A DNA stretch of 64,000 nt from Rubrobacter tropicus. GTDB taxonomy: Bacteria > Actinomycetota > Rubrobacteria > Rubrobacterales > Rubrobacteraceae. Shown one piece after another: positions 1 to 64,000 of the stretch (position 1 is the stretch's first letter; the number at the start of each line of letters is the position of its first letter). The notes beneath the pieces were generated by a model. That model made no database searches and was not told the origin of the DNA. It saw only the letters and a list, made by a program, of their open reading frames with translations. The stretch covers positions 2,790,001-2,854,000 of the forward strand of contig NZ_CP045119.1 of NCBI RefSeq assembly GCF_011492945.1. Reading direction: 5' to 3'. Made by a program: the position numbers and the translations under genes.

Positions 1-460
1 TGGCCCCCAGTCCCAGGTCCCCGGTCGCGAGCTCCAGCTTCCGCCGAAGACGCGGGGCGAAAGGTTCGTCCCAGATGAGGTGCCCGCGCCCCGGGTCGCC
101 AGGCTCCGTAAAGATGGTGCATTCGGCGCCGGTGGGAAGGAGGTTGGTCGGGAAGAAGAGGTCGTCGAACAGGACGGGCCGCCCCAGACGAACGCCGGGG
201 TCTACCGCGCCCACGACCGTCGTCGCGAGAACCACCCGCGCCCCGAGTTGCTTGAGGGCCGCGAGGTTCGCCTGGTGGGGGATCGCGTGTGGCAGGTGCA
301 GGTGGTTCTTCTGGTGGCGGGAGATGCTCCCGACGGTCCACGACCCGGCCCGAAAGATCGACACCTCCGCCTCCCCGAAGCGGCTCTCGACCACGCGCGT
401 CTCCTTCTCCCCGGGCAGTTCGTAGATGCCAGATCCGGTGATGATGCCTACGTCTATCAT
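1..460 (-). CDS. mtnP: S-methyl-5'-thioadenosine phosphorylase / purine nucleoside phosphorylase family, 3' end cut by window edge
   Basis: Reading the minus strand from the ATG at 460 gives 153 uninterrupted codons that run off the window, so more than half of a usual 260-290 residue protein is visible. The N-terminus IITGSGIYELPG is the phosphate-binding loop of the MTAP/PNP family, and residues about 45-66 hold SRHQKNHLHLPHAIPHQAN, the His-rich segment that normally precedes the substrate pocket. The family cleaves methylthioadenosine (or a purine nucleoside) with phosphate in the cytoplasm, in methionine salvage. A GGGAGG ribosome site sits just before the ATG; GTG and TTG codons further upstream are weaker alternatives. 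MTA rather than another nucleoside is inferred from the loop. Confidence 0.85.
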   Translation of the reverse strand, partial: MIDVGIITGSGIYELPGEKETRVVESRFGEAEVSIFRAGSWTVGSISRHQKNHLHLPHAIPHQANLAALKQLGARVVLATTVVGAVDPGVRLGRPVLFDDLFFPTNLLPTGAECTIFTEPGDPGRGHLIWDEPFAPRLRRKLELATGDLGLGA

Positions 461-812
461 GGCCCTCCCGGGGCTAACGTCCTCGTCGTCCCACAACACC
501 CGCCGTGGCGCGAAAGCCATCATCCCCGGCCTCCCGCCACACCGAGCGTCTGAGCCCTACGCACCCGCGAGGTCGAGGTGGCTTCGGCGGTCTAAACCTC
601 ACCGTCCGCCCGGTCGATGGTCCGTACCGGGGCCCCTTCCCGCGCGTAAACGTATCGGCGGAATGTAGCACCGGCGCTTGCCCTCGGGCAACCAAAGGGG
701 ATGGAGGACGCCAAATCGCCAAGCTCCGCTTCGCCGCGCCGGCCGCGTCCAATTGATCACCATGTAAGGTTTTCTTATCGCTTCCATAAATCTTCTGTGA
801 TAACTTGCGCCG
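461..812. other. Intergenic region between divergent mtnP and lysR
   Basis: These 352 bases separate two divergent genes and must hold both promoters. I see no convincing coding frame on either strand. The final 45 bases before lysR are clearly A+T richer than their surroundings and include a LysR-type dyad, described separately. Confidence 0.5.
775..789. promoter_or_regulatory. Candidate LysR-type operator (TTAT-N7-ATAA)
   Basis: The dyad TTATCGCTTCCATAA contains the T-N11-A spacing typical of LysR-family binding sites and lies 24 bases before the lysR start codon. Autoregulation and control of the downstream transporter genes are inferred from position only. Confidence 0.4.
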
Positions 813-1688
813 ATGGGCCTTAGCGTACATGGATTGCGCGTCTATCTTTGCATACTGGAGTGTGGTTCGCTCTCGGCGGCGGGCAGGGAGTTGGGCATGA
901 CGCAGCCGGCTGTCTCGAACCATCTGCACGCGCTGGAAGAGCGTTTCGGGGTCGCGTTGCTAACGCGCGGGCGGCCTCTTCGGGCAACCCCCGCGGGGGA
1001 GTGCCTCGCCGAACACGCGCGGCGGATTTTGGATGGAGTATCCGTCCTTGAGGCCGAGATGGCCCGCCACACCGCCCCTCACGGAGCGCTCGTGGTTGGC
1101 GCGTCCTCGACCCCCGGGGAGCTCTTGATGCCGGGACTCGCCACGGAGTTCTCGGCGCGCTACCCGGACGTCGCGCTCGAGCTGCGGGTGTACGACACCG
1201 ACGAGGCCATCGCGGCCCTGCTTGGGCGTGAGATCGAGGCGGCCGTCGTGGGCCACGAGGTCGACGACCCCAGGCTGGCCGGAACCGTCATCGGACACGA
1301 CGCCCTGGTGGCGGTGGTCGCGGCCGACGACCGGCTCGCCGGGGCGGAGGTCTCCCCCGGGGACCTCGCCGATCGGCCTTTCGTGCTGCGGGAGCAGGGT
1401 TCGGGGACGCGCCGGACCGCGGAGGAGGGGCTGGCGGCGGCGGGCGTGAGGCCCAGGGTTGCGATGGAGCTGGGGTCAAACGCCGCGGTCGCGGGCGCGG
1501 TCGCGGCGGGCGCGGGCGTCGGCGTCGTCCCGCTTCGCACGGCGGGGGCCCTGGAGAGGGTCGGACGAATCGAAGTTCGCGGGCTCTCGCTCTCGCGCCC
1601 CTTCGTCTTGCTGACCGAACGGGGCCGCAGGCTATCGCCGGCGGCCGAGGCTTTCGTTGCCACTTGCGCCAGAAAGGAACGTCCATGA
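813..1688 (+). CDS. LysR-family transcriptional regulator leading the phn transporter operon
   Basis: A 291-residue protein of normal LysR length. Residues 4-62 form the winged helix-turn-helix (LGMTQPAVSNHLHALEERFG is the recognition segment), and residues about 88-285 form the ligand-sensing domain (LVVGASSTPGELLMP opening strand). Its TGA stop overlaps the ATG of the solute-binding protein gene (ATGA), so regulator and transporter are translationally coupled and probably co-transcribed. It resembles the CysB/CysL-like branch; the effector cannot be read from the sequence, but a phosphonate, phosphite or phosphate-starvation signal is suggested by the neighbours. Confidence 0.88.
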   Translation: MGLSVHGLRVYLCILECGSLSAAGRELGMTQPAVSNHLHALEERFGVALLTRGRPLRATPAGECLAEHARRILDGVSVLEAEMARHTAPHGALVVGASSTPGELLMPGLATEFSARYPDVALELRVYDTDEAIAALLGREIEAAVVGHEVDDPRLAGTVIGHDALVAVVAADDRLAGAEVSPGDLADRPFVLREQGSGTRRTAEEGLAAAGVRPRVAMELGSNAAVAGAVAAGAGVGVVPLRTAGALERVGRIEVRGLSLSRPFVLLTERGRRLSPAAEAFVATCARKERP

Positions 1689-2560
1689 TCCACCGCCTGT
1701 CTACGCCCATCCTCGTCGCCGTCGCCGCGATAGTATTCGCGGGTTGCGGCGGAAGCGGTTCGGCCTCCGGCGACGAACCTTTGCGGGTCGGCCTGATCCC
1801 GAACGAGAACCCCGAAGAGGTCGAGGCACAATACCAGCCCCTGGAGGATTACCTGAAGAAGGAGACCGGAGGCGAGGTCGAGCTCTCGGTGCCGACTACC
1901 TACAACGCCGTCGTCGAGGCGATGGTTTCGGGGGAGCTGGATCTCGCCTACTTTGGCGGCCTGACCTACGTCCAGGCGCGCCAGCGCGCGGACGTCCATC
2001 CCCTCTTTACCGAAGTCAACCCCAGGACGGGGACGACGAAGTACCGCTCCGTCATTATCGTCCCGTCCGGTAGCGACGTAGAGAAGGTCGAGGACCTGGA
2101 GGGCGAAGACTTCGCTTTCGGGAGCGTCTCCTCCACCTCGGGGTCGCTCTACCCTTCCATCATGCTGAACCAGGCCGGGATCGACTATCGCACGGACCTC
2201 GGAGAGGTCGTGTACACCGGCGGCCACGACACCACGGCGCAGGCCGTGGCCAACGGGCGGGTCGCGGCCGGCGGCCTGGAGGACCGCATCCTGTACGACC
2301 TGCGGGAGGAGGGGATTATCGAGAAGGGCAGCGTCAGGGTAATAGAGAAGTCAGACCCGATAGAGGGCTACCCCTGGGTGGTCCGCGACGCCCTCCCGGA
2401 CAAGGACGAGCAGGAGCTCACCGACGCGTTCCTCGGGATAGAGGACCCCGAGCTCCTGGACCTGCTCCGCGCCGAGGACTACCAGAGAGTCCGGGCCGGC
2501 GACTACGACTACGTGGAGGAGCAGGCCCGCAAGCTCGACCTCATCGCGGAGGAGCAATAG
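1685..2560 (+). CDS. phnD: Phosphonate/phosphite ABC transporter, substrate-binding lipoprotein
   Basis: A 291-residue PhnD-type periplasmic binding protein. The N-terminus is a lipoprotein signal peptide with the lipobox VFAGC at about residue 18-22, so the protein is anchored outside the membrane. Family marks are PLEDYLKKETGGEVEL near residue 48, GELDLAYFGGLTYVQA near 80, and SVSSTSGSLYPSIML near 148, which line the ligand cleft. The start at 1685 is chosen over an in-frame ATG 21 bases upstream because it follows an AAAGGA site at good distance and overlaps the regulator's stop. Ligand may be phosphonate, phosphite or phosphate ester; no catabolic genes are nearby to decide. Confidence 0.9.
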   Translation: MIHRLSTPILVAVAAIVFAGCGGSGSASGDEPLRVGLIPNENPEEVEAQYQPLEDYLKKETGGEVELSVPTTYNAVVEAMVSGELDLAYFGGLTYVQARQRADVHPLFTEVNPRTGTTKYRSVIIVPSGSDVEKVEDLEGEDFAFGSVSSTSGSLYPSIMLNQAGIDYRTDLGEVVYTGGHDTTAQAVANGRVAAGGLEDRILYDLREEGIIEKGSVRVIEKSDPIEGYPWVVRDALPDKDEQELTDAFLGIEDPELLDLLRAEDYQRVRAGDYDYVEEQARKLDLIAEEQ

Positions 2561-2564
2561 CAAC

Positions 2565-3425
2565 GTGAGGGGGGTCCTGCTCGAAGACGTCTCCGTCGGC
2601 TTCGATGGCGTGGCGGCCCTGAGCGACGTAACGCTCCACATAGAGGCGGGGGAGCAGCTCGCCGTGATCGGGGCCTCCGGCGCGGGCAAGTCCACGCTCT
2701 TTCGCGCGCTCACCCGGAGCGTGGCCCTGGGGAGAGGTCGGGTCGTCGTCGACGGGCAAGACCTCTACTCTCTCCCGCGGCGCAGGCTCGGCGAGTTGCG
2801 GCGGCGCATCGGGACCATCTACCAGGCGTACAACCTCGTCCCCCAGCTCTCGGCGGGCGTCAACGTCTCCCTCGGCGAGGTCGGCGAGATGGGCAGGCTT
2901 GGGACGTTGCGGGCCTTCTTTGCGGGCCCCGACGCGGGCCTCTCCAAAAAAGCCAGGGCCGCGCTCGAACAGATCGGACTTGGGGACAAGGCCGGCGTGC
3001 GGACGGCGGACCTCTCGGGGGGCCAGCAGCAGCGGGTTGCCGTCGCGCGGTTGCTGGTGCAGAGGCCCGACCTGATCCTGGCCGACGAGCCCTTCGCCGC
3101 CGTGGACCCCGTAACGACCGAGCGCGTCCTGCAGACGCTCCTTCACCTGAACCGCGAGGGCGCGACCCTGCTGGCAAACCTCCACGACGTCGAGGTCGCG
3201 CGCCGCTTTCCGCGCGTCGTCGCGTTGCGCGCAGGCCGCGTGGCCTTCGATGGCCCGCCGGGGCGGCTTACCGAAGACGAGCTGGCAAAGATCTACGAAG
3301 GCGACCCGGGCGGGGACCCCGGTGGGTCGGAGAACGGAGAAGGCTCCGATCTCCCGTATGCCGGGTACGGCGCCGAAGGATCGTTCCGTCTAACGGAGGG
3401 CAGAGATGGCGTCTCCTCGCACTGA
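2565..3425 (+). CDS. phnC: Phosphonate/phosphite ABC transporter, ATP-binding protein
   Basis: A 286-residue ATPase with Walker A GASGAGKST at about residues 36-44, Q-loop near IYQAYNLVPQ, signature LSGGQQQR, Walker B LILADEPFAAVDP and an H-loop in LANLHD. The central 240 residues match PhnC; the last 35 residues (Gly, Glu, Asp rich) are an unusual extension that overlaps the start of phnE by 20 bases. GTG start four bases after the phnD stop. Powers uptake together with PhnD and PhnE at the inner face of the membrane. Confidence 0.9.
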   Translation: MRGVLLEDVSVGFDGVAALSDVTLHIEAGEQLAVIGASGAGKSTLFRALTRSVALGRGRVVVDGQDLYSLPRRRLGELRRRIGTIYQAYNLVPQLSAGVNVSLGEVGEMGRLGTLRAFFAGPDAGLSKKARAALEQIGLGDKAGVRTADLSGGQQQRVAVARLLVQRPDLILADEPFAAVDPVTTERVLQTLLHLNREGATLLANLHDVEVARRFPRVVALRAGRVAFDGPPGRLTEDELAKIYEGDPGGDPGGSENGEGSDLPYAGYGAEGSFRLTEGRDGVSSH

Positions 3426-4248
3426 ACGTCCGGGGATCGGGGGCGCGCTCCCGCGCTTCTCGTGGAAGAGTAGCCTGGCCGTCCTCGCCGTCCTCGGCCT
3501 GACGGGCTACAGCGTAGCGGGCACCAACTTCAACCTCGTCGAGCTGCTCAGGGGCAGCGGCGCCGCGGAGAGGTTCGTCTCCGAGATGTTCCCTCCGGAC
3601 CTCTCGGCCGCCACGCTCCGGGCGATGGGCACCGGCATCCTGGAGACCTTCCAGATGTCGTTTCTCGGCGCGCTTATCGGCGCGGTCGTGGCCTTCCCCC
3701 TGTCGGCCCTCGGAACGCGGGAGATCTCCACCGTAGGCGCCTCGCGCGGCGAACGCCTGCTGCTCGCCGTGCCGTACCACCTCTCGCGCACGCTCCTGAA
3801 CGTCTTCCGCTCCGTCCCCGACATCCTCTGGGCGCTCGTCTTCGTCGTCGCCCTCGGCCTCGGACCCTTCCCCGGCACGCTCGCCCTGGCGGTCCACTCC
3901 GCGGGCGTGCTCGGCAAGCTCTACAGCGAGACGCTGGAGGCCGTCCCCTCCCGCCCCGTGCAGGCGCTCACGGCGACGGGAGCCAGCGACTTTCAGGCCT
4001 TCCTCTTCGGGCGGCTGCCGCAGGCGATGAACGGCTTCGCCTCTCTCACGCTCTACCAGTGGGAGTGCAACATCCGCTCGGCGACGATACTCGGCTTCGT
4101 CGGCGCCGGGGGCATAGGGCAGCAGATCCTGATCTCCATGAACCTCTTCGACTACCCGAAGGTCGCAACGCTCGTCGGGGCAACGATAGTGGTGGTCTTG
4201 GCCGTGGACCGCTTCTCGGCCGCGATCCGGCGCAGGCTCGCGTACTAG
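3406..4248 (+). CDS. phnE: Phosphonate/phosphite ABC transporter, permease
   Basis: A 280-residue permease with about six hydrophobic segments and the binding-protein-dependent transport loop with its EAVPSRPVQALTATGAS region near residue 180, which docks on the ATPase. Start at 3406 has a CGGAGGG site seven bases upstream. It is the last gene of the lysR-phnDCE unit: the coding end runs directly into a strong inverted repeat. No phosphonatase, C-P lyase or phosphite dehydrogenase gene follows, so the module is transport-only in this window. Confidence 0.9.
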   Translation: MASPRTERPGIGGALPRFSWKSSLAVLAVLGLTGYSVAGTNFNLVELLRGSGAAERFVSEMFPPDLSAATLRAMGTGILETFQMSFLGALIGAVVAFPLSALGTREISTVGASRGERLLLAVPYHLSRTLLNVFRSVPDILWALVFVVALGLGPFPGTLALAVHSAGVLGKLYSETLEAVPSRPVQALTATGASDFQAFLFGRLPQAMNGFASLTLYQWECNIRSATILGFVGAGGIGQQILISMNLFDYPKVATLVGATIVVVLAVDRFSAAIRRRLAY

Positions 4249-4287
4249 CGCGGATTGCAGTGGCTCAATGCCACCGCAATCCGCGCT
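4247..4287. terminator. Perfect-stem hairpin at the end of phnE
   Basis: AGCGCGGATTGC and GCAATCCGCGCT pair perfectly, followed inward by one A/C mismatch and GTGG/CCAC around a 7-base loop. The stem starts inside the phnE stop codon. It lies between convergent phnE and senA, with no T-run immediately after, so it may act as a two-way transcript end or mRNA stabiliser. Confidence 0.6.
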
Positions 4288-4325
4288 GTCGGCTTTCAGC
4301 CCGCTCCGGCTTCGCCTCCGCTTTC

Positions 4326-4364
4326 AGCTATCAGCTTTTTTGTTCTTGCTGAAAGCTGATAGCT
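4326..4364. repeat. Dispersed hairpin repeat, family A, copy 1 (3' end of senA)
   Basis: A 13-base perfect stem AGCTATCAGCTTT / AAAGCTGATAGCT around the loop TTTGTTCTTGCTG, abutting the senA stop codon. The T-run and loop are shared with copies near 23.5 kb and 54.1 kb. It would serve as a rho-independent-like terminator for the minus-strand gene. Confidence 0.6.
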
Positions 4365-5688
4365 CTAATCGAGGGCGCACGTTCTGAAACCCGCGAAGAG
4401 GTCCCGCCGCTCGGGCAGGGCGAAGTTGCGCCAGGTGTTGCGGAGCATGCGGCTTCGCGTCGCCCAGGATCCACCGCGTTGCACCTTGTGGTCGCCGAAC
4501 CACGGCTCCGAGTACTCCTTGTAGGGATCGCGGACAAAGCCGGGGTAAGGCCCGAAGTCGTCGGCGCACCACTCCCAGACGTTGCCCATCATCTGCCGGC
4601 AGCCGAACGCGCTGTCTCCCTCCGGGAACGCGGCGACGTCCACCGGCCCGAGCAGGCGCCCGTCCAGGTTGGCGTGGCGCGTCCCCGGCGGCGTCTCCCC
4701 CCACGGGTAGGGGCGCTTGCGCCCGGTCGTCGTGCCCGCCTCACCGGGTTCGGCGGAGGCGGCCATCTCCCACTCGGCCTCGGTGGGCAGGCGACGTCCG
4801 GCCCACCGGCAGTAGGCCTCTGCCTCGTACCAGCTGACGTGGATGACCGGCGCGTGGGGGTTCAGGGGAAGCGTCTCGTCGAAGTGCCTGTGGTGCCACC
4901 CGTCGCCGAACCGGGACCAGTAGACGGGGTGCCCGGCCCCGGTCTCGTCCAGCCACCGCCTTCCCTCCTCGCTCCAGAGTTCCCGCCTCCGGTAGCCGCC
5001 GTCGTCCACGAAGGATTCAAATTGTTCGTTTGTAACCGGGGCGCGCGAGATCCCGAACGGGGAGATTTCCACGGGGTGCGCCCACTTCTCGTTGTCGAAG
5101 ACGAAACCCGTCCCTTCGGTGGCCCCGAGCATGAACTCGCCTCCGGGCACCTCTACATCGCCCGCCAGCGGACCACGGGGTTGGTCTTCCAGAATCCTGG
5201 GGTCGTGCTCCGAAATCGGGGGCGCGGGGAGGCCGTGCGTCTGGCGGGTGTAGGTGAACGCCTCGCCGTGCATGTCCTCGTGAAAGGCGGCGAGGCGCGC
5301 GAAGTAGTCCGCCTCGGGGGTCGGTCCTTCGGTACGCAGTTTGCGCAGGGTCTCGTCCAGGACCCGCCGCATGTAGGAGAGGGTCTCCCCCGGGGAGCAG
5401 GGAGAGGTCCCAGCGGGTGTCGTGGGCCACCTCCATGGAGTCGTAGAGTTCGTCGCCGCGCTCCAGGATGCCGGAGGGGGCGAACTCGTCGTCCGTAACG
5501 CGGCGCAGGTTCCAGCGCTCCTGGAACCAGGCGAGGTGCCCGATCTCCCACAGCGGCGGGTTGACGATGCGGAGCTGGGGTCCGATCATCTGCCCGTCCG
5601 AGAGGTCGCTTACAAGCTCCAGGGTCCGCTTCCGGCTGTCGACCAGCATCTCCGTGAGATACCCGATCTGTTCCCGTGAGTCCTGCAT
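4365..5688 (-). CDS. senA: Selenoneine synthase SenA (EgtB-like), single-base frameshift in a C run
   Basis: The minus strand codes for an EgtB-family iron enzyme in two frames: residues 1-100 from the ATG at 5688 (GGAAGGA site upstream) and the rest in the next frame. Removing one base from the CCCCC run at 5387-5391 joins them into 440 residues. The DinB-like domain carries His51 (EIGHLAWF) and the HEDMHGE motif (His136, His140), the expected iron ligands; the C-terminal FGE-sulfatase domain ends with GNVWEWCADD and QRGGSWATR. EgtB joins cysteine to hercynine; SenA uses a selenosugar. The SenA call comes from adjacent senB and selD; an ordinary EgtB cannot be excluded from the protein alone. 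The frameshift may be a sequencing error. Confidence 0.8.
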
Positions 5689-5810
5689 CAAAGTCCTTCC
5701 GTCTTCGCCGGTCCCGCTCCTTAGGGCGGATGTTAGCGCAATAGCCCGCAAGCTGTAGTGCGCCGCGAAAGGCTGTATAAATGCGTATCCATGAAGCAGG
5801 GGTACGCGGC

Positions 5811-6833
5811 ATGAAGATCAGCCTCGTCACGCCGGCCGGGGCGGGGTCGCGCAGCGGCAACAGGGCCACCGCCGAGCGCTGGGCGCGTTTCCTGCGCCAG
5901 GAAGGCCACGAGGTGCTCGTCGAAGTGGCCTGGGGCGGGGAGGTCTCCGACCTGATGATCGCCCTGCACACCCGGCGCAGCCGCCACTCCATAAAGCGCT
6001 ACGCCGCCGCCCACCCCGACCACCCCCTCATCGTCGTCCTCACAGGGACCGACCTCTACCGGGATATCCGGGTCGATGAGGGCGCCCGGGAGTCCCTGGG
6101 TCTCGCCACCCGGGTGGTCGTCCTGCAGGAAGCGGGTCTTGCGGAGCTCGAACCGCACCACCGCGCGAAGGCGCGGGTGATCTACCAGTCGGCCGAGCCC
6201 ATCCGCCCGCAGCCGCGGGCGAAGACCTTCTTCGACGTCTGCGTGGTGGGCAACCTGCGCGCCGAGAAAGACCCCTTCCGCTGCGCCCTGGCCGCCCGGC
6301 TGCTTCCGCCCGCCTCGCGCGTCCGGATCACGCACGTAGGGAAGGCCCACAGCGAGGAGTTCGCGGATCGGGCCGCGGCGCTCGCATCGTCCGAACCGCG
6401 CTACCGATGGCTCGGGGAGGTACCCCGCTGGCGTGTGCGCCGGCTGCTGTCGCGGGTGCACCTGCTGGTGCAGAGCTCCATCATGGAGGGCGGGGCAAAC
6501 GCGGTCGCCGAGGCGCTGGCAGCCGGGGTGCCCGTGATCGCCTCCCGCATAGCAGGCAACGTCGGGATGCTCGGCGAAGACTACCCCGGTTACTACCCGG
6601 TCGGGGATGAGAGTGCCCTGGCCCTGCTGCTGGAACGGACCGAGACAGACGTCGCTTTCCACGAGTTGCTAGAGGCGCGGTGCGCCGCGCGCCGCCCACT
6701 GACCCTGCCCGAACGCGAACGCGGGGCGCTGGGCGGCCTTGTCGAAGAAGTCGCTGGAGGCTTCCCGAACGGCCGGGCGCAGGCCACGGGCGAGGGGGTT
6801 ATACTCGCGCCATGGACGAAAAGACGCGCATAA
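5811..6833 (+). CDS. senB: Selenosugar synthase SenB (glycosyltransferase-like)
   Basis: A 340-residue protein beginning MKISLVTPAGAGSRSGNRAT, with LMIALHTRRSRHSI and VLTGTDLYRDI, the signature stretches of the TIGR04348 glycosyltransferase-like family now known as SenB. The GT-B C-terminal half contains SIMEGGANAVAEALAAGVPV, the usual nucleotide-sugar loop. SenB joins selenophosphate to UDP-N-acetylhexosamine to form a selenosugar. Start 5811 fits the conserved N-terminus; an in-frame ATG at 5781 is an alternative. It diverges from senA across about 120 bases and overlaps the selD start by 22 bases, as in a tight operon. Confidence 0.87.
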   Translation: MKISLVTPAGAGSRSGNRATAERWARFLRQEGHEVLVEVAWGGEVSDLMIALHTRRSRHSIKRYAAAHPDHPLIVVLTGTDLYRDIRVDEGARESLGLATRVVVLQEAGLAELEPHHRAKARVIYQSAEPIRPQPRAKTFFDVCVVGNLRAEKDPFRCALAARLLPPASRVRITHVGKAHSEEFADRAAALASSEPRYRWLGEVPRWRVRRLLSRVHLLVQSSIMEGGANAVAEALAAGVPVIASRIAGNVGMLGEDYPGYYPVGDESALALLLERTETDVAFHELLEARCAARRPLTLPERERGALGGLVEEVAGGFPNGRAQATGEGVILAPWTKRRA

Positions 6834-7852
6834 GGATGACGAAGTACTCGCAGAAGGCCGGTTGAGGCTCTAAATTCGCTCCAGGGGTCCTGGAGCAGGT
6901 GCTTCACTCGTTAACGCCGGGCTCGCCCTCCGCGGACAGCTTCGTGAGCAGCATGGAGACCCGCGACGACGCGGGGTACGTCCCGTTCGGCGGCGGCCTG
7001 CTGCTGCAGTCCGTGGACTTCTTCCCGCCGATCGTGGACGACCCCTACAGGTTCGGCCAGATCGCCGCCGCCAACGCCCTCTCGGACGTCTACGCGATGG
7101 GCGGCGAGCCTTTGACTGCTATGAACCTCGTCGGCTTCCCCGAGAGGCTGGATCTCGGCATCCTGCGCGAGATCCTGGCCGGGGGGCAGTCCAAGATCGA
7201 GGAGTCCGGCGCGAAGCTCTGCGGCGGCCACTCGGTGCAGGACGACGAGCCTAAGTACGGCCTCTCCGTGACGGGCTTCGTGGAGGAGGACCGGGTGGTG
7301 CGCAACACCGGCGCGCGGGCCGGCGACGCTCTCGTGCTGACGAAACCATTAGGCTTTGGCATCCTGACGACGGCCCTGAAACGCGACCTCGTCTCCGAAT
7401 CCGAGATAGAGGACGCCGTCGAGGTGGCGGCGACCCTGAACAAGGGCGGGCGCGCCGCGCTGCGCGAGGTCGAGGTCTCTGCCGCGACCGACGTTACGGG
7501 CTACGGTTTTCTGGGCCACCTCTCCGAAATGCTGGAGGCGTCGGGGCTCGGGGCCGTGGTACGCAGGGGCGACGTGCCCGTCTGGGAGCGATCCGTCTCC
7601 CTCGCCGCGGAGGGGTGCTATCCCGGCGGCCTCAAGAACAACCGGGAGTACCTCGGCGACAAGGTATCCGCGGACGGGGTCGGCCCGGACGACCTGCTGC
7701 CCCTGTACGACCCGCAGACGAGCGGCGGCCTGCTCGTGGCCGTGCCGGAGCAGCAGGCTCCAGCGTTCGTGCGGGCCCTGGAGAAGAACGCCACGCTCGC
7801 CGCGGTGGTCGGCGAGGTCGTCGAAGGCCAGACGATCAGGGTCGTAACGTAA
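6812..7852 (+). CDS. selD: Selenide, water dikinase SelD/SenC, itself a selenocysteine protein (UGA at 6863-6865)
   Basis: Reading through the TGA at 6863-6865 gives a 346-residue SelD of standard length. The N-terminus MDEKTRIRMTKYSQKAGU places selenocysteine (residue 18) exactly where E. coli SelD has catalytic Cys17, and GSK follows with the conserved Lys. Frame is kept without a gap: 33 bases of coding sequence (GSKFAPGVLEQ) join the UGA to the rest. Later marks are ETRDDAG, DFFPPIVDDPYRFGQIAAAN, GGHSVQDDEPKYGL, TDVTGYGFLGH and DPQTSGGLL. The enzyme makes selenophosphate from selenide and ATP. An ATG at 6836 is an alternative start. Automatic annotation would begin at the GTG at 6899 and lose the active site. 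Confidence 0.93.
6878..6896 (+). promoter_or_regulatory. Bacterial SECIS-like hairpin for selD
   Basis: GCTCCAGG and CCTGGAGC form a perfect 8-base stem around the loop GGT. The stem begins 13 bases after the UGA and the loop starts at +21 with two G residues. That matches the known bacterial SECIS rule (short stem downstream of UGA, G in the first loop positions), which recruits SelB and selenocysteinyl-tRNA. Confidence 0.82.
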
Positions 7853-8410
7853 GCGCACCCGGGTTTCGCTCCAACGCTAGATCCGGTAACCGTCGATGTC
7901 GGGCTTGCGCCGGGCGTAATCTCGGCGCCCATGGCCGGTTCGTAGACCCCGCTTTGGGGATCGCATCGTGCCTCGGCGGCTTCTACGCGCACGATTCACC
8001 ACGGAGCATCGAATGCTTCGCACGGACCGTGGGCGGGGCGCGTAGGCCTTCTCTTCGTCCGAGACGTCGCCCGGCGGGCGAGAGGGCGGAGAAATCCTAA
8101 GCCTGCCGGGTGCAGACCCCGCCGCCTGGTGTATTCGACCTGCTTTTCGCGCCAGAGCTCCGAGAAGCGGTCGGCTTTCTGCCCAACCAACCCCCTCCGA
8201 TGCTCGTTCATGTCCAGAGGGTCGACGAGCGTACCTTAAATGTCGAAACCTAGCGACTCGGGCACGTCAAACCTCCCTTACACCACGATTTCCGCGTGGA
8301 CTCCGCGCGCGTTTCGACGGAGTCCCGTTCCATCCTCGACGTCCCGGCGCAGGCGCCCCTGCTGACCTCTGGCTGGCCCTCGTACGTCCGAATCGGTTGC
8401 GCCCGCCCTC
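7853..8410. other. Gene-poor stretch after selD with a decayed HAD gene
   Basis: No intact gene is visible in these 558 bases. The minus strand holds a recognisable fragment of a type II haloacid-dehalogenase gene (given separately). I searched for a selenocysteine tRNA next to selD and saw none. Confidence 0.5.
8115..8265 (-). pseudogene. Remnant of a type II HAD (haloacid dehalogenase) gene
   Basis: From a GTG at 8265 with a GGGAGG site, the minus strand reads VPESLGFDI, then a TAA stop, then GTLVDPLDMNEHRRGLVG and RFSELWREKQVEYTRRRG. Bridging the stop recreates the FD-x-x-GTL catalytic loop and the SELWR-KQ-EYT segment of L-2-haloacid dehalogenase-like enzymes. Similarity ends abruptly near 8115 and no catalytic core follows. 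Both the stop and the truncation suggest true decay. Confidence 0.55.
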
Positions 8411-10999
8411 TCAACGGGCGATCCCGGCGTCGGATTCGGGTGGGCGGCACGCGCTCGTCGGCTTTTCCGGCCGGTGCCTTGCTCTGGCGGCCACAAGGCC
8501 GACGAGCGCCAGGCAAGAGCCGAGCGAGATGGCCATCCCGGTGCGCAGGGACCACGACTCGTAGCGCAGCTCGACGGTGTGCTCGCCGGCGGGCACCGGT
8601 ACCGCGCGCAGAACGTGGTCGGCGGCGTAGAGGGGGACCGGTTGGCCGTCGACGTAAGCCTTCCACGCCGGGTAGTACGCCTCGCTGAGCACGAGCAGGC
8701 CCCGCGCCCCGGTTGAGGTCTCGAGCTCTATCTGATCTGCTTCGTACTTCGTTACCGTGGCGCGGTCGGCGGAGGGGTCCGCCGGACGTTCGAGATCCGG
8801 CGGTGGCCGCTCCAGAAGCGCCGTCTGCCTCGGGTCTACCGCGCCGGAGCCCAGTCGCTCGAGCGTCTCCGCCCGCGGGGCCTGTCTTGCCGAGTGGACG
8901 ATCCAGGCCCGGGGAAGCGCGTCGCGGTTCTCGAGGACCTCCACCCGCCCGTCCGCGTACACGGTTGGGTGGTCACCCTTCAACTCCAGCAGTTCGTCCT
9001 GGTCCGCGTCCACGTCCGCCGGCACGATCACGTACCGGACGTTGAGTAGATCCAGCAAAGGGGAATCGAGCCCCCGGGGGACCACGTCCGCGTTGTGGTA
9101 CCCCTGCGACCTCCCGTTGAGCGCCTTCATGTACTCGTCGTAGCGGGCGATGTGGACGGCGTTGTAACCCTGGATGCCGTCTAGCCCCATCGGGGTCGCC
9201 ATGTTGCTCGCCAGGAGCGCGCTCGTGTCCCGCTCGGCAAACCAGTTGTTGTAGTTGAAGCTCCATCCATCGCCCAGGCGGCGAGGACCGTAGCCGAAGT
9301 AGCGGGCCGGCTCGTTCTCGGTCTCGGCCCTGATGAATTTCGCCGCGCCCGTGGGCTCGAAAAACCGCGGCAGGTCCACCTTCACCAAATCCTTCCCAAG
9401 GTCGGCGGTCGCACGCTCCGCGACGGTCGCCCGCCCCGCGGCGAGCAGGTCCGCGAACAGCACGAGCACCATTAGCAATACCGCGCCCCGGCGTCCGGCC
9501 GGGGCGCGAGCGTAGACCACCAGGCACCCGTTGATTACGACGAGGGCCGACAGCGAGACCAGCGAAACGCCGATTCCATGGCCGGCCGGGGGGCCTTCCG
9601 TCGCGAGAAGCGCGACGGCGCAGATCGCCAGCAAGAGCGAGGTCACGACCGGGACGGCGAGCAGGGTCCCCGTGTTTCGCTCTCCCAGGCGGCTCAGCGT
9701 GGCGCCGGCCAAGAGGGCTAAGCCGAGGTACAGGATCACTTTTATCCGCCCGGGGCCGTGGGGGTGCATCCATTCGAAACCGGGCAACAATTGGTACAGC
9801 GCCGAATGAAGCACCGTCCCGTCCGGGGCCGACAGGACGAGCGCGCAGAGGGAGAGGACGAGGAAGAAAGGCACGGCGTGCCGCCCGCGGGCGACCAGGG
9901 GCGCCGCGAGCGCCAGCGCAAGGACCGCAATGCCCGGGTACACGAGCCCGGGCGTCAGCAACCTCTGCCAATCTTCGGACGTCCATCCCCCCCAGGCGGC
10001 CCTCACGCCCTCGATGTTGCCGTAGCCGTCCGCCAGGGTGGAGAGCGTCTGGTACTCCACCCGGGGGAGCAGCCCGGCGGCGGCCAGGCCGAACCCGCAC
10101 AGCAGCACCCCGCCACCGTAGAGCAGAAAGGTGAGGGTCCGGCCCCGAAGACCCCGGACGTACTCGGGCGGGGAGAGGAGCGTGCGGTAGGCCACGTAAC
10201 CGCCCAGGGCGAGCAGGGCGTAGTAGGAGCCCTGCCCGGGCCACGCGGCCATTATCTGGCTCAACGCCAGCCCCCCCACCCCGAGCCAGAAGCCCCTGTC
10301 CGTCCGGCGGGGACTCCGGATCGCCAGCTCCACGCCCAGGATCGCGAGCGGGAGCCAGGCCATGACGCTGGCGTACGGGGAGCAGCACAGGTTACGCCAG
10401 TACATGAACACGTTGAACTCGTAGGCCACCGCCGCCAGCAAGGCACCGGCGAGGTTCATGCGGAGCGCCCGCGCCAGGGCGTACGTGAAGACCCCGGCGA
10501 GCAGCAGGTGGACGAACAGGTAGCTCTTGGCCGCCGCCGACACCGGCAGCGCGGTGAACAGGACCATCGCCGGCAGGTAGGTCCAGCCGGACAGGGGATC
10601 GCCCGCGAACGGAGCCCCCGAGAACTGGTGCGGGTTCCAGGCCGGAACGTCCCCGGAGCGCAACCTCTCGCCCAGGTACGAGTACCAGGTGTAGTACTGG
10701 GTGATGGTGTCCTTACCGACGACGGTCCCGCCGGCCACGAGGTCGCGCACAGCGACCAGGCTGAGGACGACCAGCAAGATCCCGACGGCGAGATCCTTGT
10801 GGCGTTCGACGCCGGGGAGCAGCCGGGAACGGAAGAGCTTGGCCGCGAGGTTCACTCGCCGGTCCAGCCCCTCCTCGCGGACCGCGGACACCTGGCGTGA
10901 GCCTCTCCGCCGCGCGACGCTCCGCGGTTGCGCCCGGACAGGAACCCGCAAATCTTTCGCACGCCGTTCCCTTTCCGTGGGGGGTTCTTTGTGGGCCAT
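8411..10999 (-). CDS. YfhO-family multi-pass membrane protein
   Basis: An 862-residue integral membrane protein. The first 60 residues are basic and hydrophilic, then about a dozen transmembrane helices follow, and the last 300 residues form a soluble domain with YYPAWKAYVDGQPVPLYAAD and HTVELRYESW, the hallmark C-terminus of YfhO proteins. DTITQYYTWYSYLGERLR near the start of the membrane part resembles the D-containing loop of GT-C glycosyltransferases. YfhO proteins are linked to glycosylation of lipoteichoic or other surface polymers; the acceptor here is unknown. Start ATG 10999 is preferred; a GTG at 11038 would add 13 residues. It stands alone with no operon partner. Confidence 0.75.
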   Translation of the reverse strand: MAHKEPPTERERRAKDLRVPVRAQPRSVARRRGSRQVSAVREEGLDRRVNLAAKLFRSRLLPGVERHKDLAVGILLVVLSLVAVRDLVAGGTVVGKDTITQYYTWYSYLGERLRSGDVPAWNPHQFSGAPFAGDPLSGWTYLPAMVLFTALPVSAAAKSYLFVHLLLAGVFTYALARALRMNLAGALLAAVAYEFNVFMYWRNLCCSPYASVMAWLPLAILGVELAIRSPRRTDRGFWLGVGGLALSQIMAAWPGQGSYYALLALGGYVAYRTLLSPPEYVRGLRGRTLTFLLYGGGVLLCGFGLAAAGLLPRVEYQTLSTLADGYGNIEGVRAAWGGWTSEDWQRLLTPGLVYPGIAVLALALAAPLVARGRHAVPFFLVLSLCALVLSAPDGTVLHSALYQLLPGFEWMHPHGPGRIKVILYLGLALLAGATLSRLGERNTGTLLAVPVVTSLLLAICAVALLATEGPPAGHGIGVSLVSLSALVVINGCLVVYARAPAGRRGAVLLMVLVLFADLLAAGRATVAERATADLGKDLVKVDLPRFFEPTGAAKFIRAETENEPARYFGYGPRRLGDGWSFNYNNWFAERDTSALLASNMATPMGLDGIQGYNAVHIARYDEYMKALNGRSQGYHNADVVPRGLDSPLLDLLNVRYVIVPADVDADQDELLELKGDHPTVYADGRVEVLENRDALPRAWIVHSARQAPRAETLERLGSGAVDPRQTALLERPPPDLERPADPSADRATVTKYEADQIELETSTGARGLLVLSEAYYPAWKAYVDGQPVPLYAADHVLRAVPVPAGEHTVELRYESWSLRTGMAISLGSCLALVGLVAARARHRPEKPTSACRPPESDAGIAR

Positions 11000-11264
11000 T
11001 GTGCCACCAGCAGGGTAGCAGCGTGGGACGATAGGCACGAAGACGTTTATCCCCTGGCCGGGGCCCGCCAGCGAGATTTAAGCCTGTCGCAATGAGCCCG
11101 TAACCGTCGCGTAAGCGCGTCGGGGTAGTGTACCGATAATGTCGAAAATCTACTTGCAGAGAGCTGACCGGCACCGCCAGGCGGCCAGGGACCGGGGACA
11201 TGATGCGCGGTGCCGGTCGACGGCGGGATATAATCCGGCGGAGAAGAGAGGAACAGGTTCAGCG

Positions 11265-11519
11265 GTGGCCAAGGTCCTGATCGTCGACGACGAACGGAAC
11301 CTCCTGGAGGTGGTCGCCGGTGCCCGCTACCTCTCCTCGGCCCGCCGCGAGCTCGCCGAACTCAGCAGCCTAATCGACGATCTCTTCGAGCTCGCCGGGG
11401 TGCCGCAACTCACCCCGGAAGAGGTTTCCCTGCACGACCTGATCTCCGACACCATCTCAAGCGTCCAATGCGACCCCGGACGGGGCTCGCGCTTCTGCTT
11501 CACGCTTCGCCGCTCCTAG
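11265..11519 (+). pseudogene. Fused scar of a response regulator / sensor kinase gene pair
   Basis: From the GTG at 11265 (GAGAGGA upstream) the frame reads VAKVLIVDDERNLLEVV, the first strand and acidic pocket of a receiver domain. It jumps directly to RYLSSARRELAELSSLIDD and a HisKA-like helix, then again to DPGRGSRFCFTLRRS, the last strand of a histidine kinase ATPase domain. All parts stay in one frame and end at a normal stop. This is what remains when an adjacent regulator-kinase operon loses its middle in at least two deletions. No phospho-Asp, DNA-binding domain, or full kinase remains, so a working product is unlikely. Confidence 0.65.
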
Positions 11520-11574
11520 CCGGACGGCTTCGCGAATACGAGCTTCGGGGGACGGCCCGGGGTAGGATACGTTT

Positions 11575-11808
11575 ATGGAAGAGAGGTGGGTGAAGGTGGC
11601 CGCGGCCCCGAACGAAACCGACGCGCTGCTGATGGACGGCGTGCTGAAGGACGCCGGCATCCCGGCGTTGATCCAACGCGCGGCAGGCTTCGATGCGCCG
11701 GACTTCCTGGCTGCCGGTCCGAGGGACGTGCTGGTGCCGGGTGCGTTTTTCGAGGAAGCCAGGCAGGTACTCGAAGACACCACGGGGCTCGGGTCGTACG
11801 CATCTTAG
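11575..11808 (+). CDS. Small DUF2007-type protein
   Basis: A 77-residue protein with the opening WVKVAAAPNETDALLMDGVL and the later PRDVLVPGAFFEEARQVLED, the pattern of the DUF2007 putative signal-transducing domain (small ferredoxin-like alpha/beta fold). It has no signal peptide or membrane segment. It stands alone between the two-component scar and convergent trpC. Its role is unknown; members of the family often sit beside or are fused to membrane proteins. Confidence 0.7.
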   Translation: MEERWVKVAAAPNETDALLMDGVLKDAGIPALIQRAAGFDAPDFLAAGPRDVLVPGAFFEEARQVLEDTTGLGSYAS

Positions 11809-11862
11809 CGGTGCCGCGGTAGCCTACCGGCTGCGAATTGGCGGCCCATCAGGCCCGTTTAG

Positions 11863-12630
11863 TCAGGTGAGCGAAGCCATCCTCGCAACGAGTTCCGGAT
11901 TCCGCATCGCCGCCTCCCCGACAAGCACCGCGTCGGCCCCGGCGTCGCGCATCCTGCGGGCGTCTTCGACGGTCCTGACACCACTCTCGGCGACTAGCGT
12001 GGCGCCGGCGAGCTTCGGGGCTAGGCGCTCGAAGGTGCCGAGGTCGACGGTGAAATCCTTAAGGTTTCGGTTGTTGACGCCAATGACCCTGGCGCCGGAT
12101 TCCAGGGCGAGGTCGGCCTCCTCTTCGTCGTGGATCTCCACGAGCGGCGTCAGGCCGACTTCTACGGCTAAAGAGACGTAGCGGGCGAGCGTTGCGGCGT
12201 CGAAGAGGGCCGCGATGAGAAGAACTGCGTCGGCGCGGGTGCCGGCTTCGAGGACCTGGGCCTCGTCCACGGTGAAGTCTTTGCGGATCACGGGGATGGT
12301 GGTATTGTTCCTGGCCGCGTCGAGGTCTTCGAGGGAGCCCTTGAAGCGATCCGGCTCCGTCAGGACGGAGAGGCAACTCGCGCCTTCCCGCTGGTAGCCC
12401 CCGCCCCACTCGGCCGGGTCGACCTCCCGAATGGCGCCCGCCGAGGGCGAGGCCCGCTTTATCTCGCTTACGACGGAGAGGCCGGGGTTGCCGAGCGCAG
12501 CGGCGAAGTCGCGCTTCTCGAAGAGGAGCGCCTCCTGGTAGAGGGTGTCGAGGTCCGTCCCTTCTCGGAGCTCGCCCGCGCGGAGGAGTGCCGCGGCGGC
12601 GAGCTCTTCGAGCACGGTCGCCCGGCTCAT
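11863..12630 (-). CDS. trpC: Indole-3-glycerol phosphate synthase
   Basis: A 255-residue TIM-barrel enzyme that closes the indole ring in tryptophan synthesis. SVVSEIKRASPSAGAI holds the substrate-binding and catalytic Lys, VIRKDFTVDEAQV the second Lys region, LVEIHDEEEADLAL the catalytic Glu strand, and VGVNNRNLKDF-like IGVNNRNLKDF plus LVAESGVRT the phosphate-binding end. The ATG at 12630 overlaps the trpD stop (ATGA), so it is the last gene of trpG-trpD-trpC. Confidence 0.95.
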   Translation of the reverse strand: MSRATVLEELAAAALLRAGELREGTDLDTLYQEALLFEKRDFAAALGNPGLSVVSEIKRASPSAGAIREVDPAEWGGGYQREGASCLSVLTEPDRFKGSLEDLDAARNNTTIPVIRKDFTVDEAQVLEAGTRADAVLLIAALFDAATLARYVSLAVEVGLTPLVEIHDEEEADLALESGARVIGVNNRNLKDFTVDLGTFERLAPKLAGATLVAESGVRTVEDARRMRDAGADAVLVGEAAMRNPELVARMASLT

Positions 12631-13652
12631 GGGGTTCCCACTTTCCGGCGGGTGGCTTTTACGAAGTCTTCCAGGGCCCTTTCGGCCGAGCCCGTCTCTA
12701 TGGACTCCTCCGCCCGGCGGACGCCCTCCTCGATAGTGTCGGTCTTGCCCGAGACGAAGACGGCGGCGCCGGCGTTGAGGAGTACGACGTCGCGGGCCGC
12801 GCCGGTCTCTTTGCCCGAGAGGACGTCGCGCAGGATGCGGGCGTTCAGGTGGGCGTCGCCGCCGAGCAGGCCGTCCGGGGCGTGCCGCCTCAGACCGAAG
12901 TCTTCGGGGGAGATCTCGTACTCTTTCAGCCCTCCGTTCGAGACCTCCGCGACGATCGTCTCGGCGCTCGTCGTGATCTCGTCCATCCCGTCCGTCCCGT
13001 GGACCACGAGCGCCCGCTCGGCCCCGAGGTCCCGTAAAGCCTCGGCCACCGGCCGCACGTAGGCCCCGCCGAAGACGCCGACGAGCTGTCGCTTGGCGCC
13101 CGCGGGGTTCGTAAGGGGGCCGAGCAGGTTGAAGATCGTTCGGAACGGCAACTCGGCCCGCACGGGGGCGACGAAGCGCATGGCCGGGTGGTGCGTCCTG
13201 GCGAACATGAACCCGATGCCGGCCTCCTCGATGCACCGCGAGACCTGCTCGGGCGCGAGCTCTATCTCGGCGCCGAGGGCTTCGAGCACGTCGGCGCTGC
13301 CGGCCCGGCTCGTAGCGGCCCGGTTGCCGTGCTTGGCGATCACGACACCGGCACCCCGGGCCACGAACGCGGCTGCGGTCGAGACGTTTATGGTCCCCTT
13401 GGCGTCGCCGCCGGTGCCGCACGTGTCGACGACGTCGGGAGGGGCCTCGACCGAGGCGGCGAAGCGGCGCATGGCGCGGGCGAAGCCGACGATCTCGGGC
13501 ACCGTCTCGCCCTTGACCCTGAGCGCGGTGAGGAGCGCCGCGGTCGCCGCCGGGGGGACCGTCCCCTCCATGATGGCCTCGAGCGCCCTCTCCGCCTCGC
13601 CCTCCGTCAGGGACTCTCCGCCGGCGGCCTTTCGGAGCGTCTCGCGCAGCAC
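12627..13652 (-). CDS. trpD: Anthranilate phosphoribosyltransferase
   Basis: A 341-residue enzyme that adds phosphoribosyl to anthranilate. The PRPP loop VVDTCGTGGDAKGTINVST lies at about residues 75-93 and KHGNRAATSRAGSADVLEAL follows; FARTHHPAMRFVAPVR and NLLGPLTNPAG are the anthranilate tunnel segments. A GTG start at 13652, two bases after the trpG stop codon, gives the normal family N-terminus (MLRETLRKAAGG). Coupled to trpG and overlapping trpC. Confidence 0.94.
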   Translation of the reverse strand: MLRETLRKAAGGESLTEGEAERALEAIMEGTVPPAATAALLTALRVKGETVPEIVGFARAMRRFAASVEAPPDVVDTCGTGGDAKGTINVSTAAAFVARGAGVVIAKHGNRAATSRAGSADVLEALGAEIELAPEQVSRCIEEAGIGFMFARTHHPAMRFVAPVRAELPFRTIFNLLGPLTNPAGAKRQLVGVFGGAYVRPVAEALRDLGAERALVVHGTDGMDEITTSAETIVAEVSNGGLKEYEISPEDFGLRRHAPDGLLGGDAHLNARILRDVLSGKETGAARDVVLLNAGAAVFVSGKTDTIEEGVRRAEESIETGSAERALEDFVKATRRKVGTP

Positions 13653-13654
13653 TT

Positions 13655-14218
13655 CTAGGACCCCAGGAAGTTCTTGAGGAGGTCGCGTCCGTGGCGGGTC
13701 AGGACGCTCTCGGGGTGGAACTGGACGCCCTCGACGGCGTACTCGCGGTGGCGGACGCCCATGATCGTGCCGTCCTCGGACCGGCTCGTCACTACCAGGC
13801 AATCGGGCAAGGAATCTGGCTCTATCACGAGGGAGTGGTACCTGGTCGCCTCGAAGTTCTGGTCTATCCCGGCGTAGACGCCCTCTCCGTCGTGGGCTAT
13901 CTTCGCGGTCTTCCCGTGGACGGGCTCGCCGCGCACGATCCTGGCCCCGTACGCCTGCCCGATGCTCTGGTGCCCCAGACAAACACCGAGCAGCGGCACG
14001 TCTTTTCCGACCTTCTCTATGAGCTCCACGGAAATTCCCGCCTCGTTCGGCGTGCAGGGGCCCGGCGAGACGACTATCCTGTCCGGGCGGAGCGCGGCCA
14101 CCTCCTCGGGCGTTACCTCGTCGTTGCGGCGCACGAGGACCTCGGCCCCGAGCTCCCCCAGATACTGGACGAGGTTGTACGTAAAGGAGTCGTAGTTGTC
14201 TATGACGAGAACCCGCAT
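13655..14218 (-). CDS. trpG: Anthranilate synthase glutamine amidotransferase component
   Basis: A 187-residue class I glutamine amidotransferase. MRVLVIDNYDSFTYNLVQYL is the standard start, PLLGVCLGHQSIG holds the catalytic Cys, and GVQFHPESVLT the His-Glu pair. It supplies ammonia to TrpE, whose gene lies about 30 kb away in a his/trp cluster, and could also serve aminodeoxychorismate synthase. First gene of the trpGDC unit, divergent from the ornithine cyclodeaminase-like gene across 51 bases. Confidence 0.95.
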   Translation of the reverse strand: MRVLVIDNYDSFTYNLVQYLGELGAEVLVRRNDEVTPEEVAALRPDRIVVSPGPCTPNEAGISVELIEKVGKDVPLLGVCLGHQSIGQAYGARIVRGEPVHGKTAKIAHDGEGVYAGIDQNFEATRYHSLVIEPDSLPDCLVVTSRSEDGTIMGVRHREYAVEGVQFHPESVLTRHGRDLLKNFLGS

Positions 14219-14269
14219 GAGCCACGGGATTTTAACGGATACTCCCCGGACGAACAGGGGGGAGGCTTC

Positions 14270-15220
14270 GTGACCCTGCTCCTCACTGAAGGCCAGGTCG
14301 AAGAGCTCATCGACATGCCGGCCACGCTCGACGCCGTCGAGGCCGTCCTGCGCCAGCAGGCGGAGGGCCGGGCCACCAACCGCGCCCGCCGCCGCGTCGC
14401 CCTCCCCAAGAGCGGCCTCAACGTGATGTTCGCCGGCGCACCGGAGATAGACGCCCTGGGCCTCAAGGCCTACACCGTCGCCAGGGGCGGGGCCCGCTTC
14501 TACACTATGCTCTTCGACCCCGAGACGGGCGGGCTGCTCTCGATCCTGCAGTCGGACAAGATGGGCCAGATGAGGACCGGGGCGGCGAGCGGCGTCGCCA
14601 CCAGGCACCTCGCCCGCGAGGACGCGAGAACTCTGGGCATCTACGGGGCTGGCTGGCAGGCGGAGAGCCAGCTGGAGGCGATCGCGGCTGTCAGGGACCT
14701 CGAACGCGTGATCGTCTACAGCCGCAACGAGCAGTCGCGCAAGAGGTTCGCCGCGAAGATGGGCGAGAGGCTGGGGATGGACATAGAGACCACCCACGCG
14801 GCCGAGGAGCCGGCGGCCCAGGACATCGTCGTGACCGTGACCTCGTCGGGGGGGCCGGTCCTGCACGGCGAATGGCTCAGGCCGGGGACCCACGTAAACG
14901 CCGCCGGGTCCAACTTCCTGTTCAAGACCGAGATAGACCGCGAGGTCGTCAAGCGCGCAGCCTTCGTCTGCGCCGACGCCCGCGAGGAGCTCGGCCTCGA
15001 GGCCGGCGACCTGATGCCCTCCCTCGAGACGGGCGCCATCCTCCCCGAGGCCGTCTACGAGCTAGGCCAGGTCATCGCAGGCCACGTCCCCGGCCGCAAG
15101 AGCCCCGAAGACATAACCCTCTTCGCCAGCCAGGGCCTCGCGCTGGAGGACCTCGCCGCCGCCCGCGTCGTCTACGACCGCGCCGTCGAGCGGGGCGTCG
15201 GCCAGAAGATAGAGTTCTGA
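14270..15220 (+). CDS. Ornithine cyclodeaminase / mu-crystallin family protein
   Basis: A 316-residue NAD(P)-binding protein. GIYGAGWQAESQLEAIAAV near residue 130 is the Rossmann glycine loop, and the preceding DKMGQMRTGAASGVATRHLA is the characteristic substrate-binding segment; NAAGSNFLFKTEID follows. The GTG at 14270 is set by a GGGGGGAGG site at 14256-14264. The family includes ornithine cyclodeaminases, alanine dehydrogenases and ketimine reductases, so the reaction is undecided. It diverges from trpG and is followed closely by an MFS gene, which could export or import the related metabolite. Confidence 0.87.
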   Translation: MTLLLTEGQVEELIDMPATLDAVEAVLRQQAEGRATNRARRRVALPKSGLNVMFAGAPEIDALGLKAYTVARGGARFYTMLFDPETGGLLSILQSDKMGQMRTGAASGVATRHLAREDARTLGIYGAGWQAESQLEAIAAVRDLERVIVYSRNEQSRKRFAAKMGERLGMDIETTHAAEEPAAQDIVVTVTSSGGPVLHGEWLRPGTHVNAAGSNFLFKTEIDREVVKRAAFVCADAREELGLEAGDLMPSLETGAILPEAVYELGQVIAGHVPGRKSPEDITLFASQGLALEDLAAARVVYDRAVERGVGQKIEF

Positions 15221-15248
15221 GCCCGGTCGGCGGGGCGGCCCGGGTCCG

Positions 15249-16413
15249 ATGACGCCCTCGACGACGCCGGACCTCCGGCGCGCGCGGCTGGCGGTGCTCG
15301 CCGTCTTCGCCCTCAACGGGTTCGCGCTCGGGCCTGGTTCGTCAGGATACCCGCCGTGCAGGACGGGTTGGGGATCGGGGAGGGCCTGCTCGGGTGGCAC
15401 TGCTGGGCGCTGCGGTCGGGGCGCTGCTCTCGATGACCGTGGTGGGGGCCCTGATCTCGCGCCTCGGCAGCCGCCGGATGGTGGGGGCAACGGCGCTCCT
15501 TCTCCCCTTCTCCCTGATACCGCTGGCCCTCGCCCCGAACGTCGCCGCCCTGACCGCAGCACTCGTCTTCGTCGGGGCGTGCAACGGCGCCTTGGACGTC
15601 TCGATGAACGCCCACGCCGTCGCGGTCGAGACGCGCTACGAACGCCGCATCATGTCCTCCTTCCACGCGGCCTTCAGCTTCGGGGCGCTTGCCGGCTCCG
15701 TGCTCGGCGGCGGGGTCGCCTACCTCGGCATCGGCGTCCTCCCCCACTTCCTCACGGTCTTCGTCATCGCGACGCTCGCCGCCGTCCCGGCCTACCTGGC
15801 GCTCCTGCCCTCCGACGCGGACGCCGCAGACGGCGGGGCGCCGGCGTTTGCCCGCCCGACGCGGGCCCTGCTCGGCCTCGGCATCATCTCCTTCTGCGTA
15901 CTCCTCGGCGAGGGCGCGATGTCCGACTGGTCCGCGGTCTACCTGGACGACACCCTGAGCACCGGCCCCGGCTTCGCCGCGGCGGGCTACGCCGCCTTCT
16001 CCCTCGCCATGGCCCTCGGCCGCCTTTTCGGCGACGGCCTCGCGGAGAGGTTCGGCCCCACCAACCTGGTCCGCCTCTGCGGCGCCGTGGCCGCCGCGGG
16101 CCTCGGCACGGCCCTCGCCGTCGGAAACCCCGTCTTCGCCCTCGTGGGCTTCGCCTGTGCCGGCGCCGGCTTCTCCGTGGTCTTCCCGCTCGCCCTCAGC
16201 GCCGCCGGACAGACGGAGGACGTGGCAACGGGCCCGGCGCTCGCCGCCGTCTCGACCGCGGCCTACACCGGCTTCCTCGTCGGCCCGCCCACCATCGGGT
16301 TCCTGGCCGAGCTCACGGGCCTCGGCACGGCCCTCTACCTGGTCGTCGGCCTGAGCACCGCGATCTTCGTCCTCGGCGGCACCGTTCGCCCCAAGAGCGG
16401 AAAGAAAACGTAG
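15249..16413 (+). pseudogene. MFS transporter, frame broken twice in G runs
   Basis: Three frames together encode a 388-residue major facilitator protein with about 12 helices. The N-terminus MTPSTTPDLRRARLAVLAVF is in one frame; AWFVRIPAVQDGLGIGEGLL is in the second; everything from VALLGAAVGALLSM is in the third. Each switch needs one extra G, at the GGG runs 15330-15332 and 15393-15395; adding both restores a length divisible by three. The protein resembles the FucP/YbjJ-like group (NGALDVSMNAHAVAVE near residue 115). Because the rest is intact, the breaks may be sequencing errors; a working sugar or drug transporter is then likely. Confidence 0.7.
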
Positions 16414-16467
16414 CCCCTAAAATGCGCACCCAACCGATACCCGGCCATACCCAAACAAAACCGTAAA

Positions 16468-16486
16468 GGCGGGCTTCAGACCCGCC
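16468..16486. repeat. Hairpin repeat related to family B
   Basis: GGCGGG and CCCGCC pair around CTTCAGA just after the MFS gene. It looks like a shortened form of the C/G-rich hairpin repeat seen near 19.9 kb and 22.7 kb. Confidence 0.4.
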
Positions 16487-16510
16487 CGCGAACCGAGCGG
16501 AGGTACGCCA

Positions 16511-18927
16511 GTGATCGAGAAACAACCGGAGACCGGCGGTGAGTACCAGCCCCTCGGCGCGGGCAAGCTCGCGGGCCACCACGATCACGGCCTGCGCCTG
16601 AGATCCGGCACGACCACGGTCGAGGTGACGGCCCTGGCCCCCGACCTGTTTCGCGTCGGCATGTTCCCGGAAGGCCGCACGCCCCGGTACAAAACCGAGG
16701 CAATAGCGAAAGATGATTGGGGTAGCGTCGAGGTCTCCATGCACGAGTCCGAGCAGGAGGTTACGCTCTCTACGGCCGCGGCCACGGCCCACGTCGCCCT
16801 GAATCCCCTTCGCGTCCGCTTCACGGACGGCTCGGGCAGGGAGTTCGCGGCGGACGACGAGGACCTCGGCATGGGCCCCGTCGTGGCGTCCGGGGCCGAC
16901 GTGTTCAGCCAGCCGCTCGGGAGCCCGGTCAGGCTGTACAAGAAGCGGGCCGCGGGCGAGCGGTACTTCGGGTGCGGGGAAAGGACTAGCGGGCTGGAGA
17001 AGACGGGCTCGTACCAGGTCTTCTGGAACGTCGACCCGCCCGGCGGGCACACCGCGGATTTCAACAACCTCTACTCCTCGATCCCCTTCCTCTTCTCGAT
17101 GACGGGCGGCAAGGCCCACGGCCTCTTCTTCGACAACACCCACCGCATCGAGTTCGACCTGGCCCTCGAAGACGAGGACCGCGCCTACTTCGGCGCCGAG
17201 GGCGGGGACGTCGTCTACTACGTCTTCTGCGGCCCGACGCCCGCCGACGTCCTCGACCGCTACACCGGGCTGACCGGCCGTATCCCGATGCCGCCGATGT
17301 GGTCGTTGGGCAACCAGCAGTGCCGCTACTCCTACATGGACGAGGCCGAGGTCAGGAGCGTGGCCCGAAACTTCAGGGAACGGGACATCCCGTGCGACGT
17401 GATCTACCTCGACATCCACTACATGGACGGCTACCGCGTCTTCACCTGGAACGACGAGAGGTTCCCCGACCCTGAAGGGCTGATCTCGGATTTGCACGAG
17501 CAGGGATTCCACGTCGTTACCATCGTCGATCCCGGCGTAAAGATTGACGAGGACTACCCGTCTACGTCGAGGGCCGGGACCGCGACCTCTACTGCAAGAC
17601 GAAAGAGGGCGAGGAGTACCACAACGTCGTCTGGCCCGGCCTGTGCGCCTTCCCGGACTTCACGAGCCCGGAGGCCCGCGAATGGTGGGCGGGAACCACA
17701 GGGTCCTGACGGACGCCGGGTCGATGGGATCTGGTGCGACATGAACGAGCCCTCCCTGTTCGTTCCCCGCCAGTCGACCATGCCGGACGAGGTCGTGCAT
17801 CCGGGCGGCCCGGGCGGCGAGTCGAAGTGGCACGCCCAGGTCCACAACACCTACGGCTCCCTCGTCGCCCGAGCCGCCCGCGAGGGCCTACTGAAGCTGA
17901 AGCCCGGCGATCGGCCCTTCGTCATTACGCGGGCCGGCTACGCGGGGCTGCAGCGGCACGCGATGCAGTGGACGGGGATAACTCCTCGTGGTGGGAGCAC
18001 CTCTGGATGACGATGCCCAGCTCCAGAACCTGGGCCTCTCCGGCGTCGCCTGGGCCGGCGTGGACATCGGGGGTTCTTCGGGACGCCAACGGGGAGCTCC
18101 TCGCCCGCTGGACTGAGATGGGGGTCTTCCAGCCTTTCTGCCGCAACCACACGGCCATAGACACCAAACACCAGGAGCCGTGGGCCTTCGGAGAACCCTA
18201 CGAGTCCGTCTGCCGCGAGATGCTGAAGCTCCGCCAACGCCTCCTCCCCCACCTCTACACGCTCTTCGAAGAGTGCCACCGCACGGGGGCCCCGATCCTG
18301 CGCCCCCTCCTCTTCGAGTACCCCGCCGACGAGACCACCTACACCGCGGACGACGAGTTCCTGCTGGGCAGGGATCTCCTCGTCGCCCCCATCTCCCGCC
18401 CCGGCATCGAGCACCGCCACGTCTACCTGCCCGAGGGGACGTGGTTCCACTTCTGGACGGGCGAGCGCCTCGACGGGCCGGCCCACGTCCTGGCCCACGC
18501 CCCTCTGGGCAAGCCGGCGGTCTATCTCAAGGCGAACACCCCGCTCCCCCTGGGACCGGACGCGGGCCACACCGGCGAGAAGCCCACGGACCCGCTCACC
18601 GTGCTGGTACACCCCGCAACGGGCGAAAAGGCGGGCGCCACGTCTCTGTACGAGGACGCCGGCGACGGCTTCGGCTACGAGACCGGCGAGTACGCCCGCC
18701 GCGAGATCTCCTGCGAAGCGACAAACGAACGGATAATCGTCCGCTTCGGGGAACGCGAGGGCACGTTCGTACCGGAGAGGGGACGGTCCTCGTGGAGCTG
18801 CGCGGCGTCGATTCCGCTCGGGGCGTCTCGGTGAACGGCGAGGCAACGGAGCCGCAGTCCTCCGATGGGGCATCGTGGTTGCGCTGGCCGAGACGGGGCG
18901 GAGACCACGATAGAGGTGGTCCTCTAA
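16511..18927 (+). pseudogene. GH31 alpha-glucosidase, about ten single-base frame breaks
   Basis: The region encodes a GH31 glycosidase of about 808 residues. The first 350 codons are clean and include RYFGCGERTSGLEKTGSYQV, SIPFLFSMTGG and YLDIHYMDGYRVFTWND. The nucleophile segment GIWCDMNEPSLF and the acid/base segment AWAGVDIGG are present but in shifted frames. Restoring one base at each of ten G or C runs (near 17557, 17691, 17718, 17974, 18016, 18069, 18080, 18779, 18867 and 18895) rebuilds a continuous protein to the TAA at 18927. The GTG start has a GCGGAGG site. Either a gene in decay or a poorly sequenced stretch; codon quality between breaks argues for the latter. It would release glucose from alpha-glucosides. 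Confidence 0.72.
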
Positions 18928-18950
18928 CGGAGATTCCGCAAAAAAGAGGC

Positions 18951-19844
18951 GTGTTGCGGAGAGCCTTGGTCCTGCTCTGCGCCCTGGCGCTCGGGTACGT
19001 GGGCATAAGTTTCCTCGTCGTCTTCAGGATGACCTCCCCGAGCCGCCGGCGGCCCGGGGAGACGCCCACGAGCGCGGGTCTCGCCTACGAAGAGGTGGGG
19101 CTACTCAGTACCGATGGGATCAGGCTGAAGGCGTGGTGGGTTCCCATCGAGGGCTCCTCGCGGGCGGCCGTGCTGGTTCACGGCTGGGGTGGGCACCGCT
19201 CCGACGAGCACGTCCTGAAGACCGCGCCCGTCTACCTTCGCGAGGGCTACAGCGTTCTCATCATAGACCTGAGGGCGCAAGGGGAGTCAGGCGGGCGGCG
19301 CCGCACGTTGGGCTACCGCGAGGTACGCGACGTGCGCGGGGCGCTTCTCTGGCTGAAAGGGCGCGGCTACGGGCCCGGGGAGACCGTGCTACACGGGTGG
19401 TCCATGGGGGGCGCGACCGTCGTGCGGGCCGCGCCCGGTACGGGGGTGGCCGCGGTCGTTGAAGAGGCGGGGTACGCCGACCTGCCGCTCCTGCTCGAAC
19501 GGGCGATACCCAGGATCGCCGGCCTTCCCCGGCTCTTCGTGCCGGGCGTCCTGCTGGCGGGCAAGCTCTGGCCGGACTTCGACGCCTGGGACGTGCAGCC
19601 CGACCGGGAGGCTTCAGAACTCCTGAGGGAAGGCGTGCCGCTGTTCATCATCCACTCCTCCGAAGACGGGCTCATCCCCGTCGAACACGCGGAGAAATTC
19701 GCCGCGGCCCACCCCGAGGCGGCGGTCTGGATCCTCCCCGACCACGACCACGTCGAGGCCTTCGCCCACCCGGAATACGAAGAGAGGCTGCGGTCCTTCC
19801 TGAGAACCGTTACGACCAAACGCCGCCCCGCCCCACCAACGTAG
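18951..19844 (+). CDS. Membrane-anchored alpha/beta hydrolase
   Basis: A 297-residue hydrolase. The first 30 residues are one hydrophobic segment (ALVLLCALALGYVGISFLV), probably a signal anchor placing the enzyme outside. The fold carries AVLVHGWGGHRSDEH (oxyanion region), the nucleophile elbow GWSMGG, the Asp in IIHSSEDGLIPVEHA and the His in LPDHDHVEAF. It resembles BAAT/YqiI-type and serine aminopeptidase S33 esterases; the substrate is unknown. GTG start at 18951 lies 24 bases after the GH31 stop, so the two may be co-transcribed. Confidence 0.8.
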   Translation: MLRRALVLLCALALGYVGISFLVVFRMTSPSRRRPGETPTSAGLAYEEVGLLSTDGIRLKAWWVPIEGSSRAAVLVHGWGGHRSDEHVLKTAPVYLREGYSVLIIDLRAQGESGGRRRTLGYREVRDVRGALLWLKGRGYGPGETVLHGWSMGGATVVRAAPGTGVAAVVEEAGYADLPLLLERAIPRIAGLPRLFVPGVLLAGKLWPDFDAWDVQPDREASELLREGVPLFIIHSSEDGLIPVEHAEKFAAAHPEAAVWILPDHDHVEAFAHPEYEERLRSFLRTVTTKRRPAPPT

Positions 19845-19877
19845 CGACGATCCCGAACCGCAACAAATCTTCGTCCG

Positions 19878-19912
19878 CCCCCAAACGTAGGGACGGGTTT
19901 CGAACCCGCCCC
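19878..19912 (+). repeat. Dispersed hairpin repeat, family B, copy 1
   Basis: The unit starts CCCCCAAACGT and ends with CGGGTTTCGAACCCGCC. It matches the unit at 22672-22704 on the opposite strand at 30 of 33 positions. It lies at the 3' end of the hydrolase gene, before convergent genes. Confidence 0.6.
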
Positions 19913-19936
19913 TGGGAAACCCGACCGCGGGATGCG

Positions 19937-20599
19937 TCAGCCCCGGATCAGGGCCAGCAGCCCGGGGTCCGTGAAGTCCTCGACCACCACGAAGACCCCG
20001 GCCTCTGAGAGCCGGCCCGGTTCCTGGGTCGAGGCTACGCCGACGGTCGGGATGCCGGCGTCGACGGCCGAGGTTATGCCAGAGACGGAGTCCTCGAAGG
20101 CCAGGGCTTCCTCGGGTGACACGCCGAGTCGCTTCAGGGCTTCGTTGTAGGGGGCGGGGTCGGGCTTCACCGCCTCCGTCTCGTCGGAGAGGACTATGGT
20201 GTCGAAGAAGTCCTGGAGCTTCAGGGCCGGCAGGATCGCCTCGACGTTCTCCCCGGGCGCGTTGGTGACGAGGCCGGTCGCGAGGCCGCGGCCCTTTGTC
20301 TCCCGCAGGAAATCCAGGAGTCCGGGGAGCGGCTCTAGTTCCCCGGCGCGCTCCCGGAAGCTCGCTTCCTTCGCCTCGAAGATTGAACGCCCCTCCTCGT
20401 CCGAAAGGTTTGGCAGAAGGTCGCGCACGATGTCGGCGCTCGACTTGCCGCTGATGTTCTCTTTGTAGAACGCCTCGTCGACCTCTATGCCCCGCGGCGC
20501 GAGGACCTCAACCCACGTCGGCAGGTGCAGCGAGTCGGTCTCGGCGAGGGTGCCGTCGAGGTCGAAGAGAAGGGCCCGGTACGAGACGCTAGAGCTCAT
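19937..20599 (-). CDS. HAD-superfamily phosphatase, beta-phosphoglucomutase-like
   Basis: A 220-residue HAD hydrolase of subfamily IA. Motif I LLFDLDGTLAETDSLH gives the catalytic Asp pair near residue 12, motif II is LVTNAP, motif III the Lys in ETEAVKPDPAPY, and motif IV AFEDSVSGI. A helical cap sits between motifs I and II. Such enzymes act on sugar phosphates or phosphoglycolate; the substrate is not decided. Its start overlaps the stop of the upstream membrane protein by 11 bases, so the two form an operon. Confidence 0.85.
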   Translation of the reverse strand: MSSSVSYRALLFDLDGTLAETDSLHLPTWVEVLAPRGIEVDEAFYKENISGKSSADIVRDLLPNLSDEEGRSIFEAKEASFRERAGELEPLPGLLDFLRETKGRGLATGLVTNAPGENVEAILPALKLQDFFDTIVLSDETEAVKPDPAPYNEALKRLGVSPEEALAFEDSVSGITSAVDAGIPTVGVASTQEPGRLSEAGVFVVVEDFTDPGLLALIRG

Positions 20600-20927
20600 A
20601 CAGGACCATGTTGAGGGCGCGGGTCACGATGAGGAGCGCGCCGATGTACAGGAGGATGAACAGGTGGCCCCTCTCTTTGCGTTTCCTGAGCGGGCTCGTC
20701 TTGTACTCGGCCATGGCGAGGAGCACCCCGAGCGCGCAGAGGCCCCACACCCAGTAGAACGCGAAGTACCGGGCGGCGTTGCCCGGGTCCGGATGAAGCG
20801 TCGCCCACGCGAACGCCAGCGTCACGAAGGCGGCCACCGAGATCGAGAGCACGAAAAACACCCTGTTCACCCGGCGCCTGCGGTTCCAGGCGAGCCAACC
20901 ATTGAATGTCGATACCAGTGAGTTCAC
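20589..20927 (-). CDS. Small membrane protein of unknown function
   Basis: A 112-residue protein with three hydrophobic helices (VFFVLSISVAAFVTLAFAW, YFAFYWVWGLCALGVLLAM, FILLYIGALLIVTRALNMV). A basic loop RRRR follows the first 15 residues and another KTSPLRKRKERG lies between helices two and three. I do not recognise a family. It is coupled to the HAD gene by an 11-base overlap. Confidence 0.65.
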   Translation of the reverse strand: MNSLVSTFNGWLAWNRRRRVNRVFFVLSISVAAFVTLAFAWATLHPDPGNAARYFAFYWVWGLCALGVLLAMAEYKTSPLRKRKERGHLFILLYIGALLIVTRALNMVLYEL

Positions 20928-20972
20928 GACGGCTATGTTAGCAGCCGGGAGGGGGTGATCCGGTGAAAAGTT

Positions 20973-21455
20973 TCAAGGTTTCACCCGGACGACGCGGGCG
21001 CCGGTGATGTTTTGCAGATCATCCGGGTCGAGGCCGAAGACGACGTGCGTGTGGCCCGCTGCGGCCCAGACCTCATCCTGCTCGAGCAGGTCCTCGTCGA
21101 AGAACGCAACGGGCGTCTCGGCGTGTGCCAGGGGCGGCACGCCACCTATGGCGAAGCCGGTCTTCTCGCGGACGAAGGCGGCGTCGGCCTTCTCGACGGG
21201 CTCCCCGAGGTGGTCCGAGATCCTCCGCTCGCCCACCCGGTTGGGGCCGCTCGCCAGGACCAGCACGGGCCCGCCGGTATCCGCGCCCTTGAAGACGAGG
21301 GACTTTACGATCTGCTCGACCCGGCAACCCAGCGCCGCCGCCGCGTCCGCGGCGCTCCGCGCGGTCTGGTCCAGCTCCACGAACTCGGGGAAGAGCCCCC
21401 GCTCCTCCACCGCGGCCCGTACCCGCCTGACGCTCTCCCTGTCCCCGTAAGCCAT
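20973..21455 (-). CDS. YbaK/EbsC-type aminoacyl-tRNA deacylase
   Basis: A 160-residue single-domain protein of the YbaK/ProX-deacylase fold. ALGCRVEQIVKSLVFKG carries the conserved Lys, PVLVLASGPNRV and GGVPPLAHAE (the Gly-Gly-x-Pro loop) line the pocket. These proteins clear mischarged aminoacyl-tRNAs in the cytoplasm. The ATG at 21455 has a GGAGG site; earlier starts lack one. Divergent from the MFS gene. Confidence 0.85.
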   Translation of the reverse strand: MAYGDRESVRRVRAAVEERGLFPEFVELDQTARSAADAAAALGCRVEQIVKSLVFKGADTGGPVLVLASGPNRVGERRISDHLGEPVEKADAAFVREKTGFAIGGVPPLAHAETPVAFFDEDLLEQDEVWAAAGHTHVVFGLDPDDLQNITGARVVRVKP

Positions 21456-21534
21456 CGCCCAACCTCCGCGTCTCTCTTCCTTCGAGCGAGCAATACCGGT
21501 GGCAGCGTCCCTCGCTGGCAGTAGAATAACCGCC

Positions 21535-22656
21535 GTGCGCCGACTCCTCACACTCTGCTGCGCGATAGTCCTGGTCGACACGATCTTCTACGCCGCCCTG
21601 ACCCCGCTGGTTCCTTACTTCAACGACGAGTTCGGCCTCTCGAAGTCGGCGGTGGGGCTCCTCGGGGGCGCGTTCGGGGCTGGGGTGCTCGCAGGCGCCG
21701 CGCCGGGCGGCTACCTGGCCTCGCGGGCCGGCGTGAAGGCCGCCGCGCTCGTCGGGCTCGCCCTGATGTCCGTCACGAGCATGGCGTTCGCCGTGGCGGA
21801 CACCACCTGGCTGCTCTTGCTGACCCGGTTCGTCGGCGGTTTCGGCAGCGCGCTCTCGTGGGTGGCCGCGTTCACCTGGCTCGTCGCCCGGGCGCCGGAG
21901 GGGCGGCGCGGGGAACTCATAGGCGTGATGCTCAGCGCCGCCGTCGTCGGCGCCCTGCTCGGTCCGGTCCTCGGGAGCGCCGCGGCAATCGTCGGCCTCG
22001 TTCCGGCCTTTACGGGCGTCGCCCTGGCCGGCCTCGCCATCGCCCTGTGGGCCGTCTTCGAGCCCGCGCCGGCGCCGACCGGGGACGGCTCGCCCGTCGG
22101 CGCCCTGGGGGTCCTGCGACGGCCGAGGCTCCTCACCGGGCTCCTCTTCGTGGCGTTCTCGCCGCTTCTCTTCTCCGCCCTCACCGTGCTCGTCCCGCTC
22201 GACCTCTCGGCCGTCGGCTGGGGGGCCGCGGCGGTCGGGGCGGTCTTCCTGGTCAGCGCGGGCTTCGAGGCCCTCGTCCACCCGCTCTTCGGGCGCTGGA
22301 CGGACCGCAGCGGCTACCGGCCGCCCGTCCTCGCGGCCCTCCTGGCCTCGATAGCGATACTCGCCGCGCTCGCCTACTCGGCCAACCCATGGCTGCTCGC
22401 GCTCCTCGTCGTGCTCGCGGGCGTCGCCTTCAACGCCCCTCTCGTCCCCGGCACGGCCCTCTTCTCCCGCGGCACCGAGAAGGCAGGCCTCGACCAGGCG
22501 GTCGCCTTCGCCATAACCAACTTCGCCTGGGCCTCGGGCTACGCCGTCGGCGCACCCCTAGGCGGCTTCCTCGCCGACCTCGGCGGCGACGCCCTCTCCT
22601 ACGTTTTCCTTATAGGCGTCTGCCTCGCGGCGATGTTGCTGTTGCGGGCCGAGTGA
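21535..22656 (+). CDS. Major facilitator superfamily transporter
   Basis: A 373-residue protein with twelve predicted helices. LVPYFNDEFGLSKSAVG precedes helix 2, and the A-type loop GGYLASRAGVKAAALVG and its mirror GRWTDRSGYRPPVLAAL between helices 8 and 9 are the paired MFS loops. The GTG at 21535 is taken as the start because the family N-terminus begins there; a GTG at 21499 would add 12 polar residues. The substrate is unknown; the arrangement resembles drug and sugar exporters. Confidence 0.85.
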   Translation: MRRLLTLCCAIVLVDTIFYAALTPLVPYFNDEFGLSKSAVGLLGGAFGAGVLAGAAPGGYLASRAGVKAAALVGLALMSVTSMAFAVADTTWLLLLTRFVGGFGSALSWVAAFTWLVARAPEGRRGELIGVMLSAAVVGALLGPVLGSAAAIVGLVPAFTGVALAGLAIALWAVFEPAPAPTGDGSPVGALGVLRRPRLLTGLLFVAFSPLLFSALTVLVPLDLSAVGWGAAAVGAVFLVSAGFEALVHPLFGRWTDRSGYRPPVLAALLASIAILAALAYSANPWLLALLVVLAGVAFNAPLVPGTALFSRGTEKAGLDQAVAFAITNFAWASGYAVGAPLGGFLADLGGDALSYVFLIGVCLAAMLLLRAE

Positions 22657-22671
22657 CGCGGGTTGCGGCCT

Positions 22672-22704
22672 GGCGGGTTTGAAACCCGCCCCCACGTTTG
22701 GGGG
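22672..22704 (-). repeat. Dispersed hairpin repeat, family B, copy 2
   Basis: GGCGGGTTT pairs with AAACCCGCC, and the flanking CCCCC/GGGGG arms around ACGTTT pair again. Read on the minus strand it repeats the 19.9 kb unit with three differences in 33. It lies just past the MFS stop codon and probably acts as a transcript end. Confidence 0.6.
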
Positions 22705-22788
22705 TCGGGCCCGGGTGTTGGGCCGTGACGTGGGCCGGTTCTTTCATATACTGTGAACCGTAGATAAAACTATCGACAGGAGCGAAGC

Positions 22789-23487
22789 GTGACCCAGCCC
22801 ATAGACCTCCACTACTGGCCGACGCCCAACGGGTGGAAGGCTTCCATCATCCTGGAAGAGCTCGGGTTGCCTTACGAGGTGAAGCCCGTGAACATCGCGG
22901 AGGGCGACCAGTTCGAGCCCGAGTTTCTCAAGATCAGCCCCAACAACAAGATGCCGGCCATCGTCGACCCGGATGGGCCTGACGGGGAGCCGATCTCCGT
23001 CTTCGAGTCCGGGGCCATCCTGATCTACCTCGCCGAGAAGACCGGCCGCTTCCTCCCCGCCGATCCGCGCGGAAAGTACCGCGTTCTCGAGTGGCTGATG
23101 TTCCAGATGGGCTCCGTCGGGCCGATGCTCGGGCAGGCCCACCACTTCCGCCAGTACGCCCCCGAGACGATCCCCTACGCGATCCAGCGCTACACGGACG
23201 AGGCGGCCAGGATCTACCGCGTCATCGACCGCCGGCTCGCCGAATCCGAGTACATAGCCGCCGACGAATACACCATCGCCGACGTGGCCGTCTTCCCCTG
23301 GCTCGTCCCCCACGAGAACCAGGGCCAGAACCTCGACGACTACCCGAACCTCAAGCGCTGGTACGAGGCGGTGGAGTCACGCCCGGCGGTTCAGCGCGGC
23401 CTTGAAGTCTTCGCGGAGCAACGCCGCCAGCTCACCCGCGACATGGACGAGGAGACCCGCAGCACCCTCTTCGGCAACAAGAGGTAA
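22789..23487 (+). CDS. Glutathione S-transferase-like protein (YfcG/Ure2 group)
   Basis: A 232-residue protein. The thioredoxin-like half starts DLHYWPTPNGWKASIILEEL, with SPNNKMPAIVDPDG as the cis-Pro loop and VFESGAILIYLAEK as the conserved Glu-Ser pair; an all-helical half follows with YTIADVAVFPWL. This matches YfcG-type disulfide reductases. Actinobacteria rarely make glutathione, so the thiol partner is uncertain. GTG start at 22789 with ACAGGA upstream; a perfect hairpin follows the stop. Confidence 0.87.
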   Translation: MTQPIDLHYWPTPNGWKASIILEELGLPYEVKPVNIAEGDQFEPEFLKISPNNKMPAIVDPDGPDGEPISVFESGAILIYLAEKTGRFLPADPRGKYRVLEWLMFQMGSVGPMLGQAHHFRQYAPETIPYAIQRYTDEAARIYRVIDRRLAESEYIAADEYTIADVAVFPWLVPHENQGQNLDDYPNLKRWYEAVESRPAVQRGLEVFAEQRRQLTRDMDEETRSTLFGNKR

Positions 23488-23508
23488 GGCCGGCGCGGAG
23501 CGCCGGCC
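23488..23508. terminator. GC hairpin at the end of the GST gene
   Basis: GGCCGGCGC and GCGCCGGCC form a perfect 9-base stem with the loop GGA immediately after the TAA. Confidence 0.55.
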
Positions 23509-23545
23509 GCGGTCAGCTTCTTGTCTTTTGCTGAAAGCTGACCGC
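23509..23545. repeat. Dispersed hairpin repeat, family A, copy 2
   Basis: GCGGTCAGCTT pairs with AAGCTGACCGC around the loop CTTGTCTTTTGCTGA. Stem sequence differs from the 4.3 kb copy, but the T-rich loop ending TTGCTGA and the AAGCTGA arm are shared. It sits between convergent GST and GlcG-like genes. Confidence 0.55.
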
Positions 23546-23560
23546 TGAAGGCTGACAGCT

Positions 23561-23962
23561 CTAAAACGCCGCCGCGCCTGCTTCGGCGACCTGCTGGTCC
23601 TGGTCCACGGTTCCCGTGCTGACGCCGACGGCGCCGACGATGTCGTCTCCGCGCCGCAGGGGTATGCCGCCGGCGAAGATGACCAGCCTGCCCCCGTGCG
23701 CGTCGCTTAGGCCGAAGAGCTCCTGTCCGGACTGGGTCAGCGCGGCCAAGTCCTTCGTCTCGGTCTGGAAGGCTATCGAGGTGTAGGCCTTGTTTATGGA
23801 GATGGAGATGCTGCCTATAAAGGCGCCGTCCATGCGGACGTGGGACTTGAGGTGGCCCCCCGCGTCCACGACGGCTATGTCCATCGGGCAGCCGATCTCG
23901 GCCGCCTTCTCCTCGGCCGCCGCGATGACCCGGCGCGCGTCCTCGAGCGTTATGGTCTCCAT
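23561..23962 (-). CDS. GlcG/HbpS-family protein
   Basis: A 133-residue protein with the family pattern ITLEDARRVIAAAEEKAAE, AVVDAGGHLKSHVRMDGAF and GGIPLRRGDDIVGAVGVSTG. Members include HbpS, a haem-responsive protein, and GlcG of glycolate loci; many have no known job. No signal peptide is present, so this copy should be cytoplasmic. ATG 23962 has an AAAGGAGA site. It lies 14 bases after the stop of the UGA-containing binding-protein-like gene and probably shares its transcript. Confidence 0.8.
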   Translation of the reverse strand: METITLEDARRVIAAAEEKAAEIGCPMDIAVVDAGGHLKSHVRMDGAFIGSISISINKAYTSIAFQTETKDLAALTQSGQELFGLSDAHGGRLVIFAGGIPLRRGDDIVGAVGVSTGTVDQDQQVAEAGAAAF

Positions 23963-23976
23963 GTCTCTCCTTTCGT

Positions 23977-25596
23977 CTACCCGCCGCCCCGGCGCGACCA
24001 GTGTCCCTCGTCCACCTCGGTCTCGGCCAGCTCCAGGGTGGCGGCGTGGCCGGTGAAGTCCACGTGCTTGTTGACGGCGACGAGCGCCTGCGGGCAGCAC
24101 AGGAAGACGTTCAGGGCCTCGTCGTAGACGAGCCTGTCGAGTTCCTTGCCGAGGTCGCCGAGCTTTTCCGGGTCGGTCTCGACGACGGAGCGGCCCATGA
24201 GGTCCTCGAACTCGGGCAGCACCGGCCCGGCCCGGAAGGCGCCGCCGGAGTGGAAGTACTCGCGGTGGATGACCGCGGGCGGGTAGCCGGCGGCCAGGTC
24301 GAACCAGGCGTGGACGAGCACGTCGAAGGGCACGGGCAGTTTCTTCTCGACGAGCGCCCGCTGCGCGGCGACCAGGTTTTCGTCCGGGATCGTAACGAGA
24401 TCCACCCCGATCCCCAAAGATTCCCCGAAGCTTTCGGCCAGGTAACGGGCCACCGCCTCGACGTCGCCCGTGGTCGCCAGCCTGAGCGCCCGGTCGGGCG
24501 GCCACCCGGCCTCGGCCAGAAGCCTCTTGCCCTCCTCAGGGTCGTGCGGGTAGGGTTCGAGGTCGTCCGGCGACTCCCAGGAGTAGGGCGGCGCCATCGC
24601 TGCGACCGGGTGGGCGTACCCGAAGAAGACCTCGCGTACCAGGCGGTCGCGGTCCACGGCGAGGTTGAGCGCTTTGCGGACCCGGACGTCGTCCAGGGGC
24701 GCCGAGTTGCGGTTTATGAGGCCGGATACGACGCGCATGGCGTCGATGGTCACGAGGTTCGCGTGATCCGAGTCCCTGACCCTCCCGGCGTCGGCCGGGG
24801 AGACCTCGGTGACTATGTCGACCTCGCCCTCCGCGTCGCAGACGAGGCCGAGCGCCTCGGCGGGCCCGACGTCGTTTCGGAAGACCACCTTTTCCAGGCG
24901 CGGGCCGCGTTCCTTGTTCCAGTGGTCGGGGTTGGCTTCGAGGACCACCCTATCGCTGCGCGGCAGGTTCGTCGGGAGCCAGGTGCAGGTGAAAGGTTCG
25001 GCCTCGATGATGGCGATCTCGGCCTCCCAGGAGGAGAAGCCCTCGACGAGGGTGAACGGTCCCGAGCCCCACGGGCCCGGAGCGTCGATGGCTCACCAGT
25101 GTCCTTCGCCGGTGCCGTACTTACGGTACCCGAACCCCTCCTCCTCCCAGAAGCGGGTGCTAGCTATGTGAAAACCCCTGAACTTCGCGAGCGCCAGCCC
25201 GTCCGGCTCGGGGAACACAAAGCGCGCGGTGTGGTCGTCGGGGCACTCCACGCGCGTGTCCGGGTGGAAGTTCAGGTAAGTCCCGGGCGGGTGCGGGGCC
25301 TTCCACTTCTGCACCTCGTCAAAAGACCTCTTGATGCTGTGGGATGTCAGCGGCTCGCCGTCCTGGAAGCGCACGCCCTCGCGGACCTTGACGATGAGGG
25401 TGCTGCCCTCCCACCCGGAGTCCTCCATGCAGGCCCCGACGATGTTGCCCCTCTCGTCGGTGCGGACCGGCTCCTCCATCGTGTTCCAGGTTATGAACAA
25501 CCAGTTGAGCGGGTGCGGGTCGACGACGTGAACGGTGCCAACCGGCGCACGGACGCCCCCTTCGGCGGCGGGCTGCCGCGTGGCCTGACCTGTCAT
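23977..25596 (-). CDS. Peptide/nickel-type solute-binding protein (SBP_bac_5), candidate selenoprotein with in-frame UGA at 25093-25095
   Basis: Read from the ATG at 25596 to the TAG at 23977, the frame is continuous except for one TGA at codon 168; with read-through it is a 539-residue family-5 solute-binding protein. Before the UGA: VREGVRFQDGEPLTSHSIK and YRKYGTGEGHW. After it: AIDAPGPWGSGPFTLVEGF, then LINRNSAPLDDVRVRKALNL and FFGYAHPVAAMAPP. The block just past the UGA is the normal GTGPF motif of the family, so homology spans the codon without a gap. There is no signal peptide, which is odd for a binding protein. Either the UGA encodes selenocysteine or it is a nonsense mutation of a Trp, Cys or Arg codon. 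A hairpin like that of selD supports the first. Confidence 0.7.
25062..25080 (-). promoter_or_regulatory. Candidate bacterial SECIS hairpin in the binding-protein gene
   Basis: On the minus strand CCGGGCCC (+13 to +20 from the UGA) pairs with GGGCTCGG (+24 to +31), with one G-U pair, around the loop GTG (+21 to +23). Spacer, stem length, loop length and a G in the first loop position are identical in geometry to the selD element. GC-rich DNA forms hairpins easily, so this is supportive rather than proof. Confidence 0.5.
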
Positions 25597-25828
25597 GTTT
25601 GCTTCCTTTCCCCAGAAACCAACGGTTACAAGGTTAACAGGGGCCCCGCCCCGCGCAACTCGTTGAAACCGCCGGGCGGGGGTAGGGGGATACCCGGATC
25701 AGGCAACGATCGGGGAGAATCCGTCGAATAGATCAACGACCATCCGCGCGGCGGCGCTCGCGGGCATCTTCGGCCCCGCCATCTTCGCCGCCGCGCTCCT
25801 CACGCTGACGGCGCTCCAGTACGACTTC

Positions 25829-26332
25829 ATGCGCGGGATCGGCTGGAAACCGCTCGAAGACCCCGCAGGCGCCTGGCCGAGCGGGCTCGCCCTCGGCCCC
25901 CACGGCTGGCTCCTGGACACAAGCTTCGTCCTGTCCGGCGCGCTGCTTTGCGTGTTCGCCCTGGGCCTTCACCGGGGCATGGGCCGGGGCTCGAAGTTAG
26001 GCCCGGCCCTGCTCCTCCTCGCCGGCGCGGCGATGGCGCTGCTGGCCTTCGAGACCGACCCCATCCGGCGCGCGGGACCGAGGACCTGGCCAGGCTTCGT
26101 CCACGACGCCGCCTTCGTCGTCTTCGCGCTGGCCCTGCTGCTCTCGCTCCTCTTTCTCTGGCGCCGCATGCAAGGGGGTGCGCGCTGGCGCGGCCACGCC
26201 CGGTTCACCCTCGTAACCGCCCTCGTCTGCGCGGCGTGCCTCGTCCTTCCTGGCGTCGCCTACTACGTCTTTCTCGCCGCGGCGCTCCTGTGGATAGAGC
26301 TCACGGCCTTTCGCCTCCTGCGCCTCTCCTAA
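25829..26332 (+). CDS. DUF998-like membrane protein, start unclear
   Basis: At least 167 residues with five hydrophobic helices. The coding frame continues upstream of the ATG at 25829 to about 25740 (LAGIFGPAIFAAALLTLTAL, a clear extra helix) but no ATG, GTG or TTG is found there, so the 5' end is lost, frameshifted or begins at a rare codon. PIRRAGPRTWPGFVHDAAF in the middle resembles the DUF998 loop. Its stop codon overlaps the convergent larA-like stop by four bases. Confidence 0.6.
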   Translation: MRGIGWKPLEDPAGAWPSGLALGPHGWLLDTSFVLSGALLCVFALGLHRGMGRGSKLGPALLLLAGAAMALLAFETDPIRRAGPRTWPGFVHDAAFVVFALALLLSLLFLWRRMQGGARWRGHARFTLVTALVCAACLVLPGVAYYVFLAAALLWIELTAFRLLRLS

Positions 26333-27906
26333 CTCACCTCGACCATAAACAGCGGCGGGATGTGCATGTACGTGATGCTAGGGCTCGCGCCGACGATGGG
26401 CTCGGCGACCTGGAGGGCTTCGGCCACGGTGTCGGCGCGTTTGTAGCCCATCCTGGACGTCGTGTGGGGATCGCCGCCGACGAAGACGACGCCGCCCAGG
26501 TGGTCGAGGGCGTGGGCGCCCCACTGCCAGGTGGTGAACGGGTGGAAGCCGTGGTAGGCGTGGGAGGACCGGTAGAGGGTCCGGTACCACGGGTCCAGGG
26601 CGTACTTGTCCTGGAACCTTCTCTCGCCCTCGTGCGGGTCGGTGGTCTCGGCGATCACCTCGTCGAAGTACGGCTTGTAGCTCGGGTGGTAGGCGTCGTC
26701 CCACTCGTTCGGGACGGGGTGGGTGGCTATTATGACGCCGCCCTCGCGAACCAGCGGCCTGCCCTTGTAGAGGTTGAAGAGGTAGCCGAGGACGTAGTTG
26801 TGGACCAGTATCGGGTTCATGATCGAGTTCACGTTGTACGGCCCGACGTACGGCACGCCGAGGAGTAGCACGTCGGCCTGGCCCTCCACGCGAACGAGCT
26901 GCTGGCGGTATATGTGCTCAAGGGTCTCGGCGTGTACCGGTTCGGTGGCGCCGGCCTGGACGCTCGTCATACGGTGCGGGGCGACTATCGACTGGAAGAC
27001 CTTGCGCGCGGCCTTCCGGGGCATGAACTGCGTCGCCTTGTGATTGGCGAGGAAGTTAGCCTTGGTGATCGCGTTCCACTCGTGCTCGGGCTTCGCCATG
27101 AAGTCGAACATGGAGGGGAACGCGGCGTTGTTGAGGGTCGTCTCGATGTGGAAGACCTTTACGGCGTTGTCCAGGATCTCGCCCATCCTGTTTATGGAGC
27201 CGTGCATAGCCGAGTTCGGCGGGTCCATCAGCGAACGGGTGTTCCTGAGCGTCTCGGCGTTGTGGTGGTGGCGGATCGAAGAGTAGGGCGAGATCCCCGT
27301 GTGGACCGACTTGTGCCCCCCGTTCATCGCTACCAGGTTGATGTTCACGTACACGACGAGGTCGCTCTCGGCGGCCCGGCGGCTGATGCGCACCTCCTCC
27401 CCCCGCTCGGTGTGCCCGATCACCGTGTTCCCCTCTTCGTCCTCGGCGTCGTAGTTGTACAGCCGGTCGGGATAGAAGGACGACATGATGTCTTTCCCCA
27501 ACGCCCACCGGAGCTCCTTCTCCGTCATGCGCCGGTGCAGCCCGAGGGCGGCGATGAGGTGGATGTCATCCACACCTTTTGCGTAAGCCTTCTCCAGGAC
27601 CTTCTCAATTACGAGCTGCCGGTTGTCCGGCGGCTTCATCGGCGGCAGCGGGCAGGAGACGTCGTCGAAGACGATCGTCAACTTCATGCCCGGATGTAAA
27701 AGCTCGTGCAGAGGCTCCATCCCCATCGGCTCGAGCAGCGCCCGCTCGATGGCGACCTTCGGGTCCGCGAGCGGCTCGACCGGACCTGGAGGGTATATAA
27801 CGCGCGTCCCCTCGGGCAGCTTCTCGTAGTGAAAACCGTCCCCCGCGTTGAACATCATCGGAGGGCTGGACTTTTCGAGGGTGGTGACGAATCCGGGTCG
27901 GGTCAT
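26329..27906 (-). CDS. LarA-like protein (DUF2088, lactate racemase N-terminal fold)
   Basis: A 525-residue protein. LTIVFDDVSCPLPPMKPPDN matches the LarA Asp-rich opening (usually DxTRPxP), HLIAALGLHRRMTEKELRWA the conserved GxHR-like helix, and MNGGHKSVHTGISPYSSIRH the His-containing cofactor loop. LarA enzymes use a nickel-pincer nucleotide to move hydride on 2-hydroxy acids. No larB, larC or larE is nearby, so the cofactor would have to come from elsewhere. Substrate unknown. ATG 27906 follows a GGGAG site. The next gene on this strand is an MDR dehydrogenase about 200 bases upstream, separated by repeats. Confidence 0.82.
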   Translation of the reverse strand: MTRPGFVTTLEKSSPPMMFNAGDGFHYEKLPEGTRVIYPPGPVEPLADPKVAIERALLEPMGMEPLHELLHPGMKLTIVFDDVSCPLPPMKPPDNRQLVIEKVLEKAYAKGVDDIHLIAALGLHRRMTEKELRWALGKDIMSSFYPDRLYNYDAEDEEGNTVIGHTERGEEVRISRRAAESDLVVYVNINLVAMNGGHKSVHTGISPYSSIRHHHNAETLRNTRSLMDPPNSAMHGSINRMGEILDNAVKVFHIETTLNNAAFPSMFDFMAKPEHEWNAITKANFLANHKATQFMPRKAARKVFQSIVAPHRMTSVQAGATEPVHAETLEHIYRQQLVRVEGQADVLLLGVPYVGPYNVNSIMNPILVHNYVLGYLFNLYKGRPLVREGGVIIATHPVPNEWDDAYHPSYKPYFDEVIAETTDPHEGERRFQDKYALDPWYRTLYRSSHAYHGFHPFTTWQWGAHALDHLGGVVFVGGDPHTTSRMGYKRADTVAEALQVAEPIVGASPSITYMHIPPLFMVEVS

Positions 27907-28048
27907 TGCGCTCCCTTCGGTCGCTTGAGCTGGTCAGCCGGTCAGCATTTCAGCCTGTCAGCTTTTGGTGGAGACTCTCGGGCCGGATGATAACCCCGGC
28001 GAGGGTACAGATCCGCAGTGTCGATCCTTACCGCCTTTGGCTGACGGG

Positions 28049-28096
28049 CTGAGAGCCGCCGCAGGCGGCGTGCTGAGAGCCGCCGCAGGCGGCGTG
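28049..28096. repeat. Two tandem copies of a 24-base hairpin unit
   Basis: The unit starts CTGAGAGCCGCCG and ends CAGGCGGCGTG; it occurs twice in direct tandem, followed by a partial CTGAGATG. Each unit folds on itself (GCCGCC/GGCGGC). It lies after the MDR gene, in a 200-base spacer that also holds degenerate CAGC-CTGTCAGCTTTT pieces related to family A. Confidence 0.6.
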
Positions 28097-28108
28097 CTGA
28101 GATGCTGA

Positions 28109-29316
28109 CTAGCTCCTGTGATCGAACACCACCTTCACGTTTCCTTCGCGCCCCGCCGAGCGGGCGGCGGCTATCGCCTCGCGGTACTCTTCGAGGCGGA
28201 AATGTGGGCCCACCATGGTCTCGAGCTTTATCTCGGGCGCGAGCCGCATCGCCAGATCGAAGCTGCTGGCCCGTTCCCCGCGGTGCTCCTCGACGCCGTA
28301 GGCGTATGTTCCGGCTAGGCTTATCTCTTTGTACCAGAGCGCGGTGAGGTCTAGGACGCTTCTCGCCGCGGGCATACCGACCAGTGCGACCTTTCCGCCG
28401 GGTCTCGTCAGGCGGAGGGCGTCTTCCATGGTGCCGGACGAGCCTACGCATTCGAGGACGTTGTCGGCGCCGCCCATCACCACGGGCTTGCCCAGCTCGG
28501 GTTTGAGGGCCTCGGTGCCGAGCATTTCGGGGAGGTCGGAGTAGGTCTGCTTCGGGTGGACCACTTCGTCGGCGCCGAGCCGGATGGCCTCTTCGCGTTG
28601 ACGCCCGTGCTTGGCGACGCAGATTATGCGGCCCGCGTCGGTCAGGCGGCGGAGGGCCGCGACGGTGAAGAGGCCGATGTTTCCGGCCCCGATGACGAGG
28701 GCCGTCTCGTGGGGCCTGGGGTTCGTCTTGAGGGCGGCGTGGGCGGCGCAGGCGAGCGGCTCGATGGCGACGGCCGCCTCGTCGGGGAGGCCCTCCGGGA
28801 CGCGGTGGAGCTGGGTCGGGTGGGCGACCAGCGTCCTCTGGGTCCAGCCGCCGCCCGTGTCGTGGCAGAAGCCGGTCTGGATGCCGGGGCCTATGTCTCC
28901 CTTCGCGACGTTCAGGCACAGGGCGTGCCGGCCGGCGGCGCAGTAGGGGCAGGGCGGGTCGATGCCCCGGACGGCGCAGCCGAGGGCGGGCTCCACGACT
29001 ACCCGCTCCCCGGCGCGGAAGCCCGAGTTGTCGTCCGCAACGGCGCCGACGACCTCGTGGCCCATCACGAAAGGGGGGCTCGTTATCGGGGAGAAGTACG
29101 GCGAGTTCTCCGAGGAGAGCGTGCCGAGGTCCGAGCCACAGATGCCGGAGAGGAGCGGCTTTACGCGGACCCAGTCAGGGCCGGGAGTTCGGGTTCCGGT
29201 GCGTCCTCCAGTTGCAGGGGGGCGAAACGGCCCGTTTCGAGGTTCTTTACCCTTTTCGCGCCGGCGCGCATCAACAAGTAACGCGGGACGGACTTGCGGT
29301 AGACGAGGGAGAGCAT
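28109..29316 (-). CDS. Zinc-type medium-chain dehydrogenase (MDR), single-base frameshift near its start
   Basis: The gene starts at the ATG at 29316, overlapping the reductase stop region (TAGGATG), with MLSLVYRKSVPRYLLMRAG and LQLEDAPEPELP. The next frame continues GPDWVRVKPLLSGICGSDLG, giving the catalytic-zinc Cys, then GHEVVGAV, the structural-zinc loop with PPCPYCAAGRHALCL, and the NAD loop VIGAGNIGLFTV. Adding one G at 29181-29185 makes 402 residues. Without that base, calling would start at the ATG at 29068 and lose the zinc Cys. Probably an alcohol/aldehyde oxidoreductase of the threonine-dehydrogenase-like group, working with the acyl-CoA reductase. Confidence 0.8.
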
Positions 29317-29317
29317 C

Positions 29318-31570
29318 CTAGATCTTCTTGGCGACGCGCTCTTTGCCCCAGTCCCGGATCTGCCACCCCCGCTCCTCCGCCGCCGCCCTGAGCCTCCTGT
29401 CCGGGTTGACGGCGACGGGACGCCCGACGGCCTCCAGCATCGGCAAATCCGAGATGGCGTCCGCGTAGGCGTAGGAGCGCGACAGGTCCACGTTGCGCTT
29501 CCTCGCGAACGAGGCGAGCATCCTGGCGCGGGCGTCGCCGGCGACGGGTGTCCCCACGAGCTCGCCGGTGTAGGTCCCGTTCTCCTGGGCCAGGGTGGAG
29601 CAGAGCACGTCGTCTGCCAAATCCTTCATCGGTTCGAGCAGGAAGTCCAGAGCGCCCGAGAGGAGGACGACGCGGTGGCCGAGGGCCTTGTGCTCGCGCA
29701 GCCTTTCGAGGGCGTCGGGGAAGATGCGCTCCAGGGTGAAGCCCGCGAAGCTCTCGCGGCCGAGGTGCTTCGCGCGTTCGGGTTTCCAGCCGGCGTAGTT
29801 CTTGTAGAAGGCGCGGTTGAAGTGGGCGCGGCTGATCTTGTCGAGGCCCCAGTAGTACGGGATCTTGGTCATAAACGCCGCTAGCCACAGGGGCCGCACG
29901 GCGGCCGGCAACTCCTGCATCCTGAGCCACGCGTAGTACGAGACGACGTTGGAGCCGACCAGCGTGCCGTCGACGTCGAAGATCGCGGCCACCTCCCCCG
30001 GCTTCTCCTCGACCTTCCGCCGCCTCTTGCGGTTGGGCCGCGTCGTGAGCGCCGGCAAATGCGTCCCGTGCAACCACTCCCGCCACCGGACCTCCGTAAC
30101 GTCGAACGGGAAGGTCTCCTTGTCCTCTGGTTCGAGCCCCTCGTACAGGGCCTTCGTCCTGTCGGTAGAGAAGACGGCGTACATGTTCGCGTAGGCGCCG
30201 TAGATGCGGCTGTAGTAGAGGCTCATCCTGGCCCGCTTCTCGGCCCGGGCCATCCTCTGGCGGGCGTCCGAGACCATGTGCCCGTCCGGGAGCCTGTCCG
30301 CCACCTTCCCGCCGACCTGCAGGGCGGTGAGCTGCGCCTTGAGCGCCAGCTCCACCTTGCCCCGCCCGGGAAAGCTCCACTCCGGCACCTGCACCGGGCG
30401 CCCGCCCGAGTCCCGCAAGGGGTTCTCCACGAAGTAGTCGCGGACGTGGTCGTAGAGGTCGCGGTAGCGCAAGGGGTTTCGCTGGCCGGAGGCGACGTGG
30501 AAGACCTCGGGCTCCTCCGGGCGCCTGATACCGGCGGCGAGGATGGCGTTCACCACGTGGTCTACGGGGACTATGTCGACCAGGGTCTCGGGATCGCCGG
30601 GGAACTCGCGCAGGAGGCCCTTGGCGTAGGCCATGATTATCGGGTCGGCCATGCGGGAGCCCTGGATCCAGCCCGGGTAAGGCTCCCTGAAGCTGCTCTC
30701 TATGATCGCGGGCCGCAGGATGACGAGCGGAGAATCGCCCCGCTCCCGCACCACGGTCCTCTCGGCGAGCGACTTCGTAAAGGTGTAGACGTCGTTCCAC
30801 CCGAGCTCGCGCGCCCGCTCCGTGCCTCTTTCGACGAGCCGCTCGCGCATCCAGGCCCGCCTGAGCTGGTCGACCCTTTCGGCGACCTCCTCCTGGCTGC
30901 CGACCATCCCGAGCTCGTTGCGGGCCTCGGACTCGAAGCGCCTGAGAAGGCCCCGCTCCTGCGAGGCGTTCTCGACCTCGCCCACGACGGCCTCGAGGCC
31001 CAGGATCTCCTCCCCCGCGTCGAGCGTGGTCCCGTTCGGCGTCGTCTTCCCGGGCGGCTCTTCCGGCGCATCCCCCTCGATGTTCCCCGCGACGTAGGCG
31101 GTCGAGATGTGCATGAACAGCGGCCTCTTCGACCATTCGCGGGCGAGCTTCAACAGGCCTACGGTTCCACGGACGTTCGAGTCCACGGCGGCGTCGAGCG
31201 GGGCGTCGAAGACGACGGAGGCGGCGGAGTGGATCACGACGTCCACGTTCTCCGAAAGCTCCCGCAGGTCCTCCTCCCCTAGCCCGAGCGAGGGCGCGTG
31301 AACGTCCCCTTCGAGCACCCTTACCTTCTCCGCGACGCGCCCGTCGAACCCGTCCCCGAGCTCCTCGCGCAGCCTCCTGAAGGCGGCGGAGCCGAGCATG
31401 TCCTTGTGGAAGCGGTAGTCGGCGCTCTTGTCCTTCGAGGGGCGGACGACGAGGTAGAGCCGGCCGAGGTCGGGGAGGGAACGCAGCGTCTTCTCCACGA
31501 TCGCGGTGCCGAGAAATCCCGTCCCGCCCGTGAGCAGCACGCATTTACCCCTGTAAGATTCTGCCAGCAC
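29318..31570 (-). CDS. Fatty acyl-CoA reductase fused to a HAD-IB phosphatase
   Basis: A 750-residue two-domain protein. Residues 10-370 form an extended SDR of the acyl-CoA/acyl-ACP reductase type: NADPH loop GGTGFLGTAIVEK, AASVVFDAPLDAAVDSNV, and YTFTKSLAER with the catalytic Tyr-Lys. After a basic linker (RPNRKRRRK), residues from about 525 form a HAD phosphatase: FDVDGTLVGS, LLSGALDFLLEPM and YADAISDLPML. Such fusions could make fatty alcohols or aldehydes and remove a phosphate from a lipid intermediate. GTG start, adjacent to the plsY stop, with the MDR gene behind it: a three-gene lipid operon. The precise product is not known. Confidence 0.85.
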   Translation of the reverse strand: MLAESYRGKCVLLTGGTGFLGTAIVEKTLRSLPDLGRLYLVVRPSKDKSADYRFHKDMLGSAAFRRLREELGDGFDGRVAEKVRVLEGDVHAPSLGLGEEDLRELSENVDVVIHSAASVVFDAPLDAAVDSNVRGTVGLLKLAREWSKRPLFMHISTAYVAGNIEGDAPEEPPGKTTPNGTTLDAGEEILGLEAVVGEVENASQERGLLRRFESEARNELGMVGSQEEVAERVDQLRRAWMRERLVERGTERARELGWNDVYTFTKSLAERTVVRERGDSPLVILRPAIIESSFREPYPGWIQGSRMADPIIMAYAKGLLREFPGDPETLVDIVPVDHVVNAILAAGIRRPEEPEVFHVASGQRNPLRYRDLYDHVRDYFVENPLRDSGGRPVQVPEWSFPGRGKVELALKAQLTALQVGGKVADRLPDGHMVSDARQRMARAEKRARMSLYYSRIYGAYANMYAVFSTDRTKALYEGLEPEDKETFPFDVTEVRWREWLHGTHLPALTTRPNRKRRRKVEEKPGEVAAIFDVDGTLVGSNVVSYYAWLRMQELPAAVRPLWLAAFMTKIPYYWGLDKISRAHFNRAFYKNYAGWKPERAKHLGRESFAGFTLERIFPDALERLREHKALGHRVVLLSGALDFLLEPMKDLADDVLCSTLAQENGTYTGELVGTPVAGDARARMLASFARKRNVDLSRSYAYADAISDLPMLEAVGRPVAVNPDRRLRAAAEERGWQIRDWGKERVAKKI

Positions 31571-32163
31571 CTAGCCCTCCGCCTTCTGTCCGACCTTGCG
31601 TTCTCTGCCCTCGATCAGGGCCCGCGCGTTCTCCCTGTGCCGCCAGAGCACGAGGGCTCCGCCCACGACCGTGTAGAGCACGTACGGAAGCGGCTGCCCC
31701 GTCAACACGAACGCGAACGGGCTGACGACCATGACCGAGATCGCGCCGAGCGAAGTGTAGCGGCTCAACAGCACCACGGCCCACCAGAACGCGAAGAGCC
31801 CGAGCCCGAGGAGAGGCGCGAGCCCGATAGAGGTTCCCGCCCCCGTCGCGACCGCTTTCCCGCCCTTGAAGCGCAGAAAGACCGGCCAGCAGTGGCCCAC
31901 CACCGCCGCGAGCGCCACGGCCGCGTGCAGCCACTCGCTCTCGACGAGGACCGTCGCCAGGACCACCGGAACCAACCCTTTCAGCATGTCCCCGGCGAGC
32001 GTCAGGATGGCGGGCCACTTCCCCGCCGCCCTCAAGACGTTCGCCGTCCCGATGTTGCCGCTCCCGACCCGGCGCACGTCCACGCCGAAAGCGCGTCCGA
32101 CCAGATAACCGACCGGAACAGCCCCAGGAGGTAACCGAAAAGCACGAGCAGAATCCCCATCAT
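31571..32163 (-). CDS. plsY: Acyl-phosphate:glycerol-3-phosphate acyltransferase PlsY, single-base frameshift near its start
   Basis: A membrane acyltransferase that starts phosphatidic acid synthesis. The N-terminus MMGILLVLFGYLLG is in one frame, the rest (VPVGYLVGRAFGVDVRRVGS) in the next; adding one G to the run at 32122-32125 gives a normal 197-residue protein. Motifs are GSGNIGTANVLRAAGKWPA, GHCWPVFLRFKGGKAVAT and RHRENARALIEGRE. PlsY is usually essential in Gram-positives, so the break is probably an assembly error. First gene of the plsY/reductase/MDR operon. Confidence 0.85.
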
Positions 32164-32225
32164 GGCGGGGCAAGTATAGCGGAATGACGCCCCCCGGCCG
32201 CGCCCGGGTCGTCTAATATGGACCC

Positions 32226-32409
32226 ATGAACAGCCCCACGAGAGACGGCACCGAGATCCGGCCCATGACGCCCGAGGACGTGGACGCGGCGTACCAGGCG
32301 GCAAGCGTCGCCCTCTACGAATCGGCCGAACCACCTGCGCTCCGTCTACCGCAAGCTCGGGGTAAAGAACCGCACGGTGGCCGTTCGAGAAGCCGCCGAA
32401 CGGGCCTGA
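32226..32409 (+). pseudogene. Chimeric scar: GNAT start joined to LuxR-type HTH end
   Basis: From the ATG at 32226, EIRPMTPEDVDAAYQAASVA is the N-terminus of a GNAT acetyltransferase. From 32329, in a different frame, NHLRSVYRKLGVKNRTVAVR followed by EAAERA and a stop is the last two helices of a LuxR-type DNA-binding domain. Two unrelated genes were joined by deletion; neither could work. Confidence 0.65.
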
Positions 32410-32410
32410 T

Positions 32411-33010
32411 CTAAGCCCCACCGGACGACACGACCTCTTCGAGGATCGAACGCACGGTGCGCTCCTCGTAGTCCTCCGAAACCCAGCCGCGCTCGACGAC
32501 CAGGTGCTGCCAGCCTTCGAGGTGGCCGCGGGCCCAGACCCAATCGGCCGCCGTCTCGATAGTCCAGCCGTCGGCGAGCCGGCCGTCCCGCTCAACCCTC
32601 TCGACGGCGGCGCGGAAGACGTCCCGCAGGCTGCCCATCCGGTCCCGCCAGGCCGCCCCGCCCTCCTCGCCCGTGATCTCGGCCGCCTCAAGCGCCCGCG
32701 CCACCGGAAGTATCTCCGGCACGTAGCCCAACCACGCCCGTAACAACGCCTCCAACCCCTCCACGGGCGGCAACGCCCCGCAGGCCGCGATCCTCTCTTT
32801 GAAGCCGCTCGCCGCGTCGTGGTGGCGCGCCATCGCCGCCAACAACCCGGCCCGGTTCTCGAAGTGGAAGTACACGAGCTGCCGCGAAACCCCCGCCCCG
32901 GCGGCGATGTCCGCAATCCTCACCGCCCTCGTGGTCCCACGCTCCCCAACCAGCCCCCACGCAACCTCCAGAATGCGCGAGCGCGTGTCCGTCCCCGCGG
33001 TAGTCACCAA
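32411..33010 (-). CDS. TetR-family repressor of the adjacent acyl-CoA ligase gene
   Basis: A 199-residue TetR protein. Residues 9-55 form the HTH (RSRILEVAWGLVGERGTTR, then AGVSRQLVYFHFENRAGLL), the rest is a helical ligand-binding domain rich in Trp. It is divergent from the acyl-CoA ligase gene across 94 bases that hold two identical palindromes, so self-control and ligase control are likely. The effector may be an acyl-CoA or aromatic-CoA, inferred from the neighbour. Confidence 0.9.
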   Translation of the reverse strand: MVTTAGTDTRSRILEVAWGLVGERGTTRAVRIADIAAGAGVSRQLVYFHFENRAGLLAAMARHHDAASGFKERIAACGALPPVEGLEALLRAWLGYVPEILPVARALEAAEITGEEGGAAWRDRMGSLRDVFRAAVERVERDGRLADGWTIETAADWVWARGHLEGWQHLVVERGWVSEDYEERTVRSILEEVVSSGGA

Positions 33011-33023
33011 GACACCCCTTTAC

Positions 33024-33037
33024 TTGACACGTGTCAA
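33024..33037. promoter_or_regulatory. TetR operator 1, TTGACACGTGTCAA
   Basis: A perfect 14-base palindrome 13 bases from the tetR start. Its left half is a consensus -35 box: TTGACA at 33024, a 17-base spacer, then TATTGT at 33047-33052, a plausible rightward promoter for the ligase gene. Repressor binding would block it. Confidence 0.8.
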
Positions 33038-33065
33038 ATCGTCGGTTATTGTACCCGCATCTACT

Positions 33066-33079
33066 TTGACACGTGTCAA
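33066..33079. promoter_or_regulatory. TetR operator 2, TTGACACGTGTCAA
   Basis: Identical to operator 1 and extended by T and A to 16 bases (33065-33080). Centres are 42 bases apart, four helical turns, placing both sites on one face of the DNA. Confidence 0.8.
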
Positions 33080-33104
33080 ACAAAACCTCTGGGAAGGAGG
33101 AAGG

Positions 33105-34727
33105 ATGAAGGGCACGGTTTCCGGTGGGTGGGGCCGGGTTGGCGTCTCGCGGGGCCCGTACCCCGATGTCGAGGTACGCGACGTTCCGCTGACGGATTTC
33201 GTGTTGTCGCGGGCGGAGGAGCTGGGTCGAAAGTCTGCCTTTGTGGACGGTCCGAGCGGCCGGGTCCTGACCTACGCCGGGCTGGCAGATGCTGCCGGGC
33301 GGGCCGCTGCCGGGCTCGCCGAGCGCGGCTTCGGGAAGGGCGACGTGCTCGCCATCCACGCTCCCAACATGCCCGAGTACGCCGTCGCGGTCCATGCGGC
33401 GGCTTCCCTCGGCGGGGTCGTTACGACGTCGAACCCGCTCAACACGGCGGGCGAGCTCGCCCGGCAGTTGTACGACTCTGGCGCGGGGTGGCTGCTGACC
33501 GCGCCGCCGTTCCTAGCGGCGGCGCGCGAGGCGGCGGGGCTGGCGGGCGTGCGCGAGATCTTCGTTTTCGGAGAAGCGGAGGGGGCGACGCCATTTTCGG
33601 CGCTGCTGAAGGGAGAAGGGGGGCCGCCGGAGGTCGAGGTGGACCCGGCAGAAGACCCGGTCTTCCTGCCGTACTCTAGCGGGACGACGGGGATACCCAA
33701 GGGGGTGATGCTCACGCACCGAAACGTGGTGGCGAACATCGCGCAGGTCACGGCGCCGGGGTTGGACGTCTTCCGGGAGGACGACACGGTGCTCGCCTCG
33801 CCGTTCTTTCACATCTCCGGGCTCGGGCCCGTGATGAACGCCAACCTGCGCGTCGGGGCGACGGTGGTGACGATGCCGGGTTTCGATCTTGGGGCGTTCC
33901 TCCAGACGATCCAGGACCATCGGGTGACAGTGGTGTGGGCCGTCCCGCCGATCGTGCTCGCCCTGGCGCGGCATCCGATCGTGGAGGGCTACGACCTCTC
34001 GTCTTTGCGTCTGGTTTTCTCCAGCGCGGCGCCGCTGGGCGACACGTTGGCGCGGGAGTGCGCCGAAAGGCTCGGATGCCGGGTCAGGAACGGCTACGGC
34101 ACCACAGAGACCAGCCCGGCGCTCTGCGTGACGCCGGCCGACGCCTCCCTGGCGAAAGCGGGGGCCATCGGGCCCCCGATCCCCAACACCGGGTGCGAGA
34201 TCGTGGACGTCCGAAGCGGCGCCCCGCTCGGCCCGAACGAGCCGGGCGAGGTGCTGGTGCGAGGCCCGCAGGTCATGAAGGGTTACCTGAACCGTCCGGG
34301 GGCGACCGCGGCGGCATTCGCCGAAGACGGCTGGCTGCGCACGGGGGATCTCGGGTACCTGGACGAAGATGGGTACCTTTACCTCGTGGACCGGCTGAAG
34401 GAGATGATCAAACACGGGGGCACGCAGGTCGCCCCCGCCGAGCTGGAGGCGGTCCTCATCTCCCACCCTGAGGTGGACGACGCCGCCGTGGTCGGCCTTC
34501 CCGACGAAGAAGCGGGGGAAGTCCCGAAGGCCTTCGTCGTGACGAGCGGTGAGGCGGACGCGGACGAGCTCAAGGCCTTCGTGGCCGGGCGCGTCGCCCC
34601 GCACAAGAAAATACACGAGGTCGAGTTCGTCGGGGAGATACCCAGAACCGTGACGGGCAAGATACTGCGGCGGGCGCTCGTCGAGGGGGAGCGAGGGGGG
34701 CGGCAAGCGTCTCCGCTTCGGGGGTAA
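33105..34727 (+). CDS. Acyl-CoA / aryl-CoA ligase (ANL superfamily)
   Basis: A 540-residue AMP-forming ligase. The P-loop FLPYSSGTTGIPKGVMLTH lies near residue 185-205, NGYGTTETSPALC near 330, LRTGDLGYLDEDGYLYLVDR near 420, and the catalytic Lys in PRTVTGKILRRAL near the C-terminus. It resembles 4-coumarate-CoA ligase and long-chain acyl-CoA synthetases; the acid is unknown. ATG 33105 follows a GGGAAGGAGGA site. Under likely control of the divergent TetR protein. Confidence 0.88.
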   Translation: MKGTVSGGWGRVGVSRGPYPDVEVRDVPLTDFVLSRAEELGRKSAFVDGPSGRVLTYAGLADAAGRAAAGLAERGFGKGDVLAIHAPNMPEYAVAVHAAASLGGVVTTSNPLNTAGELARQLYDSGAGWLLTAPPFLAAAREAAGLAGVREIFVFGEAEGATPFSALLKGEGGPPEVEVDPAEDPVFLPYSSGTTGIPKGVMLTHRNVVANIAQVTAPGLDVFREDDTVLASPFFHISGLGPVMNANLRVGATVVTMPGFDLGAFLQTIQDHRVTVVWAVPPIVLALARHPIVEGYDLSSLRLVFSSAAPLGDTLARECAERLGCRVRNGYGTTETSPALCVTPADASLAKAGAIGPPIPNTGCEIVDVRSGAPLGPNEPGEVLVRGPQVMKGYLNRPGATAAAFAEDGWLRTGDLGYLDEDGYLYLVDRLKEMIKHGGTQVAPAELEAVLISHPEVDDAAVVGLPDEEAGEVPKAFVVTSGEADADELKAFVAGRVAPHKKIHEVEFVGEIPRTVTGKILRRALVEGERGGRQASPLRG

Positions 34728-34884
34728 ACGGACGCCGCCCGGGAAAGCCCAACCGCACAGAAGGGGCGCTGAGTAAGAAATACTCACCTTTCGCCTCTTC
34801 CCGTGACAGAGTAATTCTTCCGATGCCCGCCGGGATAGCGTTTATTCGCAACCCGCGAAGGCGCCGGGCCAAGGAGGTATCGGG

Positions 34885-35138
34885 ATGCGCGTTTTGGCGG
34901 CGAGGTCGCGGTCCACCCCATCGAGTTCGGCCGGATCACGCGCGGCCGCGTAGTGCGCGAGTGGCAGGTGGTCCAGGAAGGGCGGCTCTTGCGGGTCCTT
35001 GTGGTCCCGCGCCGCGTCGAGGCCCGTGAGGCGGAGGGCGAAGAGCGAGAGCGCATCTGGAAGCGGGCAAACCTCGCCGTTATTGGCGTTACCCACGGGT
35101 GGAGCCGGGTTGACGGGCGAGGAGTGGTGCTACTGTAG
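34885..35138 (+). pseudogene. Possible remnant of a PaaK-like ligase C-terminus
   Basis: An AAGGAGGT site and ATG (34885) lead into a 22-codon frame that stops early. In the frame one base off, GEVAVHPIEFGRITRGRVVR and EWQVVQEGRLLRVLVVPRR resemble the last domain of phenylacetate-CoA ligase-like proteins and run to a TAG at 35138. A deletion that joined a start to a distant 3' end would explain this. The family match is weak. Confidence 0.35.
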
Positions 35139-35298
35139 AGGACCTCGTAGAATGTGCGACCCGTGAGCGTGAGAGGAACGGTAGGATTCTTGTTGGGCGT
35201 AGCAGACCTGCTCGTGAACCCTGCGAAGCATTACCGGAGTAGGGCCGAAAGAGTGGCGGTTGCCGGTTTGGGACCGGCTCGCCCTCTTCGACGGTCGG

Positions 35299-35326
35299 TT
35301 GCCATTTCGGACCGTTGCCTTATGCT
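35299..35326 (+). promoter_or_regulatory. Promoter-like -35/-10 pair before the BKACE gene
   Basis: TTGCCA (35299-35304), a 16-base spacer and TATGCT (35321-35326) lie 45 bases before the ATG at 35372. Confidence 0.35.
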
Positions 35327-35371
35327 ACGGGCTGACCATGCCGACCTCCCGGGGAGTAGGAACCCGCCACG

Positions 35372-36121
35372 ATGTACGGCGATGACGCCCGCGTAGACCG
35401 GCCGCGCCTGCTGCAGGCGGCGCTCAACGGCGACCGCGAGCACCCCGCTACGCCCCGCACGCCCGAGGAGATCGCCGCCGAGGCGCGCGCCGCGGTCGAC
35501 GCCGGCGCGGCGTCCCTGCACCTGCACCCCTACGACGGGGACGGCCGCGAGACGCTCTCGGCGGGGCCGTGCGCCGCGGCGCTGCGGGCGGTGCGCGCCG
35601 CGTGCCCCGGGGTCCCGATCTCGCTGAGCACCTCGGCGGCCATAGAGCCGGACCCCGACAGGCGCTCGGCGCTCGTCGCCGCCTGGACGGATCTCCCCGA
35701 CCTGGTGACCGCCAACCAGGGCGAGGAGGGCATCCTCGAGCTGTGCGACCGTCTCGTCGCGCGCGGTGTGGGGATCGAGGCCGGCCTGCTCTCACTCGAC
35801 GACGCGCGCGCCTTTGTCGCCTCGGGGATCGCGCCGCGATGCGCGCGGGCGATGGTGGAACCTTTGGACGCCGACCCCGAAGACGCGGTCGCCCACGCGG
35901 AGGCCATCGAGCGGGCGCTAACCGAGAGCGGCGTCGGGCTCGAGCAGGTCCACCACGGCTACGGCGTCGCCTCCTGGGCGGTCAACCGGCGCGCCGTGAC
36001 GCGCGGCCACGGCATCCGCACCGGCCTTGAGGACACCGCCGTCCTGCCCGACGGCCGCGAGACCTCCGGCAACGGGGAACTCGTCGCCGCGGCCGCGCTG
36101 CTGCTGGCACGAGGCGGGTGA
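35372..36121 (+). CDS. Beta-keto acid cleavage enzyme family (BKACE) protein
   Basis: A 249-residue TIM-barrel protein, slightly short for the family. LLQAALNGDREHPATPRTPE is the standard opening, AGAASLHLHPYDGDGRETL carries the zinc-binding His-x-His, DLVTANQGEEG and HGIRTGLEDTAVLPDG hold the later strand with its GLED motif. The family condenses beta-keto acids with acetyl-CoA and cleaves them; substrates range widely (3-keto-5-aminohexanoate, dehydrocarnitine). ATG 35372 has a GGGGAGTAGGA site. No pathway partner is adjacent. Confidence 0.82.
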   Translation: MYGDDARVDRPRLLQAALNGDREHPATPRTPEEIAAEARAAVDAGAASLHLHPYDGDGRETLSAGPCAAALRAVRAACPGVPISLSTSAAIEPDPDRRSALVAAWTDLPDLVTANQGEEGILELCDRLVARGVGIEAGLLSLDDARAFVASGIAPRCARAMVEPLDADPEDAVAHAEAIERALTESGVGLEQVHHGYGVASWAVNRRAVTRGHGIRTGLEDTAVLPDGRETSGNGELVAAAALLLARGG

Positions 36122-36760
36122 AGCCGGACGGGTGTCCTCCCTGGTTCGCGGCGACAAAAGGGCACGGCCGCTGTACCGGTTCTGGCTGCAACGGCGGCGT
36201 CGGACGGCTTCGGTGTAGGCGAAGAGGGCTCGCTGGAGCATCCCCGGGCGTCGTGTCCTCCCGGGGGCGTAGTCCCCGAGCCTCAAGGCTTCGAGCCAGC
36301 CCTCTTCGCCGCGGGTCTCGGACAGGCCGAAGAGCCTCGGCTGGCCCGGGACGAACGGCGTCTCGAACAGGACCGGCTTCCTCACCTCGAGCAGCCTGCC
36401 GACGCCGCTCCTGCCGCCCGCGGCGGCGTACTCGATTTCGTAGGCCGAAGGGGCTCCCCGCGTGCTACGCGGTGAGGGTGTGCTCCAGGAGCCACAGCAG
36501 CTCCGCCTCCTTGCCGACCAGGACCTCCTCGGCCTGGAGCCTCCAGCGCATCAGCGTGGCGTAGCCGAGGGCGTCGAGCACGCAGAACGCGAGAAAGACC
36601 GCCGGGGGGCGGCACGACGAAGACGCAGGTTCGCCCTTGGGGTAGTGTGAGCTCCGAGTCCTCGGCTGCCGACCTCTTCTCCCAAATCCAAGATTACCCG
36701 GTGCGCTTGTTGAGCGCGGCGTCTCCTGCTAAGAACAGGAAGGGGAAGAAGGTAAACAGA
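36122..36760 (-). other. Decayed coding region, two minus-strand fragments
   Basis: No intact gene is seen. On the minus strand, a fragment ending at the TAG at 36475 reads AVFLAFCVLDALGYATLMRW then LQAEEVLVGKEAELLWLLEH, protein-like with a hydrophobic start. A second fragment in another frame, about 36466 down to 36195, reads GAPSAYEIEYAAAGGRSGVG, VRKPVLFETPFVPGQPRLFG and MLQRALFAYTEAV. I recognise neither family. They look like remains of one or two lost genes. Confidence 0.4.
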
Positions 36761-37879
36761 ATGGCCTCGCACGGCAGTACCCCGTTCCACCCGTTTCGCG
36801 TCGGCAGCTACGACAACCCGGAGACCGTGCGCTGGAGGAAGTACGCCACGGGCGCCCACCTGGTTTTGCGAGGAGCCCCGGTAATGGTCGGCCGGACCCC
36901 TAAAGAAGTCGTGTGGGCGGAAGGCACGGCCAGGCTCTACCGTTACCGGCCCGACTCCGAGAAGCGGCATCCGGTCCCTATCTTGCTCGTCTACGCGCTC
37001 ATACTCAAGCCGTACATTCTGGACCTGATCCCGGGCAACAGCTTCGTCGAGTACCTCGTGGGGGAAGGTTTCGACGTCTACATGCTCGACTGGGGCGCTC
37101 CGGGCAGCGAGGATGAAAACCTGTGTTTCGACACCTACATACTGGACTACATGCCGGAGGTGGTGGCGCGGGTCCTCCACCTCTCCCGGGCGGAAGGGTT
37201 GATCCTCTTCGGGTACTGTCAGGGCGGCACGATGGCCGTCATGTACGCGGCCATCTCGGCCGGGGAGTCCTTGAGGGGGCTCGTTCTTCTCGCCGCTCCG
37301 GTAGACTTCGCGCCCGACGAACCGGGCCTTACGGGGCTCTGGACCCTCTGGAGCAGGAACAGCGGGGCGTTCCTGGGTCCCGTGTCGCGGACGCTCGGGA
37401 ACCTCCCCGCCGACCGCGCCGGTCGATTCGTCGAGAGGGCGACGGCCGTTGCGGCAACCGTCACCCGATGGCCCGCCGTCTACGCGGGGTTGCGGGCGTG
37501 GGCGGAGCGGGACGAGGCCGTGGGGTCGTTCCTCGCCGTCGGCAAGTGGGTGGACGACGGTGTGGCGTTCCCCGGCGCGGCCTTCGGGCGCTGGATCCGC
37601 GAGTTCTACCAGCAGGACAAGCTGGCCAGGGGAGAGATCCACCTCCGCGGCCGGCGGGTCGACCTTTCGAAGATTGCCTGCCCCCTACTGGGCATCGCGG
37701 GCGCCAGGGACTACATCTGCCCCGTATCCCAGGCCGAGGCCGTTATGCGCCTCACCGGCAGCCGGGACAAGGAATTCCTCGTTCTGGACGCCGGACACGT
37801 GGGACTCATGGCCGGCCCGGTGGCGAAGGAGGTGCTCTGGCCCCGGGTTAGGGACTGGCTCGAGATCCACCTCGGATGA
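36761..37879 (+). CDS. phaC: Polyhydroxyalkanoate synthase (PhaC-like, class III size)
   Basis: A 372-residue alpha/beta-hydrolase-type polymerase. The lipase-like box GYCQGG carries the catalytic Cys (about residue 153), DYICPVSQAEAVM the Asp, and LDAGHVGLMAGP the His. PVPILLVYALILKPYILDL and GEGFDVYMLDWGAPGSED are standard PhaC segments. The size fits class III (about 355-370), which usually needs PhaE; no PhaE is visible here. ATG 36761 follows a purine-rich GGAAGGGGAAGAAGG stretch; a GTG at 36647 would add 38 low-complexity residues. A phasin-like gene lies 1.2 kb downstream on the other strand. Confidence 0.85.
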   Translation: MASHGSTPFHPFRVGSYDNPETVRWRKYATGAHLVLRGAPVMVGRTPKEVVWAEGTARLYRYRPDSEKRHPVPILLVYALILKPYILDLIPGNSFVEYLVGEGFDVYMLDWGAPGSEDENLCFDTYILDYMPEVVARVLHLSRAEGLILFGYCQGGTMAVMYAAISAGESLRGLVLLAAPVDFAPDEPGLTGLWTLWSRNSGAFLGPVSRTLGNLPADRAGRFVERATAVAATVTRWPAVYAGLRAWAERDEAVGSFLAVGKWVDDGVAFPGAAFGRWIREFYQQDKLARGEIHLRGRRVDLSKIACPLLGIAGARDYICPVSQAEAVMRLTGSRDKEFLVLDAGHVGLMAGPVAKEVLWPRVRDWLEIHLG

Positions 37880-37934
37880 CACCCCCGTCCGGTCGGATAC
37901 GGGCCGCCATCGAAAGGCAGTAGGTTCGCGGCCC

Positions 37935-38459
37935 TCACCCGCCCGCGCGAAGGGCCGCGAACCCCTCGCGGTCCAGGCTCATGAGCTCGACCAGCACGTC
38001 GGCTTCGAGCCCCGGCACGGGATCCAGGGCCACCCTCTCGACCCCGCCGCGGGGCCCGAAGAGTACGTGAAGCACGTCTTCGGGGGCGGCCTCTTCAGCC
38101 TGCCACTCGCGCCCGGAGGCCTCGAGGAGGATGAACAACCCGGCCTCCTCTTCGGAGCTGAAGATCGGCAGAACTCCTTCGCCATCAGGTAGAGCGATGG
38201 TGAAGACCGCCGCGACGTCGCTTTCGCGGTCCAGGATCAGCCAGTACCTAGAACACGGGGCTTGCGCTTGGGCGTGGCTTCCGGCGCCCGGTTGCGGGTT
38301 TTTGGTGTCTCGGGACGAACGCTTCGCCCTGTTGTGGACTTCGTACCACGCGTCTGACGCGAAGCCTACGCCCATCCAAACCTCCATTCTTCTACGCCAT
38401 CTATGCGCCGACGCCGTGTGGACGCCCTTGCGGCGAGAGCGAGCGGTTCCACGGGGCAT
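37935..38459 (-). CDS. Hypothetical protein, start uncertain
   Basis: The last 105 codons are protein-like: YWLILDRESDVAAVFTIALP, LPIFSSEEEAGLFILLEAS and PGLEADVLVELMSLDREGFA. The part before about 38255 is basic and low in quality, so the true start is probably one of the ATG codons at 38387 or 38375, or further in. IFSSEEEAGLF resembles SseB-like or DUF-type small regulators, but no family is certain. Convergent with phaC, 55 bases away. Confidence 0.45.
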   Translation of the reverse strand: MPRGTARSRRKGVHTASAHRWRRRMEVWMGVGFASDAWYEVHNRAKRSSRDTKNPQPGAGSHAQAQAPCSRYWLILDRESDVAAVFTIALPDGEGVLPIFSSEEEAGLFILLEASGREWQAEEAAPEDVLHVLFGPRGGVERVALDPVPGLEADVLVELMSLDREGFAALRAGG

Positions 38460-38509
38460 CGCTTTAAAGCGGCCCGCGGCGTCGCCGGTCGGGTGTGGCT
38501 TCTACCCTT

Positions 38510-38821
38510 CTACCCGCGGGCGTTCGTCCCGGCTTCGGGCGGCCCCAGGGTGATGGCCAGCCCCTTCGGCGTCTCTTCCAGGTCCAGGACGCACCCGTCG
38601 TAGGTTGCGCTCATCACAGGCGAGACATAGAGGAGGGCGTCACTGCCGAGCTCGACCGGCTCGTCGCCCTCCCTGGGTTCTCCGACCTCCATGACAACCT
38701 TCGGCTCGTCGTGCCAGATCGTCCTGTTCTTCTCCAGGCGCAGGGACATCCCCTCGGAGATATCCGCGGCCCTGGCGGTGGTGCGGACGAGCCTCTTGGC
38801 TTCTTCAGTAACGATGATCAT
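38510..38821 (-). CDS. Small HesB/IscA-like protein
   Basis: A 103-residue protein: MIIVTEEAKRLVRTTARAA, then MSLRLEKN, and LGSDALLYVSPVMSATYDGC near residues 58-77. The spacing resembles the HesB/IscA fold, but the three Cys ligands are absent apart from one Cys, so it is not a normal iron-sulfur carrier. ATG 38821 has a GGAGGG site. It sits among storage-granule-related genes. Confidence 0.55.
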   Translation of the reverse strand: MIIVTEEAKRLVRTTARAADISEGMSLRLEKNRTIWHDEPKVVMEVGEPREGDEPVELGSDALLYVSPVMSATYDGCVLDLEETPKGLAITLGPPEAGTNARG

Positions 38822-39095
38822 AACCCTCCTTCTCCGGCTTCCGGTGTCACCAGGGCGGCCGAAAGAAGCAACGGCCTTCCGGTCCGGTTGCGAGCAGCGC
38901 CACGCCTCCACCACCTCGAGACCGGCGATCGAACCAATGCGGTGGGTGTCCCTGGCGGGACGGGTGCGCCCAATGACCGGGCACCCGTTCCGCACGGCTC
39001 CTCGCGCACGATCGACCATCCCGGCAGCGGGATAAACGGGTAGAGGCTTTGGGGGGCGGTAATCGTCCCCGCCGGCCGCTCAGCTTGCGCGACGC

Positions 39096-39602
39096 CTAAC
39101 CCAGGCTGCGCTCGAAACGTTCGATGAGGGCAGGCCTGTTCTTGTGCGTCCTCTCGTAGGTTTTGAGTTCCTCTTTCTCCCTGGCGTCGAGCTCCTCCAG
39201 CCTGCGGCTCACCTCCTCGACGCTGAGACGATCGTAATCTTCTATCGGCAGGTGCTGACCGTTCGTCCTCTCCTTCGCCTGCCGGATATCCCCCTCCGTG
39301 GCCCCGGGCTCCTCGCCCGAGATCGGGGCGAACAGGAGGTCCGTCAAGGCTCCGGTCGTCTCCCGCGCCAGGGTATGCAGGGCCTCGGCCTGCTTCTCGG
39401 ACTGCTCCGTCAGGGTGCGCGTCAGGCGCGCGTTCGTCTCGGCCTGCCCCTTGAGCATCCCGATCGATTCGTCGATCCACCCCAGGGTGAGCCTCGCGGC
39501 CTGCTCTTGTTGAAGCACCGCCGCATCCGCGATCGCCCGCCAGGACTCCCGCGTTGCCCCGGCTAGTAGCTCCATACCGCCGTTGATCTTTTCGTCGTTC
39601 AT
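39096..39602 (-). CDS. Phasin-like coiled-coil protein
   Basis: A 168-residue helical protein. Residues 8-100 form one long amphipathic helix (TRESWRAIADAAVLQQEQAA, RLTRTLTEQSEKQAEALHTL), as in phasins that coat polyhydroxyalkanoate granules. The C-terminus, LSVEEVSRRLEELDAREKEE and LKTYERTHKNRPALIERFE, is a short helix pair seen in several granule-linked proteins. ATG 39602 follows GGGAGGCG. Near phaC, which supports a granule role. It is preceded, within two bases, by the end of another small gene. Confidence 0.65.
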   Translation of the reverse strand: MNDEKINGGMELLAGATRESWRAIADAAVLQQEQAARLTLGWIDESIGMLKGQAETNARLTRTLTEQSEKQAEALHTLARETTGALTDLLFAPISGEEPGATEGDIRQAKERTNGQHLPIEDYDRLSVEEVSRRLEELDAREKEELKTYERTHKNRPALIERFERSLG

Positions 39603-39604
39603 CT

Positions 39605-39979
39605 CTACGCCTCCCGTGGTAGGTCGTTTTCTTTTCGCCATCCGGCGGGATCCATCGCCCGTTCCTGAGCCCCGGTCCGCCCGGCGTCCGTAATGCTCCG
39701 GTCTTCGGGGTCGAGGCCCGCGCGGTCGTCCCCGAATTCTTCGAGGCGCAGGATCTCCCACCTGGCCTGCTTCAAGACTTCGTTAACTCGGGCTCTTGCC
39801 CCCTCGTTGTCCAAACTACTAACGCGGGAGCGAGCGATAGCCAGTTCAAGCAGTAGGGTGGCTTCTTTCGTGGCCTCCGTGCGATCCAACCTAGCCTCGT
39901 TCCTCCTGGCGGACATCCCGTAAGTACCGACGCTCACGCGCGCCAGCCGGCCAACCGTCCCGTCGAGCTCGTCCACCAC
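39605..39979 (-). CDS. Small hypothetical helical protein upstream of the phasin-like gene
   Basis: A 124-residue protein, largely helical and charged: LGRLARVSVGTYGMSARRNE-type basic segment, then TEATKEATLLLELAIARSRV and RARVNEVLKQARWEILRLEE. No known family. The GTG at 39979 is placed eight bases after an AGAGGAGG site; a longer frame reaches 40036. The two-base gap to the phasin-like gene implies co-transcription. Confidence 0.5.
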   Translation of the reverse strand: MVDELDGTVGRLARVSVGTYGMSARRNEARLDRTEATKEATLLLELAIARSRVSSLDNEGARARVNEVLKQARWEILRLEEFGDDRAGLDPEDRSITDAGRTGAQERAMDPAGWRKENDLPREA

Positions 39980-40355
39980 TCGCACAACCTCCTCTCGTGT
40001 CCTCGCTCGCGCTTCGCGGTGGGCCCGCTCCCCCACCGGTCGGTGGGGGAGGTAATGGAGGATGGCGCGCCGGTGATTCCCGACTCTCTCCTCCTCTGGC
40101 CCCGCGTCGCCTTCGGTTCCGAAGCAAGCGCTTCGAGAGAGCCGCGGTATCCGCGTAGCCGCTAGATCGCCCTCAGGGTGCCGAGCTTAGCAGGTGACCG
40201 AAACGCCCTTCATCTTGTAAATTTCTCATTTTGTCGTAGTAGATATCTCCCACTAGAAGAGGGGGACATCTCCTCGTCCACGCCCTAATCCACGCGAACA
40301 CGAGGAAGAAAGCTCGCGCAAGCGGGGTCCACCGTACCCCGGGCCGGCGCTGCTC
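39980..40355. other. Intergenic region downstream of the kinase fusion gene
   Basis: No gene is seen in 376 bases. A stretch near 40206-40262 is clearly A+T rich (TTTCTCATTTTGTCG) and probably holds the promoter for the two small minus-strand genes. Confidence 0.4.
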
Positions 40356-42515
40356 CTAGCGGACGCGTACCACGCCGTGGCGGATGGCGAACACCAGGGC
40401 CTGAAGCCTGGAGTGCACCCCGAGCTTGTTCAGGATGCTCGTCGTGTGGTTCCTCTCCGTCTTGACGCTTATGTGCAGCCGCTCGGCCACCTTCCCGCTG
40501 TCTAGCCCTTCGGCCAGCGCCTGCAGCACCTCCACCTCCCTGGAGGTAAGCCGCCCTATCGCCTGGCGGGCCTCGTGCTCCTCCTCCCTCCGCGAGCCGG
40601 CGAAGCGCAGCAGCTCCACGGCCTCCTGCAGGGGCATCAAGGTCTCTCCTGCCTGAAGGCGCCTGACGGCGCCCACCACCTCGTTCAGGTGGGCCATCTT
40701 GTTCAGGACGCCCGCGGCCCCCGCCTCGACCGCCCTGGCTATCTCCGCGCGGTCGGGGTTCGCGCTCAGGACGATCGCCTGCGCCCCGGGGTTGACTCCC
40801 CTGAGGTCCCGGATCAGATCCCCACCGAAGCCGTCCGGGAGGCCGAGGTCGACGACGGCGACGTCCACCCCTTCCAACATGCCGCGGGCCTCCTCGAGCG
40901 ACCCGGCCTGGGCGGCGACCTCGAAGCCGGCCTCCTGCTCGAAGGCGGCGGCTATGGCCTCGCGGACGGCGGCGTGGTCCTCGACGAGCAGGACGCGAAC
41001 CTCTTCGTCAGGCCCGGCCCGCTCCCCCCTCGGGGCCATCTCGAAGCGCACCGTCGTGCCCTCGCCGGGCGCGCTGTCTACCCTCAGGTCCGCGCCCAGC
41101 AGGCGTGCCCTCTCGCGCATGCCCCTGGTCCCCGTCCCGCCGGGACCGCCCGCCGACGGGTCGAAGCCGCGGCCATCGTCGGAGACCTCGACGGACAGCG
41201 TGTCCCCCGGAGACCACACGGCGACCCGCACGTTGTTCGCCCCCGAGTGGCGCCGGGCGTTGGTCAACGCCTCCCCGATGATGCGCAACAGCTCCGTACC
41301 CGTCTCGCCGAGGGGGCCGGAGAGGAGCCCGTCTCGCACGTCCGTGCTTATGCGGAGGTCCGGGGCCATGGTGCGGTGCAGCTCCACCAACGTATCCAGC
41401 AGGTCGGTGAAGGGCCTTTCCCGCTCCTGGCCGAGGCGCAGATCGTAGACGGCGCCCCTCAGCTGCTCTCCCACCCGCTTTAACGCGGCCGCCAGCCGAC
41501 CCAGGCGTTGGGCCGCCTCCTCCTCGGTGCAGATCGACTGCACGTGCTGGGCCTCGGCCACGGCGTAGGTGAGATCCCCCAGAGCCTCGTCGTGCAGGTC
41601 GCGTGCCACGCGACTGCGCTCGGCCTCCCTGACCCTGTCCAGTTCCTCTTGGGCCTCCTCGCGCTCTACGCGCATGGCGAGGACGTTTGCGACGCCTTGC
41701 AGGAAGTTGGCGTCGTCTTCGGTGAACGCGCGGCGGCCCCCGGTGTGCGCCCCCAGCACCCCGAAAGGCCCGTCCCAGCCGGGGATCGCGACCGTCGCGC
41801 CGCCCACCACCCCGTGCTCGACCAGCAGCGGGGGTCGGCCGAAACGCGTCTCCGTGCTAAGCTCCTCGACTATCACCGGCCCCTCCGAGAGGAGGGTGTA
41901 GCCGGCCTGAGAGCCGAGGTCCGCCCCCTCCGTCGTTCGTCCCACGACGCCCTCGTCCCAGCCCACCCCGGCGCGCACCAGCAGTTCCTCGCCGCCGGGG
42001 AGCAGTTCGACCACCTTCGCGTACTCGACGCCGAGGGCCCGGGCGACGAAGGCCACGGCATCGTCCATCAAGGCCGAGGCGTCGCCGCCGGCCAGGGCCC
42101 TCTTTCCCAGCTCGGCCAGGACGGCTTGCCGGTGGGCGCGTGTCTCCGCCTCCTCCTGGGCCCTCTTGCGCTCGGTGATGTCGCAGGAGTAGATCGACAA
42201 CCCCTCCTCGGAAGGGTAGAGGCGCATCTCGTACCACGGGCCGTCGGGAGACGGGTACTGCTGCTCGAACTCCGTCGCCTTCTGCTCGCGCACGGCTTCG
42301 TGGTACTTGCGGTAGATCGTGGTGCCCACCGCGTCGGGGAACATCTCCCACACGTTCTTGCCCAGGAGATCTTCGCGGGCCAGCTCTTCACCCTTTAGTT
42401 CTCGCAAGGCGAGCAACGCCCGGTCGTTGACGTAGGTGAAGCGCCACCCGCGATCGAAGGCGTGGAAGAGATCGGTGATGCGTTCGAAGACGTCCTCGTA
42501 CCGTCGATCCGGCAT
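40356..42515 (-). CDS. PAS-GAF sensor kinase fused to its own NarL-type response regulator
   Basis: A 719-residue single-chain two-component protein. Order: PAS domain (about 5-125, FDRGWRFTYVNDRAL), GAF domain (about 140-290), HisKA_3 dimerisation helix with the phospho-His in RVARDLHDEALGDLTYAV, ATPase domain (NARRHSGANN, DDGRGFDP, GTGTRGMRERA), receiver domain (VRVLLVEDHAAVREA, phospho-Asp in VAVVDLGLPDG) and a LuxR-type HTH (LTSREVEVLQALAEGLDSGK) at the C-terminus. Such pieces are normally two proteins. ATG 42515 follows a GGAGG site. The protein has no membrane helices, so it senses a cytoplasmic cue; ligand and targets are unknown. Confidence 0.87.
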   Translation of the reverse strand: MPDRRYEDVFERITDLFHAFDRGWRFTYVNDRALLALRELKGEELAREDLLGKNVWEMFPDAVGTTIYRKYHEAVREQKATEFEQQYPSPDGPWYEMRLYPSEEGLSIYSCDITERKRAQEEAETRAHRQAVLAELGKRALAGGDASALMDDAVAFVARALGVEYAKVVELLPGGEELLVRAGVGWDEGVVGRTTEGADLGSQAGYTLLSEGPVIVEELSTETRFGRPPLLVEHGVVGGATVAIPGWDGPFGVLGAHTGGRRAFTEDDANFLQGVANVLAMRVEREEAQEELDRVREAERSRVARDLHDEALGDLTYAVAEAQHVQSICTEEEAAQRLGRLAAALKRVGEQLRGAVYDLRLGQERERPFTDLLDTLVELHRTMAPDLRISTDVRDGLLSGPLGETGTELLRIIGEALTNARRHSGANNVRVAVWSPGDTLSVEVSDDGRGFDPSAGGPGGTGTRGMRERARLLGADLRVDSAPGEGTTVRFEMAPRGERAGPDEEVRVLLVEDHAAVREAIAAAFEQEAGFEVAAQAGSLEEARGMLEGVDVAVVDLGLPDGFGGDLIRDLRGVNPGAQAIVLSANPDRAEIARAVEAGAAGVLNKMAHLNEVVGAVRRLQAGETLMPLQEAVELLRFAGSRREEEHEARQAIGRLTSREVEVLQALAEGLDSGKVAERLHISVKTERNHTTSILNKLGVHSRLQALVFAIRHGVVRVR

Positions 42516-42971
42516 CCGGCAGTACCTCCTCCGCCCGCTTGCGTCAGGACGCGTCGTCCGACGGCGCAGGGCCGTCGTGACATAGGTCATGCTCCTATCC
42601 GCGCAACCCCCGAGCAGTCCAACGATGCAGATGGTTTCGGAATGGCTACACAGATTGGACAGCCGTTTCTGGGGAAGGGTTACGCTCGCCGTCACGAAGG
42701 GCAAAGTCGCGGCGGCTTGGGGCACCCAGTTCGGTCAACAACTAGACCGGTTCGCGGAAGTATCTGGCCCGTTGCGAACAGGTTCCTGGGTTTTCGGGGG
42801 TGGGGGCTCGCCTCCGGTTCCGTGGCGCACCCCCAAGAACCTCGGTGCCTCAAGACCTCACGCACGACGAGGGTCGGTCCTTGTGCAAACCGCCGTAGAG
42901 GGGTACGCGCCTGCTCCCACGGTTCAGTTTCGGGACGCTCGGGGGGACCCCACGTACCGCGTGTTCCGCCG
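42516..42971. other. Intergenic region between trpE and the kinase fusion gene
   Basis: No convincing gene in 456 bases. GGGGGTGGGGG near 42798-42808 and GCACCCCC near 42828 could form a terminator for trpE. The promoter of the kinase gene should lie just upstream of 42515. Confidence 0.4.
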
Positions 42972-44498
42972 TTACAGCCACATGCCGCGGCTTCGGGCGA
43001 CCTCCAGGGCCTGCCGGATCGCGCCGGCCTTGTTGCGTGTCTCCTCGTACTCCGATGATGGGACCGAATCGGCAACGACGCCGCCGCCGGCCTGGAAGTA
43101 GGCAACACCGTCTTTGAGGAGGGCCGTTCTCAGGGTTATGCAGGTGTCGAGGCGGCCGTCGATGCCGTAGTAGCCCGTGGCGCCGGCGTAGGGACCGCGG
43201 CGGGTCGGCTCCAGCTCGTCTATGATCTCCATCGCCCGAACCTTCGGCGCCCCCGAGACGGTCCCCGCGGGGAAGGCAGCCGCCAGGGCGTCCAGCGCCG
43301 TGAGGTCTTTCCTCAAGTTCGCCTCGACGGTCGAGACGATGTGCATGACGTGGGAGTAGCGCTCGACCTCCATGAAGCCCGCGAGCTCCACCGAGCCGAT
43401 CTCACCGACGCGCCCGAGGTCGTTGCGCCCGAGGTCGACGAGCATTACGTGCTCGGCCCTCTCCTTCTCGTCCGCGAGAAGCTCCTCCGCGAGGGCCGCG
43501 TCCTCTTCGGGGGTCCCGCCCCTCCACCGGGTGCCCGCGACGGGCCTGGTCATCACCCGCCGTCCCTCGACCCTCACCAGCGGCTCGGGCGAGGCCCCGA
43601 CGATCGTCAGGTCACCCATCTTCAAATAGGTCATGTACGGGGACGGGTTGACCGTGCGCAGGCCGCGGTACAGGAGCAGGGGGTCGAGGTCCCCGACCTC
43701 GGCCGAGAACCTCTGGGAGGGCACGATCTGGAACGCGTCCCCGGCCCTGATGTACTCCTTGGCCTTACCCACGGCCTCTTCGTAACCCGCCCTGGTGAAG
43801 TTCGAGGACACCTCGATGGAGCCGTCCCCGAAACGCGGCGCCCGGCGGGCGAGCGGCGCCGAGAGCCTTTCGGAGATCCTGCGTATGTCGTCCGCAGCCC
43901 GCCGGTAGGCCGCCGCGAAGCCCTCGCCCTCCACGTCGCGCAGCCCGGCGGCGTCGACCAGGGAGACGACGAGCACCTTGTGCCTGAGGTGGTCGAAGAC
44001 CACGAGCGTGTCCGTGACGGCGAAGAGCGCCTCGGGGACGCCGAGGTCGTCGGGCGGGGCTAGCTCCGCCGGGAGCTTCTCCAGGTAGCGGACGGCGTCG
44101 TAGGAGAAGAAGCCGACGGCGCCGCCGACGAAGGCCGGGAGGTGCGGGAGCGGGGCGACGCTCTTTTTGCCGACGATCTCGGCCAGCCCACGAAACGGGT
44201 CTTTCGCCGGCACCTCCCGCACCCCGTCCGCGTCGACGACCGTGTAGACGCCGTCGCGGTAGGAGAGCGTGCGCTTCGGGTCGAAGCCAAGGAAAGAGTA
44301 GCGTCCGAAACGTTCTGCGGCCTCCGCGCTCTCGAGCAGGAAGACCGTGTCTTCTTCCGCAAAGCGCAGGACGGCCGAGATGGGGGTCTCGAGGTCGCCT
44401 ATGAACTCGGCGTACAGCGGCACGACGTCGTAGGAGCGGGCGAGTTCCCTCGCCTCGCCGATGGATGGCGTGAGGTTCAAGTCAGCCGTGCCGGTCAC
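42972..44498 (-). CDS. trpE: Anthranilate synthase component I
   Basis: A 508-residue chorismate-using enzyme; with TrpG it makes anthranilate. The first domain has [20 protein letters not shown], the feedback-tryptophan region. The catalytic domain holds [52 protein letters not shown] and [20 protein letters not shown]. The GTG at 44498 overlaps the hisIE stop by 17 bases. It is split from trpGDC by 28 kb and joined to his genes, so histidine and tryptophan synthesis share a transcript here. Confidence 0.95.
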
Positions 44499-45120
44499 TC
44501 AGGATCCCCGCCACCTCTTCGATGCCAACGCCCCGTTCTTCAAGCAGGACGAGCAGGTGGTAGACGAGGTCGGCCGTCTCCTCTGCCAGCCTCTCCTCGC
44601 GCAGCGCCGCTATGACGACCTCCACGGCCTCTTCGCCCACCTTCTGGGCCACCCTCTCGGGGCCGCGCCGGATCAGACCTGCCGTGTAAGATCCCTCCGG
44701 CATCTCCCTGTGCCGCTGGGCTATGGTCCCGGCCAGCCTCTCCAGCGTCGCCCCGAAGGCCTCCCCGTCCGCCTTCTTGGTGGCAATGCCGACGCCCTCG
44801 CCGGCCAGGGTGGTGAAGAAGCAGGTCCCGGCGCCCGTGTGGCAGGCGGGCCCCCGCGGCTCCACCTTGTAGAGCAGCGCGTCCCCGTCGCAGTCCAGGC
44901 GCACCTCGACCACGCTTTGCGTGTTGCCGCTCGTCTCCCCCTTGCGCCAGAGCTCCGCGCGCGAGCGCGAGTAGTAGTGGGCCTCCCCGGTCGCGAGCGT
45001 CTTCTCGACGGCCTCGCTGTTCGCGTAGGCGAGCGTCAGGACCTCGCCGGTGTTCGTGTCTTGGGCGACGACCGGCACCAGGCCGCTGGCATCGAAGCGG
45101 ACGTGCTCGACGGCCGTCAC
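44482..45120 (-). CDS. hisIE: Bifunctional phosphoribosyl-AMP cyclohydrolase / phosphoribosyl-ATP pyrophosphatase
   Basis: A 212-residue fusion. Residues 1-115 are HisI ([51 protein letters not shown] with zinc Cys), residues 125-210 HisE ([33 protein letters not shown]). It carries out steps 2 and 3 of histidine synthesis. The fused order HisI-HisE is the usual one. Its start overlaps the isochorismatase-like stop by four bases. Confidence 0.94.
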
Positions 45121-45668
45121 GCTTCGACCGGCTCTCTGAAGGAGATCTCCCCCGACGGGACGACCTCGGCGAAGCCGTTGCCCATCACCTCGTTGTGGTG
45201 GGCGACGATCTGGCCCGCCGAGAGGGCGGCGTCGTCCCAGGTGCCGTGCGCGTCGGCGGCGAGCGTGACGTCGTAGCCCAGGCTGAAGGCCCGCCGGCAG
45301 GTCGTGTCCACGCAGTACTCGGTCTGCATTCCGGCCAGGATCAGGCGTCCTATCCCCCTGGACTCGAGCTCTTCCCGGAGCGTGGTGTTCAAAAACGAGT
45401 CCGGCGTCTCCTTCTCGACCACCAACTCCCCGTCCAGCGGCGCGACCCGCGGGTGTATCCGCCAGCCGTCCGTGCCCTTCTCCAGCGGGTGTCCGGGGCC
45501 GCCCGCGTGCTGGACGTGGACCACCGTTACGTCCGCGCCGCGCGCTCTCTCGATCAGGCCCTCGATACTTTGAAGCAGGCGTTCGCCGTCCGGGACCGGC
45601 GGAACGCCTGGGGTCTCGAACATCCCGAGTTGCGTGTCTATGACGACGAGGGCCAGGTTTCTAGCCAC
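45117..45668 (-). CDS. Isochorismatase-family cysteine hydrolase inside the his/trp operon
   Basis: A 183-residue hydrolase. [14 protein letters not shown] gives the catalytic Asp, [20 protein letters not shown] the Lys, and [19 protein letters not shown] the catalytic Cys. Members cleave amides such as nicotinamide, ureidoacrylate or N-carbamoylsarcosine, and true isochorismatases lack the Cys, so this is an amidase type. It overlaps hisF by eight bases and hisIE by four; its place between them suggests removal of a by-product, but this is inference. Confidence 0.85.
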
Positions 45669-46446
45669 TTTGCACCTCCGCTTCCGTCCGGCGGACCGGT
45701 ATCCCCGACCGCTCCATCTCCTCCTTGACCTGCGCGATGCTGTACTCCCCGAAGTGGAAGATGCTGGCGGCCAGAACGGCCCCAGCGCCCGCCCTCACCG
45801 CCGAGATCATGTGCTCCGGTCCCCCCGCCCCGCCCGAGGCGACTATCGGGACGCTGGTCTTTTCGGCCACGGACGAGATCAGATCCAGGTCGTACCCGCT
45901 CTCGGTCCCGTCGGCGTCCATGCTGTTGAGCACGAACTCCCCGGCCCCCCGCCTCTCCCCCTCTACGAGCCACCCGATAGCGTCCATCCCCGTGTTGAGC
46001 CGCCCGCCGTTGAGGTAGACCTCCCATCCGGGCCCCTCCTCCTTGCGCTTGACGTCCACGCTCAGGACCACGCACTGGGCGCCGAACCGCTCGGCGCCCG
46101 CGTCTATGAGCCCGGGGTCCCGCACCGCGGCGCTGTTGACGGAGACCTTGTCCGCACCAGCCCGCAGCATGGCCCGCATGTCGTCCGCGGTCCTGACGCC
46201 GCCCCCTATCGTGTAAGGAACAAAGACCTCCTCGGCGGCGGCCCTGGCGAGGGCAGACGCGGTCTCCCGCCGCTCGTGGGAGGCGGTGATGTCGTAGAAG
46301 ACGATCTCATCAGCCCCCTCCCTGTCATACAACGCCGCAAGCTCGACCGGGTCCCCCGCGTCCCTCAGGTTCTTGAAGTTCGTCCCCTTGACCACCCGGC
46401 CGCCATCCACGTCAAGACAAGGAATGATCCGCACCTTCAGCCCCAA
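45661..46446 (-). CDS. hisF: Imidazole glycerol phosphate synthase, cyclase subunit
   Basis: A 261-residue TIM barrel. [19 protein letters not shown] opens with the catalytic Asp11 equivalent, [20 protein letters not shown] and [13 protein letters not shown] follow (catalytic Asp130 region in VSVDV), and [14 protein letters not shown] ends the phosphate site. With HisH (not in the window) it makes imidazole glycerol phosphate and AICAR. First gene of hisF-isochorismatase-hisIE-trpE. Confidence 0.95.
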
Positions 46447-46608
46447 GACACCACCTTTACAAACGCTATATCTACTTTACGTCTTACATTTAGAGGTTAA
46501 GGTACTCCCACGCGACTTGCCAACACCGCGCGCCAGCCCCGCCAACCACCCAAAAGCTGAAAGGCGCGAAGCGCCGGGCTGAAAGCGCAGGCGAAGCCAG
46601 AGCGTGCC

Positions 46609-46629
46609 GCGGTTCGCTTTGCGAACCGC
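46609..46629. terminator. Hairpin at the end of the DUF429 gene
   Basis: GCGGTTCGC and GCGAACCGC form a perfect 9-base stem with the loop TTT, ending on the stop codon of the minus-strand gene. CTGAAAG pieces just before it (46557-46586) resemble family A. Confidence 0.55.
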
Positions 46630-47480
46630 TAAACGTACGGCACCCCGGAGGCGCGCGCCTCCTCCGCTATGCGGTCGCGCAGGGCCCCCTTCGCCGGCAG
46701 GAGGACGGAGCCCTCGGTCCCCGTCCCCACGACCATCGAGCCGTCCCGACCACGCCAGTGGCGGTGGACCGTGTAGGCCGCCAGGGTACCCTCGACGAGC
46801 GACAGGATGCGGTCGAGCTCGGCGTGGGACATCGAGGCCGACACCTCGAGCTTGGAGACGTCTATGTTCTCCTCGGCTGAGAGGTCCGCCGACAGGTTAC
46901 CCGTTCGGAGGCGCAGGCCGGGCGTATCCCAGAGGACCTCGATGGCGCCCCGGATCGCCGCCGCCCGCCCTTCCTTGTTGCCCTTGCGAAGCTTCGGGTC
47001 GGCCATACCCCGCAAGACGGTTCCGGGGTCCCCGTCCTCTCCCGCGCGCTCCAGCGAGAGAACCTTCAGCGTGGCGGCCGAGTCGACCTCGACGACCACC
47101 CTCTGGCCCCTCTCCCTCGGGAACGGGTAGTCGGTGTACTCCATGCCGATCTTCTCCAGCTCCTCGAGAAGGTCCTCGGAGAGCGGAGAACCGCCGAACA
47201 TCTTGCGGCTTGCAGAGTAGGCGGGAAGGGCGACCTTGGATAGTATGCGTTCGATCCTGCGGGTCCCCCGCTCGTTGGGCACGGCGAGCGGCGCGTCGAC
47301 GCCGACGATCACGCCGCGCCGCTCCTCCCCGTAGGCTTCGATGGCCCCGCGCAACTCCTCGGTGCTCCCCGCGAAGGTGTTCGCGATGATGCTCCCCCGC
47401 TCGTCCATTACCACCAGGCACGAGTCTTTCTCCCCGGCCTCGCCGGGCCTCCACGCAAGCGCGCATCCAACGAACCTCAA
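46629..47480 (-). CDS. DUF429 family protein (predicted RNase H-like fold)
   Basis: A 283-residue protein. VGCALAWRPGEAGEKDSCLV, GVIVGVDAPLAVPNERGTR and YPFPRERGQRVVVEVDSAATL give the acidic pattern of DUF429, thought to be a nuclease-like fold. HPA-type end: NIDVSKLEVSASMSHAELDR, AAYTVHRHWRGRDG. No role is known. It overlaps glmM by four bases, hence the same transcript as cell-wall precursor synthesis. Confidence 0.78.
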   Translation of the reverse strand: MRFVGCALAWRPGEAGEKDSCLVVMDERGSIIANTFAGSTEELRGAIEAYGEERRGVIVGVDAPLAVPNERGTRRIERILSKVALPAYSASRKMFGGSPLSEDLLEELEKIGMEYTDYPFPRERGQRVVVEVDSAATLKVLSLERAGEDGDPGTVLRGMADPKLRKGNKEGRAAAIRGAIEVLWDTPGLRLRTGNLSADLSAEENIDVSKLEVSASMSHAELDRILSLVEGTLAAYTVHRHWRGRDGSMVVGTGTEGSVLLPAKGALRDRIAEEARASGVPYV

Positions 47481-48805
47481 ACTTCCTCCCTCCCGGCCGC
47501 CTCGACGACCCGCGCGACCTCCGCGCAGACCTCCCGGCAGACCGCCTCGTCCTCGTGCTCGACCATTACCCTCACCACGGGCTCCGTACCGCTCGGCCTT
47601 AGCAGGATACGCCCCCCGTCACCCAAGGTCTTCTCCGCCCCCGCAACGGCCCCCTCGACGACGTCGAGCGCGGCGACGGCCTTCGCCGATGCGGCCCCGC
47701 CCACGGCGACGTTTATGAGCTTCTGGGGGTATACGTCCATCACGCTGGCAAGCTCGGAGAGCGGCTTCCCGCTCCGGACCATCACGTCGAGAAGCGCGAG
47801 CGCCGTCACGAGCCCGTCGCCCGTCGTCGCGTGCTCCGAGAGGATGACGTGCCCGGACTGCTCCCCGCCGACGGAAGCGCCGATGCGCAGCATCTCCCCG
47901 GCGACGTGCCTGTCCCCGACGGGCGTAACCAGATAGGGGACTCCCATCGCGTCCATCGCCTTGAAGAAGCCGAGGTTGCTCATCACGGTGACGACTACCC
48001 CGCCGCCGAGGGCCCCCCGCTCCTGAAGATCTCGGGCGAGGATGGCTATTATCTTGTCCCCGTCGACGACGTCGCCCCGCTCGTCCACGGCAAGCACCCT
48101 GTCCGCGTCCCCGTCGAACGCGAACGCGACGTCGTGGCCCGAAGCATCCAGTTCCCCAACGTGCGTCGACCCGCATCCCTCGTTTATGTTCGTGCCCGTC
48201 GGCTCCGCCCCGACGACCGACAGCTCGGCCCCGATCCGGCCGAATGCCTCGGGCGCAGCCCTGTATGCCGCGCCGTTCGCGCAGTCGAGCAGGACCTTCA
48301 CGCCCCGGGCGTCCGGGCTCAACAGCTTAAGCGCCCCGTCCACGTACAGGCCCGCCCCCTCGTCGAGGGTCTCGACCGCGCCGACGCCGTCGCCCGTAGG
48401 ACGCGGGAAGTCTGTCCCGGTCAGCTCCTCGATCTCGCGCTCCCGCCCGAGCGGCAGCTTCCTACCTTCGCCCGAGAAGAACTTGATGCCGTTGTCCGGG
48501 TAGGGGTTGTGCGACGCGCTGACCACGGCCGCGGCGGTGGCACCCAGCCGCGGCGCGAGGGCGGCGACGCCCGGCGTCGGGATGACGCCGAGGTCGACCA
48601 CGCCGGCCCCGCCCGCCGAGAGGCCGGCTACCAGGGCGCCGGAGAGCATCCCGCCGGAGATGCGGGTGTCCCGCCCGACGACTATCCTGCCGCCGAAGGC
48701 GCGGGCCGCCGCGAGGCCGAGGCGCGTGGCGTCTTCGGGCGTGAGGTCCCTGTTCGCGACCCCGCGCACCCCGTCGGTGCCGAAACTGATGGTTTTTTCT
48801 TTCAG
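47477..48805 (-). CDS. glmM: Phosphoglucosamine mutase, apparent CTG start
   Basis: A 442-residue enzyme that converts glucosamine-6-phosphate to glucosamine-1-phosphate for peptidoglycan. FGTDGVRGVANRDLTPEDA, the catalytic Ser in AAVVSASHNPYPDNGIKFFS, the metal loop AFAFDGDADR-like VAFAFDGDADRVLAVD and GEQSGHVILSEHATTGDG are standard. The expected N-terminus begins with a CTG codon at 48805 (KEKTISF follows) after a GGAGG site, overlapping the upstream GNAT stop by two bases. No ATG, GTG or TTG fits; the alternative is a longer low-quality frame. Confidence 0.9.
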   Translation of the reverse strand: MKEKTISFGTDGVRGVANRDLTPEDATRLGLAAARAFGGRIVVGRDTRISGGMLSGALVAGLSAGGAGVVDLGVIPTPGVAALAPRLGATAAAVVSASHNPYPDNGIKFFSGEGRKLPLGREREIEELTGTDFPRPTGDGVGAVETLDEGAGLYVDGALKLLSPDARGVKVLLDCANGAAYRAAPEAFGRIGAELSVVGAEPTGTNINEGCGSTHVGELDASGHDVAFAFDGDADRVLAVDERGDVVDGDKIIAILARDLQERGALGGGVVVTVMSNLGFFKAMDAMGVPYLVTPVGDRHVAGEMLRIGASVGGEQSGHVILSEHATTGDGLVTALALLDVMVRSGKPLSELASVMDVYPQKLINVAVGGAASAKAVAALDVVEGAVAGAEKTLGDGGRILLRPSGTEPVVRVMVEHEDEAVCREVCAEVARVVEAAGREEV

Positions 48806-49218
48806 CTTTCCTCCTCCCTGCCCGCGTAGACCCTGAACCCGGCCTGCTCCCTGTGCCGCAGAGACCTGTAGAAGCCCAGGCTCTCGTCCGACGCTATAAG
48901 GTCCATGCGCTCCGCCCCGGTTCTGGCGAAAGCCTCTCGCACGAGCCCACGTCCGATACCCCTGCGACGCCACTTCTCGTCCACCGCGAGCAGGCCCAGA
49001 TGGGCCTGGAACACGCCGTCGCCGAAGACCTGGGCGAACCCGACGACCTCGGCGGCATCACGCGCCACGGCGACAACCGCCGTCACCCCGGGCGCGGTGA
49101 GGGACCGCCGGGTGAGGTCAGGGTCGTAGCGGAAGTTATCCCACCCGAGCGAGCGGCAGATCCCGGTCACCCCGGAGAGGTGCGGGCCCGCGTCGAACGC
49201 TTCGTAGGTTATCGTCAC
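48802..49218 (-). CDS. GNAT-family acetyltransferase
   Basis: A 138-residue acetyltransferase. VVGFAQVFGDGVFQAHLGLL is the central strand, DEKWRRRGIGRGLVREAF the acetyl-CoA loop (R-x-x-G-x-G/A), and ASDESLGFYRSLRHREQAGF the end. The GTG at 49218 has a GGAG site; a GTG at 49239 is possible. Its stop is shared with the glmM start, so the two are coupled. The substrate is unknown. Confidence 0.82.
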   Translation of the reverse strand: MTITYEAFDAGPHLSGVTGICRSLGWDNFRYDPDLTRRSLTAPGVTAVVAVARDAAEVVGFAQVFGDGVFQAHLGLLAVDEKWRRRGIGRGLVREAFARTGAERMDLIASDESLGFYRSLRHREQAGFRVYAGREEES

Positions 49219-49317
49219 GCTCTTCTCCTGGGACCGCACACCGGCCTCCTCTCGAACGCGAGACGGGTCCCCTTCGCAACGCGAAAGGAACCCGCCGGTG
49301 ACCCGCCCCGCTTGGCG

Positions 49318-49710
<393 letters not shown>

Positions 49711-50142
49711 TTATCCCACCTCGAGCGTCTGCGGGTCCTGGGCACCGTGGGGATGCTCGGGACCGGCGTAGAGTTTCAACTTCTTGAACTGCTGGCGGGA
49801 GAGCCGGCTCTTCGGCATCATCCCGTAGACGGCCTTGCGCAACACCTCCGTCGGCTTGCGAGAGAGCATCTGCTCGTAGGAGGTCTCCTTCATCCCGCCC
49901 GGGTACCCCGAGTGGCGCCGGTAGACCTTCTGCTCGGCCTTCCTGCCCGTGACCACCACCTTCTCGGCGTTCACCACGACCACGAAGTCGCCGACGTCCA
50001 CGTGCGGCGTGTACTGCGCCTTGTGCTTGCCGCGCAACACCCGCGCGATCTCGGTCGAAAGCCGCCCGAGGGTCTTGCCCTCTGCGTCAACGACGTACCA
50101 CTTCCGCTCGACCTCGAGGGGCCGCGCCATGAAACTCTTCAT
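49711..50142 (-). CDS. rplM: Ribosomal protein L13
   Basis: A 143-residue L13: [38 protein letters not shown] and [17 protein letters not shown]. Two adjacent ATG codons (50145 and 50142) follow GGAGG; the second gives workable spacing and the usual MKSF start. First gene of rplM-rpsI, with a promoter-like pair upstream. Confidence 0.96.
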
Positions 50143-50196
50143 CATCCTCCGGAGGTTTTACGAACTACCCTATAAATAGGCCTCTGATCGGATCAA

Positions 50197-50225
50197 ATAG
50201 TAGCATACATCGAGAATAAGCCCAA
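50197..50225 (-). promoter_or_regulatory. Promoter-like pair before rplM
   Basis: On the minus strand TTGGGC (50225-50220), a 17-base spacer and TACTAT (50202-50197) lie in the only A+T-rich stretch nearby, about 55 bases before the rplM start. Confidence 0.4.
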
Positions 50226-50300
50226 TCGCCGCCCGTGTTGCCCCCGCGCCGCTCGCCGGGCACGGCGGTCGACGCCGAGGTTGAGACACAGGAGGTTTCA

Positions 50301-50427
50301 GGCCTCAGGTTTCAGGGGTGGTGGGCAAGGACCCTAACGGTTGCCTCGTTCCGCACTATTCCGTCCCCGATCGTGGGCGGCGCCCCCCGGCTCCGGTCCG
50401 CGTACCGCACCCCTGAAACCTGAGGCC
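50301..50427. repeat. 127-base element with perfect 20-base inverted ends
   Basis: GGCCTCAGGTTTCAGGGGTG at 50301-50320 and its exact complement at 50408-50427 flank 87 unrelated bases. The match continues imperfectly outward (AGGTTTCA against AGGCATCA). It ends nine bases before the Fur-type gene stop. No reading frame, no transposase. It resembles a miniature inverted-repeat element or a structured 3' end. Confidence 0.6.
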
Positions 50428-50435
50428 TGATGCCT

Positions 50436-50837
50436 CTAAGCGCAGTCGGAGCAACGGCCGTAGAGCGTCAGTTTGTGCTCTTCGACGGTAAACCCCCCAG
50501 GCAACGTCGTCCCCCGGGGGATACCCACCGGACAACCCGCCAGATCGAAGGTCTGATCGCACGAGAGGCACCGGAAATGGTGGTGGTGCCCACGGCCGAC
50601 GGGCTCGTAACGCGGCTCCTCGCCGGGCAACTCCACGAGCACGACCTCGCCCTCCTCGCGCAGCGCCTTGACGGCCCGGTAGACGGTGGCTATCCCAAGC
50701 CCGGGTATCTCGGTCCTCGACCGGACGTGGATCTCCCCAACCGAGAGCGGCCCCTCCGCATCCCGGATGCTCTTGAGAATGGCGTTTCGTTGCCTCGTGT
50801 TCCGCGTCTTCCCCACGCTTCGGAATATACCATCCAC
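50436..50837 (-). CDS. zur: Fur-family metalloregulator, probably Zur
   Basis: A 133-residue Fur protein. RNTRQRNAILKSIRDAEGPL opens the winged helix, GLGIATVYRAVKALREEGEV is the recognition helix, and GRGHHHHFRCLSCDQTFDL plus CSDCA hold the His cluster and two C-x-x-C zinc pairs. A zinc importer operon starts 550 bases away on the other strand, so a zinc-sensing Zur role is inferred; Fur or Mur are alternatives. The gene ends beside a 127-base inverted-repeat element. Confidence 0.82.
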   Translation of the reverse strand: MDGIFRSVGKTRNTRQRNAILKSIRDAEGPLSVGEIHVRSRTEIPGLGIATVYRAVKALREEGEVVLVELPGEEPRYEPVGRGHHHHFRCLSCDQTFDLAGCPVGIPRGTTLPGGFTVEEHKLTLYGRCSDCA

Positions 50838-50898
50838 CGATGGACGGCTCTACAGATACCGGATTACCATCTGCAAGAGGCGATCCGCGTCGTCCCGC

Positions 50899-51111
50899 TC
50901 ATTTCACGGGGTCGTACCCGCCTTTCGAGAAGGGGTTGCAGCGGAGTATGCGCCACGCCCCCATCGCACCTCCTCGGATAGGACCGTACTTCTGGATCGC
51001 CTGGATGGTGTACCTGGAACAGCTAGGCGTAAACCTGCAAGAGGGCGGCAACAGCGGCGATACGAACCTCTGATAGCCCCTGATGACCCACACGAAAAAC
51101 CGCCCGATCAC
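50899..51111 (-). CDS. yidD: Membrane protein insertion efficiency factor YidD
   Basis: A 70-residue protein. [20 protein letters not shown] is the amphipathic start, [20 protein letters not shown] the Cys-containing core and [18 protein letters not shown] the conserved end. It assists YidC in membrane insertion. The GTG at 51111 is chosen because of a GAGAGGG site and the usual family length; ATG 51138 is possible. Usually found beside rpmH-rnpA-yidC, so this solitary place is unusual. Confidence 0.85.
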
Positions 51112-51301
51112 GCCATCCCTCTCTACGCCTGCGACCATCCTACCACCACCTGCCGGAGACGGGCGTCGCCCTACCCAACCCACCGACGAAAAACACCCGT
51201 ATCGCCACCCGATTATCCACCAGACGCCCTCGCTCGAACCTGATCGCCGCGTAGATCCAGGCCGTCTCCATCGCTTATCGATAACACGCTTTCATTTTTT
51301 C

Positions 51302-51317
51302 TGATAACCGGGTATCA
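51302..51317. promoter_or_regulatory. Near-palindrome TGATAACCGGGTATCA, candidate Zur/Fur operator
   Basis: A 16-base dyad with one mismatch, 69 bases before the znuA start, in the A+T-rich stretch that should hold the promoter. The outer TGATA/TATCA half-sites resemble Fur-family operators. Assignment to the nearby regulator is inference. Confidence 0.4.
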
Positions 51318-51385
51318 TTTGTCCTGTTACATCGCTCGTCGGACATAACTCCGGCCGCGGTTGGAGATGGATCGGGAGGGGCGGC

Positions 51386-52360
51386 ATGAACTTTGGCAGA
51401 ATCGCAACGGTGGTGGTTGGCGCGTTGCTCGTCCCCTTGCTAGCGTCCTGCGGGGGTAGCCAGCGGGAGGATTCGGCGGGCGGCGCCGTCAGGGTGGTTG
51501 CCACGTACAGCATTCTTGGGGACCTGGTCGAAAACGTCGGCGGTGAGGGCGTGGAGTCGACGACCCTGGTGGGGCCAAACAGCGACGCCCACACCTTCGA
51601 GCCCGCCCCGTCGGACAACGCCGAGTTGGCGGAGGCCGACATCGTGTTCGAGAACGGCCTGGAGTTCGAGACGTGGCTAGACGACCTGTACGAGTCCTCG
51701 GGCTCCGGGGCGGAGCGCGCGGTCGTGACTCGGGGCCTGGATCCCCTGCCCATCGCCGGAGAGGAGCATGGTCACGAGGCAGAAGACGAACACGCCGAAG
51801 AACACGAGACGGAAGAAGAGCACGGGGAGTACGACCCGCACGTCTGGCACGACCCGACGAACGCGGTGGTGATGGTTGAGGAGATCCGGGATACGCTCGT
51901 CGAGGCCGACCCGGGCAACGCCGGCGCCTACCGGTCCAACGCCGAAAGGTACATCTCCGAGCTCGAAGACCTGGACGCCGGGGTGACGGATCTCGTGGAC
52001 TCCATCCCCGGTGAGAACCGCACGCTCTTCACCTCCCACGACACCTTCGGCTACTTCGCGGAGCGCTACGGCTTCGAGGTGGACACGGCCCTGGCTTCAG
52101 TCTCTACGGAGACCTCTGACCCGTCGGCCGGCGAGACGGCAGGGCTCGTTCGGGAGATCGAGAGATCGGGGGTGCCCGCCATCTTCGCCGAGAACGTCTC
52201 CAACCCGACGGTCATGCAGAACATAGCCGACGAGGCCGGGGTGGAGTTGGCCCCGACGCTCTACACCGACGCGCTCGGCGAGCTGGGCAGCGGCGCCGGA
52301 ACCTACGTCGGGATGGTCCGCCACAACGCGAGGACGATCTCCGGGGCGCTCGGCGGGTGA
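51386..52360 (+). CDS. znuA: Zinc ABC transporter, substrate-binding lipoprotein
   Basis: A 324-residue cluster A-I metal-binding protein. Signal peptide with lipobox LLASC at residues 18-22. VGPNSDAHTFEPAPSDNAEL supplies the first metal His, an acidic His-rich loop (residues about 127-150, EEHGHEAEDEHAEEHE) is typical of zinc rather than manganese carriers, YDPHVWHDPTNAVVMVEEI the second His, and TSHDTFGYFAERYGFEV the third. Zinc is thus the likely ligand. First gene of znuABC, with a start at good distance from an AGGGGCGG site. Confidence 0.9.
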   Translation: MNFGRIATVVVGALLVPLLASCGGSQREDSAGGAVRVVATYSILGDLVENVGGEGVESTTLVGPNSDAHTFEPAPSDNAELAEADIVFENGLEFETWLDDLYESSGSGAERAVVTRGLDPLPIAGEEHGHEAEDEHAEEHETEEEHGEYDPHVWHDPTNAVVMVEEIRDTLVEADPGNAGAYRSNAERYISELEDLDAGVTDLVDSIPGENRTLFTSHDTFGYFAERYGFEVDTALASVSTETSDPSAGETAGLVREIERSGVPAIFAENVSNPTVMQNIADEAGVELAPTLYTDALGELGSGAGTYVGMVRHNARTISGALGG

Positions 52361-53121
52361 GCTATCCGCTCCTCGCATACGGCGGGCGGCGGCACGTGGA
52401 CCCCGTGCCCGGTGCCCCGGCGCTTCTGACGCGGTCGGTGGAGGCCGGGTACGCGGGGTCTTCCGGGCTCGCGTTGCGGGGGGTCAGCCTACGAGTTCCG
52501 GCGGGGACGCGGGTGGCGCTCGTGGGGCCGAACGGCTCGGGCAAGTCCACCCTGCTCAAGGCCGTGGCCGGCCTGCTGCCCGTGTATTCGGGCGAGGTCC
52601 GAGTCTACGGTAACCCGATCGGCGCGTGCCACCACAGGGTCGCCTACCTGCCGCAACGCGGCGAGGTGGACTGGCGGTTCCCGATAAGCGTAAGAAAGCT
52701 CGTGACGAGCGGTCGCTACGTCCACCTCGGCTGGCTCCGGCGACCCGGACAAGAGGACAGAGAGATCGTGGCCGACGTCCTGGATAAGCTCGGGTTGTCC
52801 CACCTGGCGGGGCGTCAGATCGGCCAGCTCTCCGGCGGCCAGCAGCAGCGCGCGCTGCTCGCCCGGGCGCTCGTCCAGGAGGGGGACCTGCTGCTCCTGG
52901 ACGAGCCCCTCAACGCCGTCGACGCCCGCACGCGCGAGACCATATCGGAGGTCCTCTCCGGCCTCAGGCAGGCCGGGAAGACAACCATCGTGGCCACCCA
53001 CGACCTCGCCAGCCTCGCCTCGGAGTTCGACGGGGCGATCTACCTCAGGGAGGGCCGCGAAGCGGAACCGGAACCCGGCGCGTTCGTCGGGCTGCCGGTC
53101 GGACGGGGGGCTGCGGGTTAG
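52357..53121 (+). CDS. znuC: Zinc ABC transporter, ATP-binding protein
   Basis: A 254-residue ATPase: Walker A GPNGSGKST near residue 57, Q-loop YLPQRGEVDWRFPISV (the WxFP segment is typical of metal importers), signature LSGGQQQRALLARALVQEG, Walker B LLLLDEPLNAVD and the H-loop ATHDLASL. GTG start overlaps the znuA stop by four bases (GTGA). Works at the cytoplasmic face with ZnuB. Confidence 0.93.
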   Translation: MSYPLLAYGGRRHVDPVPGAPALLTRSVEAGYAGSSGLALRGVSLRVPAGTRVALVGPNGSGKSTLLKAVAGLLPVYSGEVRVYGNPIGACHHRVAYLPQRGEVDWRFPISVRKLVTSGRYVHLGWLRRPGQEDREIVADVLDKLGLSHLAGRQIGQLSGGQQQRALLARALVQEGDLLLLDEPLNAVDARTRETISEVLSGLRQAGKTTIVATHDLASLASEFDGAIYLREGREAEPEPGAFVGLPVGRGAAG

Positions 53122-53963
53122 TGGGTTGGCTGCTGGAGCCGCTGCAGTTCTCGTTCATGCGCACGGGCCTGCTCGCCGCCGTGCTCGTGGGCGTGACGTG
53201 CGCGGTGCTCGGGGTCTACGTGGTCCTGCGAAGCATGGCCTTCATCGGGGACGCGCTGGCGCACACCGTACTGCCGGGACTCGTCTCGGCGTACCTGCTC
53301 GGCCTGAACCTGCTCGGCGGGGCGGTCGTGGCCGGGGTGGCGACCGCGCTCGGCATCGGGTGGCTCTCGCGGCGGGGTACGGTCAGGGAGGACACAGCCA
53401 TCGGCATAACGTTCACCGGCATGTTCGCCCTCGGCGTGCTGCTCATGAGCACGGCCGATTCGTTCAGGGACTTCTCGCACATGCTCTTCGGCAACATCCT
53501 CGGCATAACCCCATCGGACGTGGCCCTGATCTCGGTCCTCGCCCTGGCCGTGCTCGCCGCGATCTACCTCTTCCACAAAGAGCTCGAGTTGACCTCGTTC
53601 GACCCGGTGCACGCCAGGGCCATCGGCCTCAGCGCAGACACGGTGCGTTACGGGCTATTGGTCCTGCTCTCGCTCACGGTAGTGGCGGGGATACAGGCCG
53701 TTGGGGTAGTCCTGATCAGCGCCCTCCTCATAACCCCGGCCGCGGCCGCATCCCTACTGACGAAGAGCCTCCCCCGCATGATGGCGATCTCGGCCTCCAT
53801 CGCCGTGGTCTCCAGCGTAACCGGCCTCTACGCCTCCTACTACCTCGACGTCGCCTCGGGCGCCGCCATCGTCCTCGCCTGCACCGCCTGCTTCGTCGTC
53901 GCGTCCGCGATCCGCGCGCTGCGCCAAATTCCGGGGAACAAGGAAGCCTTACCCCCCGGGTAG
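53121..53963 (+). CDS. znuB: Zinc ABC transporter, permease
   Basis: A 280-residue ABC-3 type permease with eight or nine helices. MRTGLLAAVLVGVTCAVLGV, MAFIGDALAHTVLPGLVSAY and AVGVVLISALLITPAAAASL are diagnostic. The GTG start shares one base with the znuC stop (TAGTG), so the three genes are tightly coupled. A perfect hairpin follows about 60 bases later. Confidence 0.93.
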   Translation: MGWLLEPLQFSFMRTGLLAAVLVGVTCAVLGVYVVLRSMAFIGDALAHTVLPGLVSAYLLGLNLLGGAVVAGVATALGIGWLSRRGTVREDTAIGITFTGMFALGVLLMSTADSFRDFSHMLFGNILGITPSDVALISVLALAVLAAIYLFHKELELTSFDPVHARAIGLSADTVRYGLLVLLSLTVVAGIQAVGVVLISALLITPAAAASLLTKSLPRMMAISASIAVVSSVTGLYASYYLDVASGAAIVLACTACFVVASAIRALRQIPGNKEALPPG

Positions 53964-54022
53964 AAAAGGGGCCGGAGCCCCCTTGCCAACCCGGCCTTCA
54001 CCGGCGAGACAGTACCCTAAAG

Positions 54023-54055
54023 CGGTTTTCGGAAGCTGATTGCTTCCGAAAACCG
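54023..54055. terminator. 14-base perfect hairpin after znuB
   Basis: CGGTTTTCGGAAGC pairs with GCTTCCGAAAACCG around the loop TGATT, between convergent znuB and the methyltransferase. No T-run follows. Confidence 0.55.
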
Positions 54056-54095
54056 TGCCGTCAGCGATCAGCCCGCTTCGGCCTGGCGGCTTACG

Positions 54096-54145
54096 CTCTC
54101 GGCCATCGGCTTTTTTGCTCCTGGCTGAAAGCCGATGGCCGAGAG
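54096..54145. repeat. Dispersed hairpin repeat, family A, copy 3
   Basis: An 18-base perfect stem, CTCTCGGCCATCGGCTTT and its complement, encloses the loop TTTGCTCCTGGCTG, close to the loops near 4.3 kb and 23.5 kb. It ends about 30 bases before the stop of the minus-strand methyltransferase and has a T-run on the plus side. Confidence 0.6.
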
Positions 54146-54174
54146 CTGACGGCTTTACGAATCCCGGGCTGTCC

Positions 54175-54849
54175 CTACGGTTCCAGGACCCGGGCTATCG
54201 CGAGGCCGTCTATGCGGTCCCGGATCAGGGGCAGGACCAGGGCCGAGAGGCGCGGATCTTTCGCCAGCTTCTCGTTGAACTCGCGCATAGCGCGGGAAGA
54301 AGGATCGTCCGGGTCCATAACGCTTCCCCCGCGGATGGCGTTGTCGCCGAGGATGAGGGTGCCCGGCCGGGAGAGGCGCATGGACCAGTCGAGGTATTCC
54401 GGGTAGCCTTCCTTGTCCGCGTCTATAAAGATCAAATCGAACGGGCCTTCTCCGTTCTCGACGAGACCCGCGAGCGCGTCGCGGGCGTCGCCAACCCGGA
54501 TCTCGACCCTCTCCGACAGGCCGGCCCGCTCGATGTTCCGGCGGGCGACCTCGGCGTGGCGTTCTTCTAGCTCCAGCGAGATCAGGCGCCCGTCATCGGG
54601 CAGGGCGCGGGCGAAGTGGATGGCGCTGTAACCGCCGAGCGTCCCGATCTCAAGCGCGCGCCGGGAGCCGGAGATCTCGACGAGCATCTGAAGGAGCTTA
54701 CCCTCGCTCGCCGACACGTTTATCTGCGGAAGCCCGGCCCTTTCGGACTCCCGCAAAGCCGCCGTGAGCGCCTCGTCAGCGGGCGCATAGAGATCCGCGA
54801 CGTAGGCGTCTATGTTCTTCAATAGCTCGCGCGTGCTGTCCCCGTCCAT
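54175..54849 (-). CDS. Class I SAM-dependent O-methyltransferase (catechol/caffeoyl-CoA type)
   Basis: A 224-residue PF01596-type enzyme. SASEGKLLQMLVEISGSRRA precedes the SAM loop ALEIGTLGGYSAIHFARAL, and FDLIFIDADKEGYPEYLDWS and LILGDNAIRGG carry the metal-binding Asp, Asp and Asn. It would methylate a hydroxyl on a catechol-like or tRNA substrate. It follows truA on the same strand after two bases, so it may belong to the same transcript. Confidence 0.87.
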   Translation of the reverse strand: MDGDSTRELLKNIDAYVADLYAPADEALTAALRESERAGLPQINVSASEGKLLQMLVEISGSRRALEIGTLGGYSAIHFARALPDDGRLISLELEERHAEVARRNIERAGLSERVEIRVGDARDALAGLVENGEGPFDLIFIDADKEGYPEYLDWSMRLSRPGTLILGDNAIRGGSVMDPDDPSSRAMREFNEKLAKDPRLSALVLPLIRDRIDGLAIARVLEP

Positions 54850-54851
54850 CT

Positions 54852-55601
54852 CTACCTCCAGAGATCTTTTTCGTACCCGACGTTTACGAGGGTCAGTCCC
54901 CGGGCCGGTGCTGCGGGGCCGGCCTCCGTGCGTCGCCCACCGGAGAGCAGCGCCTCGAAGCTCCCGCGATCACGCTTCCCCAGCGCCACCTCCCGCATGG
55001 TGCCGACTAGTGTTCTGACCATACCGTACAGGAACGAGTCGGCGCTGATGCGGTACAGGAGGAGATCCCCCTCCCTCGTCCAGCCCGACTCCGCGACCAC
55101 CCGCTCGAACCGCACGTGGTAGCCCTTGGAAGGCGTAAAGGCGCTGAAGTCGTGGACGCCCCCGACCATCTCCCCGGCCTCCTTCAAGAGTCCGAAGTCG
55201 AGCTCGCGCGGCTCGTAGGCGGCCCGCAGGCGCCGCAGGGGGGACCGGATCTCATCGTTGACCAGCCTGTATTCGTAGCCCCTGCTCCTCGCGTCCCGAC
55301 GGGCGTCGAACGTCTCGGGAACGGCGACGCACCGCCTGAGCGCCACGTCCTCGGGCAGCACGGCCGTCGCCTTGTAGGCGATCAGCGAAGGGGAAAGTTC
55401 CGTCTCGGCGACGAAAGAGACTACCTGCCCGTCCGCGTGTACGCCCGCGTCGGTGCGTCCCGCGACGGAGAGCTTTATGGGCTGCCGCAGGACGGTGCGC
55501 AGGGCTCTTGAGAGCTCGCCCTCGACGGTCCTGCGGTCGGGCTGGGCGGCCCATCCGGCGAAACGGGCGCCGTCGTACTCGACGAGGCCGGCGAGCTTCA
55601 C
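54852..55601 (-). CDS. truA: tRNA pseudouridine(38-40) synthase
   Basis: A 249-residue enzyme. LVEYDGARFAGWAAQPDRRT opens it, LSVAGRTDAGVHADGQVVSF contains the catalytic Asp in the R-T-D-A-G-V-H motif, and YRISADSFLYGMVRTLVGTM the RNA-binding end. GTG start overlapping the ecfT stop (GTGA). Position after the ECF genes and the ribosomal operon is typical of Actinomycetota and Firmicutes. Confidence 0.95.
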   Translation of the reverse strand: MKLAGLVEYDGARFAGWAAQPDRRTVEGELSRALRTVLRQPIKLSVAGRTDAGVHADGQVVSFVAETELSPSLIAYKATAVLPEDVALRRCVAVPETFDARRDARSRGYEYRLVNDEIRSPLRRLRAAYEPRELDFGLLKEAGEMVGGVHDFSAFTPSKGYHVRFERVVAESGWTREGDLLLYRISADSFLYGMVRTLVGTMREVALGKRDRGSFEALLSGGRRTEAGPAAPARGLTLVNVGYEKDLWR

Positions 55602-56389
55602 AGGAGCGCCGCGGTCCCGACCGCGAGGACCGCGAGAACGAGCGCCAGGGCGTCCCGGACACGGAAGCTGAGCTCGCGGTAGCGGACACGGCCCCGGCCG
55701 CCCCGGTAGCCGCGGCTCTCCATCGCCTCGGCCAGCTCGTCGGCCCGCCGGAAGGCCCCGACGGTCAGGGGGACCAGAATCGGGACGAAGGATTTGGCGC
55801 GGGCGATGGGTCCGCCGCTCGTGAAGTCCGCGCCGCGGGCGGCCTGGGCGCGGGAGATCTTCTGCGCCTCCTGCCCGAGCGTCGGGATGAAGCGCAGGGC
55901 TATGGTCATCATCATCGCGACCTCGTGGGCCGGAAAACGCAGCCTCTTCAACGGAGATAGAAGGTCTTCTATGCCGTCGGTGAGCGCGACCGGGGCCGTC
56001 GTCGCCGTCAACAGGCCCGCCGTGGTCACCAGGATCAGGAGCCGGGCCGCGAGCAGCAAGCCCATCCTCAACCCTCCCTCGTGCACCTCCACGAACCCCC
56101 ACTGAAAGAGCGTCGCCCCCTCCCGCAGAAAGAGGACCTGAAACAAGAACGTGAGCGCCACTATGAACGCCACGGGCCGCAGAAGGCCGACGAAAGCCCG
56201 AAGCGGCACCCGGCTCACCGCGACGAGCAACGCCGTGACGGTCCCGGCCACCAGAAACCCGGCCGCGGAGTCGACGAAGAAGAGCCCGGCCACCAGGACG
56301 GCCGTCGCCACCACCTTCGCCCTTGGGTCGAGCGCGTGCAGGGGCGAACCAACGGGGTAGAACTGCCCGACGCCCCGAACTGCCGTCAC
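55598..56389 (-). CDS. ecfT: ECF transporter transmembrane component
   Basis: A 263-residue membrane protein with about five helices. SPLHALDPRAKVVATAVLV is the standard start; the coupling helices carry SRAQAARGADF and AMESRGYRGGRGRVRYREL (the paired A-R-G motifs). With EcfA1 and EcfA2 it powers vitamin uptake through separate S components, none of which is in the window, so it is a shared (group II) module. Overlaps both neighbours by four bases. Confidence 0.92.
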   Translation of the reverse strand: MTAVRGVGQFYPVGSPLHALDPRAKVVATAVLVAGLFFVDSAAGFLVAGTVTALLVAVSRVPLRAFVGLLRPVAFIVALTFLFQVLFLREGATLFQWGFVEVHEGGLRMGLLLAARLLILVTTAGLLTATTAPVALTDGIEDLLSPLKRLRFPAHEVAMMMTIALRFIPTLGQEAQKISRAQAARGADFTSGGPIARAKSFVPILVPLTVGAFRRADELAEAMESRGYRGGRGRVRYRELSFRVRDALALVLAVLAVGTAALL

Positions 56390-57207
56390 GGAACCTCCCC
56401 CATCAATCCCCGCAGGGCCGCGAGCGCCTCCGCGTAACGCACCGGCCTCCCGATACCGGAACGCCTCTCTCCCACCATCGCGGCGACGCGCACGGTCGCA
56501 GGCGCCAGCGAGGGATCATCGTAGAAGACGTCGGCCGGCTTTCCTAACGCCTTGACCTTTCCCCTATCGAGCACGCAGATCCGGTCCGCGACCTCGGCCA
56601 CCTCGTCGAGGTCGTGGGAGACGAAGACGACGGTCACGCCCGAGTCCTTCAGGCGTCCGACGAGGCCCATGAGGTCGGCCCGGGCGGTCGGGTCGAGACC
56701 CGCCGTCGGCTCGTCGAGGACGAGTACCTCGGGGCCCATGGCGAGCACCCCGGCTATGGCGACCCGCCGCCGCTCCCCGCCGGAGAGCGCGAAGGGAGAA
56801 CGCCCCGCGAGGTGCCCGGCATCCAGCAAACCAAGCGTCTCGCGGACGCGTTCTAGCACCTCGTCTTCGGCCAACCCGAGTCTCCGGGGAGCGAATGCCA
56901 CGTCTTCTTCGACCGTTGGGGCGAAGAGGCCCTGCTCCGGGTTCTGGAAGACGAGTCCGACCCGACGCCGGAGCGTTGTCCGGTTCATCGAGATGGCGCT
57001 CTCGCCGTCGACCAGGACCTCCCCCGCGGTGGGAAGAAGGAGCAGGTTCAGGTGCTGGACGAGGGTGCTCTTGCCCGAGCCCGTGCCCCCGATCACGCCC
57101 AGCACCTCCCCCGGTTCGACCGTCAGGGAAACACCCCCGAGCGCCTCGACCGCGAAGGGCGTCCCCGGAGAGTAGACGTGGCGCACTTCCCGGAGCTCGA
57201 TCCTCAC
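56386..57207 (-). CDS. ecfA2: ECF transporter ATPase A2
   Basis: A 273-residue ATPase: Walker A GGTGSGKST, Q-loop VFQNPEQGLFAPTVEEDVAF, signature LSGGERRRVAIAG, Walker B VLVLDEPTAGLDP and H-loop VSHDLDEVAEVAD. It pairs with EcfA1 and overlaps both neighbours by four bases. EcfA2 is chosen by its order between EcfA1 and EcfT. Confidence 0.92.
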   Translation of the reverse strand: MRIELREVRHVYSPGTPFAVEALGGVSLTVEPGEVLGVIGGTGSGKSTLVQHLNLLLLPTAGEVLVDGESAISMNRTTLRRRVGLVFQNPEQGLFAPTVEEDVAFAPRRLGLAEDEVLERVRETLGLLDAGHLAGRSPFALSGGERRRVAIAGVLAMGPEVLVLDEPTAGLDPTARADLMGLVGRLKDSGVTVVFVSHDLDEVAEVADRICVLDRGKVKALGKPADVFYDDPSLAPATVRVAAMVGERRSGIGRPVRYAEALAALRGLMGEVP

Positions 57208-58034
57208 CGCGCCTCCACCCCGGAGCCGTCCCTGGTCTTGTGGATGACAGCTTCGGCCAACTCCCCCGGTGTCCGGCAGAACGGCAGGCCGAGGTCGGCC
57301 GCGAGCCGCGGCACCGTCGGAAGCGCGAGGCGGTTCTCGCGCAGGAGGCCTGCGTCGGAGAACAGTTTCTCCGGCGCGGCGTCGGCCACGAGCCTGCCGC
57401 CGTTCAGGACGAGCACCCGGTCGGCGTCGAAGAGCTCTTCGAGGTGGTGCGTTACGTGCAGGACGGTTCTCGAAGACCGGAGATCCCGGACCCGTTCCAG
57501 CACCTCGCGCCGGCCCGGGGGGTCGAGCATGGCCGTCGGTTCGTCTAGGAGCAGGATCTCCGGCCCGACCGCCAGAAGCCCCGCGAGCGCCACCCGCTGC
57601 TTCTCCCCGCCGGATAACGTGTGGGGCTCCCGCCGCTCGTACCCGGCCAGGCCCACGGCCCTTATGGCCTCGCCCACGCGCTCGCGCATCTCGGCCCGCT
57701 CCACACCGAGGTTCTCCAGCCCGAACGCGACGTCGTCCTCGACGAAGGGCGCGACCAGCCCATTATCCGGGTTCTGGAAGAGCACGCCGGCCCTGCGCCG
57801 CACCTCGAACGGCTCGGTAGCAGGGTCGAAACCCGCGACGCGTACTCGCCCGGAGTCCGCGGCCAGCAGGCCGTTCAGGAGGCGCAGGAGGGTGGATTTG
57901 CCGCCGCCGTTGGGGCCGACGACGCCTACGTACTCGCCGGCCCGGACCTCGAAAGTCACGCCCGAGAGCGCGGGGGCCGCGCCCGGGTAGGAGTAGGTCA
58001 GGTGCTCGCAGGAGATGGAGGTGGGATCAGCCAA
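57204..58034 (-). CDS. ecfA1: ECF transporter ATPase A1
   Basis: A 276-residue ATPase: Walker A GPNGGGKSTLLRLLNGLL, Q-loop LFQNPDNGLVAPFVEDDVAF, signature LSGGEKQRVALAG, Walker B LLLDEPTAMLDPPGRRE and H-loop VTHHLEELFDADR. The Q-loop pattern (Q-N-P-D-x-x) is typical of ECF ATPases. Its start overlaps the upstream luciferase-like gene stop by eight bases. Confidence 0.92.
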   Translation of the reverse strand: MADPTSISCEHLTYSYPGAAPALSGVTFEVRAGEYVGVVGPNGGGKSTLLRLLNGLLAADSGRVRVAGFDPATEPFEVRRRAGVLFQNPDNGLVAPFVEDDVAFGLENLGVERAEMRERVGEAIRAVGLAGYERREPHTLSGGEKQRVALAGLLAVGPEILLLDEPTAMLDPPGRREVLERVRDLRSSRTVLHVTHHLEELFDADRVLVLNGGRLVADAAPEKLFSDAGLLRENRLALPTVPRLAADLGLPFCRTPGELAEAVIHKTRDGSGVEAR

Positions 58035-58863
58035 AGTCCGGGGGACCGAGCCTGACGCGTTCGCGCGCCTCCTCCAGCGACATGCCCGAGGGCGGGAGGT
58101 TTTCGTCCCACCACGTCGCCCCGGCCTCCGCGAACCGCGCCGCCTTCCGGCGGGCCTCGTCGGAGCTCTCGCCGTTCGTGGAGCCCGTGACCCTGATGTC
58201 GAAAGGCCGGTCTCCGCCGCGTTGGTCGGACACGAAGCCGCTCATCTCGCGGACGTCTTCCGGGGTCAGAGGGGACCCGGCCTTCCCGACCGGGGCGTAA
58301 CCGTCCCAGCGCAGGGCGCGAAGGAACGGTTTTTTGCGCGGCCAGGTTCCGGCGATCCAGACCGGGATGCGCGGACGCTGGGCGGGCGGGGGCGTGAGGT
58401 GGGCTTCGGTGATCTCGTAGTGCGTACCCCGGTGCGTGAAGGGTTCCGCTTCCCACATCTTCGTCAGAATTTCGAGTCCTTCGTCGAGCATCGCGGCCCG
58501 GCGTTTGGGGTCCGGCTCCTCGTCGAAGAAGCCGAACTCCCGCTCGCGCCCGCCGAGGCCGACGCCTAAAGTCAGGCGCCCCTCGGAGAGGCGGTCCAGG
58601 GTCGCGGCCTCGTGGGCCACCTTCCAGGGCCGGCGCCGGGGCAGCGGGGTGACCATCGGCCCGATCCTGATAGTGTTCGTCTCGACCGCGATGGCCGCGA
58701 GCGAGATCCAGGGGTCCGCGTAGTGGGCGGCGCCCTCCCAGGCGATGTGGTCCCAGACGAAGAAACCGTCCCAGCCGCACTCCTCGGCCTCGCGGGCGAG
58801 CCCCGCCAGCACCCGCGCGTCCCCGTACTCGCCGAAGTTGGGTACGTTGAGCGCGAACCGCAC
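58027..58863 (-). CDS. Luciferase-like (LLM class) F420-type oxidoreductase
   Basis: A 278-residue TIM-barrel flavin/F420 enzyme. MRFALNVPNFGEYGDARVLA, ECGWDGFFVWDHIAWEG and IRIGPMVTPLPRRRPWKVAH are family segments, as is LSEGRLTLGVGLGGRE. It lies between rplQ and ecfA1, both on the same strand. The substrate is unknown. Many Actinomycetota use F420, which suggests that cofactor, but FMN cannot be excluded. Confidence 0.87.
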   Translation of the reverse strand: MRFALNVPNFGEYGDARVLAGLAREAEECGWDGFFVWDHIAWEGAAHYADPWISLAAIAVETNTIRIGPMVTPLPRRRPWKVAHEAATLDRLSEGRLTLGVGLGGREREFGFFDEEPDPKRRAAMLDEGLEILTKMWEAEPFTHRGTHYEITEAHLTPPPAQRPRIPVWIAGTWPRKKPFLRALRWDGYAPVGKAGSPLTPEDVREMSGFVSDQRGGDRPFDIRVTGSTNGESSDEARRKAARFAEAGATWWDENLPPSGMSLEEARERVRLGPPDFG

Positions 58864-58892
58864 GCGGCCCTCCCCGGACTACGAAATACCGG

Positions 58893-59258
58893 CTACTCGG
58901 CCCTGTAGTTGACGAGCTCCAGGTAGACGTTCTCGGCGCCGTCACCGAGGCGCGGGCCGAGCTTCAGGATGCGGGTGTAGCCCGAGGTGCGGCCGTCGAG
59001 GTCGGGGGCGACGTCCTCGAAGAGCCTGCGGACGACGGTCTTGTCCTTGAGGACCTTGACCGCCTGCCTACGCGCGTGGAGGTCGTCCTTCTTCGCGGTG
59101 TTTATGAGCTTGTCCACGACGCCGCGCAGCTCCTTGGCCTTGGGGGCCGTGGTCTTTATGCGGCCGTGGGTTATGACCTGGCCGGCCATCGTGCCGAGCA
59201 TGGCCTTGCGGTGCTGGGCCTCGCGGCCGAGCTTGCGGCCCCTCCTAGCGTGCCTCAT
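58893..59258 (-). CDS. rplQ: Ribosomal protein L17
   Basis: A 121-residue L17: MRHARRGRKLGREAQHRKAM, the middle VITHGRIKTTAPKAKELRGV and GYTRILKLGPRLGDGAENVY. Its start overlaps the rpoA end by 14 bases, last gene of the ribosomal operon. Confidence 0.97.
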   Translation of the reverse strand: MRHARRGRKLGREAQHRKAMLGTMAGQVITHGRIKTTAPKAKELRGVVDKLINTAKKDDLHARRQAVKVLKDKTVVRRLFEDVAPDLDGRTSGYTRILKLGPRLGDGAENVYLELVNYRAE

Positions 59259-60192
59259 CTAGACCCTCGCTCTCCAGAGAATAGCCGTACTCCAGAAGCT
59301 TGGAGCGGATCTCGTCGACGCTCTTCATCCCGAGGTTGCGGATGTTCATCAGCTCTTCCTCGGTCATCGTCGCGAGCTGCCCGATGGTGTCGACACCCTC
59401 GCGCTTGAGGCAGTTGTACGAACGGACCGTGAGCTCCAGGTCCTCGACCGGCCGCTCGTCCTGAATAACCGCCCGGCCGCCGCGCTGCCTGCTGTCGACG
59501 GCGCCCTGCACCTGGTAGCCGTCCGTGAACAGCCCGAGGTAGTCCATGAGCTGCTTGGAGGCGTCCTGCACGGCCTCCTGCGGCTCGACGCGGCCGTCGG
59601 TGAAGACCTCCATCCGAAGCGAGTCGAGGTCGGCGCGGGCGCCGGCGCGGGTCTCCGTGACGGAGTAGTTCACGCGCTGGACCGGCGAGAACAGCGAGTC
59701 GACGGCGATGACCCCTATCGGGTCGGCGTCGCTCTTGTTGCCCTCCGCCCTGCGGTAGCCCTGGCCCCGCTCGACGGTCAGGCGCATGTCGAGGTGCCCG
59801 CCGGAGGAGACGCTCGCTATGTAGACCGAAGGGTCTACGACCTCGACATCGGCCTTGAGCTCGATGTCGGCGGCGGTCACCTCGCCGGGTCCGTCTTTCT
59901 GGATCTGGAGCTCGATGGGCTCGTCGCGCTCCAGCTTGAACTTGAGCCCCTTGATGTTGAGGATGATGTCGACCACATCCTCTTTGACCCCGGGGATCGT
60001 CGAGAACTCGTGGCTGACGCCCTCGACCCTTATCTTGGTGACCGCGGCGCCCGTGAGCCCGCTGAGCATCACGCGCCGAAGGCTATTGCCTATGGTGTGG
60101 CCGAGACCCCTCGGGAGCGGCTCGGCGACAAAGGTGCCGCGCTGGCCCTCTTCTTCTTCCACCCTGAAACGGGGCGGTGCTATGTCCAACAT
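59245..60192 (-). CDS. rpoA: RNA polymerase alpha subunit
   Basis: A 315-residue subunit. The N-terminal assembly domain has GTFVAEPLPRGLGHTIGNSL and GVKEDVVDIILNIKGLKFKL; residues from about 240 form the C-terminal domain (VRSYNCLKREGVDTIGQLAT, NLGMKSVDEIRSKLLEYG), which contacts promoters and activators. ATG 60192 is chosen over TTG 60198 since it starts the usual MLDI sequence after an AGGTGG site. Confidence 0.97.
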   Translation of the reverse strand: MLDIAPPRFRVEEEEGQRGTFVAEPLPRGLGHTIGNSLRRVMLSGLTGAAVTKIRVEGVSHEFSTIPGVKEDVVDIILNIKGLKFKLERDEPIELQIQKDGPGEVTAADIELKADVEVVDPSVYIASVSSGGHLDMRLTVERGQGYRRAEGNKSDADPIGVIAVDSLFSPVQRVNYSVTETRAGARADLDSLRMEVFTDGRVEPQEAVQDASKQLMDYLGLFTDGYQVQGAVDSRQRGGRAVIQDERPVEDLELTVRSYNCLKREGVDTIGQLATMTEEELMNIRNLGMKSVDEIRSKLLEYGYSLESEGLDEAR

Positions 60193-60225
60193 CGTCAAAA
60201 AACCACCTGCTAAAGGAAACTTGCG

Positions 60226-60828
60226 TTAACGGCTGTAGAACTCGATGATGAGCTGCTCTTCGACGGGCGTGTCGATCTCGTCGCGCCCCGGCGTGTGGAG
60301 CAGCCTGCCCGTGAAGTTGTCGTGGTCGGCCTCGAGCCAGGCCGGGACCGCCACCACGTTCTCGACGGCGCCCTGTATGGGCTCCAGGTTGCGGCTCTTC
60401 TCCCTGATCGACACCACGTCGCCCGGCTTGAGTATCGCGGACGGGATGTTGTGCTTGCGGCCGTTGAGGAGGAAGTGGCCGTGGACGACGAGCTGGCGGG
60501 CCTGCGGCCTGCTGCTCGCGAAGCCCATCCGGAAGACGACGTTGTCCATCCGGAGCTCCATGAGCCTCAAGAGGTTCTCGCCCGAGACGCCCTGCATCCT
60601 GGTCGCCTTGTCGTAGGCCTTCCTGAACTGCTTCTCGGAGACCCCGTAGTACCAGCGGGCCTTCTGCTTCTCCAAGAGCCGCATCCCGTACTCCGTCTGC
60701 CTCTGGCGGCCCCGGCCGTGCTCGCCGGGGGGATACGGCTTCTTTTCGAGCGGGTTCTTCCGCATCGACGAGAGCATTACCCCCGCCCGCCGGTCGCGCC
60801 GGCCCCTCGGTCCCGTGTATCTGGCCAT
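60226..60828 (-). CDS. rpsD: Ribosomal protein S4
   Basis: A 200-residue S4: YTGPRGRRDRRAGVMLSSMR, LRLMELRMDNVVFRMGFASS, QARQLVVHGHFLLNGRKHN and ends LIIEFYSR. It lacks N-terminal zinc Cys residues (the C-minus form). S4 is an assembly protein and often represses its own operon. Confidence 0.97.
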   Translation of the reverse strand: MARYTGPRGRRDRRAGVMLSSMRKNPLEKKPYPPGEHGRGRQRQTEYGMRLLEKQKARWYYGVSEKQFRKAYDKATRMQGVSGENLLRLMELRMDNVVFRMGFASSRPQARQLVVHGHFLLNGRKHNIPSAILKPGDVVSIREKSRNLEPIQGAVENVVAVPAWLEADHDNFTGRLLHTPGRDEIDTPVEEQLIIEFYSR

Positions 60829-60834
60829 CTCTAA

Positions 60835-61254
60835 CTACCCCCTGCGCCTCTTGGGCGGCCGGCAACCGTTGTGCGGCTGGCCCGTCACGTCCCTGATACC
60901 GAGGACCTCAACACCCATGGACTGGAAGGTCCTGGCGGCCATGTCCCGGCCCGAGCCGTGGCCCTTGACCTCTATGTCCACGCGCCTCACACCCTGGTCC
61001 ATCGCCTTGTTCGCGCAGGACTCGGCCGTCATCTGGGCCGCGTAGGGCGTGCTCTTGCGGCTTCCCTTGAAGCCGAGCGAGCCCGCAGACTCCCAGGCTA
61101 TGACGTTGCCCTCCTGGTCGCTCACGGAGACGATGGTGTTGTTGAAGGAGCTCTTTATGTGGACGATGCCGGTCGTGACGTTGCGGCGCACCTTGCGCCG
61201 CTGCCGGCTCGCGCCGCGCTGGTTGCCCCTGCGCTGCTGCCTCTGCCTACCCAT
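60835..61254 (-). CDS. rpsK: Ribosomal protein S11
   Basis: A 139-residue S11 with a long Gln/Arg-rich start ([19 protein letters not shown]) before the conserved part: [40 protein letters not shown] and [18 protein letters not shown]. Directly after rpsM with no gap. Confidence 0.97.
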
Positions 61255-61629
61255 TTACCTGGCCCTCTTTCTTCCGCCGATGGACGGCTTCGGTCCCTTG
61301 CGCTGGCGGGCGTTCGTCTTCGTCCGCTGGCCGCGCACCGGGAGACCCCTGCGGTGCCGGATGCCCCTGTAGGTGCCAATCTCGATTAGCCGCCTGATGT
61401 TCTGGGTGTTCTCCCGCCGAAGGTCGCCCTCGACCTCGAGGTTCTGGTCGATGTAGGCCCGGATCTTGCCGACCTCGCCCTCGGCCAGATCCCTGACCTT
61501 CGTGTTCGGGTCGACCTCCGTCTCGCGGCAGATCTTCTTCGCCGTCGAGCGGCCGACGCCGAAGACGTATGTGAGGCCTATCTCGACCCGCTTCTCGCGC
61601 GGCAGGTCTACGCCTGCTACTCGTGCCAT
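61255..61629 (-). CDS. rpsM: Ribosomal protein S13
   Basis: A 124-residue S13: [20 protein letters not shown], then [20 protein letters not shown] and the [17 protein letters not shown] tail. It contacts the head of the 30S subunit and tRNA. One base separates it from rpmJ. Confidence 0.97.
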
Positions 61630-61630
61630 G

Positions 61631-61744
61631 TTATCCCTGCCTCTGCTTGTGCCGGGGGTTGGGGCAGATCACCCTGACCACTCCCCGGCGGCGTATAACC
61701 TTGCACCTCTCGCACATAGGCTTCACGCTCGCCCGTACTTTCAC
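61631..61744 (-). CDS. rpmJ: Ribosomal protein L36 (37 residues)
   Basis: A 37-residue protein from a GTG at 61744: [19 protein letters not shown], then [18 protein letters not shown] and TAA. The pattern C-x-x-C ... C-x4-H is the zinc-binding C-plus form of L36. It is too short for many gene finders and is recognised by sequence and by its place between infA and rpsM. Confidence 0.95.
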
Positions 61745-61765
61745 AACCGTCTCCCGTCTCTGTTC

Positions 61766-61987
61766 TTACGTCCTGAACCTGTAAGTGATGCGTCCCCGGC
61801 TCAAGTCGTAGGGGCTCAACTCCACCTTCACCCGATCGCCCGGAAGTATCCGGATGTAGTTCATCCGCATCTTCCCGGAGATGTGCGCCAACACGTTGTG
61901 CCCGTTGTCGAGCTCGACACGGAACTGCGTGTTCGGCAGCGCCTCGGTGACGGCGCCTTCGACCTCTATGACGTCTTCCTTGGCCAA
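61766..61987 (-). CDS. infA: Translation initiation factor IF-1
   Basis: A 73-residue S1-fold protein: [40 protein letters not shown] and [20 protein letters not shown]. The start is TTG at 61987 after a strong GAGGAGG site. A 94-base gap separates it from map, leaving room for an extra promoter. Confidence 0.96.
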
Positions 61988-62081
61988 GGACCTCCTCTTT
62001 CCAAGTAGTTACAAAATGATTGGAGCCAAACGGATATCTTATCACGCTGATGCGGCCTCTCACACCGCGAATCCGGCCTTT

Positions 62082-62864
62082 CTACCCGCCAGACCCCCCG
62101 TTTTCGGTCAACACCCAGGGGCCGTTCTCCGTCACGGCGATGGTGTGCTCGAAGTGGGCCGAGAGCGAGCGGTCGGCGGTGTAGATCGACCACCTGTCGC
62201 CCTCGTCGAGGTCTATCGCGTAGTCGCCGAGCGTGATCATGGGCTCTATAGCGAACGTCATGCCTGGCTGGAGCCTGACCCCCGTCCCCTTCTCACCGTA
62301 GTTCGGTATCTGCGGGTCCTCGTGCATGTCCCGTCCGACCCCGTGCGAAACCAGGTCGCGGACCACCCCGTAGCCCCGCGCCTCGGCGACGGACTGTATC
62401 GCGTGCCCGACGTCCCCGAGCCTGTTACCGGCCCGCATCTGCTCGGTCGCGGCCGCCAGGCACTCTTGCGTGACCTCCAGCAGCCCGCGCGTCTCCTCGG
62501 GCACCTCGCCGACGGCGACCGTGGTGGCCGAGTCGGTGACGAAGCCCTTGTAGCGGACGCCGACGTCGATGGAGAGTATGTCGCCCTCTTCCAGGCGGTA
62601 GGAGCCGGGGATGCCGTGGACGATCATGGCGTTCGGGGAGGCGCAGATGGAGCCTGGAAAGTCGGGAGCTCCGGGACCGCCCGGGTAGCCCTTGAACTCG
62701 GGGGTGCCGCCGTGGGAGCGGATAAAGTCCTCGGCCATCCTGTCGAGGTCGCCGGTCGTAACGCCTGGTCGGGCGTTCTCGGCGAGCATCTTCAGGCAGG
62801 CGGCCGTGATCCTGCCGCCCTCCTCCATGGCCATAAGCTCCGTCTTGCTCTTGCGGACGATCAA
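62082..62864 (-). CDS. map: Methionine aminopeptidase, type I
   Basis: A 260-residue enzyme that removes start methionine. Metal ligands lie in LSIDVGVRYKGFVTDSATTV (two Asp), VSHGVGRDMHEDPQIPNYG (His), FAIEPMITLGD (Glu) and FEHTIAVTENG (Glu). It overlaps adk by four bases. No SH3-type extension, the short class. Confidence 0.96.
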   Translation of the reverse strand: MIVRKSKTELMAMEEGGRITAACLKMLAENARPGVTTGDLDRMAEDFIRSHGGTPEFKGYPGGPGAPDFPGSICASPNAMIVHGIPGSYRLEEGDILSIDVGVRYKGFVTDSATTVAVGEVPEETRGLLEVTQECLAAATEQMRAGNRLGDVGHAIQSVAEARGYGVVRDLVSHGVGRDMHEDPQIPNYGEKGTGVRLQPGMTFAIEPMITLGDYAIDLDEGDRWSIYTADRSLSAHFEHTIAVTENGPWVLTENGGSGG

Positions 62865-63499
62865 GCCCGCCCCTCGCCGACGGCCGCCAGGATCTCCTCC
62901 GTTACCTCGTCGATGGACTGCCTCGCGTCGACGGTGGTGAGCAGGCCCCGCTCGGCGTAGTAGTCCTTCAGCGGCTCCGTCTGCTCGTGGTAGATGTCCA
63001 GGCGTCGCCGGATCGCCTCTTCGGTGTCGTCCTTGCGCTGCACGAACGGCCCCGGATCTTCGTCGCTGTTCTCCGGCGGCGGGTCGTGCTCGACGTGGTA
63101 GACCCGGCCCGTCGCGTCGCTCGTCCGGCGGCCCGAGAGCCTCTGGACGAGATCGTCGTCCGGGGCTTCCAGGGCGACGGCCGCGTCCAGCTCGATGCCG
63201 AGGTCCTTGAGGGCGTCGTCCAGGGCTTTGGCCTGGGCCTCGTTGCGGGGGAAGCCGTCGAGCAGCCAGGCGTCCGCGTCGTCCAGGTACGGCTTCGCCA
63301 TCTCGACGATGATCTCGTCGGGGACCAGCTCGCCGCGGTCGTTGAAGTCCTGCACCTTCTGGCCGAGCTCCGAGCCCGACTTTATCTCGGCCCGGACGAT
63401 GTCCCCGGTGGAGATGTGCTTGGCCCCGGTTCTCTGAGAGAGGCGTTGCGCCTGCGTGCCCTTACCGGCCCCCTGGGGGCCCAAAAGAATGATCTTCAT
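62861..63499 (-). CDS. adk: Adenylate kinase
   Basis: A 212-residue kinase. P-loop ILLGPQGAGKGTQAQRLSQR, TGDIVRAEIKSGSELG, LLDGFPRNEAQAKALDD and a long LID (GRVYHVEHDPPPENSDEDP) without zinc Cys. Balances AMP, ADP and ATP. Overlaps secY by four bases and map by four. Confidence 0.97.
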   Translation of the reverse strand: MKIILLGPQGAGKGTQAQRLSQRTGAKHISTGDIVRAEIKSGSELGQKVQDFNDRGELVPDEIIVEMAKPYLDDADAWLLDGFPRNEAQAKALDDALKDLGIELDAAVALEAPDDDLVQRLSGRRTSDATGRVYHVEHDPPPENSDEDPGPFVQRKDDTEEAIRRRLDIYHEQTEPLKDYYAERGLLTTVDARQSIDEVTEEILAAVGEGRA

Positions 63500-64000
63500 C
63501 GTTTCTTCAAGAACCCTTCGTAGTTGCGCATCATGAGCTGGCTTTCGAGCTGGCGGACCGTGTCCAGCGAGACGCCGACCACGATCAGCATCGAGGTGCC
63601 GCCGAGCAGGATAGTCTGCCCGAGGCCCAGAAGCGGCGAGATGATGTACGGAACGATCGCCACCAGCGCCAGGAAGACCGCCCCGAAGAGCGTGATCCTG
63701 GTAAGCACGTTGTTCAGGTAAAGCGCCGTCTGCTGCCCCGGCCTGATGCCCGGCACGTACCCGCCGCTCTTCTTCAGGTTGTCCGCGTGCTCGACGGGGT
63801 TGAACTGGACCGCCGTGTAGAAGTACGTGAACATGATGATCAAGAGCGCGTACAGGAAGAGGTACGGTGCCCCGTCCGTGTCGAAGAAGCCCGCGAGCCG
63901 GCTCAGGAACGAGTCCGGGTTGCCGCCGCCTGCGAACTCGGCCAGGATCACGGGGAACAGGAGCAGCGAGGAGGCGAAGATGATCGGGATGACCCCCGCC
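63496..64000 (-). CDS. secY: Preprotein translocase subunit SecY, 5' end outside the window
   Basis: The last 167 codons of secY enter from the window edge: GVIPIIFASSLLLFPVIL, YLFLYALLIIMFTYFYTAVQ, LKKSGGYVPGIRPGQQTALY and the end LDTVRQLESQLMMRNYEGF. It shows the last four helices and the ribosome-binding loop (PGIRPG). It is the membrane channel for protein export. Confidence 0.97.
   Translation of the reverse strand, partial: AGVIPIIFASSLLLFPVILAEFAGGGNPDSFLSRLAGFFDTDGAPYLFLYALLIIMFTYFYTAVQFNPVEHADNLKKSGGYVPGIRPGQQTALYLNNVLTRITLFGAVFLALVAIVPYIISPLLGLGQTILLGGTSMLIVVGVSLDTVRQLESQLMMRNYEGFLKKR

What the first reader, a model, noticed from the sequence alone, without database searches (positions are those of the whole stretch)
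23977..25596. Candidate new selenoprotein: a binding-protein-like gene with in-frame UGA
A family-5 solute-binding protein is open across 540 codons except for one UGA at codon 168, in GTGEGHW-U-AIDAPGPWG. A hairpin with exactly the selD geometry (12-base spacer, 8-base stem, 3-base loop starting with G) follows. The same window proves UGA decoding is likely in this organism. I am not aware of a confirmed selenoprotein in this family.
Basis: partly seen in the sequence, partly recalled or inferred. Interest (0 to 1): 0.88.

Follow-up and report, generated by a model that had tools for sequence, protein, structure and literature searches.

The report
New selenoprotein in solute-binding family
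A Rubrobacter gene that looks cut in two by a stop codon is very probably one selenium-containing protein of a kind not listed before, because relatives across several bacterial groups keep a stop codon at exactly that spot, often beside the genes that insert selenium into proteins.

Summary
In detail: on the minus strand, 25596-23977 is a 539-codon family-5 solute-binding protein gene, open except for UGA at codon 168 (25095-25093), with the stated hairpin. All 62 covered homologs in species-representative genomes (Actinomycetota, Dormibacteraeota, Pseudomonadota; down to about 36-40% identity) carry a stop codon there, never a sense codon: UGA in 57, UAG in five Geodermatophilaceae. Four of these five loci include the tRNA-Sec gene, with anticodon CUA; a sister with UGA has UCA. 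In 30 of 42 loci outside Rubrobacter the gene sits near selA, selB or selD. The frame after the stop is under purifying selection. Remote Pseudomonadota homologs have an invariant Cys in the same loop. The hairpin alone is weak evidence: synonymous shuffles fold about as well. The family is absent from a 2026 inventory of 119 families and has no NCBIfam model. Function is inferred: most members examined lack a signal peptide, no ABC permease is nearby, and Cys relatives pair with chemoreceptors or histidine kinases, so a ligand or metal sensor/carrier is likelier than an importer.

The parts
23977..25596 (-). Sec-containing family-5 solute-binding protein, 539 residues with Sec at 168
   Evidence: downstream frame under purifying selection, pN/pS 0.23-0.57 in five comparisons
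25093..25095 (-). UGA codon 168, read as Sec
   Evidence: stop codon in 62/62 covered homologs (57 UGA, 5 UAG), never a sense codon
25062..25080 (-). candidate bacterial SECIS hairpin: CCGGGCCC-GTG-GGGCTCGG, 12 nt after the UGA
   Evidence: uncommon synonymous codons fixed in the stem in the Methylobacterium/Burkholderiales group; folding energy not significant against synonymous shuffles
23561..23962 (-). HbpS-like protein (PF03928) directly downstream; found downstream in most Rubrobacter loci
26329..27906 (-). NPN (nickel-pincer)-dependent hydroxyacid isomerase, LarAH14/15/16 family, upstream on the same strand; near the gene in several Rubrobacter loci only
6830..7738 (+). selD (stretch matched by tblastn), itself with in-frame UGA at 6863-6865 (KYSQKAG-U-GSKFAPG)

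Best explanation
The gene encodes one 539-residue selenoprotein of the family-5 solute-binding fold. UGA at codon 168 is read as selenocysteine by SelB with tRNA-Sec (anticodon UCA), helped by the stem-loop 12 nt downstream. Shown by comparison: the codon is conserved, it switches together with the tRNA anticodon, and outside Rubrobacter it mostly sits with the sel genes. Inferred (perhaps 50% likely): the protein is a soluble, here probably cytosolic, ligand-binding sensor or carrier rather than an ABC importer subunit, and Sec168, in a loop just before the conserved GxGPF motif, is a soft ligand (for a metal, thiol or selenium compound) or a redox switch for that ligand. The confidence given is for the Sec reading; the function is much less certain.
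For: Stop codon in 62/62 covered homologs across Actinomycetota, Dormibacteraeota and Pseudomonadota, 57 UGA and 5 UAG, no sense codon. The five UAG homologs are all Geodermatophilaceae; in the four whose tRNA-Sec lies in the fetched locus it has a CUA anticodon and scores 65-67 bits as Rfam tRNA-Sec, and a UGA-bearing Geodermatophilaceae locus (L094) has UCA at the same place. UAG-Sec in Geodermatophilaceae is published (PMC5330540). Gene within 8 kb of selA, selB and/or selD in 30 of 42 loci outside Rubrobacter. Own genome has tRNA-Sec (UCA) beside selB and a Sec-type selD. Reading frame after UGA under purifying selection. Confident model, pLDDT 90.4 and pTM 0.90, with the family-5 SBP fold. 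Synonymous diversity lowest of the gene around the hairpin in two of three groups, with uncommon codons GGT and GGG 24/24 and ACT 22/24 in one. Invariant Cys in the same loop in six remote homologs; profile-profile E=1.5e-51. Sensor/carrier idea: no NikB/C-like permease near any locus, no signal peptide in most members examined, Cys homologs beside chemoreceptors or histidine kinases.
Against: No protein data; Se incorporation is not shown. The hairpin is not more stable than synonymous shuffles (mean z -0.49). Eight MAGs with the gene lack a detected SelB, one of them rated 98% complete. The Cys of the remote homologs sits one residue off, and with the Sec column masked the gap placement is ambiguous. 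In Rubrobacter the gene is not next to sel genes. Ligand and function rest on neighbourhood and fold only, and some members (L106, L124, L114, L130) do have signal-peptide-like N-termini.
Confidence: 0.93

Rival explanations
1. Two genes or a decayed gene: UGA is a real stop (pseudogene, sequencing error, or a truncated 167-residue protein with a separate downstream ORF).
For: Standard reading of UGA; annotation of a Methylobacterium plasmid shows no protein there; a few MAG copies carry an extra stop or frameshift.
Against: Same codon in 62 loci of several phyla, no drift of the stop's position, never UAA, downstream frame conserved and under selection; UAG only in the lineage whose tRNA-Sec reads UAG.
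Confidence: 0.03
2. UGA is read as a standard residue (for example Trp or Arg) by readthrough or recoding.
For: A Trp lies next to the site (HW-U), and UGA-to-Trp codes exist in other bacteria (established knowledge).
Against: No homolog has Trp or Arg there; tRNA-Sec and SelB are present; remote homologs have Cys in the loop; the codon is UAG in the lineage with tRNA-Sec CUA.
Confidence: 0.02
3. It is a selenoprotein (as in the best explanation) but works as the binding subunit of an ABC importer for peptides, nickel or a selenium compound, with permease genes elsewhere in the genome.
For: Fold and profile similarity to NikA/DppA; signal-peptide-like N-termini in L106, L124, L114 and L130; family-5 SBPs usually serve ABC importers (established knowledge).
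Against: No signal peptide in the window protein or most relatives examined; no NikB/C-like permease near any locus; Cys homologs sit by chemoreceptors and kinases.
Confidence: 0.25

Closest known systems
NikA / DppA family-5 (cluster C) solute-binding proteins
   Same: Pfam PF00496, same fold (5u4o TMq 0.75; E. coli NikA 1uiv TMq 0.71), GxGPF-type motif
   Different: Far below the NikA and DppA equivalog cut-offs; the Sec168 loop falls in a stretch NikA lacks; usually no signal peptide and no permease nearby
SaoB / SaoX selenoprotein substrate-binding subunits (NF040727, NF040735)
   Same: Also predicted Sec-containing substrate-binding proteins (PMC13188914)
   Different: No match of this protein to those models; different Sec motifs (CUxxT, UxP against HWUxID)
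Geodermatophilaceae UAG-Sec proteins (formate dehydrogenase, UGSC-motif protein, AhpC)
   Same: Relatives of this gene use the same UAG-Sec code with tRNA-Sec CUA (PMC5330540)
   Different: This family is not among those named there
Pseudomonadota family-5 SBPs beside chemoreceptors or histidine kinases (L187, L194-L198)
   Same: Remote homologs with an invariant Cys in the same loop
   Different: Exported in the cases read, Cys instead of Sec, no link to sel genes seen

Membership tests
Bacterial selenoproteins | In-frame UGA (or the lineage's Sec codon) conserved at one position in homologs | tested here: met
   62/62 covered loci
Bacterial selenoproteins | SelB, tRNA-Sec and SelD in the genome | tested here: met
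   selA was not searched separately in this genome
Bacterial selenoproteins | SECIS stem-loop shortly after the codon with a G in the apical loop | tested here: inconclusive
   Geometry present, most loops GTG or GTGGG, uncommon codons fixed in one group, but energy not above synonymous shuffles
Bacterial selenoproteins | Cys-containing homologs | tested here: inconclusive
   Only remote ones; Cys in the same loop with one-residue offset
Bacterial selenoproteins | Selenium shown in the protein | not testable with these tools
   needs mass spectrometry or 75Se labelling
SBP_bac_5 (PF00496) | Pfam model above gathering score, and fold | tested here: met
   165.4 against 32.4 bits; Foldseek
Family-5 SBP as ABC importer subunit | Signal peptide and adjacent permease genes | tested here: not met
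   permease genes elsewhere in the genome not tested
NikA (TIGR02294) | Equivalog cut-off of 393 bits | tested here: not met
   63 bits
SaoB/SaoX | Match to NF040727 or NF040735 | tested here: not met
   not among matches at E<=0.01

The most novel reading that the evidence does not exclude
A Sec-obligate, sel-operon-linked SBP-fold protein that is not an importer but an intracellular sensor or carrier for selenium itself (or for a metal ligand bound through selenium), tied to the Sec machinery; in the two Methylorubrum genomes, where no molybdopterin enzyme with an in-frame UGA was found, it may be one of the few proteins that keep the Sec code in use.
Probability: 0.15. Interest if true: 0.92.

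Novelty: new variant of a known kind. Interest (0 to 1): 0.82.

Why it matters
It would add a selenoprotein family in which every close member found has a Sec codon, in a fold class (family-5 solute-binding proteins) with no entry in the 2026 inventory. It was plausibly overlooked because search methods rely on close Cys homologs, a limit the deep-Sep authors name (PMC12013277), and because annotation leaves a gap there. Its linkage to selA/selB/selD in Methylobacterium, Burkholderiales, Geodermatophilaceae and Pseudonocardia gives a concrete handle on why these bacteria keep the Sec code. The matched UGA/UCA to UAG/CUA switch at one locus is a clean natural test of Sec recoding.

Tried and rejected
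Reading the + strand of the given coordinates (also open; the gene is on the minus strand). Hairpin significance by folding energy: negative. Close Cys homologs by the exact pattern EGHWC[AVI]ID in 84,980 genomes: no confirmed locus has Cys at the site. Relatives of the remote Cys homolog on plasmids: none. Samples of whole genomes from the class of a Methylobacterium and of a Geodermatophilus genome: only the known copies, paralogs, and the Cys homolog L187. Linkage in Rubrobacter to sel genes: none within the flanks. The original UAG-Sec paper (Mukai 2016, named from memory) is not held, so its list was taken from the summary in PMC5330540.

Full report
What is there. On the minus strand, 25596 to 23977, lies a gene of 539 codons for a family-5 solute-binding protein (PF00496, E=2.8e-48), open except for UGA at 25095-25093, codon 168. 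A hairpin with a 12-nt spacer, 8 pairs and a GTG loop follows. In the 64-kb window that strict geometry follows only two TGA triplets of 1,021: this one and the selD UGA at 6863. The in-frame stretch upstream of the ATG gives no signal peptide before the next stop.

Is it selenocysteine? Every homolog that covers the site has a stop codon there. In Rubrobacteraceae, 23 of 23. In a scan of 84,980 species genomes, 62 of 62 covered loci: 57 UGA, 5 UAG, no sense codon. These span Rubrobacter, Solirubrobacterales, Pseudonocardia, Geodermatophilaceae, Dormibacteraeota, Methylobacterium, Methylorubrum, Burkholderiales and Rhodospirillales, down to 36-40% identity. The five UAG cases are Geodermatophilus and Modestobacter. 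In four of them the tRNA-Sec gene lies upstream in the locus with anticodon CUA (called tRNA-Pyl by ARAGORN; tRNA-Sec by Rfam at 65-67 bits); in the fifth locus (L100, 4.4 kb) none was seen. A Geodermatophilaceae relative with UGA (L094) has tRNA-Sec UCA at the same place. UAG decoding of Sec in this bacterial family is published (PMC5330540). On the tree the UAG rows group together beside UGA relatives.

Linkage. Outside Rubrobacter, 30 of 42 loci have selA, selB or selD within 8 kb (families): Methylobacterium SBP-selB; Methylibium and Rhizobacter SBP-selB-tRNASec-selA; Geodermatophilaceae and Pseudonocardia selD (divergent), SBP, selA, selB, with tRNA-Sec in front of the SBP in Geodermatophilaceae. 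In the window's genome tRNA-Sec (UCA) and selB are adjacent but about 245 kb away, and selD is about 17 kb away.

Selection. The frame after the UGA is under purifying selection like the frame before it (pN/pS 0.23-0.57 against 0.18-0.38 over five comparisons). Codon diversity is lowest of the gene around the hairpin in the Rubrobacter and Methylobacterium/Burkholderiales groups, in the latter with the uncommon codons GGT and GGG fixed 24/24 and ACT 22/24, but not in the third group. Folding energy against synonymous shuffles is not significant; in GC-rich code the peptide GPGPWG tends to fold by itself. So the hairpin is consistent but not proof.

Cys relatives. A remote homolog group in Pseudomonadota (L187, L194-L198; 24% identity, hhalign probability 100, E=1.5e-51) has an invariant Cys in the same loop, C-PNLxEPGPxGxGP against U-xIDxPGPWGxGP. 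The spacing differs by one residue, and masking the Sec column makes the gap placement ambiguous, so column identity is likely but not certain. In the four neighbourhoods read, the gene stands next to a histidine-kinase-type gene in three and to two chemoreceptor genes in one.

Function. The model is confident (pLDDT 90.4, pTM 0.90) and matches family-5 binding proteins. Against NikA, the Sec loop falls in a stretch that NikA lacks, just before the GTGPW motif. Most members examined lack a signal peptide, four have a signal-peptide-like N-terminus (read by eye), and no NikB/C-like permease is near any locus. Together with the sensory setting of the Cys relatives, a ligand sensor or carrier is more likely than an importer; this is inference.

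Novelty. A 2026 inventory of 119 prokaryotic selenoprotein families does not list it. No NCBIfam model reaches its cut-off. An annotated Methylobacterium plasmid has a gap at the gene beside an annotated selB; that gene table is known to be incomplete, so this is only a hint. Not all literature could be read.

Caveats. Eight MAGs with the gene lack detected SelB; seven are small, fragmentary or of unstated completeness, and one is rated 98% complete in 470 contigs. Methylobacterium and Geodermatophilus genomes also have a molybdopterin enzyme with an in-frame UGA or UAG, probably a Sec-type formate dehydrogenase; none was found in the two Methylorubrum genomes or the Methylibium MAG. Nothing here shows the protein in cells.

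Noticed in passing
window 6830-7738 (+): selD with in-frame UGA at 6863, the other of the two TGA triplets in the window followed by the strict hairpin.
   Followed up: yes
L109 8001-9485 and L123 8001-9509: Methylobacterium pseudosasicola has two copies of the Sec-SBP gene, each beside its own selB; the two SelB are about 63% identical.
   Followed up: partly
L077 codon 430 (= L017 codon 427): A second in-frame TGA where relatives have Trp: sequencing error, decayed copy or a second recoding.
   Followed up: no
NZ_CP090580.1 278133-279614 (L192): An annotated Methylobacterium radiotolerans plasmid shows no protein at the gene, between a MarR regulator and selB.
   Followed up: yes
L106 7247-7828; also L105, L111, L114, L124, L128, L130: A TlpA/ResA-like thioredoxin-fold gene lies directly upstream of the Sec-SBP gene, a possible redox partner.
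   Followed up: no
window 26329-27906 (-): LarAH14/15/16-family nickel-pincer isomerase upstream of the selenoprotein gene, also near it in several other Rubrobacter loci.
   Followed up: partly
L201-L204: Family-5 binding proteins with an invariant Cys, encoded next to chemoreceptors or histidine kinases: likely sensory binding proteins.
   Followed up: partly
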